From: Akkermansiaceae bacterium
GTDB taxonomy: Bacteria > Verrucomicrobiota > Verrucomicrobiia > Verrucomicrobiales > Akkermansiaceae
DNA: 44,819 bases
Reading direction: 5' to 3'
NCBI GenBank assembly: GCA_947491475.1
Contig: CANLKN010000022.1
Location: forward strand, 1 to 44,819
Positions 1 through 44,819 of the stretch are shown piece after piece. Under the pieces are notes generated by a model, which saw only the letters and a list, made by a program, of their open reading frames with translations, did no database searches and was not told where the DNA came from. The translations under genes were made by a program, and so were the position numbers. The number at the start of each line of letters is the position of its first letter. Position 1 is the first letter of the stretch.

Positions 1-105
1 GACACAAGACACAAGACACAAGACACAAGACACAAGACACAAGACACAAGACACAAGACACAAGACACAAGACACAAGACACAAGACACAAGACACAAGA
101 CAGAA
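1..105. repeat. Tandem heptanucleotide array (GACACAA)n
   Basis: The unit GACACAA is repeated perfectly 14 times from base 1 to 98, followed by a degenerate copy (GACAGAA) to 105. The array begins at the window edge, so its true length is unknown. It carries no gene. A degenerate inverted set of the same heptads lies at 211-250. It is not CRISPR: there are no spacers and the unit is only 7 bp. Confidence 0.97.
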
Positions 106-135
106 GACGAAGAGGGCTTCGCGCGGATCATCGGC

Positions 136-165
136 TTCGACGCTCATAGAGACGCCGCTACAAGC
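136..165. repeat. Possible dispersed intergenic repeat
   Basis: The stretch containing GACGCTCATAGAGACGCCGC resembles short intergenic sequences I associate with repeats scattered in Verrucomicrobiota and Planctomycetota genomes. There is no second copy in this window, so the call rests on recall alone. Confidence 0.25.
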
Positions 166-210
166 GATTCATTCGCATGCCGCGAAAACCCGCCGATGTG
201 ATCGCGGATT

Positions 211-250
211 CTTGTCTTGCGTCTTGTGTCTTGGAGTCTTGCGTCTTTTC
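211..250. repeat. Inverted, degenerate heptad tract
   Basis: On the plus strand this reads as CTTGCGT, CTTGTGT, CTTGGAGT, CTTGCGT and CTTTTCC in succession, i.e. the complement of GACACAA-like units with one 8-mer. It faces the array at 1-105 in inverted orientation across about 105 bp of unique sequence. Confidence 0.85.
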
Positions 251-303
251 CGGGCGCATGTCGCGGGCGGATTGTTTCTGAGGTGCGAGGATGAGGAGGA
301 TGG

Positions 304-359
304 TGGATTGGAGATTCTGGATTTCCGATTGATGATTGTTGATTTTGGATTGTTGATTG
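304..359. repeat. AT-rich heptad-periodic tract (nnGATTn)
   Basis: Eight consecutive 7-bp units share the core GATT in register: TGGATTG, GAGATTC, TGGATTT, CCGATTG, ATGATTG, TTGATTT, TGGATTG, TTGATTG. The tract contrasts with its GC-rich surroundings. No gene is supported in 106-443; the open frames there lack recognisable protein features. Confidence 0.85.
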
Positions 360-443
360 GAAGAAGCTGGAATGATGCGGTCGGGGATCAGCGGGGTTTG
401 GCCACGGGTTTTGTTGGATCGGTGGTGCTTGAATGGGCTTGCC

Positions 444-809
444 TCATGGCATCTTGGGCGGCAGCAGGCTGCCGTCCATCTCGGAACCGGGTTCGGGCAG
501 CACGGGTTCCTGAAAATCCACAGGGCCGCCGAAGATCCAGAATCCGTTTTTGCGTTCGTTGCGATAGGCGAGTGCGCGCTCATGTCCGCTGGGCAGATCC
601 TTGAGGTCCTGTTCACGAGCATCGACCACTTTGAGGCCTCCGGCGGGCATGAGCCGTGCGATCGGGGTGTTCGCCAGATCCGGAATTTTTGCGTAGGATG
701 AAAGCTTGGCGGTGGTGTTGGCAGTGGTTTTCTTGATGGCGGCGCAAGAAACCAACGTGGGGCCGACTGCAACCAGCAATACCATCTTCGCTATGGACTT
801 GGCATTCAT
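444..809 (-). CDS. Small predicted lipoprotein of unknown function
   Basis: The protein has 121 residues. It starts with a type II signal peptide: MNAKSIAK followed by a hydrophobic stretch and the lipobox LVSC (cysteine near residue 22), so it should be lipid-anchored in the envelope. The mature part is short, polar and proline-rich toward the end (motifs WIFGGPVDF and LPPKMP) with no domain I recognise. It lies 70 bp downstream of the bat gene cluster on the same strand and could be cotranscribed with it, but nothing ties it functionally to the cluster. Signal peptide and lipobox are seen directly; the function is unknown. Confidence 0.7.
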   Translation of the reverse strand: MNAKSIAKMVLLVAVGPTLVSCAAIKKTTANTTAKLSSYAKIPDLANTPIARLMPAGGLKVVDAREQDLKDLPSGHERALAYRNERKNGFWIFGGPVDFQEPVLPEPGSEMDGSLLPPKMP

Positions 810-879
810 GGGGGAAATTCTGACCTCGCAAAGCTACCACGCCACCCTTGGCGTGTCCAAGCATTCGTTAAGCGGATTT

Positions 880-3486
880 TCAGGCGCTTTTGCCATCGGC
901 CGTGGGCTTGCGGATCTTAGGTGGCGCAGGTCTGTTTTCGGGGATGATTTTTTCGATCGACTCCACGGGGATCCAGCCGCGGGTTTTGGTGGCGAAGGAA
1001 ATGTAAGCCCAGCGGCCTGATTCGCGGATTACCTCGCCGAGCGAACCCGGCGGTGCATCGATCACTTCTGGCGACGTGCGAGAGGCCTCCGCATGGAGGA
1101 TGGCGTGATCCGCGACAATGACGGCCTGCCGCTCGATCGGCGCAAACTCCGCGTCATTCGGGAAATATCTCCAGCCAAGGGCGCCAGCAGCGGCAAGCAG
1201 TGGAGCAATGACCAGCACACTCACCGCCAGCACCCGCATGCGGTTGGCAGGGCGGGTGGCTGGAAAGACGAGAATCGCAAGGCCGCATAGCCATGAGCCC
1301 GACCAGAACATGCCTTGCCACCAGACGAGCGGCACGCGGGCAATGGCATATTGAAACTCCGGCCTGTGAACCGTGATGGCGCCATGTTTCCGTTCGATGA
1401 AACGCAGGTTCTGGCGTGCTTCCTGATGGCCGGGATCTCGGGCCAGCGCACGGCGATAGTAGAGCGCCGCATGGCCAGGTGAGCCCGCGCGGAAACTAGC
1501 GTTGCCGATGTTGTATAAAATGTCTGCCGACAGTTCGTAATAGTTCCCGGCCTGGAGCCAGTGGCTAATCGCTTCGTCATATCTCGCGGCTTCATACGCC
1601 TCGCGAGCCATTGCAGCAGGGCTTTCGGCCGCAATTGTGGCGCGGGCGTCCCCGCCCGCAGCCAATTCTGATGCCGTGGCCGTGTTGGATGCCATGACCG
1701 AATGGGGTGTTGTGCTCAGCTTGAAGTGGGATGAAACCAACGAGAGCAAGGCGGCGGGCGAGGCGCCCGCGCCACCGATTCCACTGCATGGCGGCGGCTC
1801 GGCAAAGGCCCTGTCGCTGCTAAGGCCTAACAGTAACAACGCGCAGCATGCGGTGGCGGCCTTGCGCAGGACTTTCAGGATGGATCGGCGCTTTTCCGGA
1901 TCGAGCGAAATTCCGGCCGATCCGCTCTCGCGGAAACAACGGGCGTCGCGTTCCTCGAGGAGGGCTTTTGCTTCGGGCGGCAGATTCGAGCCCAGCGAGC
2001 TCTCGATAAATCGGCCGGCGGCTAACAAAAAGCCCTCATCACTGGAATTACCCTTCAGTTGTTCGATTTCGCGCAGCGCCTCAAGCCGTGTCCGCAATAC
2101 CGGATCCTTGCTGAAATGGTGGCCGACGCGCATCCACAGTGCCTTGAGGATCAGCACGAGCGCGATGAATGCGCCGATTGCATGGCCGAGCCATCCAGGG
2201 AAGCGCGGCGATGGCGGCAGGGTGACGCTTGCCGGATCTAACAAGCCTAGGATATCGGTCATGCGTTCCACCGGGGAGGCGAGCGCCTGTGGCGGCGCGA
2301 TGCCATCCGCCTTCGATGCCGGGGCCGGTGTCATGCGCAGCGGAATTGGCTCGGTGAGGGCGGTCTTGTAGGATTTTTCGCGCGGATCAAAGTAAACAAG
2401 CCGGTAGGCGGGGATTTCGGATTTCATTTCAAGAGGACGCAGAAATTGCCTGAAAACCGAGATTCCCGAGAGTTCGCGCCGCTCGTCACCGCGCTGCTCT
2501 ACGGTGGGATCATACAATCTCCAGCTGGTGGTATCCACCGGTTTGGGTGGACGCAATGTATCAAGATTGCCGCTGCCGCTCACCATGATTTCCACCGGCA
2601 GCGGATCGCCTTCCTGCACATCGGTGAGCCCGGCATTCACCTCGATGCTGAAGTCGCCCACTGCATTTTCGAATCCTGCGGGTGCGCCGCCGGGCAGTGG
2701 GATCGATTGCATCTCAAGCCCGGGCACCGTGAGATTCACCTCGCGGGTGACCCGCCGCAGGATGCCATCCATGATCACCTCGGTTGTGATCAACCGCACG
2801 GTGGCCGGCCCGATGCCGATTGTTCCGGTGCGTGTGGGAGTGAGCGTGCTGGGATAGGCCACGGAGACATAAGGCATACCTAACAGATTTACCTGACCGC
2901 GCATGGCGGAAGGTTGGAAGCGCCACGCGGTGAGACCGTCGCGTTGGAAATCCGGAATGCCCCAGTCCTCCACAAACAAGTCGCTTGGCACGAAGATCTT
3001 GATTTCAACCGGCGTGGTTTCGCCGAGATACGGACGTGGGTTGAGCACTCGGAAGGCGCTGGCATAGCGGAAACGCGTGGTCCCGGAAACCGCTTCGGAC
3101 CATTGAAGTTCATCTGGATTGAATACGTTGAACTCAATCGGTTGGGTGCGGCTGGTGTTGCCTCCCGCACTTATTTCAATCGATGGCAGGATATGGCCGC
3201 CGGTGTCATAGCTGGAGACCAGATATTCAAAAACATATTCGAGCCGCCTGCCCGGCAGCAGTTTGGTTTGCGCGCCGCGCCCGGCAGGGCGGATTTCAAC
3301 GCCAGCAATTTCCGGGATGGTGGGAAACGCTTCGGGCCGTGCTCCGGTGACAGCGATCTCCAACAATGCCTGTTCGCCGCGAGCAAGGAAACGGGAGGAC
3401 AATCGGCTGCTTGCCTGGGCCGCTGCATGCACAGCAAGGATCAGCCATGCCGCGAGAATTTTGTGAGTGATGGAAATGCCTGTCAT
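880..3486 (-). CDS. BatD-BatE fusion protein (aerotolerance / envelope stress)
   Basis: This 868-residue protein joins two normally separate Bat proteins. A signal peptide (residues 1-25, ending AAAQA) leads into the BatD beta-sandwich region and a membrane segment near 432-452. Near 535 comes a second signal-peptide-like hydrophobic stretch (CCALLLLGLSS), then a linker at about 569-617 encoded by an inverted repeat pair, a TPR region at about 622-700 (DILYNIGNASFRAG), two membrane segments at about 718-772 and an SH3-like domain (RGWIPVESI). The last three match BatE. ATG at 3486 is preferred because it lies 4 bp after the batB/C stop; the open frame extends upstream, but that part is only the antisense of batC. 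Bat proteins are associated with oxygen tolerance in Bacteroides and Leptospira; their biochemical role is unsettled. Confidence 0.88.
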   Translation of the reverse strand: MTGISITHKILAAWLILAVHAAAQASSRLSSRFLARGEQALLEIAVTGARPEAFPTIPEIAGVEIRPAGRGAQTKLLPGRRLEYVFEYLVSSYDTGGHILPSIEISAGGNTSRTQPIEFNVFNPDELQWSEAVSGTTRFRYASAFRVLNPRPYLGETTPVEIKIFVPSDLFVEDWGIPDFQRDGLTAWRFQPSAMRGQVNLLGMPYVSVAYPSTLTPTRTGTIGIGPATVRLITTEVIMDGILRRVTREVNLTVPGLEMQSIPLPGGAPAGFENAVGDFSIEVNAGLTDVQEGDPLPVEIMVSGSGNLDTLRPPKPVDTTSWRLYDPTVEQRGDERRELSGISVFRQFLRPLEMKSEIPAYRLVYFDPREKSYKTALTEPIPLRMTPAPASKADGIAPPQALASPVERMTDILGLLDPASVTLPPSPRFPGWLGHAIGAFIALVLILKALWMRVGHHFSKDPVLRTRLEALREIEQLKGNSSDEGFLLAAGRFIESSLGSNLPPEAKALLEERDARCFRESGSAGISLDPEKRRSILKVLRKAATACCALLLLGLSSDRAFAEPPPCSGIGGAGASPAALLSLVSSHFKLSTTPHSVMASNTATASELAAGGDARATIAAESPAAMAREAYEAARYDEAISHWLQAGNYYELSADILYNIGNASFRAGSPGHAALYYRRALARDPGHQEARQNLRFIERKHGAITVHRPEFQYAIARVPLVWWQGMFWSGSWLCGLAILVFPATRPANRMRVLAVSVLVIAPLLAAAGALGWRYFPNDAEFAPIERQAVIVADHAILHAEASRTSPEVIDAPPGSLGEVIRESGRWAYISFATKTRGWIPVESIEKIIPENRPAPPKIRKPTADGKSA
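1635..1779. repeat. REPIN-like inverted repeat pair inside batD/E
   Basis: Two copies of a GC-rich element, each with its own hairpin, face each other. The left copy at 1638-1663 contains GCGGGCG-tccc-CGCCCGC; the right copy at 1754-1776 contains GCGGGCG-ag-GCGCCCGC. Read in the same orientation both give GTGGCGCGGGCG...CGCCCGC followed by GCC after one base. They flank about 90 bp of unrelated sequence. The unit is translated in frame within the fusion gene as alanine/glycine-rich peptide (GGAGASPAA and AAGGDARAT), exactly between the BatD and BatE parts. No REP-associated transposase gene lies in the window. Confidence 0.8.
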
Positions 3487-3490
3487 GATG

Positions 3491-5452
3491 TTACCAATCC
3501 TTTTCCGGTGGGTTGAACTCGATGCGTCCTGGGCTGAGCGGGCCTTTTTCGGTATCGGTATTTTCTTGTAGAATCCGGCGGGCGCGCTCCTCCGGGGTTT
3601 CACCAGGGTCTTGCGGCGATTTTCCGTTCTCGTCCTGCTCCTGCTTGTCGCCGGATTTATTATCAGATTCCTGCTCATCGTCGCCCGGGCCCTCGCTGGG
3701 TTGCTCATTGTCATCGCCTTGGTCGCCTTGGCTTTCAGGTTCTTGGGGGCCATCGCCTTCCTGTGGTTCTCCGTTTTCATCCGGTTCCCCCTCGCCGGGT
3801 TTTCGTTGTTGCGGTTCGCCCTCGCCTTGCTGCGGCTGCGGCATTGATTGCTCGGTTTGCTCGCTGTCTTCTTCTAACAATTCTTGCAGGCGTTTGAGAT
3901 AAGTCATCACCAGCGCGCGGTTGTGGCTGGAGGATGGCTCCAGCGGGTTGGTGGCATGTGCCGAGTCAAAATGGCGGACGGCATCCGCCCAGTTGGTGAC
4001 CAGTGTTTTGATGGTATCGGTGGAAGCTGCGGATTCGTCGCCACTGCGGAGTTCATCGAGTTTAGCGCGCACCATTTTATCGAAATCCGTTAGCGTGGGA
4101 GCGTGCTCGGAATCGTCCGGGTAGGCATCACCCGCCAGCGAGAACCAGCCAAGTTGAAACAACGACCTGCCAGCGCCGAGGTGGGAATTTCCGCGCACCT
4201 TTGAATCGCGTGACAACATGGCTTGACTGTAGGCACCGCGAGCAGCGCGGAAATCGCCTTTCTGATAGGCGGCGGTGGCCTCACCAAGGTGGAAGCGCGC
4301 CTTGCGATCGCGCAGGCGGGTGGCCTCGGCAAGATTCCGATAGGCATCCATGGCCTCGGCATGATTTCCTTGCTCAAGTGCCTCCTTGGCTGCGGAAACC
4401 TCATCCGCACGTGCGGCCGATGGCGTGAAAATCACGGCGGCCGCGATCAGTGCCGGGTTCACTCCACGCCAGCGGGTGGAGATGAGGATCGAGGCCAACA
4501 GAAATGCCAGCGACGGAAACAACAGCCATTGATAGAACTCGATCATCACGGCGCGCTCGCGGCCTTCGATTTCAAAGGCATCAAGATCTTGGATCGCGGA
4601 GGTCACCATGGTGGCCATGTCCGCGCCGGTGCCGGCCACGGCATAGCGTCCTTTGGTTTCACTGGCGAGCTTGCGCAGGACATCCGGTTGCAGCCGGCTG
4701 AGCACGGGTTTGCCGCCGCGATCAACCATCCGTCCGCCGGGAAAATCCGGGTTTGGAACGTAATCTCCATCCTCGGTTCCCACACCGATGGCGAGGATAT
4801 ACACGCCGGACTGGCGCGCCTGGTCGATGAGGTCATCGAGTTGATCATCGTGTTTTTCACCATCGCTCAGGATGACGAGCGCGTTGTTTTTCTGGCCGGT
4901 TTTCTTGAGGGTCTCGATGGCAAGGTGGATCGCCGATCCAATGTTGGAGCCACCGCGGGTGGACCAGGTTTCATCGATCTGCTCAACGGTCTCGCGTATC
5001 GCCTGGTGATCGACTGTGAGAGGGGCATAGACATAAGCGCTGCCGGCGAAACCGATCACGCCGACCCGCTCATTGGGCATGGCTTCGAGCAGCTCGAAGA
5101 TGACCATTTTCGCGCGTTCGAGGCGGTCCGGCTTGACGTCCGCCACGCGCATGCTGCGTGAGAGGTCGAGCGCAATGAGCACGTTGCGACCGAGTGATTT
5201 CTCGGTGCGTGTTCCGGCATCCGCCTGTGGGCGGGCCAGAGCTAAGATGATGAAGGAGCAGGCGGCGAGCAGGAAAAACAATGCGAACCAGCGGGGCAGG
5301 GGACTTGTTCCCTTGATCAAAGCACTCCTCAGGCGAGGAGCCACAAAGGCCGCCCATTGCTTGCGCCGCATGCGCGCCACGGCCACCGCAGCTGCTCCTA
5401 ACAGCGGGAGCAGCACCAGCAGGATGAGCCAGGCGGGTTGGGCGAATTTCAT
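3491..5452 (-). CDS. BatB-BatC fusion protein (VWA domain plus TPR)
   Basis: This 653-residue protein has two N-terminal membrane segments (about 7-26 and 55-73), a von Willebrand A domain with an intact MIDAS start (DLSRS at 96-100) and a membrane segment at about 305-325: the BatB layout. A second signal-peptide-like stretch (AAAVIFTPSAARA, about 335-348) follows, then TPR-type helices to about 480 and a very acidic Glu/Gln/Gly/Asp/Pro-rich tail ending in PPEKDW, typical of BatC. The gene starts 6 bp after batA and ends 4 bp before batD/E, so translation is probably coupled. The VWA domain likely faces the periplasm and the TPR part binds partners; that is family knowledge, not proof. Confidence 0.9.
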   Translation of the reverse strand: MKFAQPAWLILLVLLPLLGAAAVAVARMRRKQWAAFVAPRLRSALIKGTSPLPRWFALFFLLAACSFIILALARPQADAGTRTEKSLGRNVLIALDLSRSMRVADVKPDRLERAKMVIFELLEAMPNERVGVIGFAGSAYVYAPLTVDHQAIRETVEQIDETWSTRGGSNIGSAIHLAIETLKKTGQKNNALVILSDGEKHDDQLDDLIDQARQSGVYILAIGVGTEDGDYVPNPDFPGGRMVDRGGKPVLSRLQPDVLRKLASETKGRYAVAGTGADMATMVTSAIQDLDAFEIEGRERAVMIEFYQWLLFPSLAFLLASILISTRWRGVNPALIAAAVIFTPSAARADEVSAAKEALEQGNHAEAMDAYRNLAEATRLRDRKARFHLGEATAAYQKGDFRAARGAYSQAMLSRDSKVRGNSHLGAGRSLFQLGWFSLAGDAYPDDSEHAPTLTDFDKMVRAKLDELRSGDESAASTDTIKTLVTNWADAVRHFDSAHATNPLEPSSSHNRALVMTYLKRLQELLEEDSEQTEQSMPQPQQGEGEPQQRKPGEGEPDENGEPQEGDGPQEPESQGDQGDDNEQPSEGPGDDEQESDNKSGDKQEQDENGKSPQDPGETPEERARRILQENTDTEKGPLSPGRIEFNPPEKDW

Positions 5453-5458
5453 CGGATT

Positions 5459-6475
5459 TCAGGGAGATGGCGGAGGATTGAGTGCTAGCAGCGTGCACGC
5501 CCCGAGCGCGGACAAAAGGCTGAGCCCCAGGAACCATGGAAACAACTCGGTGTCTTCAATCACGGTGTAACTTTTCACTTCGGTTTTTTCGAGTTGGTCG
5601 ATGGTGGAAAAAGTTTCCCTGAGCGATGCGAGGTTTTGCGCCCAGTAATGTTCGGCACCGGTGAGCTCGGCGATTTTCTTGAGTGTGGGGATGTCGAATT
5701 CCTGATAGGGGAAACGCATGATGCTGCGATCCACGCGGCCTTCCTTGGTGCCGATGGCGATGGTGTAGATTTTGATGCCGAGGGTTTTGGCATGTTCGGC
5801 GGCCTCCACGGGCGAAATTTTTCCCGAGTTGCTGGCACCATCGGTGATGAGCAGGATGATCTTGCTCTTGGCGTCGCGCGCATCGAGGCGCGAGGAGGCG
5901 GCAGCGAGCGCAGAGCCGATGGCGGTGCCCTGTTCTTTGATCGTGCCGTGGTCGAACTGATCGTTGAGCCGGAGTTGGTCGAGCGCTCCACGCAGCCACT
6001 TGTGATCGAGCGTGATCGGGCTGGCATCGCGCGGCCGACCGGCGAAGGCAACCAGCCCGATGCGGTCGTCCGGACGGCGGCTGATGAAATCATCGACCAC
6101 GGCCTTGGCGACATCGATGCGTTTGACGCGTTCGCCGTTGTCGATGAAGTCATCGATGTCCATCGAGAGCGAAACATCGAAGGCGAGCATGATATCGATG
6201 CCGCTGGCGCTGCGGTTTTGATATTCGTTGCGCCAGACCGGACGTGCCATGGCGAAGATGGCGGTGAAGAGCGCGATGAAGGCAAGCGGCAGGCCGAATC
6301 CCCCGGCGGTGCGGCGGACGCGTTTGCCGAGGCTGACGAGCACCGAGAGATTGGGAAACATCACCGCCGCATCCGAACCGCGGCCGCGGCGCAGCAGGAG
6401 CAGCAGCAAGGCGGGCAGCAACAGCAGCAGCCATCCCGGCTGGGCAAAGCGGAAATGTTCGAGAAAAGCGCTCAT
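5459..6475 (-). CDS. batA: BatA, VWA-domain membrane protein
   Basis: The protein has 338 residues with hydrophobic segments near 14-28 and 62-78, a VWA domain whose MIDAS begins DVSLS at 100-104, and a C-terminal membrane helix near 310-330 (WFLGLSLLSALGACTLLAL). This order matches BatA. Its first codons overlap the upstream DUF4381 gene by 4 bp (ATGA), and the MoxR ATPase and DUF58 genes lie further upstream in the same direction. BatA is thought to work with BatB in an envelope complex under the MoxR ATPase. Assignment as BatA rather than BatB rests on gene order and the absence of a TPR tail. Confidence 0.9.
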   Translation of the reverse strand: MSAFLEHFRFAQPGWLLLLLPALLLLLLRRGRGSDAAVMFPNLSVLVSLGKRVRRTAGGFGLPLAFIALFTAIFAMARPVWRNEYQNRSASGIDIMLAFDVSLSMDIDDFIDNGERVKRIDVAKAVVDDFISRRPDDRIGLVAFAGRPRDASPITLDHKWLRGALDQLRLNDQFDHGTIKEQGTAIGSALAAASSRLDARDAKSKIILLITDGASNSGKISPVEAAEHAKTLGIKIYTIAIGTKEGRVDRSIMRFPYQEFDIPTLKKIAELTGAEHYWAQNLASLRETFSTIDQLEKTEVKSYTVIEDTELFPWFLGLSLLSALGACTLLALNPPPSP

Positions 6476-6981
6476 TTGGCGAAGCCATGGTGCAGGATAT
6501 CCAGCAACGCGCGGGATTCGGAAATGACTTCCGCAGCGGCCTTGCCGGGGATTTCCGGAGCGTATTTCAGCGCGGCGAGGTTTGAAAAAACATCCCCGGC
6601 GGCATTGCGTGCGTCTTGAGTGAGAGCCTGCAGCGCATCCTGCCGCGAGATGAACTCCTCATGGGTTTCAAACAACGCCGGATCCCCGGCGGCGATGGAC
6701 AGATACTTGCGAAGGATCAATGATGACTGCACGGCGGCCTCGCGCGCGTCCGCTGCCAGGCATTGCTGCAATCCGGCACTGGCATCCCTGTAGGCGGCTT
6801 CGCGTGCGGCGGCGATGTTCGCAGCTGCGGGTTTTCGCATCTTGATAGAGATGATCAGGGCGATGCCGAGCAGCACGATGATGCCCGCCGCAAGCCACCA
6901 AGGCCAGAGCCCATAGTCCGGAATCAACTCCAGCGGCGAAGCCGAGTCTTGTAATACAAGTTTGGTTTCGTCCCCGTTCAT
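6472..6981 (-). CDS. DUF4381-family membrane protein of the bat operon
   Basis: The protein has 169 residues. A short periplasmic N-terminus with the motif IPDYGLWPWW precedes a single membrane helix at about 29-46, followed by a cytoplasmic helical region. The size, the 'proline, aromatic, then membrane helix' start and the position between the DUF58 and batA genes fit DUF4381, a small protein commonly present in moxR-bat operons. Its role is not established. The stop overlaps the batA start by 4 bp, and the DUF58 gene ends 6 bp upstream, so the genes are surely in one transcript. Confidence 0.8.
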   Translation of the reverse strand: MNGDETKLVLQDSASPLELIPDYGLWPWWLAAGIIVLLGIALIISIKMRKPAAANIAAAREAAYRDASAGLQQCLAADAREAAVQSSLILRKYLSIAAGDPALFETHEEFISRQDALQALTQDARNAAGDVFSNLAALKYAPEIPGKAAAEVISESRALLDILHHGFAK

Positions 6982-6987
6982 GATGGA

Positions 6988-7881
6988 TCAGCGGGTGCGC
7001 TTGCGGCTGCGGCGTTTGAGCAGGCGGTGCAGCTCGGCGAGGGTATCGCCTTGGGTGGCGAGCTGTGCGGAGTCGATGCCATGCTTGTGGAAAACCGAGG
7101 CGACTCCCTCGTGTTGGCGGCGCATGAGCTTCTCATAAGCCATGCGCAGGTTCGGATTGTCGGTGTTGACCAATGTCTCGAAGCCGGTTTCGGAGTCGAT
7201 CATGACCACCTTGCCGGCTTTTGGGAGTTTGTTTTCCAGCGGGTCGATGACTCTCAGCGCGACGGTTTCATGCTTGCGGGCGAGCTTGCCGAGCGGCTTG
7301 TCGAGCGGGTCCGAATAGAAATCCGAGATCAGGAAAACCAGCGACTTGCGGCGCAGGCTGCGGATGAGGAAATCGCACGCGGCGGCGACGGAGGTGCCGG
7401 CATTGTCCGGTTTGGCAACGAGGATCTCGCGGATCATGCGCAGTAGGTGGCGGCTGCCTTTTTCAGGCGGAATGAAAAGCAGCGGCTCGCCGGCAAAGAG
7501 CAGCAGGCCCACCTTGTCGCCGTTGTTGAGCGCGCTGAAGCCGAGCACGGCGGCGGTTTCCGCAGCCACCTCGCGCTTGCTCAGAGACACACTGCCGTAG
7601 TCGGCAGAGCCGGAGACATCCACCGCGAGGATGACAGTTAACTCGCGCTCCTCGCGGAATTTCCTCACAAACGGCGTGTTCATCCGTGCCGTCACGTTCC
7701 AATCGATGAACCGCACCTCGTCGCCGTGCTGGTATTCGCGGAAGTCATCGAAATCCAAGCCCTGGCCGCGGAATGACGAGAGATACTCGCCGGCAAACGA
7801 CTCGCGCACCAGCCGCCGGGCCTTGAGCTCCAGCTTGCGCACGCGCGCCATCATTTCCTCGATCTGTTCGTCGGTAAGCAT
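6988..7881 (-). CDS. DUF58 (VWA-like) protein of the moxR-bat operon
   Basis: The protein has 297 residues and no membrane segment, so it is probably cytoplasmic. The DUF58 signature is present: GDEVRFIDWNVTAR at about 54-67, then a metal-site-like DVSGS at about 90-94. The C-terminus is strongly basic (RRSRKRTR). DUF58 proteins are encoded beside MoxR-type ATPases and are thought to act with them on VWA partners. Only 37 bp, filled with a heptad-periodic tract, separate it from moxR upstream. Confidence 0.92.
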   Translation of the reverse strand: MLTDEQIEEMMARVRKLELKARRLVRESFAGEYLSSFRGQGLDFDDFREYQHGDEVRFIDWNVTARMNTPFVRKFREERELTVILAVDVSGSADYGSVSLSKREVAAETAAVLGFSALNNGDKVGLLLFAGEPLLFIPPEKGSRHLLRMIREILVAKPDNAGTSVAAACDFLIRSLRRKSLVFLISDFYSDPLDKPLGKLARKHETVALRVIDPLENKLPKAGKVVMIDSETGFETLVNTDNPNLRMAYEKLMRRQHEGVASVFHKHGIDSAQLATQGDTLAELHRLLKRRSRKRTR

Positions 7882-7883
7882 GG

Positions 7884-7918
7884 TGAATTTGAAATCTCAA
7901 ATTTGAAATTTGAAATGA
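7884..7918. repeat. Heptad-periodic tract between moxR and the DUF58 gene
   Basis: Five 7-bp units fill the whole spacer: TGAATTT, GAAATCT, CAAATTT, GAAATTT, GAAATGA. It lies inside an operon, directly between the moxR stop (7919) and the next start (7881), so it is transcribed and provides the leader of the DUF58 gene. No Shine-Dalgarno sequence can be seen in it. Confidence 0.8.
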
Positions 7919-8899
7919 TCAAGGCACCGGCACCTTGGACATGATGCGCTCGATGATGGTATCAGTGGTCATTTCCTCGGCCTCGGCCTCGTAGGTGAGC
8001 AGGATCCGGTGGCGCAGCACGTCGAGAGCCATGTCCTTCACATCCTGTGGCGTGACGAACGCGCGGCCGTGCATGAAGGCGAGCGCGCGGGCTGTTAGAG
8101 CCAGATTGATCGTGCCGCGCGGCGATGCGCCGGCGCGCACCAGATTCTTAAGTGGAGCGTCCACCAAACCGGGGTAGCGCGTGGTGTGAATGATCTGCAC
8201 GATGTATTTGCGGATTGCGGGATCGATGTAGATCGAGTTGACGAGCTCGCGCGAGTTGCCGACCTCCGCCGGAGTGGCCACGGTTTTGGTTTTGTAGGGT
8301 GGCGTGGAGGTGGCCATGCGGTCGAGGATCGTGAGCTCATCGTCCTTGCCCGGGTAGCCGACGTTTACCTTGAGCAGGAAGCGATCGAGCTGAGCCTCGG
8401 GAAGTTGATAGGTTCCCTCCTGATCGATGGGGTTCTGGGTGGCGAGCACGAGGAAAGGCTCGGGCAGTGGATAGGAATGGTCGCCAAGCGTGACCTGTCG
8501 TTCCTGCATCGCCTCTAACAATGCGGACTGGACCTTGGCGGGTGCGCGGTTGATTTCATCGGCGAGGATGAGATTGTTGAAAACAGGGCCCAGTTTCGGC
8601 TCGAACTTCATTGTTTGTGGATGATAGACCATCGTGCCCACGAGATCGGCGGGCAGCAGGTCCGGCGTGAACTGGAAGCGTGCGAATGAGGCGTCGAGCG
8701 AACCGGATAGCGCTTTTACAGCTAGGGTCTTGGCGAGGCCCGGAACACCTTCCAATAAGATGTGGCCATTGCAAAGCAGGCCGATGAGGAGGCGGTCCAC
8801 GAGCCGTTGCTGGCCGACGAGCACATGTCCCATTTCATCCTTCACGGCTTGAATCCAGCCGCTGGACTCGGCGATGCGTTGTTCTAAATTTTCGATCAT
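7919..8899 (-). CDS. MoxR-family AAA+ ATPase
   Basis: The protein has 326 residues. Walker A is GVPGLAKT at 51-58, Walker B with the following helix is LADEIN at 112-117, and the sensor region is ATQNPIDQEGTYQLPEAQLDRF. This matches AAA_3/MoxR ATPases along the full length. As the first gene of the operon it likely drives chaperone-like assembly or activation of the VWA proteins BatA and BatB downstream. There is no signal peptide. Upstream, 8900-8992 is short and I see no clear promoter there. Confidence 0.95.
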   Translation of the reverse strand: MIENLEQRIAESSGWIQAVKDEMGHVLVGQQRLVDRLLIGLLCNGHILLEGVPGLAKTLAVKALSGSLDASFARFQFTPDLLPADLVGTMVYHPQTMKFEPKLGPVFNNLILADEINRAPAKVQSALLEAMQERQVTLGDHSYPLPEPFLVLATQNPIDQEGTYQLPEAQLDRFLLKVNVGYPGKDDELTILDRMATSTPPYKTKTVATPAEVGNSRELVNSIYIDPAIRKYIVQIIHTTRYPGLVDAPLKNLVRAGASPRGTINLALTARALAFMHGRAFVTPQDVKDMALDVLRHRILLTYEAEAEEMTTDTIIERIMSKVPVP

Positions 8900-8992
8900 G
8901 GTCAGTAATAGTGGGTGAATCTGGCACGCTGTGGCCGGTGCGCAACCTGTTAAGCGCCGCCGCTCGCAGGGTTCATTCGTTGATTTCGCGAC

Positions 8993-9592
8993 TCACTGGG
9001 CGCGAAGGGTTTCCAAATATCCTTCCAGCGCACCCGCGCAGGTGCGGCGGACGCCCTCACCGGGATGGGCACGGGTGGTTACGGAGAATCCTGCAAACGC
9101 GGAAACTAAGAAGGCCGCCTCGGCTGATGGCTGGATAGAGCGGTGGATCCATCCCTCCGCCTTGCCGCGTTCCAACAGGGCGACAAAGGCGCCGCGCCAA
9201 TGCTCGAAAATTTTATCCAGAGCCTCACCCAACGTGGAATCCGCGGCGGCGGTTTCTGCAGTCAGCGAAACCAGCGCGGATGCCGCATCCTCCGCTGCCA
9301 GTTCCATGCAACGGGCGCGGCAGAAAGCCCGCAGCGCGTCCAGCGAGCCGATCGATTCCAGCGGCGTTATCCAGCGTTCCTCGATTTCCGGTGCCAGCAA
9401 ATTCTCGATCCATGCCACCGCCATCGCCCGCTTGTCCGCAAAATGATGAAACAGCGCGCCTTTGGTTAGCTCGGCCCTATCAACGATCGCCCCAAGTCCG
9501 CTGCCCGCATATCCGTGCCGCGAAAACTCCACTCCCGCCGCTTTCAAAATGGTCCGCCTCGTCTGTTGCGGCTGTTTTTTGCGCTGCTTCAT
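8993..9592 (-). CDS. TetR/AcrR-family transcriptional regulator
   Basis: I start this gene at ATG 9592, giving 199 residues (MKQRKKQPQQT), because the DNA-binding domain begins directly afterwards. The frame can be extended to a TTG at 9649 that overlaps the lptE-like stop, but the added residues do not look like TetR sequence. The helix-turn-helix is VEFSRHGYAGSGLGAIVDRA followed by LTKGALFHHF, which is canonical for TetR. The C-terminal ligand-binding domain is helical and alanine-rich, so the inducer is unknown. The gene sits between moxR and the lptE-like gene on the same strand. Confidence 0.9.
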   Translation of the reverse strand: MKQRKKQPQQTRRTILKAAGVEFSRHGYAGSGLGAIVDRAELTKGALFHHFADKRAMAVAWIENLLAPEIEERWITPLESIGSLDALRAFCRARCMELAAEDAASALVSLTAETAAADSTLGEALDKIFEHWRGAFVALLERGKAEGWIHRSIQPSAEAAFLVSAFAGFSVTTRAHPGEGVRRTCAGALEGYLETLRAQ

Positions 9593-9645
9593 GCGCCATG
9601 TGATACCGACCCAACGGTATGGCGGCAAGCGGCAATCCAAACAAC

Positions 9646-10164
9646 TCAATATCCGCTCGCGAGAATCGAGACGAGAGCTTCGCTGGCGCGTTCGAGAGCT
9701 TCGGGCAGGGCGTTGTTGCGGGCCGTTTGGAGGTTGGCGGAGACGAATAGCTGGCTGGTGCCTTGTGAGGAGCCTTGCGCGAGGATTTTGGTGGGATCCC
9801 GGGCATCACGGAGCAGCCATTGGAGGGTCACTGTATTGGAGAGTTCCTCGGGGAAAAGCGAGTCATTGCGGGTGCCGCGGATCTGGCGGTATTCGATGCG
9901 CTTGAGTGATCCTTCGAGCACGGCATCCGCCTGATCGAGCGTGGTGATGCGGTAGGTGCCGTCCTGTATAAGGGTGTTGGTGACGGCGGAGGTGGCCATG
10001 GCTCCGGCGCGCGGGTGCTGGGTGTCGTTGGCAAACATCGGCACGGCGATGGTTTTCACTTGGGTCAGTGAGGCGGGTTTGACGCCGCCGAGTTGATAGC
10101 CGGCGCAGGCGGACAGCGCGAGGACGGCTGCGAGTGTGGCGGAGGTGGTGAGTTTGCGGATCAT
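9646..10164 (-). CDS. LptE-like lipoprotein (lipopolysaccharide assembly)
   Basis: The protein has 172 residues with a lipoprotein signal peptide ending in the lipobox LSAC at 16-19, then GYQLGG, a start typical of LptE-like proteins. The rest alternates beta-strand segments (KTIAVPMFANDTQ, YRITTLDQADAVLEGSL) as in the LptE fold. LptE plugs the LptD outer-membrane translocon, so this points to a diderm envelope with lipopolysaccharide-like molecules. It overlaps the bamD-like gene by 4 bp. Sequence identity in this family is low, so the call rests on architecture and the conserved GYQLGG start. Confidence 0.75.
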   Translation of the reverse strand: MIRKLTTSATLAAVLALSACAGYQLGGVKPASLTQVKTIAVPMFANDTQHPRAGAMATSAVTNTLIQDGTYRITTLDQADAVLEGSLKRIEYRQIRGTRNDSLFPEELSNTVTLQWLLRDARDPTKILAQGSSQGTSQLFVSANLQTARNNALPEALERASEALVSILASGY

Positions 10165-11105
10165 TCGCCGAGTTCCTTGAGACGGGCTTTGGCGGCATCG
10201 TGGAGTTCTCCGTATGAGCTCTTGCGGACGACGTCGCGGAAGTAAACTTTTGCAGATTCGGTTTTACCGGTTTTCAGATAAAACTCGCCGATGTCATAAG
10301 ATCGCTGGATATCGCGACCACCGAGGCTGGAGATGAGTTTGCGGGCCTCGGCGTTGCGATGGTGGCTGGGGTATTGGATCAGGTAGTCGTTGAAGGCTTC
10401 GCGGGCGAGATCGAGCGTCGATTGGTTCTGATTGCCGCGGTCGGCTTCTTCCATCAGCACCACGCCCACCCGGAACAAGGCCTCGGGGGCTTCCGGGCTT
10501 TCGGGTTGCTCGCGCACGAGTCCGCGGAATGCGACGATCGATTCTCTGGGTTTCTTTTTCGCCTGATAGAGCTCGCCGATGGTAAATTGCGCCTTCGATG
10601 CGGTGCGGGATTTCGGTGCGTTGGCGCTCACCTTGGTCAGCATCGCCACCGTCTTGTCCAGCGAGAGCTTGCTTTTCATGCCGAGGAAACTGGACTTGAT
10701 GTCACCCTCGGCGGCAGACTGGGCGATCTCGGTCTGGCGGTTCAGGGCGGTGGAGTAGAGGTTGTCCGATGGGAAATACTGCAGAAATTGATCGTAGGCT
10801 TCGAAGGACTTTTCGATGTCGCCCTGTTGGTGGAGCAATTCGGCCTGGCGGAAGCGCGCCTTGCCGGCGGAAGGGGTGAGCGGATGGCGGCTGGCCGTCT
10901 GGTCGTAAAGTTTGATGGCGCGCTTGGTTTTGCCTGCTTCATCCGCCTGTTTCGCTTGCTGATAGAGCGATTCTCCTTCGCCAGACGAGGCCTCGGCGCT
11001 GCCCGCCAGCAGCGGAACGTCGGTATTGTTTCCGCAGGATGACAACCAGATGGGTGCGGTGAAGAAACAGGCGGAAACAATCAAGCGTTGGAGCATGGGG
11101 CGCAT
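10161..11105 (-). CDS. BamD-like TPR lipoprotein (outer-membrane assembly)
   Basis: The protein has 314 residues with a lipobox WLSSC (cysteine near 24) after a hydrophobic signal. Tandem TPR-like helices follow: YQQAKQADEAGKTKRAIKLY, KARFRQAELLHQQGDIEKSF, and AQFTIGELYQAKKKPRESIV among others, with C-terminal repeats to LKELGE. This is the YfiO/BamD layout, slightly longer than E. coli BamD (about 245). It probably docks to BamA to insert beta-barrel proteins. Coupling by ATGA overlap to an LptE-like gene makes an outer-membrane biogenesis role likely. Start could be ATG 11105 or ATG 11096. Confidence 0.75.
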   Translation of the reverse strand: MRPMLQRLIVSACFFTAPIWLSSCGNNTDVPLLAGSAEASSGEGESLYQQAKQADEAGKTKRAIKLYDQTASRHPLTPSAGKARFRQAELLHQQGDIEKSFEAYDQFLQYFPSDNLYSTALNRQTEIAQSAAEGDIKSSFLGMKSKLSLDKTVAMLTKVSANAPKSRTASKAQFTIGELYQAKKKPRESIVAFRGLVREQPESPEAPEALFRVGVVLMEEADRGNQNQSTLDLAREAFNDYLIQYPSHHRNAEARKLISSLGGRDIQRSYDIGEFYLKTGKTESAKVYFRDVVRKSSYGELHDAAKARLKELGE

Positions 11106-11153
11106 GATAGGTTTTGGTTTGATGAGTGAAAGCGCAAAAAATCCACTCTGGAT

Positions 11154-11954
11154 TCACTTGCCGAGCTCTGCGGCCCGGCGGGTGGCGACTTCCACTGCAT
11201 CGATGAGCGCGGAGCGGAGTCCCTGGCGTTCGAGTTCCGCCAGACCGGCGATGGTGGTCCCGCCCGGTGAGGTGACCATGTCCTTGAGAACCGCAGGATG
11301 GATGCCGGTCTCCAGCACCATGGCCGCAGCACCAAGCACGGTCTGGGCGGCAAGTTTCAAAGCATCCGCACGCGGCAATCCCGTGCGCACGCCGCCATCG
11401 GCCAGCGCTTCGATCACCAGATACACATAAGCGGGGCCGCTGCCCGAAAGCCCGGTCACCGCATCCATCAGGCGCTCGGGCACCTCAACTGCGAGTCCCA
11501 CTGCACCGAGCAATGAGCGGGCGCAGTCGCCATCCTGGTGGGTGGCGCGGCTACCGAGGCAGTAAGCGGCGGCCCCTTTGCCGACCAGCGCCGGAGTATT
11601 GGGCATGGCGCGAATGATGCGGATGTTTGCGGAGGCTGCGGTTTCCAGTGCGTCGAGGGTGATGCCCGCAGCGATAGAGATGGCCAACATGGGCGTGGCG
11701 TGACCGGCGATGGAGATCTCGCGCAACGAATCCGCTACATCATGGGGCTTGGTGCAGAGAAGAATCACATCGCAGCCGGCGAGGGTGGAAATTTCCGCTG
11801 CCACTGCGGCACCCGTGGCGTTAGTGAAATGATCGCGGGCACCCTGCAAGGGATCCACCCCACTGACATCCGCCGCAGCTACTGCGCCGGAGCGGATCGC
11901 CCCCTCCACCAATGCCGTGCCCATTTTTCCACAACCGATGACTCCGAGTTTCAT
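11154..11954 (-). CDS. proC: Pyrroline-5-carboxylate reductase
   Basis: The 266-residue protein catalyses the last step of proline synthesis, NAD(P)H-dependent reduction of pyrroline-5-carboxylate. The N-terminus has the Rossmann motif GVIGCGKMGTAL; the central motif is RAMPNTPALVGKGAAAYCLG; and the dimerisation region has the ProC signature SGSGPAYVYLVIEALADGGV and TSPGGTT. Length matches the family. It is the first gene of a minus-strand series leading into the bamD-like gene 48 bp downstream. It is cytoplasmic. Confidence 0.96.
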   Translation of the reverse strand: MKLGVIGCGKMGTALVEGAIRSGAVAAADVSGVDPLQGARDHFTNATGAAVAAEISTLAGCDVILLCTKPHDVADSLREISIAGHATPMLAISIAAGITLDALETAASANIRIIRAMPNTPALVGKGAAAYCLGSRATHQDGDCARSLLGAVGLAVEVPERLMDAVTGLSGSGPAYVYLVIEALADGGVRTGLPRADALKLAAQTVLGAAAMVLETGIHPAVLKDMVTSPGGTTIAGLAELERQGLRSALIDAVEVATRRAAELGK

Positions 11955-12344
11955 GCGCGCAACCTACGCCGATTCGGGCGACTTGCGCCAGTGTGATTTT
12001 GCCCCAAGCGCCGCAGGTAGCCGCAAGCATCTTCAATCCTCGTGCGGTTTGAGACCTCAAAATTCCGGCAGGAAAATTTCGGTTGCCAAGTCACCCCGGG
12101 AAGCTCAGTATAGCAGCCGTTGGACCGATCGGCCCGCGTTTCGAGTGGAAATACCGAAACCGCCCCGCTCCAAGTTTGATGTCTCCCTGCCTTTCCGGGC
12201 AATCCATGTCCCCCACAGCGGGCATTTCCATCCGGTTCGTGTGCAGAGTCACACCAATCCACCCCTTTTCCGCGGTTATGTGAACGCTCTGTTCCCCCCG
12301 TGGCGCACTCATTTCCAAGCTCCATTCCCTTTTCCCCGTTATCC
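11955..12344. other. Divergent intergenic region between proC and yebC
   Basis: These 390 bp must hold the promoters of proC (minus) and yebC (plus). I see no RNA gene, no repeat and no convincing -35/-10 pair. An open frame on each strand crosses the region, but neither has recognisable protein features. Confidence 0.6.
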
Positions 12345-13097
12345 ATGGCCGGTCACAACAAGTGGTCCAAGGTAAAGCATATCAAGGCGAGAGTCGATGC
12401 CATCAAAGGCCGGGTCTTCAGCAAGTGTGCCCATGAAATCGCCCTGGCGGCACGCGCCGGCGGCGGCGATTCAGGAGCAAACGCCCGCCTCCGCACCGCC
12501 ATCGACAATGCCAAGGCGGTCTCCATGCCCAAGGAAAACATCGAGCGTGCCATCAAAAAAGGCACCGGCGAACTGGGCGGCGAGGCGATTCAGGAAGTGG
12601 CCTACGAAGGCTACGGCCCCGCAGGCATCGCCTTCATCGTGGAAATGGCCACCGACAATCTGAACCGCTCAGCCGCTGACGTCCGCTCGATTTTCACCAA
12701 GAACCACGGCAGCGTGGCCACGCAGGGCAGCGTCTCCTATCAATTCGACCGCAAGGGCGAGATTCGCATCCCGGCGGATGCGCTCGGTGAAGAACAGCTC
12801 ATGGAAGCAGCCATCGAAGCGGGTGCGGATGACGTCCAGCCCGATGCCGAGGAGCACATCATCCACACCGCTCCCAACGAGTTGGGCACGGTGGCCAAAA
12901 CCCTGCGCGATGCCGGCCTGCACATCGCTTCCGAAAAAATGGTCTCCATCGCCCAAAATCCCGGCATGGTCACCGATCTGGCCATCGCCCGCCAAATCAT
13001 GAAACTTTACGACCAGTTGGACGATTACCCGGACACCGTGAACGTCTTCACCAACTTCGAGGTCGCCGATGAAATTCTCGACCAACTCGACACGTGA
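12345..13097 (+). CDS. yebC: YebC/PmpR/TACO1-family protein
   Basis: The protein has 250 residues starting at the strongly conserved MAGHNKWSKVKHIK; the frame extends upstream but this start is diagnostic. The remainder (KCAHEIALAARAGGGDSGAN, PKENIERAIKKGTGE, FTKNHGSVATQGSV) is typical. The family was long described as transcriptional regulators; some members have been linked to helping ribosomes translate proline stretches or the mitochondrial COX1 message. It lies 46 bp upstream of rho on the same strand. Confidence 0.95.
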   Translation: MAGHNKWSKVKHIKARVDAIKGRVFSKCAHEIALAARAGGGDSGANARLRTAIDNAKAVSMPKENIERAIKKGTGELGGEAIQEVAYEGYGPAGIAFIVEMATDNLNRSAADVRSIFTKNHGSVATQGSVSYQFDRKGEIRIPADALGEEQLMEAAIEAGADDVQPDAEEHIIHTAPNELGTVAKTLRDAGLHIASEKMVSIAQNPGMVTDLAIARQIMKLYDQLDDYPDTVNVFTNFEVADEILDQLDT

Positions 13098-13143
13098 GCC
13101 GCAATCCGCGCCACCTGTCACCCAGTATTTTCCCCGACTCAGA

Positions 13144-14955
13144 ATGAGCACCCAAACCAACGAGGACCCCCAGCCGCTAATCCCTGCCGGCACTGATGAA
13201 GCCGTGAAGCCCGCACGCAAGCGGACCGCGAAAAAAACCACTACCAAGGTGGCCGCTAAAAAAGTGACTGCGAAAAAAGCCGCCAAAAAAGCGGCAAAAC
13301 CTGCGCCTGATCCCGAATTTTCCTCGATTCCAACCATCGACGAACCCGCTCCACCGAAAAAGAAAACCGCGCGGGTAAAAAAAGCCGCTGCCGATGACAC
13401 TCCGCCAATCCCGGCGGCCGTTCCCGAGCGGCAGGAGCCCGAGCAAGTAACCGCGGCACCGCAAGCAGAACGGCGATTCGGCCGCGTTCCGGGCGGCGGG
13501 CCGCGAGTTCTGCGCGAGGCCACTCCTCCACAAGTTCCACCCGCATCCGCCACCAGCGAGCCACCCACGCAGGAAACAGGGCAGGGTGGGGGCCAAAACC
13601 GCGATGGCCAACAACCACGCGAGAGCCGCAGCAAGCGCCGCCGCGAAAAACGCAAACGCCGCAACGAACACCGCCAAGGGCATGGACCCCACCAAGGGCA
13701 TGGACCCCACCAAGGCCAGGGGCCGAATCCGGTCCAACGCCAAGGACACAGCCCTCATCCGCATGGCGGCCGCCCGAATCAAGTTACCGATTCCCAGCCT
13801 GCCGACTTCAACGAGCGCCGCCAGGAGCAGGCACCCAGCGGTCCGAAAATCGAAACCGACGGCATGCTCGAGCTCGCGCCCAAAGGTTTCGGTTTCCTGC
13901 GCATTCCCGGCAAGAATTTCGAGCAGGCGCGCGATGATGTTTTTGTCACTCCGGAAACCATCCGCAAGTTCCACCTCCGGCTCGGCCAGTGGGTGCACGG
14001 CCTCTATCAGATCGGCCCGCGCGGGGCGCAGTTGGTCGAGGTCAGCGCCATCAATGGCATGACTCCCGAGGAAGCTTCCAAGCTGCCGCACTTTGATGAA
14101 CTCAAGGCGATCAACCCGGCCAGGCGCATCAGTTTCGAAACCACACCCGAGCGCTTCACCACCCGCGTGGTGGACATCATCGCTCCCGTCGGACGCGGTC
14201 AGCGCGGGCTGATCGTTTCGCCGCCGCGTTCCGGAAAAACCACCTTGCTGCTCCACATGGCGGAGGCAATTCGCGAAAAATACGACGAAGCCATCCACCT
14301 GATGGTTTTGTTAGTGGATGAGCGGCCGGAGGAAGTCACCGAGTTCCGCCGTGCTCTGCCCGGCGCGGAAATTTATGCCAGTTCCAATGACGAGCAGCCG
14401 CGCAACCACTGCCGCATCGCCGAGCTTGCCATCGAGCGCGCCAAGCGTCTGGTGGAAGCCGGCAAGGATGTTTTCCTGCTGATGGATTCCATCACCCGCC
14501 TGGCCCGCGCCTACAACAACAACATGAGCAATGCCCGCGGCCGTGGCACCGGTTCGGGCGGCATCACCATCGGCGCGCTTGAAGTGCCGCGCCGTCTATT
14601 CGCCGCCGCCCGCAACACCCGCGGCGGAGGATCGCTCACCATCATGGCCACCGCCCTGATCCAGACGAACTCGCGCGCAGACGAGGCGATCTTCATGGAG
14701 TTCAAGGGCACCGGCAACATGGAGCTCGTGCTCGACCGCAAGATCGCGGAAAATTACATCTATCCGGCAGTGGACATCTTCAAGTCCGGCACCCGCCGCG
14801 AGGAAATCCTCATTCCTGACCACATGCTCCACAAGATCCACCTAATCCGCCGCGGCCTCTCTGGCCACCGGCCGGTGGAGGCGATGGAGCGGCTTTTGTT
14901 CTTCCTGAAGAAGTTTTCGAACAACCCGCAGATGCTGCTGGAGATCAAGGGCTGA
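13144..14955 (+). CDS. rho: Transcription termination factor Rho with long N-terminal extension
   Basis: The 603-residue protein starts at ATG 13144; an upstream extension would overlap yebC. Residues 1-235 are low complexity: a Lys/Ala block resembling histone H1 tails (about 25-52, 72-83), an Arg/Lys cluster (163-173) and repeats of GHGPHQ encoded by an 18-bp tandem repeat (13681-13716). The cold-shock-like RNA-binding domain begins with LAPKGFGFLR. The ATPase core has Walker A PPRSGKT, DERPEEVTEF and the Q/R-loop region GGSLTIMATALI. The usual N-terminal helix bundle is not evident. E. coli Rho has 419 residues, so the extension is large; it may bind RNA nonspecifically or drive condensation, as inferred for other disordered Rho tails. 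Confidence 0.96.
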   Translation: MSTQTNEDPQPLIPAGTDEAVKPARKRTAKKTTTKVAAKKVTAKKAAKKAAKPAPDPEFSSIPTIDEPAPPKKKTARVKKAAADDTPPIPAAVPERQEPEQVTAAPQAERRFGRVPGGGPRVLREATPPQVPPASATSEPPTQETGQGGGQNRDGQQPRESRSKRRREKRKRRNEHRQGHGPHQGHGPHQGQGPNPVQRQGHSPHPHGGRPNQVTDSQPADFNERRQEQAPSGPKIETDGMLELAPKGFGFLRIPGKNFEQARDDVFVTPETIRKFHLRLGQWVHGLYQIGPRGAQLVEVSAINGMTPEEASKLPHFDELKAINPARRISFETTPERFTTRVVDIIAPVGRGQRGLIVSPPRSGKTTLLLHMAEAIREKYDEAIHLMVLLVDERPEEVTEFRRALPGAEIYASSNDEQPRNHCRIAELAIERAKRLVEAGKDVFLLMDSITRLARAYNNNMSNARGRGTGSGGITIGALEVPRRLFAAARNTRGGGSLTIMATALIQTNSRADEAIFMEFKGTGNMELVLDRKIAENYIYPAVDIFKSGTRREEILIPDHMLHKIHLIRRGLSGHRPVEAMERLLFFLKKFSNNPQMLLEIKG

Positions 14956-15322
14956 GCGCCGGCTTGCGGTCAGCTTCAGAAGCAAGCCACAGCAGCCATC
15001 CTGGCGGTTTCGTAGGCCAGGCCCCCACGGAAGAGCGATTTCCAAATAGCCCTGAGGAAGCAATGAAAGTGATTTTCATTCCCCCCTCATCGTCTCGATG
15101 TTCGATGGGGCTGCCGCATGAAAATATGACAGGCGATTTTTTTGGAAGAGTTGGATTTTTCCTGCGAATCCCGTCTTTCATTTGACCATTCATCCATGAA
15201 ATCAAAAATCGGTGGGCCGACAAGGAGTTCACCGGATTGATCGCGGGTAATTATCCCGGCTAAGTTGCTCCCCTTTTGGCATTTGGGTTTTCAATGCGGG
15301 AATTGGCGATTATCAGCGATGC
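14956..15322. other. Intergenic region between rho and the folP-like gene
   Basis: Within these 367 bp I see a small hairpin (TGAAA-GTGAT-TTTCA near 15064-15078), a T-rich run near 15136, and no gene. Open frames on both strands have no recognisable features. Confidence 0.5.
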
Positions 15323-16210
15323 ATGCGGTTGCAGTTGCCCGAGCGCGAGATCGAGTTTCCCCGCCGTCCACTGGTGATGGGGATCGTGAATGTGAACGAT
15401 GATTCGTTTTCCGGCGATGGAACGCTGGATTTCGCTGCGGCGCTGGAGCAGGCGCGTAGTCAGGCGCGGGCCGGGGCGGACGTGATCGATGTGGGCGCGG
15501 AGAGTGCGCGGACCAATCGCGAGGCGGTATCGGAAGCGGAGGAAATCCGCCGTTTTGCGGGATTTTTGGAATGTTGGGAAGATGTCTGGCAGGGAGTTGA
15601 GCCGCGCGATGGGGCGCAGGTCTGGCCGCCCATCCTCTCTGCAAACACCTGGCGTCCCGGCGTGGTGAAGGCTGTGTTGCGGATGGGGAAAGTGGAAATC
15701 ATCAACGACATGGGTGCGCTGCCGGACGACCGCAATGCACGGCTTTGTGCGACTCACCGCTCCGCGCTGCTCATCATGCACAGCATCGGCGAGCCCAAGA
15801 TCCCGCATCTGCACCAGCAATGGCCCGACGTGATGGGTGCGATGGAGCGGTTTTTTGAGGAGAAACTCTCACTCGCCACTCAAGCAGGGCTGCCGGAGGA
15901 CGCGGTGTTGTTGGATCCGGGTATCGATTTTGCGAAGCAGCGCGATGACAATCTAACGGTCTATCGGGATTTGGCGCGTCTGCAAAAATTCGACCGACCG
16001 GTGCTGGTGCCGGTATCGCGCAAAACGGTGATCGGCGAAGTGCTCGGCCTGCCGGATTCCCGCGAGCGTGACGCCGGGACCATCGCCTGCATCGCCGCCG
16101 CGATGGAACGCGGGGCACAGATGTTCCGTGTGCATGACGTGGACGCCGCGTGGCAGGCGGTGAAAGTGCTGCACGCGCTGGCATGTGAGCCCAATCACTC
16201 CGATCCGTGA
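15323..16210 (+). CDS. Dihydropteroate synthase-like protein with altered pterin/pABA motifs
   Basis: The 295-residue protein has the pterin-binding TIM-barrel layout: MGIVNVNDDSFSGDG (usual NVTPDSFSDGG), DVGAESARTN (usual DxGGESTRPG), SANTWRP (usual SVDTxxP), INDMGAL, LLDPGIDFAKQRDDN, SRKTVIG and a final MFRVHDV. The Asp, Lys and Arg-x-His positions that hold the pterin and pyrophosphate late in the barrel are kept, but the Asp of SVDT is Asn and the Thr of ESTR is Ala, positions next to pterin and pABA in known enzymes. It may be a genuine FolP with relaxed motifs or a related pterin-using enzyme. No other folate gene is nearby. Confidence 0.8.
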   Translation: MRLQLPEREIEFPRRPLVMGIVNVNDDSFSGDGTLDFAAALEQARSQARAGADVIDVGAESARTNREAVSEAEEIRRFAGFLECWEDVWQGVEPRDGAQVWPPILSANTWRPGVVKAVLRMGKVEIINDMGALPDDRNARLCATHRSALLIMHSIGEPKIPHLHQQWPDVMGAMERFFEEKLSLATQAGLPEDAVLLDPGIDFAKQRDDNLTVYRDLARLQKFDRPVLVPVSRKTVIGEVLGLPDSRERDAGTIACIAAAMERGAQMFRVHDVDAAWQAVKVLHALACEPNHSDP

Positions 16211-16227
16211 TCAGGCGGAGGCTGGCT

Positions 16228-17124
16228 TCAAGGTTCTGCTGGGAATGGGTTTGCCGTCCAACGCAGTTCGACTTCGACTGCGGGAATGTTTGCTGCTCCA
16301 TGATTTTTTCGTCCCATCATCGACAGTGAAAAAGCTGTTAGAATGCCGAGTATGGCCAGCAAGGTGAGGGTTCTTCCGTTCAAGCCGACAGATGGTTTCA
16401 ACATTCTGCGGACGCGGGATTCCAGCGAATTGGTTTCCGCCATGGCGGGTGCGAGCCGGGACGGCGAGTACTGGCTGGAAAAGTCGCACAACACGCTGGC
16501 GTAGGCTTTTGGATCGATGCCCTGGCCCAGAACTCTCGCATCGCAGGCGTATTCGCATTGCATGATGAAACGGCGCTTCATCCAGTATGCGAGCGGGTGA
16601 TACCAATGGACGGCACATGCCACTTCCGCCAGTAGCCGCCAAAGTGGATCGCGTCTGGTGAGGTGCGCCAGTTCGTGTGCGAGAACGATGCGCTTGTGTG
16701 CAGCGGGCCAGTTGCGCCAGGACGCCGGGACGAGGATGACCGGATTCCAAATGCCAGTAGCCACCGGCCCTTCTATACTTGGCAGTTCGCAAATCGCCAC
16801 ACCGTCCATCCGATCCACTTCCATCGCCTGATTTTTCCAACGGTGCAGGACCGCGACCGCATGCGATAAACGGATGATCGCCAGTGCGAAACCTGCCGCC
16901 CAGATGGCCGGCAGGCAATCGATCCATGAAACTCCGGCCATGCCAGCAGTGCCTCCATGCGAAGGAAGCACCCGGATCTCCGGCAAGACCGCAGCCATCA
17001 AGGGAAATAGGCCTAACAGAACCAAAAGCAGGAACGTGAGCCTTGGATCACGCGCCGCATCCCTGCGGCCTGCCAGATAAACCAGGGCCGCGGCGATGAT
17101 GGAAAATGTGAGGGCTGGAATCAT
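16228..17124 (-). CDS. BlaR1/MecR1-type M56 membrane metallopeptidase, no sensor domain
   Basis: The 298-residue protein has hydrophobic segments near 3-19, 28-46 and 70-85, the zinc motif HELAH (about 150-154) followed by HWYHPLAYW and a downstream zinc-ligand glutamate region CEYACDARVLG. A last membrane helix lies near 252-270. BlaR1 of Staphylococcus carries a further penicillin-binding sensor; here only about 25 residues follow the last helix, so the signal sensed cannot be a beta-lactam through that domain. It sits 28 bp downstream of the BlaI-like repressor gene and probably inactivates it by site-specific proteolysis. Confidence 0.88.
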   Translation of the reverse strand: MIPALTFSIIAAALVYLAGRRDAARDPRLTFLLLVLLGLFPLMAAVLPEIRVLPSHGGTAGMAGVSWIDCLPAIWAAGFALAIIRLSHAVAVLHRWKNQAMEVDRMDGVAICELPSIEGPVATGIWNPVILVPASWRNWPAAHKRIVLAHELAHLTRRDPLWRLLAEVACAVHWYHPLAYWMKRRFIMQCEYACDARVLGQGIDPKAYASVLCDFSSQYSPSRLAPAMAETNSLESRVRRMLKPSVGLNGRTLTLLAILGILTAFSLSMMGRKNHGAANIPAVEVELRWTANPFPAEP

Positions 17125-17152
17125 GTTCTGGCGCTCGGGTTGATGGATTGAG

Positions 17153-17536
17153 TCACTTGCCGCCGTTTTCGTCGATCAATTTCCGGATACGGGCGATTTC
17201 ATCCTGGCTGAGTTTCTGGTCTTTCGGATTAAGCAGGGAGGCGACCAGTTTTTCCGGGCTGCCCTCGAAAAACGTCGCCAGCAATTGTTTTAGAGCCGTG
17301 CGTTTCGCGCGTTTTTCAGGCACTGCGGGCAGATAGACATAGCGCCGAGAATCCTTCGAATGCGTCACCATTTCCTTTTGTTCCAGCGTCACCAGCAAGG
17401 CTCGCACGGCGGAATATCCCGGTGGATCCGGCAGTTCCTCCAACACCTCCCCGGCGGTGGCTTTGCCCTTGCGGAAAAGTATGTCCATCACCTGCCGCTC
17501 CCGGCGTGATAGCTGGCCATCTTCAAATCGTTTCAT
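17153..17536 (-). CDS. BlaI/MecI/CopY-family repressor
   Basis: The 127-residue protein has an N-terminal winged helix beginning LSRRERQVMDILFRKGKATA, with YSAVRALLVTLEQKEMVTH as recognition region and a helical dimerisation part. This is the BlaI family along its full length. It forms a pair with the M56 peptidase gene downstream and most likely represses its own operon and possibly the divergent lipoprotein gene at 17616. An inverted repeat upstream (17547-17583) is the best operator candidate. Confidence 0.92.
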   Translation of the reverse strand: MKRFEDGQLSRRERQVMDILFRKGKATAGEVLEELPDPPGYSAVRALLVTLEQKEMVTHSKDSRRYVYLPAVPEKRAKRTALKQLLATFFEGSPEKLVASLLNPKDQKLSQDEIARIRKLIDENGGK

Positions 17537-17546
17537 GCGGACAATG

Positions 17547-17583
17547 TGTCAAATGCAGTAAAAACCGCAATTCAAATTTGACA
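17547..17583. promoter_or_regulatory. Candidate BlaI-type operator (TGTCAAAT-N21-ATTTGACA)
   Basis: Between the divergent repressor (start 17536) and lipoprotein (start 17616) genes, TGTCAAAT at 17547-17554 is perfectly inverted as ATTTGACA at 17576-17583. The inner part CAAATTTG (17573-17580) is itself a palindrome. The arms do not match the classical TACAnnTGTA core of staphylococcal BlaI sites. TTGACA within the right arm (17578-17583) could also serve as a -35 box for the lipoprotein gene, but no good -10 lies 17 bp on. Confidence 0.45.
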
Positions 17584-17615
17584 TCCCAATTTTCAAATGC
17601 TGTTTTTCCCGCATC

Positions 17616-18389
17616 ATGAAAAACAAAATCGGAATTTCATTGGGAGCACTGCTCGTTGCCTTGATTGTCAATTCCTGTGCGCCGAGCTTCGATTCATCGG
17701 GAACTGCGGCGGATCATTACGCCTACAAACCGTTGGCGACACCCCGCGCGCAAGACCGCCCCGGGCTCGCCACTGGCTGGGGTGAGGAGAGGAAATCCGA
17801 ATTGATCCAGACTTCGTTTGTCCGTGCCTCCTCGAAGCCTGCGGGCACGGACGTCATTTATTATAATGATTCGGAAGGCTTGGATGCGATGGCTGGATAC
17901 AAGCAGCGCGTGGCTCCGCTGCAAACGGCGGCCGGTGACATGGTAGAGTGGGGTGTGAGGGGCAGGGGTGGATTCCTGCCGAGTTTCAAGGAAGGTCGTT
18001 ACGGCAGACGACTTGTAGCAGGTGATAAAGGTTCGACCTACTCGATCATCGTGAAAAACCGCTGCAAGAGTGCCTTGGAAATCGTTGCGAGCGTGGATGG
18101 ACTGGACGTCCAGGACGGTCAACCCGCTTCGTTCTCCAAGCGCGGATATATTGTGGAGCCGGGGAAAACCTTGGAAATCGAGGGTTTTAGAACGAGCTAC
18201 AGCCGGGTGGCGGCATTCGAGTTTTCCAGCGTGCCGAATTCCTACGCCAACCTGCGCCACGGCAACACCCGCAACGTCGGCGTGATCGGCATCGCGGTGT
18301 TCACCCGGAAAAACGCCAACCCGTGGACATGGATGCCGGACGAAGTGTATCAGCGCGACTCCGCGAAGCCATTTGCCACCGCGCCATAA
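17616..18389 (+). CDS. Predicted lipoprotein of unknown function
   Basis: The 257-residue protein starts with a lipoprotein signal (MKNKIG, hydrophobic core, lipobox IVNSC with Cys near 21). The mature part contains GDMVEWGVRGRGGFLPSF, a beta-rich stretch YSIIVKNRC, then GLDVQDGQPASFSKRGYIVE and SYANLRHGNTRNVGVIGIAV. I recall this second half as a conserved domain in verrucomicrobial secreted proteins but cannot name a function. It is divergent from the BlaI/BlaR pair, sharing an 80-bp control region, so it may be the regulated envelope component of that pair. Confidence 0.75.
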   Translation: MKNKIGISLGALLVALIVNSCAPSFDSSGTAADHYAYKPLATPRAQDRPGLATGWGEERKSELIQTSFVRASSKPAGTDVIYYNDSEGLDAMAGYKQRVAPLQTAAGDMVEWGVRGRGGFLPSFKEGRYGRRLVAGDKGSTYSIIVKNRCKSALEIVASVDGLDVQDGQPASFSKRGYIVEPGKTLEIEGFRTSYSRVAAFEFSSVPNSYANLRHGNTRNVGVIGIAVFTRKNANPWTWMPDEVYQRDSAKPFATAP

Positions 18390-18437
18390 CTTTCGATTGC
18401 CCGAATTCCCGGCGGCGGACAGTTTTCCCGCCCGACC

Positions 18438-19664
18438 ATGCACCAGCGACCGCCGAAAAAATTCGTTCCCGTTCCATTCGAGTATCGTCAGGAAATCGAA
18501 CTGACGATCGACTCGTTGACCAATCTGGGCTCCGGCATCGGCCGGATGGCCGGATGGGTGGTGTTCGTGCCCTTCTCGCTGCCGGGGGAAAAGGTGAGGG
18601 CGCGCGTTTATCGCAACGACAAGAACTGCTCGCATGCCGATTTGTTAGAGGTGCTGGTGCCATCGCCGGATCGCGTGGAGCCGCCTTGCCCCTTGTTCGG
18701 CGAGTGCGGCGGCTGCCAATACCAGCATCTCGATTATCGCAAACAACTCGATTGGAAAACCCGCCAGGTTGGGGAGCTCATGAAGCACATGGCGGGCATC
18801 GAGTTTCCGGTGAACCCGTGCCTCTCCACAGAGCAGACTTGGAATTACCGCTCAAAAATCACGCCACATTTCGACGGTCCGCGCGAGGGAGTGATCGGGC
18901 CGATCGGTTTTCTGGCGAATGGCCAGCGCTTCAAGATCGTGGATGTGCCGCAGTGCTTGATCGCGATGGATGAAATCAATGCCGAGCTGCCGGAAATCCG
19001 CGCTGGCATCCGGGCGAAAGCCCACACCTTCAAGCGTGGCTCCACGGTGTTGATGCGTGCCACCGGCGGCCGGGTGGAGACCGATTTCAAGGCCACCGCC
19101 AGCGAGCGGGTGGGGGACTTGACGTTTCAATTCATCGCGGGCGATTTTTTCCAAAACAACCCGTTCATCCTGCCGGACTTCACCGGCTACGTCGGGCGGC
19201 AGGCAGCAGCTGGCGGCGCGCGTTTCCTGGTGGACGCCTACTGCGGCTCCGGATTGTTCGCGCTCACCCTCGCCCGGCATTTTGAAAAAGTGGCGGGCGT
19301 GGAAGTTTCGGAAACCTCCTGCGAATGGGCGCGCAAGAACGCCGCCGCGAACCAGATCACCAACGCCACCTTTCTTACCGCTCCGGCGGAACACATCTTC
19401 GCGGAAATCAATTTTCCGGCGGTGGAATCGGCGGTCGTGATCGACCCGCCGCGCAAAGGCTGCACGCCGGAATTCATCGAGCAATTGGTGGCCTTCGGCC
19501 CAGCGCGCTTGGTCTATGTTTCCTGTGATCCCGCCACCCAGGTCCGAGATCTCAAGTTATTGTTAGGCAATGGCGGTTATCGACTCGAAGCCGTGCAGCC
19601 GTTCGACCTCTTTCCGCACACCCGGCACTTGGAATGCGTGATGACCTTGGTCAAAAACAGCTGA
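18438..19664 (+). CDS. RlmD/TrmA-type RNA (uracil-5-)-methyltransferase
   Basis: The 408-residue protein has an N-terminal TRAM-like RNA-binding domain (about 17-77), an iron-sulfur cysteine set CPLFGECGGC (84-93) with a further Cys in VPQCLI, and a C-terminal Rossmann methyltransferase domain: VDAYCGSGLFALTLA, DPPRKGC, and the catalytic cysteine region YVSCDPAT. This matches RlmC/RlmD enzymes that make 5-methyluridine in 23S rRNA; the exact target uridine cannot be read from the sequence. The start ATG 18438 lies 48 bp after the lipoprotein gene. Confidence 0.93.
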   Translation: MHQRPPKKFVPVPFEYRQEIELTIDSLTNLGSGIGRMAGWVVFVPFSLPGEKVRARVYRNDKNCSHADLLEVLVPSPDRVEPPCPLFGECGGCQYQHLDYRKQLDWKTRQVGELMKHMAGIEFPVNPCLSTEQTWNYRSKITPHFDGPREGVIGPIGFLANGQRFKIVDVPQCLIAMDEINAELPEIRAGIRAKAHTFKRGSTVLMRATGGRVETDFKATASERVGDLTFQFIAGDFFQNNPFILPDFTGYVGRQAAAGGARFLVDAYCGSGLFALTLARHFEKVAGVEVSETSCEWARKNAAANQITNATFLTAPAEHIFAEINFPAVESAVVIDPPRKGCTPEFIEQLVAFGPARLVYVSCDPATQVRDLKLLLGNGGYRLEAVQPFDLFPHTRHLECVMTLVKNS

Positions 19665-20182
19665 TCGCTCAGCCGCTGTGAATAACTTGGGAAAAGTGTG
19701 TTTTTCCCCGGGAAAATCGACATCGGCGTTTCTTTGCGCCTGTTCTTCCGAGAGATGGGATTCAGATCCGATGGGATTAGGTTTTGTTGCTAGCTAATCA
19801 TTGAAAGGAAAAATAAATCTAGAAATTCAATCGATTGTTCGATTTTCAAGTAATTGTAAATCAGTTGCTTGTAAGGTTGTTGACCCTTATTCTGCGATTG
19901 CTGACAGCTTGCTCACCACGAGGTAAGAAGCCGTCTATGTGGACTGACTGGATTTTTGAGAATGCACGGATTTTCAATGAATTGCGGGATAAATGAAAGC
20001 GCAGCGCGTTGTGAACAACTTGCGAAAATCCCATAAAATCGGCTTGGTTGCTTCATTTTATGGAAGTTTTCCTGTTAGATCGGATTACGCTTTACGGCAC
20101 CAGCGGATGGCTTCACAGAGATGGCGCTCGCCCGCGTGAATTCAGCGGGCGCATTGTTGAAACACATCCCCACAATCCCATC
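19665..20182. other. AT-rich 518-bp intergenic region with a duplicated DnaA-box-like element
   Basis: The stretch 19785-19880 is clearly AT-rich compared with its surroundings. Two related elements flank it: AGCCGCTGTGAATAACTTGG at 19671-19690 followed by GAAAA, and GTTGTGAACAACTTGCGAAA at 20008-20027. The first contains TGTGAATAA (19677-19685), which fits the general DnaA-box consensus; the second, TGTGAACAA, has one mismatch. A stem GGGAAAA/TTTTCCC (19689-19708) just after rlmD could be its terminator, though no separate T-run follows. No protein or tRNA is supported here. Confidence 0.45.
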
Positions 20183-20614
20183 ATGGACATTCAAATTGCC
20201 ACACTTTGCGATCACGCGGCCGACTACAACGGCAAGCTGGTCATCACCGGAACTTTTGACACCCTTGCAGCCCGAGCGCTGCCGGTGGTTCATCCGTCCT
20301 GTGCGCTGGCCCTGCGCTTTTGCTTCACCTTGGAGGATGCCGGCCGCCACCAGCTCTCGATCAACATCATCAACGAAGACGGCGAACCGCTGGATCCGAA
20401 CAACATGCCGATCAAGCCAGACTTCGAGGTGCAACTGCCCAATAACACTCCGTTCCTGACCCGCAACATTGTGATGAACCTGCAAGGTCTGCGTTTTCCG
20501 GAAGCCGGCATTTATTCGATCGATATCGGCTGTGATGACGAAATACTGGTGCGTCTGCCGCTGCGCATTGTGCAAGTCACCCAAGGCCCGAACGGCGAGA
20601 CCCAGATCGTCTAA
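20183..20614 (+). CDS. DUF6941-family protein
   Basis: The 143-residue protein starts at ATG 20183 (MDIQIATLCDHA); the frame stays open further upstream but that part is not protein-like. It reads as a beta-rich small domain: YNGKLVITGTFDTL, CALALRFCFTLEDAGRH, and IYSIDIGCDDE. The start motif '(D)IQIATLCD.A...GKL.I.G.FD' is what I recall for DUF6941. No signal peptide is present, so it is cytoplasmic; the function is unknown. Its TAA stop overlaps, on the opposite strand, the TAG stop of the M20 peptidase (bases 20611-20614). Confidence 0.8.
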   Translation: MDIQIATLCDHAADYNGKLVITGTFDTLAARALPVVHPSCALALRFCFTLEDAGRHQLSINIINEDGEPLDPNNMPIKPDFEVQLPNNTPFLTRNIVMNLQGLRFPEAGIYSIDIGCDDEILVRLPLRIVQVTQGPNGETQIV

Positions 20615-21744
20615 TCCGCCAACCCGCGGATGAAGCGGGTGAAAAAATCCGCGCCGTCGCGCAAGGCCACGAGTTCGATGAACTCGTCGGCAGTGTGCGC
20701 TTGGTCGATTGCGCCGGGTCCGATGCAGATGGATGGCACGCCGCCATTGGAGAGATGCGCGGCATCGGAAAACCATGGTGCGCCGGTGGTTTGGATCGAC
20801 GGGCCGGTCGCTAACAAACGCCGGATCATCGGGTGATCGACGGGTGTTTCCATCGGCGGGTTTTCGTGTGGGTTGATGATTTCAAGCGGCAGATCATGGC
20901 AGTCGATGGTTTCCCGCAGCAGCATGAGGGCACCGCCGGCATCCAACAGCGAGGGAGTGATGCGGATGTCGATTTCGGCCTCGGCGAGGTCGGGCACGAT
21001 GTTGGGGCGCGAGCCGCCGCGGATCACGCCGATGTTGAGTGTGGAGCGACCGAGCACGGGATGGGTGAAACCGGAGAGCAGTGCGCCAAGATGGCAGTCG
21101 AGCCGATCAAGCGCGCGGGTGAGTTTGAGAATCGCGTTTTCGCCTTTCTCCGGCATCGAGCTGTGCGCGGCACGGCCGCTGGCGCGCAGGGTGGCCCACA
21201 GCGAGCCTTTGGTGGTGTGAACAATGTCCATCGAAGTGGGTTCGCCAACCAATGCGAAGACATATTCCCCGCTGTGGTTTTTTGCGAAATCGCGCGAGCC
21301 CCACTGGCCGGATTCCTCGCCCATGAAGGCCACGAAATCCACCGCCATCGGCAGATTGGCGAGCAGTTCGCGGTTTTCATGCAGCGCCCACAGCATGGCG
21401 GCCATCGGCCCCTTGGTATCGCTCGCGCCGCGGCCCCACAGCCGGCCGTCGCGGATTTCTCCGCCAAATGGATCGATGGTCATGCCACCGACGCCCACGG
21501 TATCGAGGTGCGGACCAAATAGAATGCGTGGTCGGTCATCGAGCGGGGCGAAGCGCGCGATCAGGTTCGGCCGTCCAGGGCGGATTTCCTCGGTGGTGAC
21601 CTGTGCGCCGATGGATTCCAGCCAACCTGTTAGAAACAACGCGAGCGTATCCTCGCCGGTATGGCCGGTGCCCGGATCGTTGTCCGGATTCACGGAAGGA
21701 ATGCGCACGAGTTGCTGGAGGAGGGTGGTGACGTCATGAGGCAT
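20611..21744 (-). CDS. M20-family metallopeptidase (ArgE/DapE-like)
   Basis: The 377-residue protein carries the M20 zinc-site motifs in order: GPHLDTV (His-x-Asp), WGRGASDTKG (bridging Asp), FMGEESG (catalytic Glu and ligand Glu), ALVGEPT and a late SDAAHLSNGG with the C-terminal ligand His in AHTADEF. The dimerisation domain lies between. Substrates in the family include N-acetylornithine and N-succinyl-diaminopimelate; the substrate here cannot be decided from the sequence. There is no signal peptide. It is convergent with the DUF6941 gene, with overlapping stops. Confidence 0.9.
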   Translation of the reverse strand: MPHDVTTLLQQLVRIPSVNPDNDPGTGHTGEDTLALFLTGWLESIGAQVTTEEIRPGRPNLIARFAPLDDRPRILFGPHLDTVGVGGMTIDPFGGEIRDGRLWGRGASDTKGPMAAMLWALHENRELLANLPMAVDFVAFMGEESGQWGSRDFAKNHSGEYVFALVGEPTSMDIVHTTKGSLWATLRASGRAAHSSMPEKGENAILKLTRALDRLDCHLGALLSGFTHPVLGRSTLNIGVIRGGSRPNIVPDLAEAEIDIRITPSLLDAGGALMLLRETIDCHDLPLEIINPHENPPMETPVDHPMIRRLLATGPSIQTTGAPWFSDAAHLSNGGVPSICIGPGAIDQAHTADEFIELVALRDGADFFTRFIRGLAD

Positions 21745-21818
21745 GGCTGGACCTTTGCGCAGTGCGGGCGGTTTTCACAACTTGTTAGTGGGCTGACGCA
21801 TCAAAATACATAAGACCT

Positions 21819-21973
21819 ACCGCAAAGCCGCAGAGGCCGCAAAGTGGGCGCAGAGAGAATTTCAAAGAACTCGGATGGACAGAAAGACTTTGCCAACCGT
21901 TTAAGCGGCTCTCAGGCTATGTTTTTGAACATCTTTGCGATTCCTTGGCGTCCTTTGCGGCTTGGCGGTGAAA
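21819..21973. repeat. Dispersed-type inverted repeat (CCGCAAAG family)
   Basis: The left arm ACCGCAAAGCCGCAGAG (21819-21835) is matched in inverted orientation by CTTTGCGGCTTGGCGGT (21953-21969), 14 of 17 positions by eye, with further GCAAAG/CTTTGC copies alongside. The arms flank about 115 bp of non-coding DNA. It occupies much of the 315-bp gap between the M20 and rsmA genes. Repeats of 'CCGCAAAG' and 'CGCAGAG' type are scattered between genes of many phyla; their role is unknown. The gap otherwise holds nothing I can identify. Confidence 0.6.
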
Positions 21974-22059
21974 AATCTGAGATTTAGATGCGACGGCCCT
22001 GCAACTTGATAAGTGCCTTCGAATGCCGGGGTTGCGCGGCGGGCCGTGATGGGGCATGA

Positions 22060-23412
22060 ATGCAGGCCATGACAGGTCGGGAAATCAAGGAGGTGCTGGA
22101 TCGTGCGGGTGTTTTGCCGAGCAAACAACTCGGCCAGAATTTCCTCATCGATCCCAACATGGCGCGCTGGATCGTTTCCCAACTCGATGTTGGCGAAAAT
22201 GACGCCGTCGTCGAGGTGGGGCCCGGCACCGGCTCGCTCAGCGAGCATCTGATCGGCAAGGTGCGGCGTTTGATCCTGATCGAGTTCGATGCGCGGTTGG
22301 CGGCGGCTCTCACCGAGCGCTTCAGCGGGGAACCGACAGTGGAAGTTCATCACGCCGACGGCGTGAAGTTCGATGGCCGCACGCTTTTCAAGCATCGGCC
22401 GGTGAAGTTTTTGGGAAACCTTCCCTATTCGTGTGGCGGGGCGATTTTGAAAAATCTTCTCACGCGCCCGCATCCTTTCGAGCGGGCGGTGGTGATGTTG
22501 CAGAAGGAAGTGATCGAGCGCCTTGCAGCGAAACCGGGCACCAAGGACTATGGCATTCTATCGCTGCGGACGCAGGTGGACTGGGTGGTGGAGCCGCAAC
22601 GCACGGTGCCGCCCGAAGCATTTCATCCGCGGCCGAAGATCGATTCGGCGGTGGCGATTCTGCATCCGCGCAGTTCGGGTTTGCCGGCATTCGACCGGCG
22701 TTTGTTCGATGAATTGATCCGGCGTGGTTTTGCGCAGCGCCGCAAGCAACTCGGTAAACAATTGCCCGCAGGCACACCCTGGCAGGAAATCGCAGCGGAT
22801 ATGAATGTTCCGGTGACTGTGCGCGCTGAGGAACTCACGCTCGATCAATGGGTGGTTCTGACCCGCGCTTGCGATGTGCATCCGCTCAAGGATCTACCTC
22901 AGAAATCCAGTGAAGTCTTTGATGTCGTGGATGCAAACGACGTGGTGATCGGACAAAAAACGCGCGATGAGGTGCATTCCGGCCAACTCCTGCACCGCGC
23001 GGTGCATGTGTTCATTTTCAACAAGCGGGGCGACATGCTTTTGCAACAGCGTTCGATGTTCAAGGACGTGCATCCCGGGATGTGGGGTTCGAGCGTTTCG
23101 GGGCATCTCGATGCCGGCGAGGACTATGACACCGCCGCCTTGCGCGAACTCGATGAGGAAATGGGCATTAAGGCGGAAAACCCGCCGGAGGAAATCGCAC
23201 GGATCGCGCCAAGTGAGGCGACGGGATGGGAACACGTCCGGCTTTACCGCATGAGCTATCATGGATCGGTTCGATATCCGGCGGCCGAGGTTTCCGCCGC
23301 GGCATGGTTTCCACTGGCTGAAATCCAAGCATGGCTCGCGGCGCGGCCGGAGGATTTTTCCAGCGGATTCATCGAGTGCTGGAATGCCGCGCAACACCTG
23401 ATCACGGCGTGA
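22060..23412 (+). CDS. RsmA (KsgA) 16S rRNA dimethyltransferase fused to a Nudix hydrolase
   Basis: This 450-residue protein has two complete enzymes. Residues about 10-272 are RsmA: QLGQNFLID, the SAM site VEVGPGTGSLS (51-61), the catalytic NLPYS (120-124), and EAFHPRPKIDSAV; this enzyme dimethylates two adjacent adenines near the 3' end of 16S rRNA. Residues about 285-448 form a Nudix domain of the YfcD/IDI-like type (FDVVDANDVVIGQKTRDEVH) with an intact Nudix box from G348 to I370 (GHLDAGE, then RELDEEMGI). RsmA alone is about 270 residues, so the Nudix part is an addition, not an insertion. Start may be ATG 22060 or ATG 22069. Confidence 0.94.
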   Translation: MQAMTGREIKEVLDRAGVLPSKQLGQNFLIDPNMARWIVSQLDVGENDAVVEVGPGTGSLSEHLIGKVRRLILIEFDARLAAALTERFSGEPTVEVHHADGVKFDGRTLFKHRPVKFLGNLPYSCGGAILKNLLTRPHPFERAVVMLQKEVIERLAAKPGTKDYGILSLRTQVDWVVEPQRTVPPEAFHPRPKIDSAVAILHPRSSGLPAFDRRLFDELIRRGFAQRRKQLGKQLPAGTPWQEIAADMNVPVTVRAEELTLDQWVVLTRACDVHPLKDLPQKSSEVFDVVDANDVVIGQKTRDEVHSGQLLHRAVHVFIFNKRGDMLLQQRSMFKDVHPGMWGSSVSGHLDAGEDYDTAALRELDEEMGIKAENPPEEIARIAPSEATGWEHVRLYRMSYHGSVRYPAAEVSAAAWFPLAEIQAWLAARPEDFSSGFIECWNAAQHLITA

Positions 23413-23438
23413 TCCGTCTTTTCATGGGCCAACCGGGC

Positions 23439-26366
23439 TCATTCCGCCGGTTTGATGGTGATCAGCAGCGCATTTTCGGCGGCGAGGTGTTTTTTGGCGA
23501 GGGCGTTGATTTCCTTGAGGGAAATCGAGCGGTAGTCAGCGTCGCGATTGCGGGCGAGGCCGAGGCGGGAGGGATCGGCCTGGGACTGGCTGAGCACGGT
23601 GTTGAGCCAGTAGTTGTTGTCGCGCAGGGATTTTTCCAGCATGCCGAGTGTGGGCTTGAGCGCCCGGTCGAGTTCATCGTCTGTGGCACCTTCGGTGGCG
23701 AGTTGGTCGGCTTCTTCGCGCATGGTGTTGAGCAGCGTTTCGAGGTCCTCCGGTTTGCCGATGCTTTGGCTGATGATAAATCCAAAGTCATCAAGCGCTT
23801 CGGATCCGTCGGCCCCGGCGTTCGGGCTGTAGGACGAGCCGAGTTTCTCTCGGATTTCCTCGCGCAGGCGGTCGCTTAGGATACTCGCGAGCATATTGAG
23901 TCGGCGGAACTCGGGGATGTTGCCGCGGATGCCGGCGGTGCGCCACACGGTGAAGGCGATTCCTTGCGGGATTTTCGATTCGTAGGTGAAAACCTTGGTG
24001 GCGGGAGCGTTGGGGAATTTCACTTTGCGCTCTTTTGTGAGATCGGCCGGAGTCGCGGCGCGGGCGGGCAGTGCGCCGAAGGTGGCGAGCAAATCCGGCA
24101 TGATCGAATCCGGATCAAAATCCCCCACGATGGTGAGTTCCAGGTATCCTTGGGTGAGCTCTGGCATGAGCCAGTTTTTCGCGTCGTCGATGGTGTAGGA
24201 CGCGAGTTTTTCCATGGGTGCGGTGGCAAAGCGTGAATCGCCACCATGCAGCCATGCCTCCATTTCTTTCTGTGGTCCGGCGGGCGTGTGGCGCAGTTGC
24301 TGGTAGATCATCGGCAGTGCCTTCTGGAACTGCCACAGGGCCTCCTCCCGCCAGCCGGGATCTGTGAGTGCGGCGCACATCAACTGGCACTGCAAAGCAA
24401 AATCCGCCGGGGTGGTGGAGCCGCCGAGCGTAAAGGCGTCACCGTCGATGGCCAGCGAGCTGCCGACGTTTCTGCCAGCGAGGATTTGTTTGAGATCGTC
24501 GTTGGAATGCCTGCCGAGGCCGCCTCCTTCGAAGAGCGCCTGCGCAAAGGCATCGAGCATCGGCATGTCTTGTGGTTGGCCTATTTTGCCGGAACCGATG
24601 CGCGCCAGAAGCCGGATCCTGCCTTGCTCGAAATCGGTGCGCTTCAGGTTCACCCGGACTTTGTTGGATAACACAAGTTGGGTGACGCCCATGTCTTCGA
24701 TCTGCTTGCTTGCGGTGATGCTGCCGGGGCTTCCGAAATCGGTGTAATCGAACACCTGGGTGGCGCGAGCGGCGGGCGCTTCCACCGGAGTGCCGCGTGA
24801 GTCTTCGAACAAAGCGGCGAGTTCCTTCTCCGCGTTTTCCGGCTTCTCCTTGGTGGTCAGGACCAGGTGATAGCCCGGAGCTTCCCAAAATGTCTTGAGC
24901 GCCTGGTGGCATGTTGCGGCATCGATGCTTTCCAAAATCCCGCGGGCAATTTCCAAGTCCTCCTCGGGAGTGGAAAACACCGTCTTGTCGTTGACCGAAC
25001 TAGCCAGCACGGTGGCGATGCCCTCGGACTTGCGGGTGGCTTTTTGTTTCACTTGTTGTTCGTAAGCATTGAGCAGGTTGGACTTCGCTTCGGCGAGTTC
25101 GTTCTCGGTGAATCCGTGCTCAAGCGCGCGGCGGAATTCCTGTTCGAGCACCGGCACCACTTCCTGCCAGCGGTCGTCTGCAGCGGTGATGCTGACCGAG
25201 CCGAGATCGATGTTATTAAAAAGGATGCTATCGGAGGCAGAGCCCTCGGCCACCACGGAATCTCGCTGCTTGGAGATGCGCTCGAAACGGCGTGTGAGCA
25301 TCGAGTGCGCGATGTCCAGCGGCATGCGCTCAGCACGGGTGGCGCGGGTGTCCGGTTTTGGCTGGTGCGGCCGCACCAGGATGAGCGAAACATCGGTGGA
25401 ACTCACTTCCTTGTCACTGAAGACGGCGGTTTCAAGTCCCTCTGGCAGGCGGATGTCTCCGAGGTCAGGCTCGGTGCCGGGCTCGGCCGGATTGCCCATG
25501 GTGGCAAAGGCGGCCTCGATCCGGCCGCGCATTTCATCCACATTCACATCGCCCGCCACGATGAAGGTCATGCGTTGTGGCGTGTAGAAACGGGTGTAAA
25601 AATCCACAAAACGCTCGCGTGGCGCGGTCTTGATCACTTCCTCGTCGCCGATCGGGAATCGCCGCGTGATGAGCGAGTCCGGCAGGAAAGCGCTGAACTG
25701 TTGCTCCATGAGCCGGTAGTTCACCGAATCCCGGCTGATTTTTTCCGACAGGATCACGCCGCGCTCCTTATCGATCTCCTCCGGGTCCAGCAGCGCGCCA
25801 TCGCCGAAATCGCGCATCACGGTGAAGGCGAGATCAAGCGTCTCTTCTGTTAGATCAGGCAGGTCGAGCATGTAAACCGTTTGGTCGAATGAGGTGAAGG
25901 CATTGGCATGGGCGCCGAAGGCAATGCCGAGCCGCTGCATGCGCGGGACGATTTCCGCGGCGGTGAAGTTCTTGGTGCCGTTGAATACCATGTGTTCGAG
26001 GAAATGGGCGAGGCCGCGTTGGTTATCCTGCTCCATGAGCGAGCCAGCGGCGATGTGGAGGCGCAGCGAAACGCGCTTCGGCGGCTCGCTGTTCGGATAG
26101 ATCAGGTAGCGCATGCCGTTTTCCAGCGTGCCGAAAACCGCGTTGGAATCCGCGGAAATATCGGAGCCGTCCTGCGGCCACGGTTGCGGCGTGACTTTGG
26201 CAACCGCGGTATCCGTCTTGGCGGTGGGTGGCGGCACGTCTGCGGCCGGGGCTTCCACAACAGACGCGGGTGGCGCGCTGTCATGGCTGCGAAGCGCGAG
26301 AAATGCCGCCGTCACGGCCAGCACCAGCACCAGAATCAGAGGAGTTGTGGAAGAGGACTTTTGCAT
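23439..26366 (-). CDS. M16-family zinc peptidase (PqqL-like), membrane-anchored or periplasmic
   Basis: From ATG 26366 the protein has 975 residues. A hydrophobic N-terminal segment (about 8-27) suggests export or membrane anchoring, followed by a proline/alanine-rich linker. The first M16 domain contains the inverted zinc motif HFLEH (about 118-122) in GLAHFLEHMVFNGT, with the later ligand Glu in the KERGVILSEK region. Two further M16-like domains follow, including an inactive one. The full-length two-half layout resembles PqqL/insulinase-type periplasmic proteases. The substrate is unknown. It is convergent with rsmA-Nudix 26 bp away. Confidence 0.9.
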   Translation of the reverse strand: MQKSSSTTPLILVLVLAVTAAFLALRSHDSAPPASVVEAPAADVPPPTAKTDTAVAKVTPQPWPQDGSDISADSNAVFGTLENGMRYLIYPNSEPPKRVSLRLHIAAGSLMEQDNQRGLAHFLEHMVFNGTKNFTAAEIVPRMQRLGIAFGAHANAFTSFDQTVYMLDLPDLTEETLDLAFTVMRDFGDGALLDPEEIDKERGVILSEKISRDSVNYRLMEQQFSAFLPDSLITRRFPIGDEEVIKTAPRERFVDFYTRFYTPQRMTFIVAGDVNVDEMRGRIEAAFATMGNPAEPGTEPDLGDIRLPEGLETAVFSDKEVSSTDVSLILVRPHQPKPDTRATRAERMPLDIAHSMLTRRFERISKQRDSVVAEGSASDSILFNNIDLGSVSITAADDRWQEVVPVLEQEFRRALEHGFTENELAEAKSNLLNAYEQQVKQKATRKSEGIATVLASSVNDKTVFSTPEEDLEIARGILESIDAATCHQALKTFWEAPGYHLVLTTKEKPENAEKELAALFEDSRGTPVEAPAARATQVFDYTDFGSPGSITASKQIEDMGVTQLVLSNKVRVNLKRTDFEQGRIRLLARIGSGKIGQPQDMPMLDAFAQALFEGGGLGRHSNDDLKQILAGRNVGSSLAIDGDAFTLGGSTTPADFALQCQLMCAALTDPGWREEALWQFQKALPMIYQQLRHTPAGPQKEMEAWLHGGDSRFATAPMEKLASYTIDDAKNWLMPELTQGYLELTIVGDFDPDSIMPDLLATFGALPARAATPADLTKERKVKFPNAPATKVFTYESKIPQGIAFTVWRTAGIRGNIPEFRRLNMLASILSDRLREEIREKLGSSYSPNAGADGSEALDDFGFIISQSIGKPEDLETLLNTMREEADQLATEGATDDELDRALKPTLGMLEKSLRDNNYWLNTVLSQSQADPSRLGLARNRDADYRSISLKEINALAKKHLAAENALLITIKPAE

Positions 26367-26516
26367 GGCGGCAGCGTGGTTGAGCTCCAACCGCTTTGGC
26401 AACGCCGAAAACCGTTCAAGCGGGCCACGGCGAGCAAACCAAGGAGAGCAAGCAACCGCGGCCGCGTCTCTTGGCCAAGCTGCGGAGAAAAGTGAGGGTG
26501 TGGATTCCGGAGCGGA

Positions 26517-28091
26517 TCATGGGCCGGGAAGTTTGCTGCCACCGACTCCGTGCCACCAGCGCGCGCCGGATGCATCGTCGCGCAGCGACCACTTGGGTGA
26601 GATCCGCGCGCTGACCAGTGGCAGGGTTTGGAAGGGGCCCGGCATCAGTGCTGCGGGATCGCGCGGCTTGCCGAAATAATCACGCTCCAGACTCAGTGCC
26701 GATTCATCCGGATTTTCAAAGCGCTGGCCGCTGATGGCGGCGGAGCCCAGCAGCTCGCTGGTGACGATGGCACGGCTTTGGCCGCCGGTCACATCGGAAT
26801 TAAGGTTCAACGTGAGCAAGGCACCTTTCGGCTTGATTGCCAAATTCAGCGTGGGAGCCGCCGCGAGCACCAGCGGCGAGGCGTCGCGCGCAAACGGTTT
26901 CGAGCCCGGTGCATAGACATTGCCAGCGCCCGTGGTGGGCAGCGCGAGCGGATCAATCTGCGCAGCGAGGTCCACCGGATGCAGGAAAAGGTTGTGAAAA
27001 TAGCGATCGTCGCCGCAGGGCGAGGGATGCATGCCCGCACCGGCAGTGGAGTGCACCGCAAGGAAGGGCGTCTGCCTGGCCCACAGGTCAGGCTGGATTT
27101 TCACATGCCCGCCGAAGAGGTTGTGAGCGAAGGCCGTGCCTTGGGACATGACCCACAAGGCCAGCCGTCGTAATTGACGAAAGAGTGGGCATTGGCAGCC
27201 ACCCCGCCATGATACAGGAGGCTTACAAAAGAAGGCTGGCTGACCACGCTGGGAGCCGTGGCGGCGGTGGTTCCCAAATCAAATGCGTCGGGGATTCCCT
27301 CGTTGAATGCGGCAGCACCGGGGAATGCACCGGTCCACGGACCCCACGGGCGGAACTGAACATAGCCCGCCGAGCCGTATTTGTTGTCACCATCGACGTC
27401 ATAGGCCTTTGGCGCGCCGGCATTCGACCAGTTTTCGACCACATAGCCGTTTGCAGGTCCGCCGGTCTGTGTGCCGCCATAGACAATGGTGGCGGGCGTG
27501 GCGACCACCGAGACGTTGTCGATGAAGCACTGGGCGGCCACCACACCATCAAATCCGGTGGACGGCTGCATGTAAATTGCGATGTCGTAGGTCGATACTG
27601 AGATGGTTGGTTTCGTCGTGAAGGTGTAGGTAAAAGTCTGGGGAGTGTTTGAGAGTGGAGCAAAGTTGGAGGTCGTGTCCGCTTCTCAGATCCGCCGACG
27701 CGATGTATCCACCAAATACGCTCGTCCCTGCACTGCCGAGACCGTATGAAACATCCGTGAAAAGGTATGCCGGAAAGGGTCCAGCGCCCGAGGAAACCTG
27801 GGCATCAAAGGTGACGGTGTAGGTGGTGTTGGGCTGGAGTTTGATATCTAGTAATGTCTGGAACATCTGAGTGTTCGTTTCCATGTAGCCCACGGTGTTT
27901 CCTGTTGGGCCCGGATCATACTGGCCGGTGCCTGTGCCGTCTCCCGGAATGGTATTGTTCCAGCCATCGGGCGAGCCGTTGAAAATATTGCCGCCGGTCT
28001 GGAAATCCCCGTTGGTCACGAGGTTCTGGGCCTGCAGGTTGAAGACTCCGCCCAAAAGGACGGACAAGGCGATAAACGATGGATTTTTCAT
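26517..28091 (-). pseudogene. Frameshifted chimera: NGDF-type secreted protein joined to a glycosidase C-terminus
   Basis: Three reading frames make up one broken gene. Frame 1 (28091 to about 27680) has a signal peptide (MKNPSFIALSVLLGG...LQAQ) and NLVTNGDFQTGG, closely matching the gene at 29426-30129. A one-base shift near 27680 (extra G in GCGGAC on the coding strand) leads to frame 2, continuing the same domain (QTFTYTFTTKP, FIDNVSVVATP) and then a segment with DVDGDNKYGSAGY. A second shift near 27158-27165 leads to frame 3, with AHNLFGGHVKIQ, AVHSTAGAG and DRYFHNLF, then RDYFGKPRDP, which I recognise as the C-terminal part of beta-helix glycoside hydrolases. The PEP-CTERM anchor seen in the paralogue is absent. 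Confidence 0.7.
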
Positions 28092-28127
28092 AATGCGGAG
28101 CGCAAGCGGTTGGTGGGTCCGGCAAAC

Positions 28128-28165
28128 AACTAAGACCTCCTAGTTTCGCTGATTGGAGCTGTCAA
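28128..28165 (-). promoter_or_regulatory. Promoter and LacI-type operator, module 1
   Basis: On the minus strand TTGACA (28165-28160) is followed by exactly 17 bp and TAGGAG (28142-28137) as a -10 element, reading toward the secreted-protein gene (start 28091). The -10 lies inside an inverted repeat AACTA-N8-TAGTT at 28128-28145. The same arrangement occurs upstream of the second module at 30176-30214. The divergent LacI-family gene starts at 28241, so its product is the obvious candidate binder. Confidence 0.6.
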
Positions 28166-28240
28166 AGCGAAAGATGAAAAAGTAAAAGGCGAAAACTTCC
28201 GTCTTGCCGCATGGGCGGTGATTTTTCAGGGTGCCTCATC

Positions 28241-29311
28241 ATGTCAGGGGGAAAGCAGGCGAATGCGATCGAGCCCGTGGGGCCGGTGAGCATGGCACAG
28301 TTGGCGACGATGCTGAATTTGTCGCATGCGACGGTGTCGTTCGTGCTCAACGGTCATGGCGACAGGCACAAGATCTCGGTGAAGACTCAGCAGCGGGTGC
28401 GGGAGGCGGCGGAGCGCTACCACTGCGTGCCCAACCAGCAGGCGCGCAACCTGCGGATGCGCCGCAGCGGCATGATCGGCGTGGTGCTGCCAACGCTGAC
28501 GATGGATTGGGCGGCGGCACTGATGCGCGGGCTCAACCGGGTGCTCGACCCCACGGACCACGTGCCGTTTGTGACGGCACATGAATTCGATGCCGCGCGC
28601 AACCGCAAGGAGCTGCTCTCCGCCCTATACCGGCGCGACGACGGCTTGATCGCCTTTCCGCTGCCGGATAGCGCGGATCTCTACCACTCGATCCAGCGCG
28701 CCGGCGTGCGGTTGGTGCTTCTAGGCGAGGAAATGCCAGGCATGGAGGACATCAGCACGGTGCTGTGGGACTCGGCGGCGGCGGCGGAGGCGGTGATGCT
28801 GCACCTTGTGGCCAGCGGCCGGCGGCGGATCGCGTTCCTGGGTATGGATTACCCGGGTCAGGGCACGCTGCACCGTTTGAAAGCCTATGGCACGGTGCTG
28901 CGGGAAAACGGGCTGGAACTGCGCAAGGAATGGATCGCTCGGCTCCAGGTGCCGCTGCCACCCGGCGGGATGGAACAAGTGCTGCGGCAATGGTTTCCGG
29001 AAGGCGACCGCCAAAACTCGCCGGATGCGATATTCGCGCTCAACGACGCGATGGCGCTGCCCGCGATGCAGTATCTGCTGGACTGGGGCATCGCGGTGCC
29101 CGGCGAGGTGGCCGTGGCCGGCATCCAGGATCTCCCGCTCTCAGGCCACCCGGCGATCAGCCTGACCACGGTGCCGGAACCCGTGGAAGCCATGGGCGAG
29201 GCGGCCGCCCGCCTGATGCTCGATCTGATTTCCGGCAAAGCCAAAGCCCCAGTCCGCCGCGTGATACCCTCCCCGCCGCTGATCGTCCGCCGCAGCACCG
29301 CGGATCGGTAG
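28241..29311 (+). CDS. LacI-family transcriptional regulator, module 1
   Basis: I start at ATG 28241 (356 residues), matching the paralogue; an in-frame ATG lies at 28211. The LacI headpiece is clear: MAQLATMLNLSHATVSFVLN, then the hinge NQQARNLRMRRSGMIGVVLP. The periplasmic-binding-protein-like effector domain follows with GLIAFPL, GRRRIAFLGMDYPGQGT and SPDAIFALNDAMAL. The effector is probably a small sugar-like ligand, by family. It is divergent from the broken secreted-protein gene and is roughly 60% identical by eye to the regulator at 30315. It likely binds the palindromes at 28128 and 30176. Confidence 0.93.
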   Translation: MSGGKQANAIEPVGPVSMAQLATMLNLSHATVSFVLNGHGDRHKISVKTQQRVREAAERYHCVPNQQARNLRMRRSGMIGVVLPTLTMDWAAALMRGLNRVLDPTDHVPFVTAHEFDAARNRKELLSALYRRDDGLIAFPLPDSADLYHSIQRAGVRLVLLGEEMPGMEDISTVLWDSAAAAEAVMLHLVASGRRRIAFLGMDYPGQGTLHRLKAYGTVLRENGLELRKEWIARLQVPLPPGGMEQVLRQWFPEGDRQNSPDAIFALNDAMALPAMQYLLDWGIAVPGEVAVAGIQDLPLSGHPAISLTTVPEPVEAMGEAAARLMLDLISGKAKAPVRRVIPSPPLIVRRSTADR

Positions 29312-29345
29312 GGCGCGACCGGCCGCAGTCCGCCCACTTGCTGCC

Positions 29346-29378
29346 GGCTTGGCCGCCGTAGCCTTGGCGAAGGAGGGC
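29346..29378. repeat. Dispersed 'RQGYGGQ' repeat
   Basis: On the minus strand the sequence contains CCTTCGCCAAGGCTACGGCG, whose neighbouring frame translates to RQGYGGQAG. I recall this as a common intergenic repeat in Verrucomicrobiota and some other phyla, often mis-annotated as the end of a small protein. It lies between the first LacI gene and the PEP-CTERM gene. One copy only is present in the window. Confidence 0.55.
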
Positions 29379-29425
29379 GGCGTGAGTTGTGGAAGAGGTG
29401 CCGAGGATCAGTGAGAACGATCTTA

Positions 29426-30129
29426 TCAGCGGCGGCGGCGCAAGAGCCCGAGCAAGCTGAGACCACCCAGCAGCGCGGCGGAGGGCTCGGGAATCGGCGT
29501 GGTCGTCACCGAGACGTTGTCGATGTAGGCTTGGGCGGCGTTTGGTCCCCATACTGGCTGCATGTAGATGGCGATGTCTTTGGTGCCGTCGCCCACAAAG
29601 CCCTCGGCAATCGATTTGGTGGTGAAGGAATGGGTGAAGGTTTGTGCGGTTGTCGTGAGAGGTGCGTTGTATCCTGCCGGGCCGATCTTCAGATCGGTGT
29701 CCGCGATGTAGCCGTTGAAGCCGCTCGTGCCACCGCTGCCTGTGCCGTATGAAAGAGCCGCCAAAAAAAAGCCTGTGGAAATTCCTCATTCACGAAGCCC
29801 ACCGTAACGTAGGCGTCGAAGGAGACGGTGTAAGTGGTGCTCGGCTGGAGTTTGACTCCAGCAAAGGTTTGGAACACCTGGGTGCCGGTGTTCATGTAGC
29901 CCAGGGTGCCGATGAGTGGCGCGGAGGGGGCGGGAGACGGGGGATCCAGAGTGACGGGATTGAACTGACCGGTGCCTGCCGGCCCAACCGTGCTGTTCCA
30001 AGCGAATGGAGAGGCCCCGAAAATGTTCCCACCCGTTTCAAAATCCCCGTTGGTGACGAGATTCTGCGCCTGTAGCGGGAGGGCGGATGCGGCCAATGCC
30101 GCGATGATCGGCAGATAGAAGGGTTTCAT
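29426..30129 (-). pseudogene. PEP-CTERM secreted protein, frameshifted at a T8 run
   Basis: The first frame (30129 to about 29763) has a signal peptide (MKPFYLPIIAALAASALPLQ) and the start NLVTNGDFETGG, then KLQPSTTYTVSFDAYV. The second frame (about 29764-29426) continues the same domain (SYGTGSGGTSGFNGYIADTD, AQAYIDNVSVTTTP) and ends with a full PEP-CTERM anchor: IPEPSAALLGGLSLLG followed by LLRRRR. The break falls at eight consecutive T on the coding strand (29763-29770); one more T, or a -1 slip, joins the frames into one protein of about 234 residues. PEP-CTERM proteins are exported and processed by an exosortase. This may be an assembly error, decay, or phase variation. Confidence 0.75.
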
Positions 30130-30175
30130 GATTTTTTTGGGGTTGTTTTGCAGTGTGGGATTTTTCGAAAAAAAT

Positions 30176-30214
30176 AAGCTAGACCGTGCTAGCTTCGAAG
30201 CGATGGTCTGTCAA
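30176..30214 (-). promoter_or_regulatory. Promoter and LacI-type operator, module 2
   Basis: On the minus strand TTGACA (30214-30209), 17 bp, then TAGCAC (30191-30186) reads toward the PEP-CTERM gene (start 30129). The -10 lies inside the perfect inverted repeat AAGCTA-N8-TAGCTT (30176-30195) with centre GACCGTGC. Spacing and placement equal those of module 1, and CTGTCAAAG is shared on the plus strand in both. Confidence 0.65.
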
Positions 30215-30314
30215 AGGAAAATCTGCCGAAAAATTCACACAGGAGTCAGGAAGGTTTCCTGCGCTACAAATGCGTCTTGCCGGGCAGGCCGGAGCAGGAA
30301 ACGATGAACGCGTA

Positions 30315-31385
30315 ATGCCGAAATCAAAGGCGAAAACCGAGGTCAGCATCCACAAGCCGGTAACGGTGCAGGATTTGGCTGAAATCCTGGGATTGTCACG
30401 GGCGACGGTGGGCTTCGTTTTGAGCGGGCAGGCGGAGAAGCTGCGGATCGCACCAGCCACGGCGAAGCGGGTGCTGGATGCGGCGGCGGAATACCATTAT
30501 GTGCCCAACCCGCATGCGCGCAGTCTGCGGACGCGCCGTACCGGCATGATCGGGGTGATCGTGCCATCTCTCGATTTGGACTGGGCGGAGGCGCTGCTGC
30601 GTGGGATGGACAAGGTTTTCGACGACACGGCATACGTGCCCTTTCTGGCCCGACACTTTTTCAATGCGGAGCGCAACCGCAAGGAAGTGCTCTCGGCGCT
30701 GCAGCGGCGCGACGAGGGGCTCATTGCGTTCCCGCTGGCGGGCTGCGAGGAGCTCTACCGTTCATTTTCCGAATCGGGAATTCCGCTGGTTTTGCTGGCC
30801 GAGGAAATGCCGGGGCTCAATGACATCTCCTCGGTGGTCTGGGACTCCGAGACGGCGGCCGAGGCGGCGGTGCGGCATCTGGTGGAAACCGGACGACGGC
30901 GCATCGCGTTTTTCGGGATGGATTACCCTGGTCTCGGCACGTTGCACCGCTTCAAGGCCTATTGCCGGGTGCTGCGGGAATGTGCGCTGGAGTTGCGCGA
31001 GTCATGGATCGCACGGCCACCGGTGCCGCTGCCGGTAGGCGAGATCAGCCGCGTGCTGAAACGCTGGTTCAAAGACCGCGGGGATGCGCCGGATGCGATT
31101 TTCGCGCTGAACGACGCCATCGCCCTGACGGTGATGGAGGAACTCGAGGAAATGGGCCTGTCGATCCCCGGAGATGTCGCGCTGATCGGTATCCAGGATC
31201 TCATGCTTTCGAGCCGTCGGGCGGTGGGATTGTCCACGGTGGCGGAGCCGGTCGAGGCGATGGGCGAAGAGGCGGCGCGTCTCACGCTCGAACTGATATC
31301 CGGTAAGACAAAAGCACCGGCACGCCGTGTGATTTCCTCTGCTGGCGTGATTGTCCGCCGGAGCACGGTGGGGCGGGAATCATGA
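30315..31385 (+). CDS. LacI-family transcriptional regulator, module 2
   Basis: From ATG 30315 the protein has 356 residues; the frame is open upstream to 30186 but that would run through the promoter/operator of the divergent gene. The headpiece is VQDLAEILGLSRATVGFVLS and the hinge NPHARSLRTRRTGMIGVIVP. The effector domain shares RNRKEVLSALQRRDEGLIAF and GRRRIAFFGMDYPGLGTLHR with the first regulator, and ends SAGVIVRRSTVGRES. The recognition helices (HATVSF and RATVGF) are similar, consistent with the similar palindromes. It is divergent from the PEP-CTERM gene. Confidence 0.93.
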   Translation: MPKSKAKTEVSIHKPVTVQDLAEILGLSRATVGFVLSGQAEKLRIAPATAKRVLDAAAEYHYVPNPHARSLRTRRTGMIGVIVPSLDLDWAEALLRGMDKVFDDTAYVPFLARHFFNAERNRKEVLSALQRRDEGLIAFPLAGCEELYRSFSESGIPLVLLAEEMPGLNDISSVVWDSETAAEAAVRHLVETGRRRIAFFGMDYPGLGTLHRFKAYCRVLRECALELRESWIARPPVPLPVGEISRVLKRWFKDRGDAPDAIFALNDAIALTVMEELEEMGLSIPGDVALIGIQDLMLSSRRAVGLSTVAEPVEAMGEEAARLTLELISGKTKAPARRVISSAGVIVRRSTVGRES

Positions 31386-31537
31386 ATGCGTTTTCAATCT
31401 TCATGCGCGGCAGAAATTTCCCCGCCGCGCCATGCTGGCCAAGCTCTGGGCATGGCTGGAGCAATGGCGAGCGGGCCCGGATCACCACCACCGGCGGCTG
31501 GCGATGGACTTTTCCCATCAACTTCACGGGCGAGACC

Positions 31538-33448
31538 TCAGAGAGCGTCGAGCGTCGTCATGTCTAACAATTTCTCGTAATCTTCGAGCGTGCCGCCGGA
31601 AAGGCAGCATTCGATGATTTTCCGGCCGGTGGGCAACAGGTCGGGCACGAGGAATTGTGGCAGTTCCTGATGGAAGAAGTCATCGAGAATTTCCGCGCCG
31701 CGATCATAGGCAGCGGGGCCGACTTCCGGTTGTTGGTCAACTTCGAAAAACCAGACGCCGAGGGTGCGGCCTTCCATCACGATCTTGCGCGGAGTATAAC
31801 CTAACAGCGGGCAGCGTGAGGGTTTCATCTGCTTTTCGGTGAAACGTGCGCCACCTCGGCGGGCAAGGTATTCACGGGTGATCCACTGCGGCATGAAGCC
31901 GACTTCCCACGCGCCGATGTGTTGGTTGGGGATGAGGACGTAGCGGACTTCCGGCGTCTCAATAATCTGGCTGAGCAGCAGGTTGGCATGATCTACGCGG
32001 CGGCCGGTGGCGAATGGCCAGTAGGAGCCGACCCCCTCGGAGGACATGCCCTCGGTGGCGACGATGCTAGGGTTTGCATGGCCGCGCGGGGCGACAAGCC
32101 GCCATAGCCAGGCAAGCGCAGGCGGCAGCAGGTGGAACATGCCGATAATGCCATAACTCGGCATCTCCGCAGTGCACGGCGGAGTGCGCACACCCATGCT
32201 GCGTATGTCCACGTCCACCGGACCTTTGATCACACCAGGAACGATGGCGCGGGGGATGATGACACGTGGGTTGGGGCAGGGTATCCCGGGTTCGTCCTCG
32301 GTGTGTTCCCAGATCAGCGAGGTGGCGCCGGGTTGGCCTTGCACGTTGAGGAAAAGCAGCGGCTCGGGCGGGTGGGTGGTGAGTTTCTCCAGATGCGGAT
32401 CCACACCATAATTCTCGATATGGTTGATGCGCACGAACCATGCGTCTTCAGCATCCACCAGACTGAGTTTGCCGCGGCCTTTTTCGAGCGTGGGATGGCA
32501 GAGCGCCATGTCGTCGGTTACCGGGCGCAGGTCGCATCCGCGCGGGAGCGTAAGGTGGCGCTGGTCGCCGTTGACGAGGTTGCGCCCGATGAGCAGCGAG
32601 CCGTCCGCCTGGCGGTGGGGATGCTCCAGCATCTCGCTCTTGCCGCCGCCGCTGGCACCTTCGTGGGAAATGACGATTTTATTGTCATATGGCGTGATAA
32701 CCTGGACCGTCGAGCAATGCATGGTGATCCAGTGCTCGGCTTCGCCGATGTTGAGCAACACGCCATAAATGCCCTTCTTGGCGCTGGGGCCTGGGTAAAG
32801 ATTGTAGCTGAAAAGCTCGTGAGCGGATTTCAAGCGGTTGTGAACCACCACCTGGCGGCCTTCGAAATGGGTGTGACGGAATGGCGGAGCTACGTAAATC
32901 ACCGCTCGCGGAGAGAAGTTTTCCGGCAACTCCTCCGGCTTGAGAATGCCCTGCAGCATCGAGAGTCCCAATGCAAAGAATCCGGCGTTGGCTGGGGCGA
33001 TGACCAGCGCGTCGGTGCCCTTGCCAACCATGCCCGCGTAGAAGGGAAACACCGCGAGATCCTGGGTCTTGAGCCAGGCGAAGGTTTCCTCGCGCAAGCT
33101 GGCGAAACTGCCGCCGAAACGTTCTTGGAAGGTCGGCTTGTCGGTCGGCAGTTCGTCGCCGATGACCATACAGTCCGGATCGCGGCGGCGCATGTAGGGT
33201 TCGAGGTAGTTGGCGTTGATGCCGTTTTTTGCACGGCAGACGCGGGCTTCGACGATCTGGCCCTTGCCGGGCACTTCGTAGGATACCTCATGCCAGCCAT
33301 CCACTTCATCGCGAACGGAAAGTTCCACCAACTGGCTGCTGGAGGTGGCCACCGTCACCGACGGCGCGGCATCGAGCACGGCGGCGGCTTCGGGCGGTAT
33401 GGGAAATGACAGGGATTTGCAGGTAATGTGAGTCGGATTCTTCTTCAT
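31538..33448 (-). CDS. DUF4914-family protein (PEPCK-like P-loop)
   Basis: From ATG 33448 the protein has 636 residues; the extra upstream frame lies in the shared control region and contains no protein-like sequence. A glycine-rich nucleotide-binding loop, SHEGASGGGKSEMLEHPHR, sits near 263-281, as in the PEPCK-type fold. Other conserved-looking stretches are FPFYAGMVGKGTDALVIAP, NLYPGPSAKKGIYGVLLNIG and SEGVGSYWPFATGRRVDHAN. I recognise the family as DUF4914; a kinase or carboxykinase-like reaction is plausible from the loop but unproven. It is divergent from a PocR-AraC regulator that probably controls it. Confidence 0.8.
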   Translation of the reverse strand: MKKNPTHITCKSLSFPIPPEAAAVLDAAPSVTVATSSSQLVELSVRDEVDGWHEVSYEVPGKGQIVEARVCRAKNGINANYLEPYMRRRDPDCMVIGDELPTDKPTFQERFGGSFASLREETFAWLKTQDLAVFPFYAGMVGKGTDALVIAPANAGFFALGLSMLQGILKPEELPENFSPRAVIYVAPPFRHTHFEGRQVVVHNRLKSAHELFSYNLYPGPSAKKGIYGVLLNIGEAEHWITMHCSTVQVITPYDNKIVISHEGASGGGKSEMLEHPHRQADGSLLIGRNLVNGDQRHLTLPRGCDLRPVTDDMALCHPTLEKGRGKLSLVDAEDAWFVRINHIENYGVDPHLEKLTTHPPEPLLFLNVQGQPGATSLIWEHTEDEPGIPCPNPRVIIPRAIVPGVIKGPVDVDIRSMGVRTPPCTAEMPSYGIIGMFHLLPPALAWLWRLVAPRGHANPSIVATEGMSSEGVGSYWPFATGRRVDHANLLLSQIIETPEVRYVLIPNQHIGAWEVGFMPQWITREYLARRGGARFTEKQMKPSRCPLLGYTPRKIVMEGRTLGVWFFEVDQQPEVGPAAYDRGAEILDDFFHQELPQFLVPDLLPTGRKIIECCLSGGTLEDYEKLLDMTTLDAL

Positions 33449-33555
33449 AACAGTGTGTGTCTTGGTGATTTGCCGGCGCAGATGCCTGCGGCAGCGATGA
33501 CGGCAGGGTGGGAGAGCCCTGATGGCGGGGCGTCGCAGTAAACAGGTTTTTATTC

Positions 33556-33579
33556 GCATTTTATGATGTCATTTAATGC
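33556..33579. promoter_or_regulatory. Candidate AraC-type operator (imperfect 24-bp palindrome)
   Basis: GCATTTTATGA-TG-TCATTTAATGC is an inverted repeat matching at 9 of 11 arm positions, in an AT-rich stretch between the divergent DUF4914 and AraC genes. It covers the first possible ATG of the AraC gene (33576), which argues for the downstream start at 33606. Confidence 0.5.
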
Positions 33580-33605
33580 GCAATTGCAGCACCTTGCTTG
33601 CGGAC

Positions 33606-34493
33606 ATGCCAAGAATCATTCGCCGCGCGCTGTATCAAAAATTGTCGGAATTGCCCGAGTTGAGGGAGTTTCAGCGCGATTTCGAACTGCTCAGCGGTCT
33701 GCGCCTCGCGCTCGTGGACGAACTGGGGATGAACGAAAACTGTGCGCCAAAGGATTCGGATTTGTGTGAGGCGGTGAAGAAATCCTCCGCCGGGAAAGCC
33801 ATGTGCGCGCGTTTCCGCCATGGATTGTTCGCCACGGCAGGCGAGCACCCGGCCTGTGCGATGTGCGATGCGGGCCTCGCCGAAGTGGTGGTGCCCTTGC
33901 GCATCAGCGGAATTCCAGCCGGTTTTTTTGTCTTCGGCGGAGTGGCGGAGCAGATGCCACTCCCTGCGGGCCGGCACAAGGTGCGCCACCTTCTGCGCAA
34001 GGCTGGGGTGGAGATCGACGACGCGGAACTCGACAGATTGTTGGACACTTCGCCAGTGCTCTCTCACGAGTCGCTGATGGCATATCAACGGATCGCACAC
34101 TTGGCGGCCCGGCAACTCGCGCTGAAAGTGACCGACCAGCTTGTCGATCCTGAAGCTCGGATGCCACCGGCGGTGCTCAAAGCCTGCGGATTTATCCGCT
34201 TGCGGGCCTTGATGGAGGATGTCTCGTTGGCGCTGGTGGCGCGGCACTGCGGAGTGTCGGATGGGCACCTATCGCGGATGTTCCATCACGCTACCGGGCT
34301 GACTTTTCGCGAGTATGTGGCGCAAGTGCGCGTCGAGCATGCCAAAGCTCTGCTGTTGCACAGCTGCAAAGGCGTCACGGAAATCGCCTACGAATCCGGT
34401 TTCCAATCGCTCTCGCAGTTCCACCGGGTCTTTCGCAAGGCTTTCGGCACCCCCCCCGGAGCCATGCGCCGTGGGCATTCCAATTCATCCTGA
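33606..34493 (+). CDS. AraC-family regulator with PocR-type sensory domain
   Basis: Using ATG 33606 the protein has 295 residues. The N-terminal half carries the PocR signature spacing of cysteines and histidine: CEAVKKS, AMCARFRHGL, HPACAMCDAGL, then VVPLRISGIPAGFF. The C-terminal AraC domain has both helix-turn-helix units: LALVARHCGVSDGHLSRMFH, then VTEIAYESGFQSLSQFHRVF. PocR domains are proposed to bind small hydrocarbon derivatives such as propanediol. With the divergent DUF4914 gene it looks like a dedicated regulator-target pair. ATG 33576 is the alternative start. Confidence 0.88.
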   Translation: MPRIIRRALYQKLSELPELREFQRDFELLSGLRLALVDELGMNENCAPKDSDLCEAVKKSSAGKAMCARFRHGLFATAGEHPACAMCDAGLAEVVVPLRISGIPAGFFVFGGVAEQMPLPAGRHKVRHLLRKAGVEIDDAELDRLLDTSPVLSHESLMAYQRIAHLAARQLALKVTDQLVDPEARMPPAVLKACGFIRLRALMEDVSLALVARHCGVSDGHLSRMFHHATGLTFREYVAQVRVEHAKALLLHSCKGVTEIAYESGFQSLSQFHRVFRKAFGTPPGAMRRGHSNSS

Positions 34494-34542
34494 AGAAATC
34501 CTTGCTTTCGGCGGCGGATTCTCCGAGCTTCCGCCCCCCGCA

Positions 34543-34616
34543 CGGGGCGTAGCTCAGCCTGGTAGAGCGCCTGCTTTGGGAGCAGGAAGTCGTCAGTTCG
34601 AATCTGGCCGCCCCGA
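34543..34616 (+). tRNA. tRNA-Pro (anticodon TGG)
   Basis: A full cloverleaf is visible: acceptor CGGGGCG pairs with CGCCCCG, D-arm GCTC/GAGC, anticodon stem CCTGC/GCAGG with loop TTTGGGA, variable AAGTC, T-arm GTCAG/CTGGC with TTCGAAT, and discriminator A. CCA is not encoded. TCTTTTTTATTTT follows at about 34618-34630 and may end transcription. Confidence 0.97.
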
Positions 34617-35062
34617 CTCTTTTTTATTTTCAATGTGTTATGACTTCGATCATGACTAAAAAGCCGGAAATGGGAACGGATTCGCCAAAGACTCTGTTCG
34701 TCTTTACCGATTCAAATTCGCATAATGAGACGAAGTTTTCCCTTATTCTGTGCGCCACCCCACCTTGAGCACCTCGCTCAACCTTGTTTCCACACCTTTG
34801 GCGATTCCCGAGCGATCCTGACTCCGGGCGTTCGCAATCAGCACCAACATGTGTTCATAAATGTGTTCATAAATCCCTTGCCATCCATGCGAATCCGACT
34901 ATCAGTCCCGCCGCGCGGTGCCTGCACCGCCGCGGGATCAGTTGATTGTTCCCGCCCTTGTCCGGTCTTCATCGATGAGAGATTGTTTGAGGTTCATTTG
35001 CCAAATCGCTCATCGACACCGCCCGCCGCCGATTCCCGGAGGGTGCGGGCACACTGAAAGAC
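34617..35062. other. Intergenic region upstream of the DEAD-box helicase gene
   Basis: In these 446 bp I see a direct tandem repeat ATGTGTTCATAA twice (about 34850-34873), a GC-rich potential stem near 34910-34945 (CCGCGCGGTGC...GCACCG-like parts), and no gene. Long leaders are known for some cold-inducible helicase genes; that role here is only a guess. Confidence 0.4.
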
Positions 35063-36334
35063 ATGACCCCGACTGCATTCGAGGCGTTGCCGCTGGCCGC
35101 GCCCCTTCACCGCGTTTTGCGCGAACTTGAATACACCACGCCATCGCCCATTCAGGCGCAGGCCATTCCATTGCTGCTGCAAGGCCGCGATCTGTTAGGC
35201 TGCGCGCAGACCGGCACCGGCAAGACCGCCGGTTTCGCACTGCCAATTCTGCAAGCCCTGCATGAAAACCCGCGCCAGGTGCGGCCAAAAGGCTGCCGCA
35301 CCCTGGTCCTGGCACCCACCCGCGAGCTTGCCGCGCAGGTTGGCAAGAGTTTCACCACTTATGGCAAATACGTCCGTTTCAGCCAAACGCTCGTCTATGG
35401 CGGCGTCGGGCAGGTGCCACAGGTCAATGCGATGCGCCGCGGCGTGGATGTGTTGGTGGCCACTCCCGGCCGCCTGCTCGATCTGATCGACCAACGCCAC
35501 ATCGACCTCTCACAAGTCGAGTTCTTCGTGCTCGATGAAGTGGACCGCATGCTCGACATGGGATTTTTGCGCGATGTGAAACGCATCGTTTCCTTGCTGC
35601 CGGCTAGGCGTCAGTCGCTGTTCTTCTCCGCCACGCTTGCTCCCAATATCGTCGAGCTCGCACGCACCATTCTGCGCGATCCTGCGCATGTAAGCATTAC
35701 GCCGGAAACCACCACCGCAGAGAATATCGACCAACAAGTCTGCTTCCTCGCGCGTGAGAGCAAGCGGCCGCTGTTAGAACAACTGCTGCGAGCCCAATCC
35801 AACGCTGCGGAACAGAAGCTCACCATCGTATTCAGCCGCACCAAGCACGGTGCGAACAAACTCGCCAAGAGCCTCTGCGCCTCCGGCTTTCCGGCGGATG
35901 CGATCCACGGCAACAAGTCGCAAGCGCAGCGCGAAAAGGCGCTTGACCGCTTCAAAAAAGGCCTCACTCCGGTGCTCGTCGCCACCGATGTCGCCGCCCG
36001 CGGCGTGGACGTCAAGGACGTGGGACTGGTCATCAATTTTGACCTGCCCAACGAGCCGGAAGCCTACGTCCACCGTATTGGCCGCACCGCGCGTGCCGGT
36101 GCCGAAGGCCGCGCGGTTTCCTTCTGTTCGGAGGACGAACTCGAATTCCTGCGCGAAATCGAAAAAATCATCAAGATGCCGATCCCGCGCTGGGACGCGC
36201 ATGACTGGCACATCGAAGCACTGGCCGAGCACCATGCCCGTGGAAAATTTTCCGCCGCCTCCAAGCCAAACTCCTCCGGCGGACCGCGCAGCGGCGGCGG
36301 CGGACGGCGCCGCAGCTACGGCCGCAGCCGGTGA
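35063..36334 (+). CDS. DEAD-box-type ATP-dependent RNA helicase (RhlE-like)
   Basis: The 423-residue protein contains the helicase motifs in order: Q motif region YTTPSPIQAQAIP, AQTGTGKT, PTRELA, ATPGRLLD, DEVDRMLDMGF, FSATL, and in the second RecA domain DVAARGVDVKDV and YVHRIGRTARAG. Motif II reads DEVD rather than DEAD. The tail is Gly/Arg-rich (GGGGRRRSYGRSR), a common RNA-binding extension of RhlE-type helicases in ribosome assembly and cold response. It starts at ATG 35063 and is convergent with a cyclophilin gene 7 bp away. Confidence 0.95.
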   Translation: MTPTAFEALPLAAPLHRVLRELEYTTPSPIQAQAIPLLLQGRDLLGCAQTGTGKTAGFALPILQALHENPRQVRPKGCRTLVLAPTRELAAQVGKSFTTYGKYVRFSQTLVYGGVGQVPQVNAMRRGVDVLVATPGRLLDLIDQRHIDLSQVEFFVLDEVDRMLDMGFLRDVKRIVSLLPARRQSLFFSATLAPNIVELARTILRDPAHVSITPETTTAENIDQQVCFLARESKRPLLEQLLRAQSNAAEQKLTIVFSRTKHGANKLAKSLCASGFPADAIHGNKSQAQREKALDRFKKGLTPVLVATDVAARGVDVKDVGLVINFDLPNEPEAYVHRIGRTARAGAEGRAVSFCSEDELEFLREIEKIIKMPIPRWDAHDWHIEALAEHHARGKFSAASKPNSSGGPRSGGGGRRRSYGRSR

Positions 36335-36341
36335 AGCGTTT

Positions 36342-36842
36342 TCAGCGATCCAGAATCGAGTTCCAGTGCTCGACGTGATCCTTCTGGGATGCGAAGAGCG
36401 CGGCGGTGTCGTCGTGGATGTCGATCGAGGTGATCTTGTCGCCTTGTTTGACGGCATCGACGACGTGCTGGCCATTGGTGACCTGGCCGAAGACCGAGTG
36501 CTTGCCATCGAGGTGAGGAGTGGCGCCGTGGGTGATGAAGAACTGGGAGCCGTTGGTGCCCGGTCCGGCATTGGCCATGGATAGCACGCCGGGCGAACGG
36601 TGGCGCAGCTCGGGGTGGAATTCATCGGCAAACTTGTAGCCGGGACCGCCGCTGCCCGTTCCAGTGGGATCGCCACCTTGGATCATGAAATTCGCGATCA
36701 CGCGGTGGAATTTAATGCCGTCGTAGTATCCACGACGAGCGAGATTCAGAAAACTGGAGCAGGTGAGGGGAGTCTTGGATGCGTAAAGCGTGGCATCGAT
36801 GTCTCCTGCGGTGGTGTGGATTGTGATTTTGATGTCGGACAT
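36342..36842 (-). CDS. Cyclophilin-type peptidyl-prolyl cis-trans isomerase
   Basis: The 166-residue protein has the cyclophilin catalytic signature [19 protein letters not shown], with [20 protein letters not shown] and [12 protein letters not shown] following. There is no signal peptide, so it is cytoplasmic (PpiB-like). It speeds proline isomerisation during protein folding. Confidence 0.95.
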
Positions 36843-36916
36843 GCGGGCGCAGGTAACACCGGATTCTGGACGCTGGCAACCCCGGGAGGTCTTTGCATTG
36901 AAGTTTCCTTGTGAAT

Positions 36917-37050
36917 CAAAAAATCGGAAGGCCGTGGCTCAGAGGGCGCGGAGGTTTTTCGCGGATAAATTGGATGATGCTCAATGCAGCCCCGCCATCA
37001 GTCCAAAACTTAGCGCCTTCCTCCGTGAACTCCGCATCTCCGCGTTTCGA
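36917..37050. repeat. Dispersed-type repeat (CGCGGAG/CGCAGAG family)
   Basis: The left part TCAGAGGGCGCGGAGG (36939-36954) and the right part CTCCGCATCTCCGCG (37030-37044) are loosely inverted relatives, separated by about 75 bp. It fills the gap between the cyclophilin gene and the DR2241-like gene. It resembles the element at 21819-21973 in type but not in sequence. Confidence 0.45.
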
Positions 37051-37088
37051 TAAAATTATTTCTGGATGCGCCGGTCCCGCCCTGGGAA

Positions 37089-37769
37089 TCAACCCGCCTT
37101 TTGCTCGAACTCTGCCTTGGCCACGCGGCGGCATTCGGACACGAAATGGTTGCAGGCTTCGCGGCAGAGGAGGGGAATCGCCTCGTTTTCCGGAACATCT
37201 CCGGAAATTCCATTGAAACGGCTGGCCTCGCTGTCTTCCAAGGGCGTCGATTCGTCGATTTTCCACAAAATCCGCTTCGCACACTGATGCGCCGGTCCAC
37301 AGACCTTGCGCACCAGATCCTGCGCGCCGGCATCACTGATGCTGCGGGCGAAACGATACATTCCGGTCTGGCGGTTCAGTTTGTCCCGCAGGTTTTCCAC
37401 ATCCAGCGACCCATTCTGATGCGCCACAAATAATCCCAGGCAGGCTGGATAAAACAAATCGAGCGCCTGCCTCAGCTCCTCAGCGTCCGCAAGCAGCATC
37501 ACCCAGCCACGCTTCAAATTCACCTGGCCCTTGGTGAAGCGATAGGCCCCATCTTCCGCGTAGGTCGATATCTCACGCGCCGCATCCGACCCTTCATGAA
37601 TGACCAATCCGCCAAAATTCAACTCTCTCATCAACCCGGCATCTTGCCAGTGACAGAGTGTATATTTTTTATTTAAAGCGGATGTTTGAGAGTTTGTTTG
37701 AATTCGAATTTCACCGATTTGCTTGATTCCGTTTTGAGTCAATTTTTCCAACGTGCTGGCGATTTTCAT
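37089..37769 (-). CDS. DR2241-type 4Fe-4S cluster-binding protein
   Basis: From ATG 37769 (MKIASTLEK) the protein has 226 residues; the open frame upstream overlaps cbiX and is discarded. Motifs FYPACLGLFVAHQNG and LNRQTGMYRFARSISD belong to the stabilising domain of DR2241 of Deinococcus. The C-terminus has four cysteines arranged C-x6-C and C-x3-C (KVCGPAHQCAKRILW, LLCREACNHF), enough for a 4Fe-4S cluster. In Deinococcus a CbiX domain is fused to this part; here cbiX is a separate gene directly upstream. The 5' end (37620-37810) is much more AT-rich than its surroundings. Confidence 0.8.
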   Translation of the reverse strand: MKIASTLEKLTQNGIKQIGEIRIQTNSQTSALNKKYTLCHWQDAGLMRELNFGGLVIHEGSDAAREISTYAEDGAYRFTKGQVNLKRGWVMLLADAEELRQALDLFYPACLGLFVAHQNGSLDVENLRDKLNRQTGMYRFARSISDAGAQDLVRKVCGPAHQCAKRILWKIDESTPLEDSEASRFNGISGDVPENEAIPLLCREACNHFVSECRRVAKAEFEQKAG

Positions 37770-37812
37770 GAATTTAAAATTTTTTCGGTAAATAATAAGA
37801 TAGACCGATGAT

Positions 37813-38631
37813 TCAGAGTGACTTATGAGTTTGATCAAAGTCTGAGATCTGATCCAGAATTACATCCGCCAGAAGGCGTTCGGTGCCGATGGCGGAACTG
37901 TAATAGAGGGTTTTACCACGGAGGTGATGAGGGTTATGGCGGAAGACTTCGCGCTGGCTGGCGGCCGGCCCAACCTCAGGTTCGATGCCTAGCAGGACGG
38001 GGATGTCCTGGTAGGAATGGAGGCCATCGGAGATAAAGAAGGGGACTACGATGACATTGGGCGTGGCGGACAGTTTGTCCCACTCGGCGATGAAAGGCTG
38101 CTCTTCCATGTAGGCGTCGAGCACGGCGGCGTAGCCAGCACCGGATGCGGCGATGAGATCCACCTGATCGCGGATGGCTTTGGTGGAGTTCTGGTTCAAC
38201 CCGGTGCCGTGGCCGGTGATGATGAGCGTGGTCTCGGCCGGATCGGTCTCCGGCGCGTCTTCGCGGGCCCTGCGCAGAATGAGATCGGTCATGTGGGGAT
38301 GGATACCGACTGGTAGGCAATAATGGAGTGTTTTTCCGCCGACCTCGGTGGTGGGGCCGCTAAGTCCGAATTCGCGGGGGATCACATCCTGGGTGAAGTA
38401 GCCCTCGCTGATGAAATCCGGGACGATGTAAACTTCGCTGGCATCCACTTGGTAGAGCACTTCGCGCATCGACGGCTCTTCTTTCCAAAAGCAGCAATGC
38501 ACCTCGGAAAACAGGCCGCGGCGGCGGATTTCTCCGGCGTGATCGAAGTAGGGAGTGGAGGAATCCGGGTTTTCGGTGGAACCGTGGCCGACGATGACAA
38601 GGGCGCTATGGGGCTTGGGCGCGATGGACAT
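37813..38631 (-). CDS. CbiX-type sirohydrochlorin chelatase
   Basis: The 272-residue protein has two homologous chelatase halves. The first begins with ALVIVGHGSTENPDSS and contains VYIVPDFISEGYF; the second has LIITGHGTGLNQNSTKAI and VIVVPFFISDGLHSYQDIP. The His of each GHG is the likely metal-binding residue. Enzymes of this family insert cobalt or another metal into sirohydrochlorin for cobalamin or siroheme. The adjacent iron-sulfur protein gene suggests the two act together, as the single fused DR2241 protein does. No other tetrapyrrole genes are in the window. Confidence 0.88.
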   Translation of the reverse strand: MSIAPKPHSALVIVGHGSTENPDSSTPYFDHAGEIRRRGLFSEVHCCFWKEEPSMREVLYQVDASEVYIVPDFISEGYFTQDVIPREFGLSGPTTEVGGKTLHYCLPVGIHPHMTDLILRRAREDAPETDPAETTLIITGHGTGLNQNSTKAIRDQVDLIAASGAGYAAVLDAYMEEQPFIAEWDKLSATPNVIVVPFFISDGLHSYQDIPVLLGIEPEVGPAASQREVFRHNPHHLRGKTLYYSSAIGTERLLADVILDQISDFDQTHKSL

Positions 38632-38673
38632 GACGTGAAGTTGGCTAGCTTGCGGCGGAATGCAAGAGCAGGG

Positions 38674-38715
38674 GAGATTTCAGTTTTCAGATTCCGGTTT
38701 TCAGGCTGAGAATCC
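38674..38715. repeat. Heptad-periodic tract upstream of the lipoate-ligase-like gene
   Basis: Six 7-bp units in register: GAGATTT, CAGTTTT, CAGATTC, CGGTTTT, CAGGCTG, AGAATCC. It lies in the 90-bp divergent spacer between cbiX and the ligase gene, overlapping the leader of the latter. Confidence 0.65.
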
Positions 38716-38721
38716 GCGCCG

Positions 38722-39396
38722 ATGGCGGTATTTGATCAATTGTGCTTGTGGCTCGATCCGCGGCGGCGGCCAGGCCCTGAGGCGATGGCGGTGGATGAAT
38801 GGTTGCTGGAAACGGCGACAGTGCCGGTGCTGCGGGTCTATGATTGGCAGGGAAACTGGGGCAGCATCGGGTATTTCGGTAAACTCGCCGATGCGCGAGC
38901 GGCATTTCCGGAAATCGATTGGGTCCGGCGCTGGACCGGCGGCGGCACCGTGGACCATCGTTCGGACTGGACTTATACGATGGTCGCCCCTGCGGGAAGC
39001 GCTCTGACAGGGCTGCGTGGTGCCGCAAGCTACCAGATTCTGCATGCGGCCTTGGCGGAAGCGCTCGCTGTGGAAGGCCTGACGGCCACACTCAGCTCCG
39101 GCGCGAAACAAACTGGCGCGGCACTTTGTTTCCAAAATCCGGTCGGCCACGACTTGGTCGATACCTGCGGCCGCAAACTCGCCGGTGCTGGCCAACGCCG
39201 AACGCGGAGCGGGCTTCTGCATCAGGGATCGGTGGCGATTCCGTGCAACGCGGAGTTTTCAAAAATCCGTGCTGCTCACCTAGCCACAGCACTCGCGAAA
39301 TCTTGGCAGACAGTCGATTTCCATCCACCGGAAGCAATTATCGCGCAGATGATTTCCGCCCGCTACGGCAGTCAGAAATGGATCGGACGCGGTTAG
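38722..39396 (+). CDS. Lipoate-protein ligase A-like (BPL/LplA family) protein
   Basis: The 224-residue protein has the family hallmarks RRWTGGGTVDH (usual RRxTGGGxVxH), CFQNPVGHDL, and the lysine motif KLAGAGQRRTRSGLLHQGSV that positions the lipoyl-adenylate. It is shorter than full LplA (about 330), lacking the C-terminal domain, like octanoyltransferase/LipM-type members. It could be a ligase needing a partner, or an amidotransferase. It is divergent from cbiX and convergent with the WYL regulator. Confidence 0.83.
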   Translation: MAVFDQLCLWLDPRRRPGPEAMAVDEWLLETATVPVLRVYDWQGNWGSIGYFGKLADARAAFPEIDWVRRWTGGGTVDHRSDWTYTMVAPAGSALTGLRGAASYQILHAALAEALAVEGLTATLSSGAKQTGAALCFQNPVGHDLVDTCGRKLAGAGQRRTRSGLLHQGSVAIPCNAEFSKIRAAHLATALAKSWQTVDFHPPEAIIAQMISARYGSQKWIGRG

Positions 39397-39451
39397 AAAC
39401 CCCGCTTTTGGGAAATCAGATCTTTTGCGCACTCATTCTGGTTTTCGAAAA

Positions 39452-40486
39452 TCAATCCGCACCCATCGCCAGCACTTCCGCGCGCACCATTTTCACCAAC
39501 TGCGGCGGCCCAAGCACCTTGGCTTGGCTGCCGAAACTCAGCACCCAGCGCAAAACCTCCTCCAATCGACCTACCTCGAACCTCACTTCCACACGCGTGC
39601 CTTTCACATTTAAAACCGTCAACTCCTGTGTCGGATGCCAGCGCCGCTCCTGAGCCAGGCGCGCCGCGTAATTCTTCAATACCACCCGAACCACATGGCG
39701 CGAATCGTCTCCCGCTACATTCCAAACCCCAAACGATTGTTTTAAATACGCGCGACCATCAAAATTGGAAGGCCGATCAAAACGCTTGCTTAAAATATTC
39801 AGTCGGCTCATCCGCGGCAACGCGAAAGTCCGCAGCGCCGCGCGCCCAAGGTCGTAGGCAATGAGATACCAACCGCCGTCCACCTCACCGAGATGCAGCG
39901 GATGAACACGCCTCAGCTCGGGTTTTTGCGCTTCTATTTTTCGATAATAAAAAGTCATAACACATTGATCAAGTATTGATTGTGCGATTTCTCCAAACCG
40001 TTTCACATCATACGGATTCTGCTCGACCACCTTGCGTGAAAACGCCTCATCCAGATCGCCCCAGGAAAACTGAATTTTTCCCAACATGCCTCGGGTGAGC
40101 TTGGCGAACGCCTCGTGCAGCACCTCGGCCAATGCTGTTCCACGAACGGATTCCAGCGCGTTGCGGGATAAAAACAAGCCAGCCAGTTCCTCGGCGGTGG
40201 TCTGAAATACCGGAAAATCCGAGACATCGCGGTCGTAATAATATCCGTGCAACGACTCGTCGTAAACAATCGGCAGGTTGAACTCGTCGCGCATGAACGT
40301 GATGTCGCGCTGAACCGTCTTGCGCTCAACACCGAGCTTTTCCGCCAGAAAGGAGCAGTTGGGATAATTTCCACCTAGAATCGAGGCGTGAATCTCGTAA
40401 ATCCGCAACAGAGGCCGACGCGTCAGCCCGACCCGTGCCTGCGAATTGTCCATCAATCTGGCGATATCATTTTTGATTCGGTTCAT
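39452..40486 (-). CDS. WYL-domain transcriptional regulator
   Basis: Using ATG 40486 (MNRIKNDIARL) the protein has 344 residues. ATG 40507 is also possible; the frame extends into the tRNA gene at 40684 and that part cannot be coding. An HTH_11-type winged helix lies at about 22-80 (NCSFLAEKLGVERKTVQRDI). The WYL domain follows at about 170-225 (MTFYYRKIEAQKPELRRVHP, GGWYLIAYDLGRAALRTFAL) and then a WCX-like C-terminal part. WYL domains sense nucleic acid or small ligands; the target is unknown. The 5' region 40487-40683 is AT-rich and holds nothing else identified. Confidence 0.9.
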   Translation of the reverse strand: MNRIKNDIARLMDNSQARVGLTRRPLLRIYEIHASILGGNYPNCSFLAEKLGVERKTVQRDITFMRDEFNLPIVYDESLHGYYYDRDVSDFPVFQTTAEELAGLFLSRNALESVRGTALAEVLHEAFAKLTRGMLGKIQFSWGDLDEAFSRKVVEQNPYDVKRFGEIAQSILDQCVMTFYYRKIEAQKPELRRVHPLHLGEVDGGWYLIAYDLGRAALRTFALPRMSRLNILSKRFDRPSNFDGRAYLKQSFGVWNVAGDDSRHVVRVVLKNYAARLAQERRWHPTQELTVLNVKGTRVEVRFEVGRLEEVLRWVLSFGSQAKVLGPPQLVKMVRAEVLAMGAD

Positions 40487-40683
40487 TTCATGCACATACA
40501 GCAGCATTTCGACCTGGAATCCAGCCAGATTCTCCTCATTTATTACTTGTGACAATATATGTAATGCGGAATCAATACCCTGTGTTCCGCTTAGAAAATT
40601 TTGTTGTCCATAATTTATCCTTGCGCGCGATCGCACGGCCGCGTTTATTCCCCATCCCGCGCCGCAAGGCGCATGGTTCCAAT

Positions 40684-40760
<77 letters not shown>

Positions 40761-40763
40761 ATG

Positions 40764-40806
40764 AAAGCCGTTGAATTCCAAGGAGTTCAGCGGCTTTCGC
40801 CTTTTT
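40764..40806 (+). terminator. Intrinsic terminator after initiator tRNA
   Basis: AAAGCCGTTGAA (40764-40775) pairs with TTCAGCGGCTTT (40786-40797), one T-G wobble, loop about 10 nt, followed by CGCCTTTTTG. It ends only 5 bp before the first ATG of the next gene. Confidence 0.75.
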
Positions 40807-40810
40807 GAAA

Positions 40811-41716
40811 ATGCGTTTTGTGATGAGTTCCACGCCCGCTTCTGCAGTTCTGTCTGCCGCCGTTTGGCGGGAGCGTGCGGATTTGCACCGGCAGCGGGCC
40901 GTGCTGCATACGGAGCCAGCGAGAATGCGACGCGACCACGGCGAGCCACATCCGATCGCAGATTTTCTGTTCGAGTATTATCCGTTTCCCTTTTCGCTGT
41001 TGGAGAACTGGCATCCAGGAATGGGACTGGCCTTGGAAGCAGCCCCCCCTGCCCTGTCGCCGCCGTTCTCGGAGCGCTGCTATCATCTGGCGGATGGCGT
41101 GATCATGGCGGATCCCGGGAAACTTTCCAACAAAGAGCGCCAGCGGCTGGCGTGGATGACCGAGTTGTTAGAAGCAACCCGTGACCGCGCGGGAAATTTC
41201 GCCTGCCATGGCCTGCACGAGTGGGCAATGGTTTACCGCGGCATGGAGGTGCGCCATGAGAAGACCCTGAAACTGCGGCTGCCACAGCCGGAAATCGATG
41301 CTTTGGTGGAATCCCGGGCGGTCTGTTGCTCACACCACGATGCATTCCGATTTTTCGCGCCCGATGCACGGCACCTGAACCGGCTTCAGCCGGATCTTGA
41401 AAGCCGTGGTCTGCTTGAGCAACCGGGCTGCCTGCATGCCAACATGGATTTATACAAATGGGCGGCCAAGGCGATGCCTTGGGTGGGATCGGACTTGCTG
41501 CTGGATTGTTTCGAGTTGGCGGTGGAACTGCGCGAACTCGACATGCGGGCCAGTCCCTACGATCTAACGGATTGGGGTCGGGAGCCCGTGCGCATCGAGA
41601 CACCGGACGGCCGCCGGGTTTATGAAACCGAGCAAAGACTTCTGTCATCAAAGGCCGAACCACTCAGAAAACGCCTCATCGCAAAACTGCACATGACGCT
41701 CAATGCCGCCAGCTGA
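40811..41716 (+). CDS. Conserved protein often labelled '3-methyladenine DNA glycosylase'
   Basis: The protein has about 301 residues from ATG 40811; ATG 40826 is an alternative because the first ATG touches the terminator T-run. Conserved-looking blocks are HPIADFLFEYYPFPFSLLEN, FACHGLHEWAMVYRG, VCCSHHDAFRFFAPDAR, EQPGCLHANMDLYKWAAKA, and ELDMRASPYDLTDWG. I recall the family by these blocks in Verrucomicrobiota, Actinobacteria and others, where the glycosylase label is common but, to my knowledge, unsupported by any known glycosylase motif. The many His, Cys and Asp residues suggest a metal enzyme. No signal peptide is visible. Confidence 0.75.
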   Translation: MRFVMSSTPASAVLSAAVWRERADLHRQRAVLHTEPARMRRDHGEPHPIADFLFEYYPFPFSLLENWHPGMGLALEAAPPALSPPFSERCYHLADGVIMADPGKLSNKERQRLAWMTELLEATRDRAGNFACHGLHEWAMVYRGMEVRHEKTLKLRLPQPEIDALVESRAVCCSHHDAFRFFAPDARHLNRLQPDLESRGLLEQPGCLHANMDLYKWAAKAMPWVGSDLLLDCFELAVELRELDMRASPYDLTDWGREPVRIETPDGRRVYETEQRLLSSKAEPLRKRLIAKLHMTLNAAS

Positions 41717-41728
41717 AATGGAGCATTT

Positions 41729-42583
41729 TCACACTCCCTGCCAGCCGAGTTTCTGTCGCAAGGCTTCGTAAAACGAACGCTCCTCAAGCCGCAGCAGGTG
41801 GAATGAGGAGTGGGATTTCCGGACTTCGATGTGATCGCCATGCTCGATGTGCACGCTGTCGCGGCCATCAACGGTGAACAACATCGGTTCGCTGCCAGGA
41901 TCTTGGGAAGAGAGTTCGATCACGCAACTGTCCGCAAGCACTAGCGCGCGCTGGCTGAGGCTATGCGGACAGATCGGAGTGATGAGAAACACCGCGGCAC
42001 CGGGCGCGATGAGCGGCCCGCCGGCGGAAAGCGAATAGGCGGTGGAACCCGTGGGCGTGGCGACGATCAGGCCATCGGCGCGGTAGTCGTTGAGCAACTC
42101 GCCATTGACTTTGGCACGCAATGAAACCAGCCGCCCGGTTTGGCCGCGGGCCAGTGTGATTTCATTGAGAGCGGTGAATTCCTCCGCCGGTTGGCCGCTG
42201 CGGTGCAGGGTGGCTGCCAGCAGGGTGCGCACACTGGTGCTGAAACGGCCGGCAGCCACAGCTTGGGCGAATTCGTCGAGTTCGCCATCGGTGCAACTGG
42301 TGAGAAACCCGAGCGTGCCGATGTTAATTCCGGCGACGGGTTTCTGGAAACCGCCGAGACGGGCGACAGCATGCAGCATGGTGCCATCGCCGCCGATCAC
42401 CGCCGCCAGATCGACATGTGCGGAAAATTCCGCTGCCGGGACGCCTCCGGGCTCGCCGACGAGTGCGGCAGTTGCCTCGTCGAGCAGAGTTGCGATGCCG
42501 ACTTTTCCCAGCGCTGCCCGCAAGGCGCGCAAGGTGGGGATCGATACCGATTTGTGCGGGTTGGCGAAGATTCCGACAGTCAC
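41729..42583 (-). CDS. nadK: NAD kinase
   Basis: The 284-residue protein phosphorylates NAD to NADP. It has the family motifs GGDGTMLHAVA (about 70-80), NIGTLGFL, the NE/D-type ALNEITLARG, and GSTAYSLSAGGPL. Length is normal. It is cytoplasmic and stands alone, convergent with the preceding gene and divergent from the small membrane-protein gene. Confidence 0.96.
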   Translation of the reverse strand: MTVGIFANPHKSVSIPTLRALRAALGKVGIATLLDEATAALVGEPGGVPAAEFSAHVDLAAVIGGDGTMLHAVARLGGFQKPVAGINIGTLGFLTSCTDGELDEFAQAVAAGRFSTSVRTLLAATLHRSGQPAEEFTALNEITLARGQTGRLVSLRAKVNGELLNDYRADGLIVATPTGSTAYSLSAGGPLIAPGAAVFLITPICPHSLSQRALVLADSCVIELSSQDPGSEPMLFTVDGRDSVHIEHGDHIEVRKSHSSFHLLRLEERSFYEALRQKLGWQGV

Positions 42584-42702
42584 GATGTGGGACCTTAAGC
42601 CGCGATCCCCGCCACTGGCAAGCGGAGGAAAAATCGGTGACTGGATTCAATTTGCATTGTGGCGCGGCAACGTGAGAATTCCGGCGCAAAGAAATCGACT
42701 GA

Positions 42703-42990
42703 ATGACGCAGCAAAGCACCGAGATCGAAGTGGAGGTTGTGGAAATCGACGGAGTGGCGCCGGCGATGACTCCGGAGCGTGCTCCAAGCCCCGCAGGCAT
42801 GCGCGGCGAGTGGCAGGATTGGCGGCATTGGCAGGGACGCGTGAGCCGTCTCGACAGCCGCTGGTGGCCGCTTTGGGTGTTTTTGGGAATCATTGCGCTC
42901 GGCTTGTTTTTAACCGTCGGAGTGGTGGTCGGCGTGATTTTTCTGATCGTCCGGCTGTGCCTGAAAATCATCCGGTCGATTCTTGGCTGA
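42703..42990 (+). CDS. Small membrane protein of unknown function
   Basis: The 95-residue protein has an acidic N-terminus (TEIEVEVVEIDG), a Trp-rich amphipathic stretch (GEWQDWRHWQGRVSRLDSRW) and one long hydrophobic region at about 57-85 that could form one or two membrane helices. It precedes fabG by 56 bp. I do not recognise a family. Confidence 0.6.
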   Translation: MTQQSTEIEVEVVEIDGVAPAMTPERAPSPAGMRGEWQDWRHWQGRVSRLDSRWWPLWVFLGIIALGLFLTVGVVVGVIFLIVRLCLKIIRSILG

Positions 42991-43046
42991 GCGTGGTGGC
43001 ATCCCCCGCATTGACAGACGGGCGCATCCGCCACCACGCTCCGGCC

Positions 43047-43793
43047 ATGTCACGTTTTGCCAACAAAATCGCCGTCGTCACCGGAGGAGGCCGTGGAATC
43101 GGCCAGGAAATCGCCCGCACGCTCGCTGCGGAGGGAGCAAAAGTCGCGGTGGTCAGCCGCAGTGCCGCGAGCTGCGGAAAAGCCGCCGATGAAATCAACG
43201 CCGAGTTTCCGGGCGCGGCCACCGCATACGCCGTGGACGTGGCCGATCACGAGGCGGTGCAGGCGCTGGCCAAGCAGATCGGCGACGAACTCGGCGCGGT
43301 GAACATTCTCGTCAACAACGCCGGCGTCACCCGTGACACGCTGCTGATGCGCATGAAAGAGGAGGACTGGGACACCGTGCTCGACACCAATCTCAAGGGC
43401 GCTTTTAACACCGTCAAAGCGTTCATGCGCCCGCTGATGAAAGCCGAGGACCCGCGCATCATCAACATCGCCTCGGTGATCGGCTTGATCGGCAATGCCG
43501 GCCAAACGAACTACTCCGCAAGTAAGGCCGGGCTGATCGGTTTCACCAAGGCCGTCGCTCGCGAACTCTCCGGACGCGCCGTCACCTGCAATGCGGTGGC
43601 CCCCGGATTCATCACCACCGACATGACCGATGAACTGCCGGAAGCGGTAAAAGAAGCCGTGCTCGCGAAAATCCCGCTCGGCAGCTTCGGCGAAACCAAG
43701 GACATCGCCTCGATGGTCGCTTATCTCGCCAGCAAGGATGCCCGCTACATCACCGGCCAGGTCTTCGCCGTCGATGGCGGCATGACGATGTGA
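43047..43793 (+). CDS. fabG: 3-oxoacyl-[acyl-carrier-protein] reductase
   Basis: From ATG 43047 the protein has 248 residues: short-chain dehydrogenase with TGGGRGIG (NADPH site), NNAGVTRD, catalytic Ser in NIASVIG, the Y-x3-K pair in NYSASKAG, and a C-terminal GQVFAVDGGMTM typical of FabG. The frame is open far upstream (to 42090), but that part lies antisense to nadK and over the small membrane-protein gene and is not coding. It reduces 3-oxoacyl-ACP in fatty acid synthesis. FabD, FabF and ACP genes are not adjacent. Confidence 0.94.
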   Translation: MSRFANKIAVVTGGGRGIGQEIARTLAAEGAKVAVVSRSAASCGKAADEINAEFPGAATAYAVDVADHEAVQALAKQIGDELGAVNILVNNAGVTRDTLLMRMKEEDWDTVLDTNLKGAFNTVKAFMRPLMKAEDPRIINIASVIGLIGNAGQTNYSASKAGLIGFTKAVARELSGRAVTCNAVAPGFITTDMTDELPEAVKEAVLAKIPLGSFGETKDIASMVAYLASKDARYITGQVFAVDGGMTM

Positions 43794-43803
43794 GCGACTC
43801 CCT

Positions 43804-43838
43804 GATTTCAAATCGCAAATCGCAAATTTAAAATCCTC
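43804..43838. repeat. Heptad-periodic tract between fabG and sixA
   Basis: Five 7-bp units in register: GATTTCA, AATCGCA, AATCGCA, AATTTAA, AATCCTC. It fills most of the 63-bp spacer between two same-strand genes. Confidence 0.75.
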
Positions 43839-43856
43839 AACTCCCCTCACCCGCTC

Positions 43857-44339
43857 ATGGATTTGCTGATACTGCGCCACGGCAGGGCCGATGACTTCCA
43901 CCGCGATGGCGACAGCGCCCGCGCGCTCGTTGAAAAAGGCCGGGAGCAGGCGCGCAGGGCGGCCCGCATCGTCAAGGCAACGAAATGGCTGCCGGAAATT
44001 GTTCTAACAAGTCCGCTGGTCCGCGCCCGCCAGACGGCGGATGAGTTCTGCGAGGTGTCGGGCGTGCCGGGAGCATTGATCCAAGGCTGGCTCGCCTGTG
44101 GCATGTCGCCTGGGCTGGCGCTCAAGGAGTTGGCCGGTTTTGGTGAATTCGAGCGTCTCGCCATCGTCGGCCATGAACCGGATTTATCCTCGCTCATCGA
44201 GTGGCTGCTAGGAGCCGCCGGTGGCTCGGTGGAAATGAAAAAAGGAGCCATCGCCTGCGTGCGGATTCATCCGCCATCGCGTCATGGCGCGCTCAAGTTC
44301 CTGATCCCTCCAAAGCTTGCCGACGAAGCGGCGGACTGA
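43857..44339 (+). CDS. sixA: SixA-type phosphohistidine phosphatase
   Basis: The 160-residue protein is a histidine-phosphatase-superfamily member of SixA size. The catalytic RHG motif is at the N-terminus (DLLILRHGRADDF), VLTSPLVRARQTADEF carries the second arginine, and VGHEPDLS the second histidine. SixA removes phosphate from phosphohistidine in phosphorelay or PTS proteins; the target here is unknown. Confidence 0.88.
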   Translation: MDLLILRHGRADDFHRDGDSARALVEKGREQARRAARIVKATKWLPEIVLTSPLVRARQTADEFCEVSGVPGALIQGWLACGMSPGLALKELAGFGEFERLAIVGHEPDLSSLIEWLLGAAGGSVEMKKGAIACVRIHPPSRHGALKFLIPPKLADEAAD

Positions 44340-44407
44340 TCATTTTCCACCACATTGAACCCGTAAGCGCCAACCAATGGCATTGGCCATGCCAACCCAT
44401 CTGAAAA

Positions 44408-44659
44408 TTGAAATCGAAACAGCTCAACAAATTCGGAACCCTCAATACCACCAAAGCCTTCGAGCGGATCGCCATCCTCAATGAGGCCGATGAAAAATCC
44501 CTCCTGCTCATCCCCGCACTCCACTACCACAAGCTCAAGGGAACCTCGAAATACTCCATCGATGCGGAATCAAGAAATTCACCGTGGCGCATCACCTTCC
44601 AATGGGAAAACGCGGAAATGAAAAACGTCGAACTCGTCAGAATCGAAGACACCCACTGA
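44408..44659 (+). pseudogene. HigB/RelE-like toxin, N-terminally truncated, no antitoxin seen
   Basis: The open frame gives 83 residues from a TTG at 44408, with an in-frame TGA at 44402 just before it. The body (SKQLNKFGTL, HYHKLKG, SPWRITFQWENAEMKNVELV, RIEDTH) matches the HigB-like branch of RelE/ParE toxins, mRNA-cleaving enzymes. About 15-18 N-terminal residues usual in the family are missing, and the normal downstream HigA antitoxin gene is not found in the remaining 160 bp, where I see no gene. It is probably a decaying remnant, unless translation begins at the TTG. Confidence 0.65.
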
Positions 44660-44819
44660 ATCCAACCGGAACACAGCCGTCCCACAGACTGGGCGCGGCG
44701 CGCCCTGAGCCTTGATTTTGCGAGGCCCTGAGGTCGTTTCGGGAGAATGGCGATTGCGACTTTTTTGCGAGCAGTTGATATATCCCGGTGTTTACGCGGC
44801 GATGCTGTCCCATGACATC

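Follow-up and report, generated by a model that had tools for sequence, protein, structure and literature searches.

The gene at positions 22060..23412 (+ strand) of the window, the 44,819-nucleotide stretch of Akkermansiaceae DNA analysed here, encodes a single polypeptide in which RsmA (KsgA) is joined to a Nudix domain, and is best explained as encoding a housekeeping protein of the class that holds the Akkermansiaceae (Verrucomicrobiota). The protein is rather likely to be bifunctional, an RsmA and a metal-dependent diphosphate hydrolase tethered by the repeated joining of neighbouring genes, with reactions that are otherwise probably independent.

From its ATG start the frame runs without internal stop for 450 aa, the stop codon being included in the coordinates, and both domains are complete within it, as had been proposed from the sequence alone. 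A complete RsmA/KsgA occupies residues ~1-271 (Pfam RrnaAD, residues 22-265, 22123..22854, E 5e-52), and the full Nudix fold, as delimited by Pfam and the structural model, residues ~285-449 (22912..23406), of which residues 311-428 form the Pfam NUDIX core (22990-23343, E 8e-19); these features, and those given below, lie on the + strand. Both Pfam scores are well above the curated cut-offs, and the 216.8 bits obtained against the NCBIfam ksgA model TIGR00755 pass the RsmA/KsgA equivalog threshold of 171. The two catalytic sets are likewise intact, as the sequence-only reading had stated: the NLPYS motif of adenine-N6 dimethyltransferases stands at residues 120-124 (22417..22431), and a Nudix box, GX5EX7REUXEEXGU, runs from G348 to I370 (23101..23169). 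An AlphaFold2 model of the whole fusion, made with 41 aligned fused proteins, gave a mean pLDDT of 94.7 and a pTM of 0.90 (96.2 and 0.91 for the Nudix half modelled alone), and placed a linker (22873..22914) between the RsmA helix at residues 261-271 and the Nudix strand at 286-290. The best fold matches to this model were RsmA/KsgA structures (B. subtilis KsgA, 6IFT; KsgA on the small subunit, 7O5H), from which the fusion differs by its extra C-terminal Nudix domain of ~165 residues; among the structure matches listed, no solved chain matched both the RsmA and the Nudix part. No second RsmA match was found in the window's genome at E <= 0.001.

In order to gauge how widespread the architecture is, as the sequence-only reading had proposed, related genomes were examined; 96 of the 97 genomes of the window's family, single-contig genomes included, encode the two domains in a single open frame. 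The 97th (G020) holds only a fragment, which begins at base 61 of its contig, and in G003 the fusion match reaches only residue 413. The possibility of a stop or frameshift overlooked between residues 272 and 285, against which the earlier reading had cautioned, is therefore not borne out. Across the class, 106 of 285 genomes, from 15 of 59 families, carry the fused form, and in three class genomes (G098, G276, G349) the alignment spans both genes with one stop between them. The 0.9-Mb genomes G112 and G120 have two NUDIX matches each, one of which is the fusion, indicating that the Nudix domain survives genome reduction. The companion caution, that most relatives would have separate genes, was half right, for in much of the class the two genes stand apart or are no more than neighbours. 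A tblastn comparison with named contigs found both domains in one frame in 80 of 80, these being the best 80 of 456 relatives and so near relatives by design rather than a sample of the class; a scan with motif patterns recovered both motifs in 71 of the 80, the other nine missing one pattern. Among the same best 80 of 456, the contigs closest to the window's Nudix domain belonged to Akkermansiaceae and other Verrucomicrobiota. No fusion was visible in genomes of the phylum outside the class, where the best match reached 9.5e-54 whereas even the weakest fused row within the class had 7.2e-75, a comparison that a very divergent fusion could escape. Two observations stand apart from these counts: G090 carries, besides its fusion, a second and standalone Nudix copy (G090:C1:95379-95771) with 57% identity to residues 309-437, and three genomes of 94-96% completeness (G195, G235, G266), two of which are the sole f49 genomes in the class draw, are without a clear RsmA match.

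The architecture has been recorded before. An Akkermansia 'dimethyladenosine transferase' of 450 aa, with the domains 'ksgA, NUDIX hydrolase', has the same composition and length (PMC3861447, in the part available), and in that paper the words KsgA, Nudix and dimethyladenosine occur once each, all in one row of an annotation table. The passages available of PMC6886795 have nothing on a fusion. No functional description of an RsmA-Nudix fusion was found in the literature, searched largely without subscription papers; the sequence-only reading thus holds in knowing of no described function, but the architecture itself was already on record in PMC3861447, as far as that source was available.

Where the two genes are not fused, they are often neighbours. 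The DNA around the Nudix gene was inspected in 114 loci, the window included, which were picked by family and by match, so that the shares that follow are no estimate for the class: 35 were fused, 24 adjacent (ksgA upstream, both genes in the same orientation), two near on opposite strands, and 53 without ksgA in the stretch, a number on which it bears that a few of the 114 stretches stop at a contig end. The adjacent loci represent 23 genomes of 20 families, L050 and L188 being the same gene; ksgA and the Nudix gene overlap by 4 bases in three of them (L189, L193, L195), and in the others the matched parts lie at most a few hundred bases apart. Elsewhere in the class the Nudix gene occurs by itself, and the 53 loci without a nearby ksgA indicate that linkage is dispensable for function there. 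In some genomes of few contigs (G228, G169, G265), KsgA is present but the Nudix search yielded no match at E <= 0.001. The association of ksgA with the Nudix gene is nonetheless a lasting one, fused or adjacent across many families. Neighbour clustering around ksgA-nudix revealed no partner common to all families. In L016 and L022, a separate gene adjoining the fusion carries what we take to be an RppH-like Nudix box; the idea of an RNA 5' pyrophosphatase (RppH) role for the Nudix half was put aside. Elsewhere in the window, a Rho-like gene (13069-14955, + strand, 628 aa) extends at its N-terminus ~210 residues beyond the Rho model, the match to which begins at residue 253 and model position 41, and a 673-aa protein (31538-33559, - strand) consists almost entirely of DUF4914 (1044 bits).

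To follow the history of the fusion, a tree was built from the combined RsmA and Nudix columns, without the linker, of 96 rows, of which 35 are fused, 36 apart, 23 adjacent and 2 near; it is a quick tree with SH-aLRT support only, in which 32 of 92 inner branches are weak (drawn open). On it the fused label changes four times, compared with a mean of 28.9 when labels were shuffled, and the starred branches force all four changes. Constraining the fused rows to a single clade lowered the log-likelihood by 403 and was rejected by the AU test (p-AU 9.3e-5). The fused state has thus arisen or broken more than once. While 31 rows form one large, wholly fused clade, the other four fused rows belong to families f3, f30 and f18, and their sisters are adjacent pairs of f11, f30 and f52; counts of changes cannot separate fusion from fission, or gain from loss, but because these sisters are adjacent pairs, repeated joining is the simpler reading for the three families. 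Neighbouring ksgA and Nudix genes probably became one frame several times, the direction being our reading of the observed pattern.

Both active sites are strongly conserved among fused proteins. In the 41 that were aligned, N120, L121, P122 and Y123 are invariant, as are E52, G54, G56 and D100 (the SAM-binding glycines and accompanying residues). On the Nudix side, R362, E363, E366, E367, H306, H312, H349 and E391 do not vary in any of the 41 fused rows or of the 24 mixed Nudix rows of three kinds, two sets that overlap in some proteins, and E354 is Glu in all 24 mixed rows and in 39 fused rows, the other two having Cys and Asp. H306, H312, H349 and E391 presumably correspond to the metal-site ligands of type I isopentenyl diphosphate (IPP) isomerase (IDI), and R331 and K335, likewise constant in all 41 fused rows, presumably to its diphosphate-binding residues. 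Residue 347, aligned to the catalytic cysteine of IDI, is by contrast Ala in 30 of the 41 and Ser in the other 11; the fusion's Nudix family lacks the stretch that holds a second IDI glutamate, and opposite the IDI Trp stands residue 431, which varies among fused proteins. As judged from these alignments, the Nudix half looks like a hydrolase that retains much of an isomerase-like metal set, and the combination of a full box and IDI-like His/Glu residues with the loss of the isomerase cysteine makes diphosphate hydrolysis its most likely reaction.

Comparison with solved structures agrees with the YfcD/IDI-like Nudix type assigned at the outset. The nearest solved fold to the Nudix half is that of E. 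coli YfcD (2FKB; Z 24.1, 28% identity, profile E 7e-30), a standalone protein which, in the printed alignment, has only the His at 312 among positions 306, 312, 349 and 391. Deinococcus radiodurans DR_0079 (2O5F; Z 22.5), also standalone and of the same Nudix subgroup, has none of the four in its printed alignment; in the part of PMC5389931 available, it is termed a pyrimidine nucleoside triphosphate diphosphatase, with a Nudix box that terminates in Asn. The fold is shared too with IDI itself (1HX3, 1NFS; Z 22.6). Matches to the corresponding models all fall below their cut-offs: 74 bits against 152 for the YfcD equivalog PRK15393, and, for IDI, 81.5 against 127 (PRK03759) and 68.1 against 105.8 bits (TIGR02150).

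We reasoned from family membership that the N-terminal half would act as an ordinary RsmA/KsgA, dimethylating A1518 and A1519 in helix 45 of the 16S rRNA on the pre-30S particle. The C-terminal half belongs with the IDI/YfcD/DR_0079 group of Nudix enzymes and, dependent on metal, most likely splits a small-molecule diphosphate. Loss of the stop between neighbouring ksgA and Nudix genes probably produced a single reading frame several times. The tether would then supply the two activities in equimolar amounts and carry the Nudix domain wherever RsmA binds, and the two reactions would probably have little else to do with one another.

The most credible of the alternatives, though in our judgement unlikely, is that the two activities are coupled on the pre-30S particle, where the RsmA-borne Nudix domain would remove a nucleotide signal or 5' group important in late assembly, such as (p)ppGpp, Np4N or another cap, or damaged NTPs. 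The sequence-only reading had suggested a coupling of this kind, between rRNA modification and removal of a nucleotide, cap or alarmone. The lasting association of the genes, with its repeated change to or from fusion, is in its favour, as is the confident full-length model (pTM 0.90), which suggests a set arrangement of the domains; and the ksgA gene of E. coli shares an operon with apaH, which encodes an Np4N hydrolase. Among the literature matches listed for ksgA with apaH and Nudix, none mentioned ksgA. The spacing between the domains can be cited on either side: 20 of the 21 aligned f1 rows, and 24 of all 41 aligned fused proteins, have 19 aa, but the counted linker stretch (residues 268-286) ranges between clades from 10 to 24 aa. 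Coupling is further weakened by the many families in which the genes are unlinked, and by the five NUDIX matches above cut-off that the window's genome holds besides the fusion, six in all.

An alternative of slightly lower standing concerns the substrate: the Nudix half may hydrolyse isopentenyl, dimethylallyl or another prenyl diphosphate, with the IDI pocket partly kept and isomerisation lost along with the cysteine. In its favour is the invariance, in 41 of 41 fused rows, of the six residues aligned to those of IDI (H306, H312, H349, E391, R331, K335); in the printed alignments YfcD shares just the His at 312 among the four His/Glu, and DR_0079 shares none. The missing stretch of the second IDI glutamate and the mixed residue 431 in place of the Trp count against it, and a scan of ten recurrent neighbours turned up no recognisable isoprenoid gene. 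Slightly more doubtful than either is the proposal that the Nudix half, with its isomerase-type metal site, is a ribosome-assembly enzyme which RsmA would bring to the immature 30S to clear a nucleotide signal or 5' group within a final quality check, its tether having been selected independently several times.

A role in folate synthesis, as the dihydroneopterin-triphosphate pyrophosphatase (FolQ role), is very unlikely. The genome context does hint at pterin chemistry, through neighbouring folE2 and putative queE genes. Six of nine genomes from families f9 and f46 have the standalone Nudix gene 3' of folE2 on the same strand, and in the other three (G126, G142, G189) the stretch inspected contains no folE2; folE2 upstream on the same strand was found in six of 100 loci, all from these two families. 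In L220, L223, L231, L245, L246 and L247 the standalone Nudix match begins 8-168 bases downstream of the folE2 match, on the same strand. Thirteen loci from 11 families have a Radical_SAM gene, which we take to be queE, in the vicinity of ksgA-nudix, mostly together with a class III aminotransferase gene, the Radical_SAM assignment resting on the profile match of one member. A radical-SAM gene, a class III aminotransferase gene or both were seen near ksgA-nudix in L185, L187-L193, L195-L197, L201 and L203-L207. The retention of HPPK and DHPS in both 0.9-Mb genomes that keep the fusion (G112, G120) is also compatible with a FolQ role. An assigned FolQ is missing in most bacteria, according to the part of PMC1971073 available.

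Co-occurrence with the folate enzymes led to this role being largely rejected. HPPK is present in 261 of 285 class genomes; of the 24 without it, 13 were examined for DHPS and none reached the cut-off. These 13, of families f13/f40 and 97-100% complete, are G148, G153, G171, G194, G198, G217, G239, G244, G248, G258, G269, G278 and G302, and folate synthesis has apparently been lost in them. Ten nevertheless keep the Nudix gene, which makes a purely folate role unlikely; two (G278, G244) are without it, and for G194 the listing is silent. The Nudix box is canonical in five of the seven HPPK- and DHPS-lacking genomes inspected, and the first Glu is replaced by Asp in G258 and G217; in G306, which comes in addition to the 13, DHPS is under the cut-off and the box canonical. 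The four such genomes checked for folE2 (G171, G248, G198, G244) all have it. DHPS-like genes occur in pairs in some genomes: the window contains one ~6 kb from the fusion (15323-16210, + strand; TIGR01496, 214 bits against a cut-off of 162.6), a second one besides that elsewhere in its genome (G000:C80, 319 bits), and two above-cut-off matches were also found in G013, G236, G112 and G120.

That the Nudix half is itself a type I IPP isomerase is highly improbable, and was rejected: the common fold (Z 22.6) and the sub-cut-off IDI matches speak for it, but both model scores miss their cut-offs, Ala or Ser takes the place of the catalytic cysteine in all 41 fused rows, and the Nudix box from which E. 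coli IDI deviates (PMC5389931, in the part available) is complete in the fusion. An assembly artefact, or a recent chance read-through without function, has a negligible probability and was rejected on frame counts and residue conservation. The single stop between the genes in G098, G276 and G349 shows how little separates the two states, but one frame is kept in 96 of 97 family genomes and the catalytic residues are conserved in both halves.

KsgA is among the most conserved of rRNA-modifying enzymes, and its role in late 30S assembly has been studied mostly where it stands alone. A partner fused to KsgA through much of a class, Akkermansia included, provides a genetic handle. The mixed active site, in which IDI-type His/Glu residues accompany a hydrolase box, bears on the relation of isomerase and hydrolase within this Nudix subgroup, and the substrate of the Nudix half would tell whether ribosome maturation in the class is tied to a metabolite.
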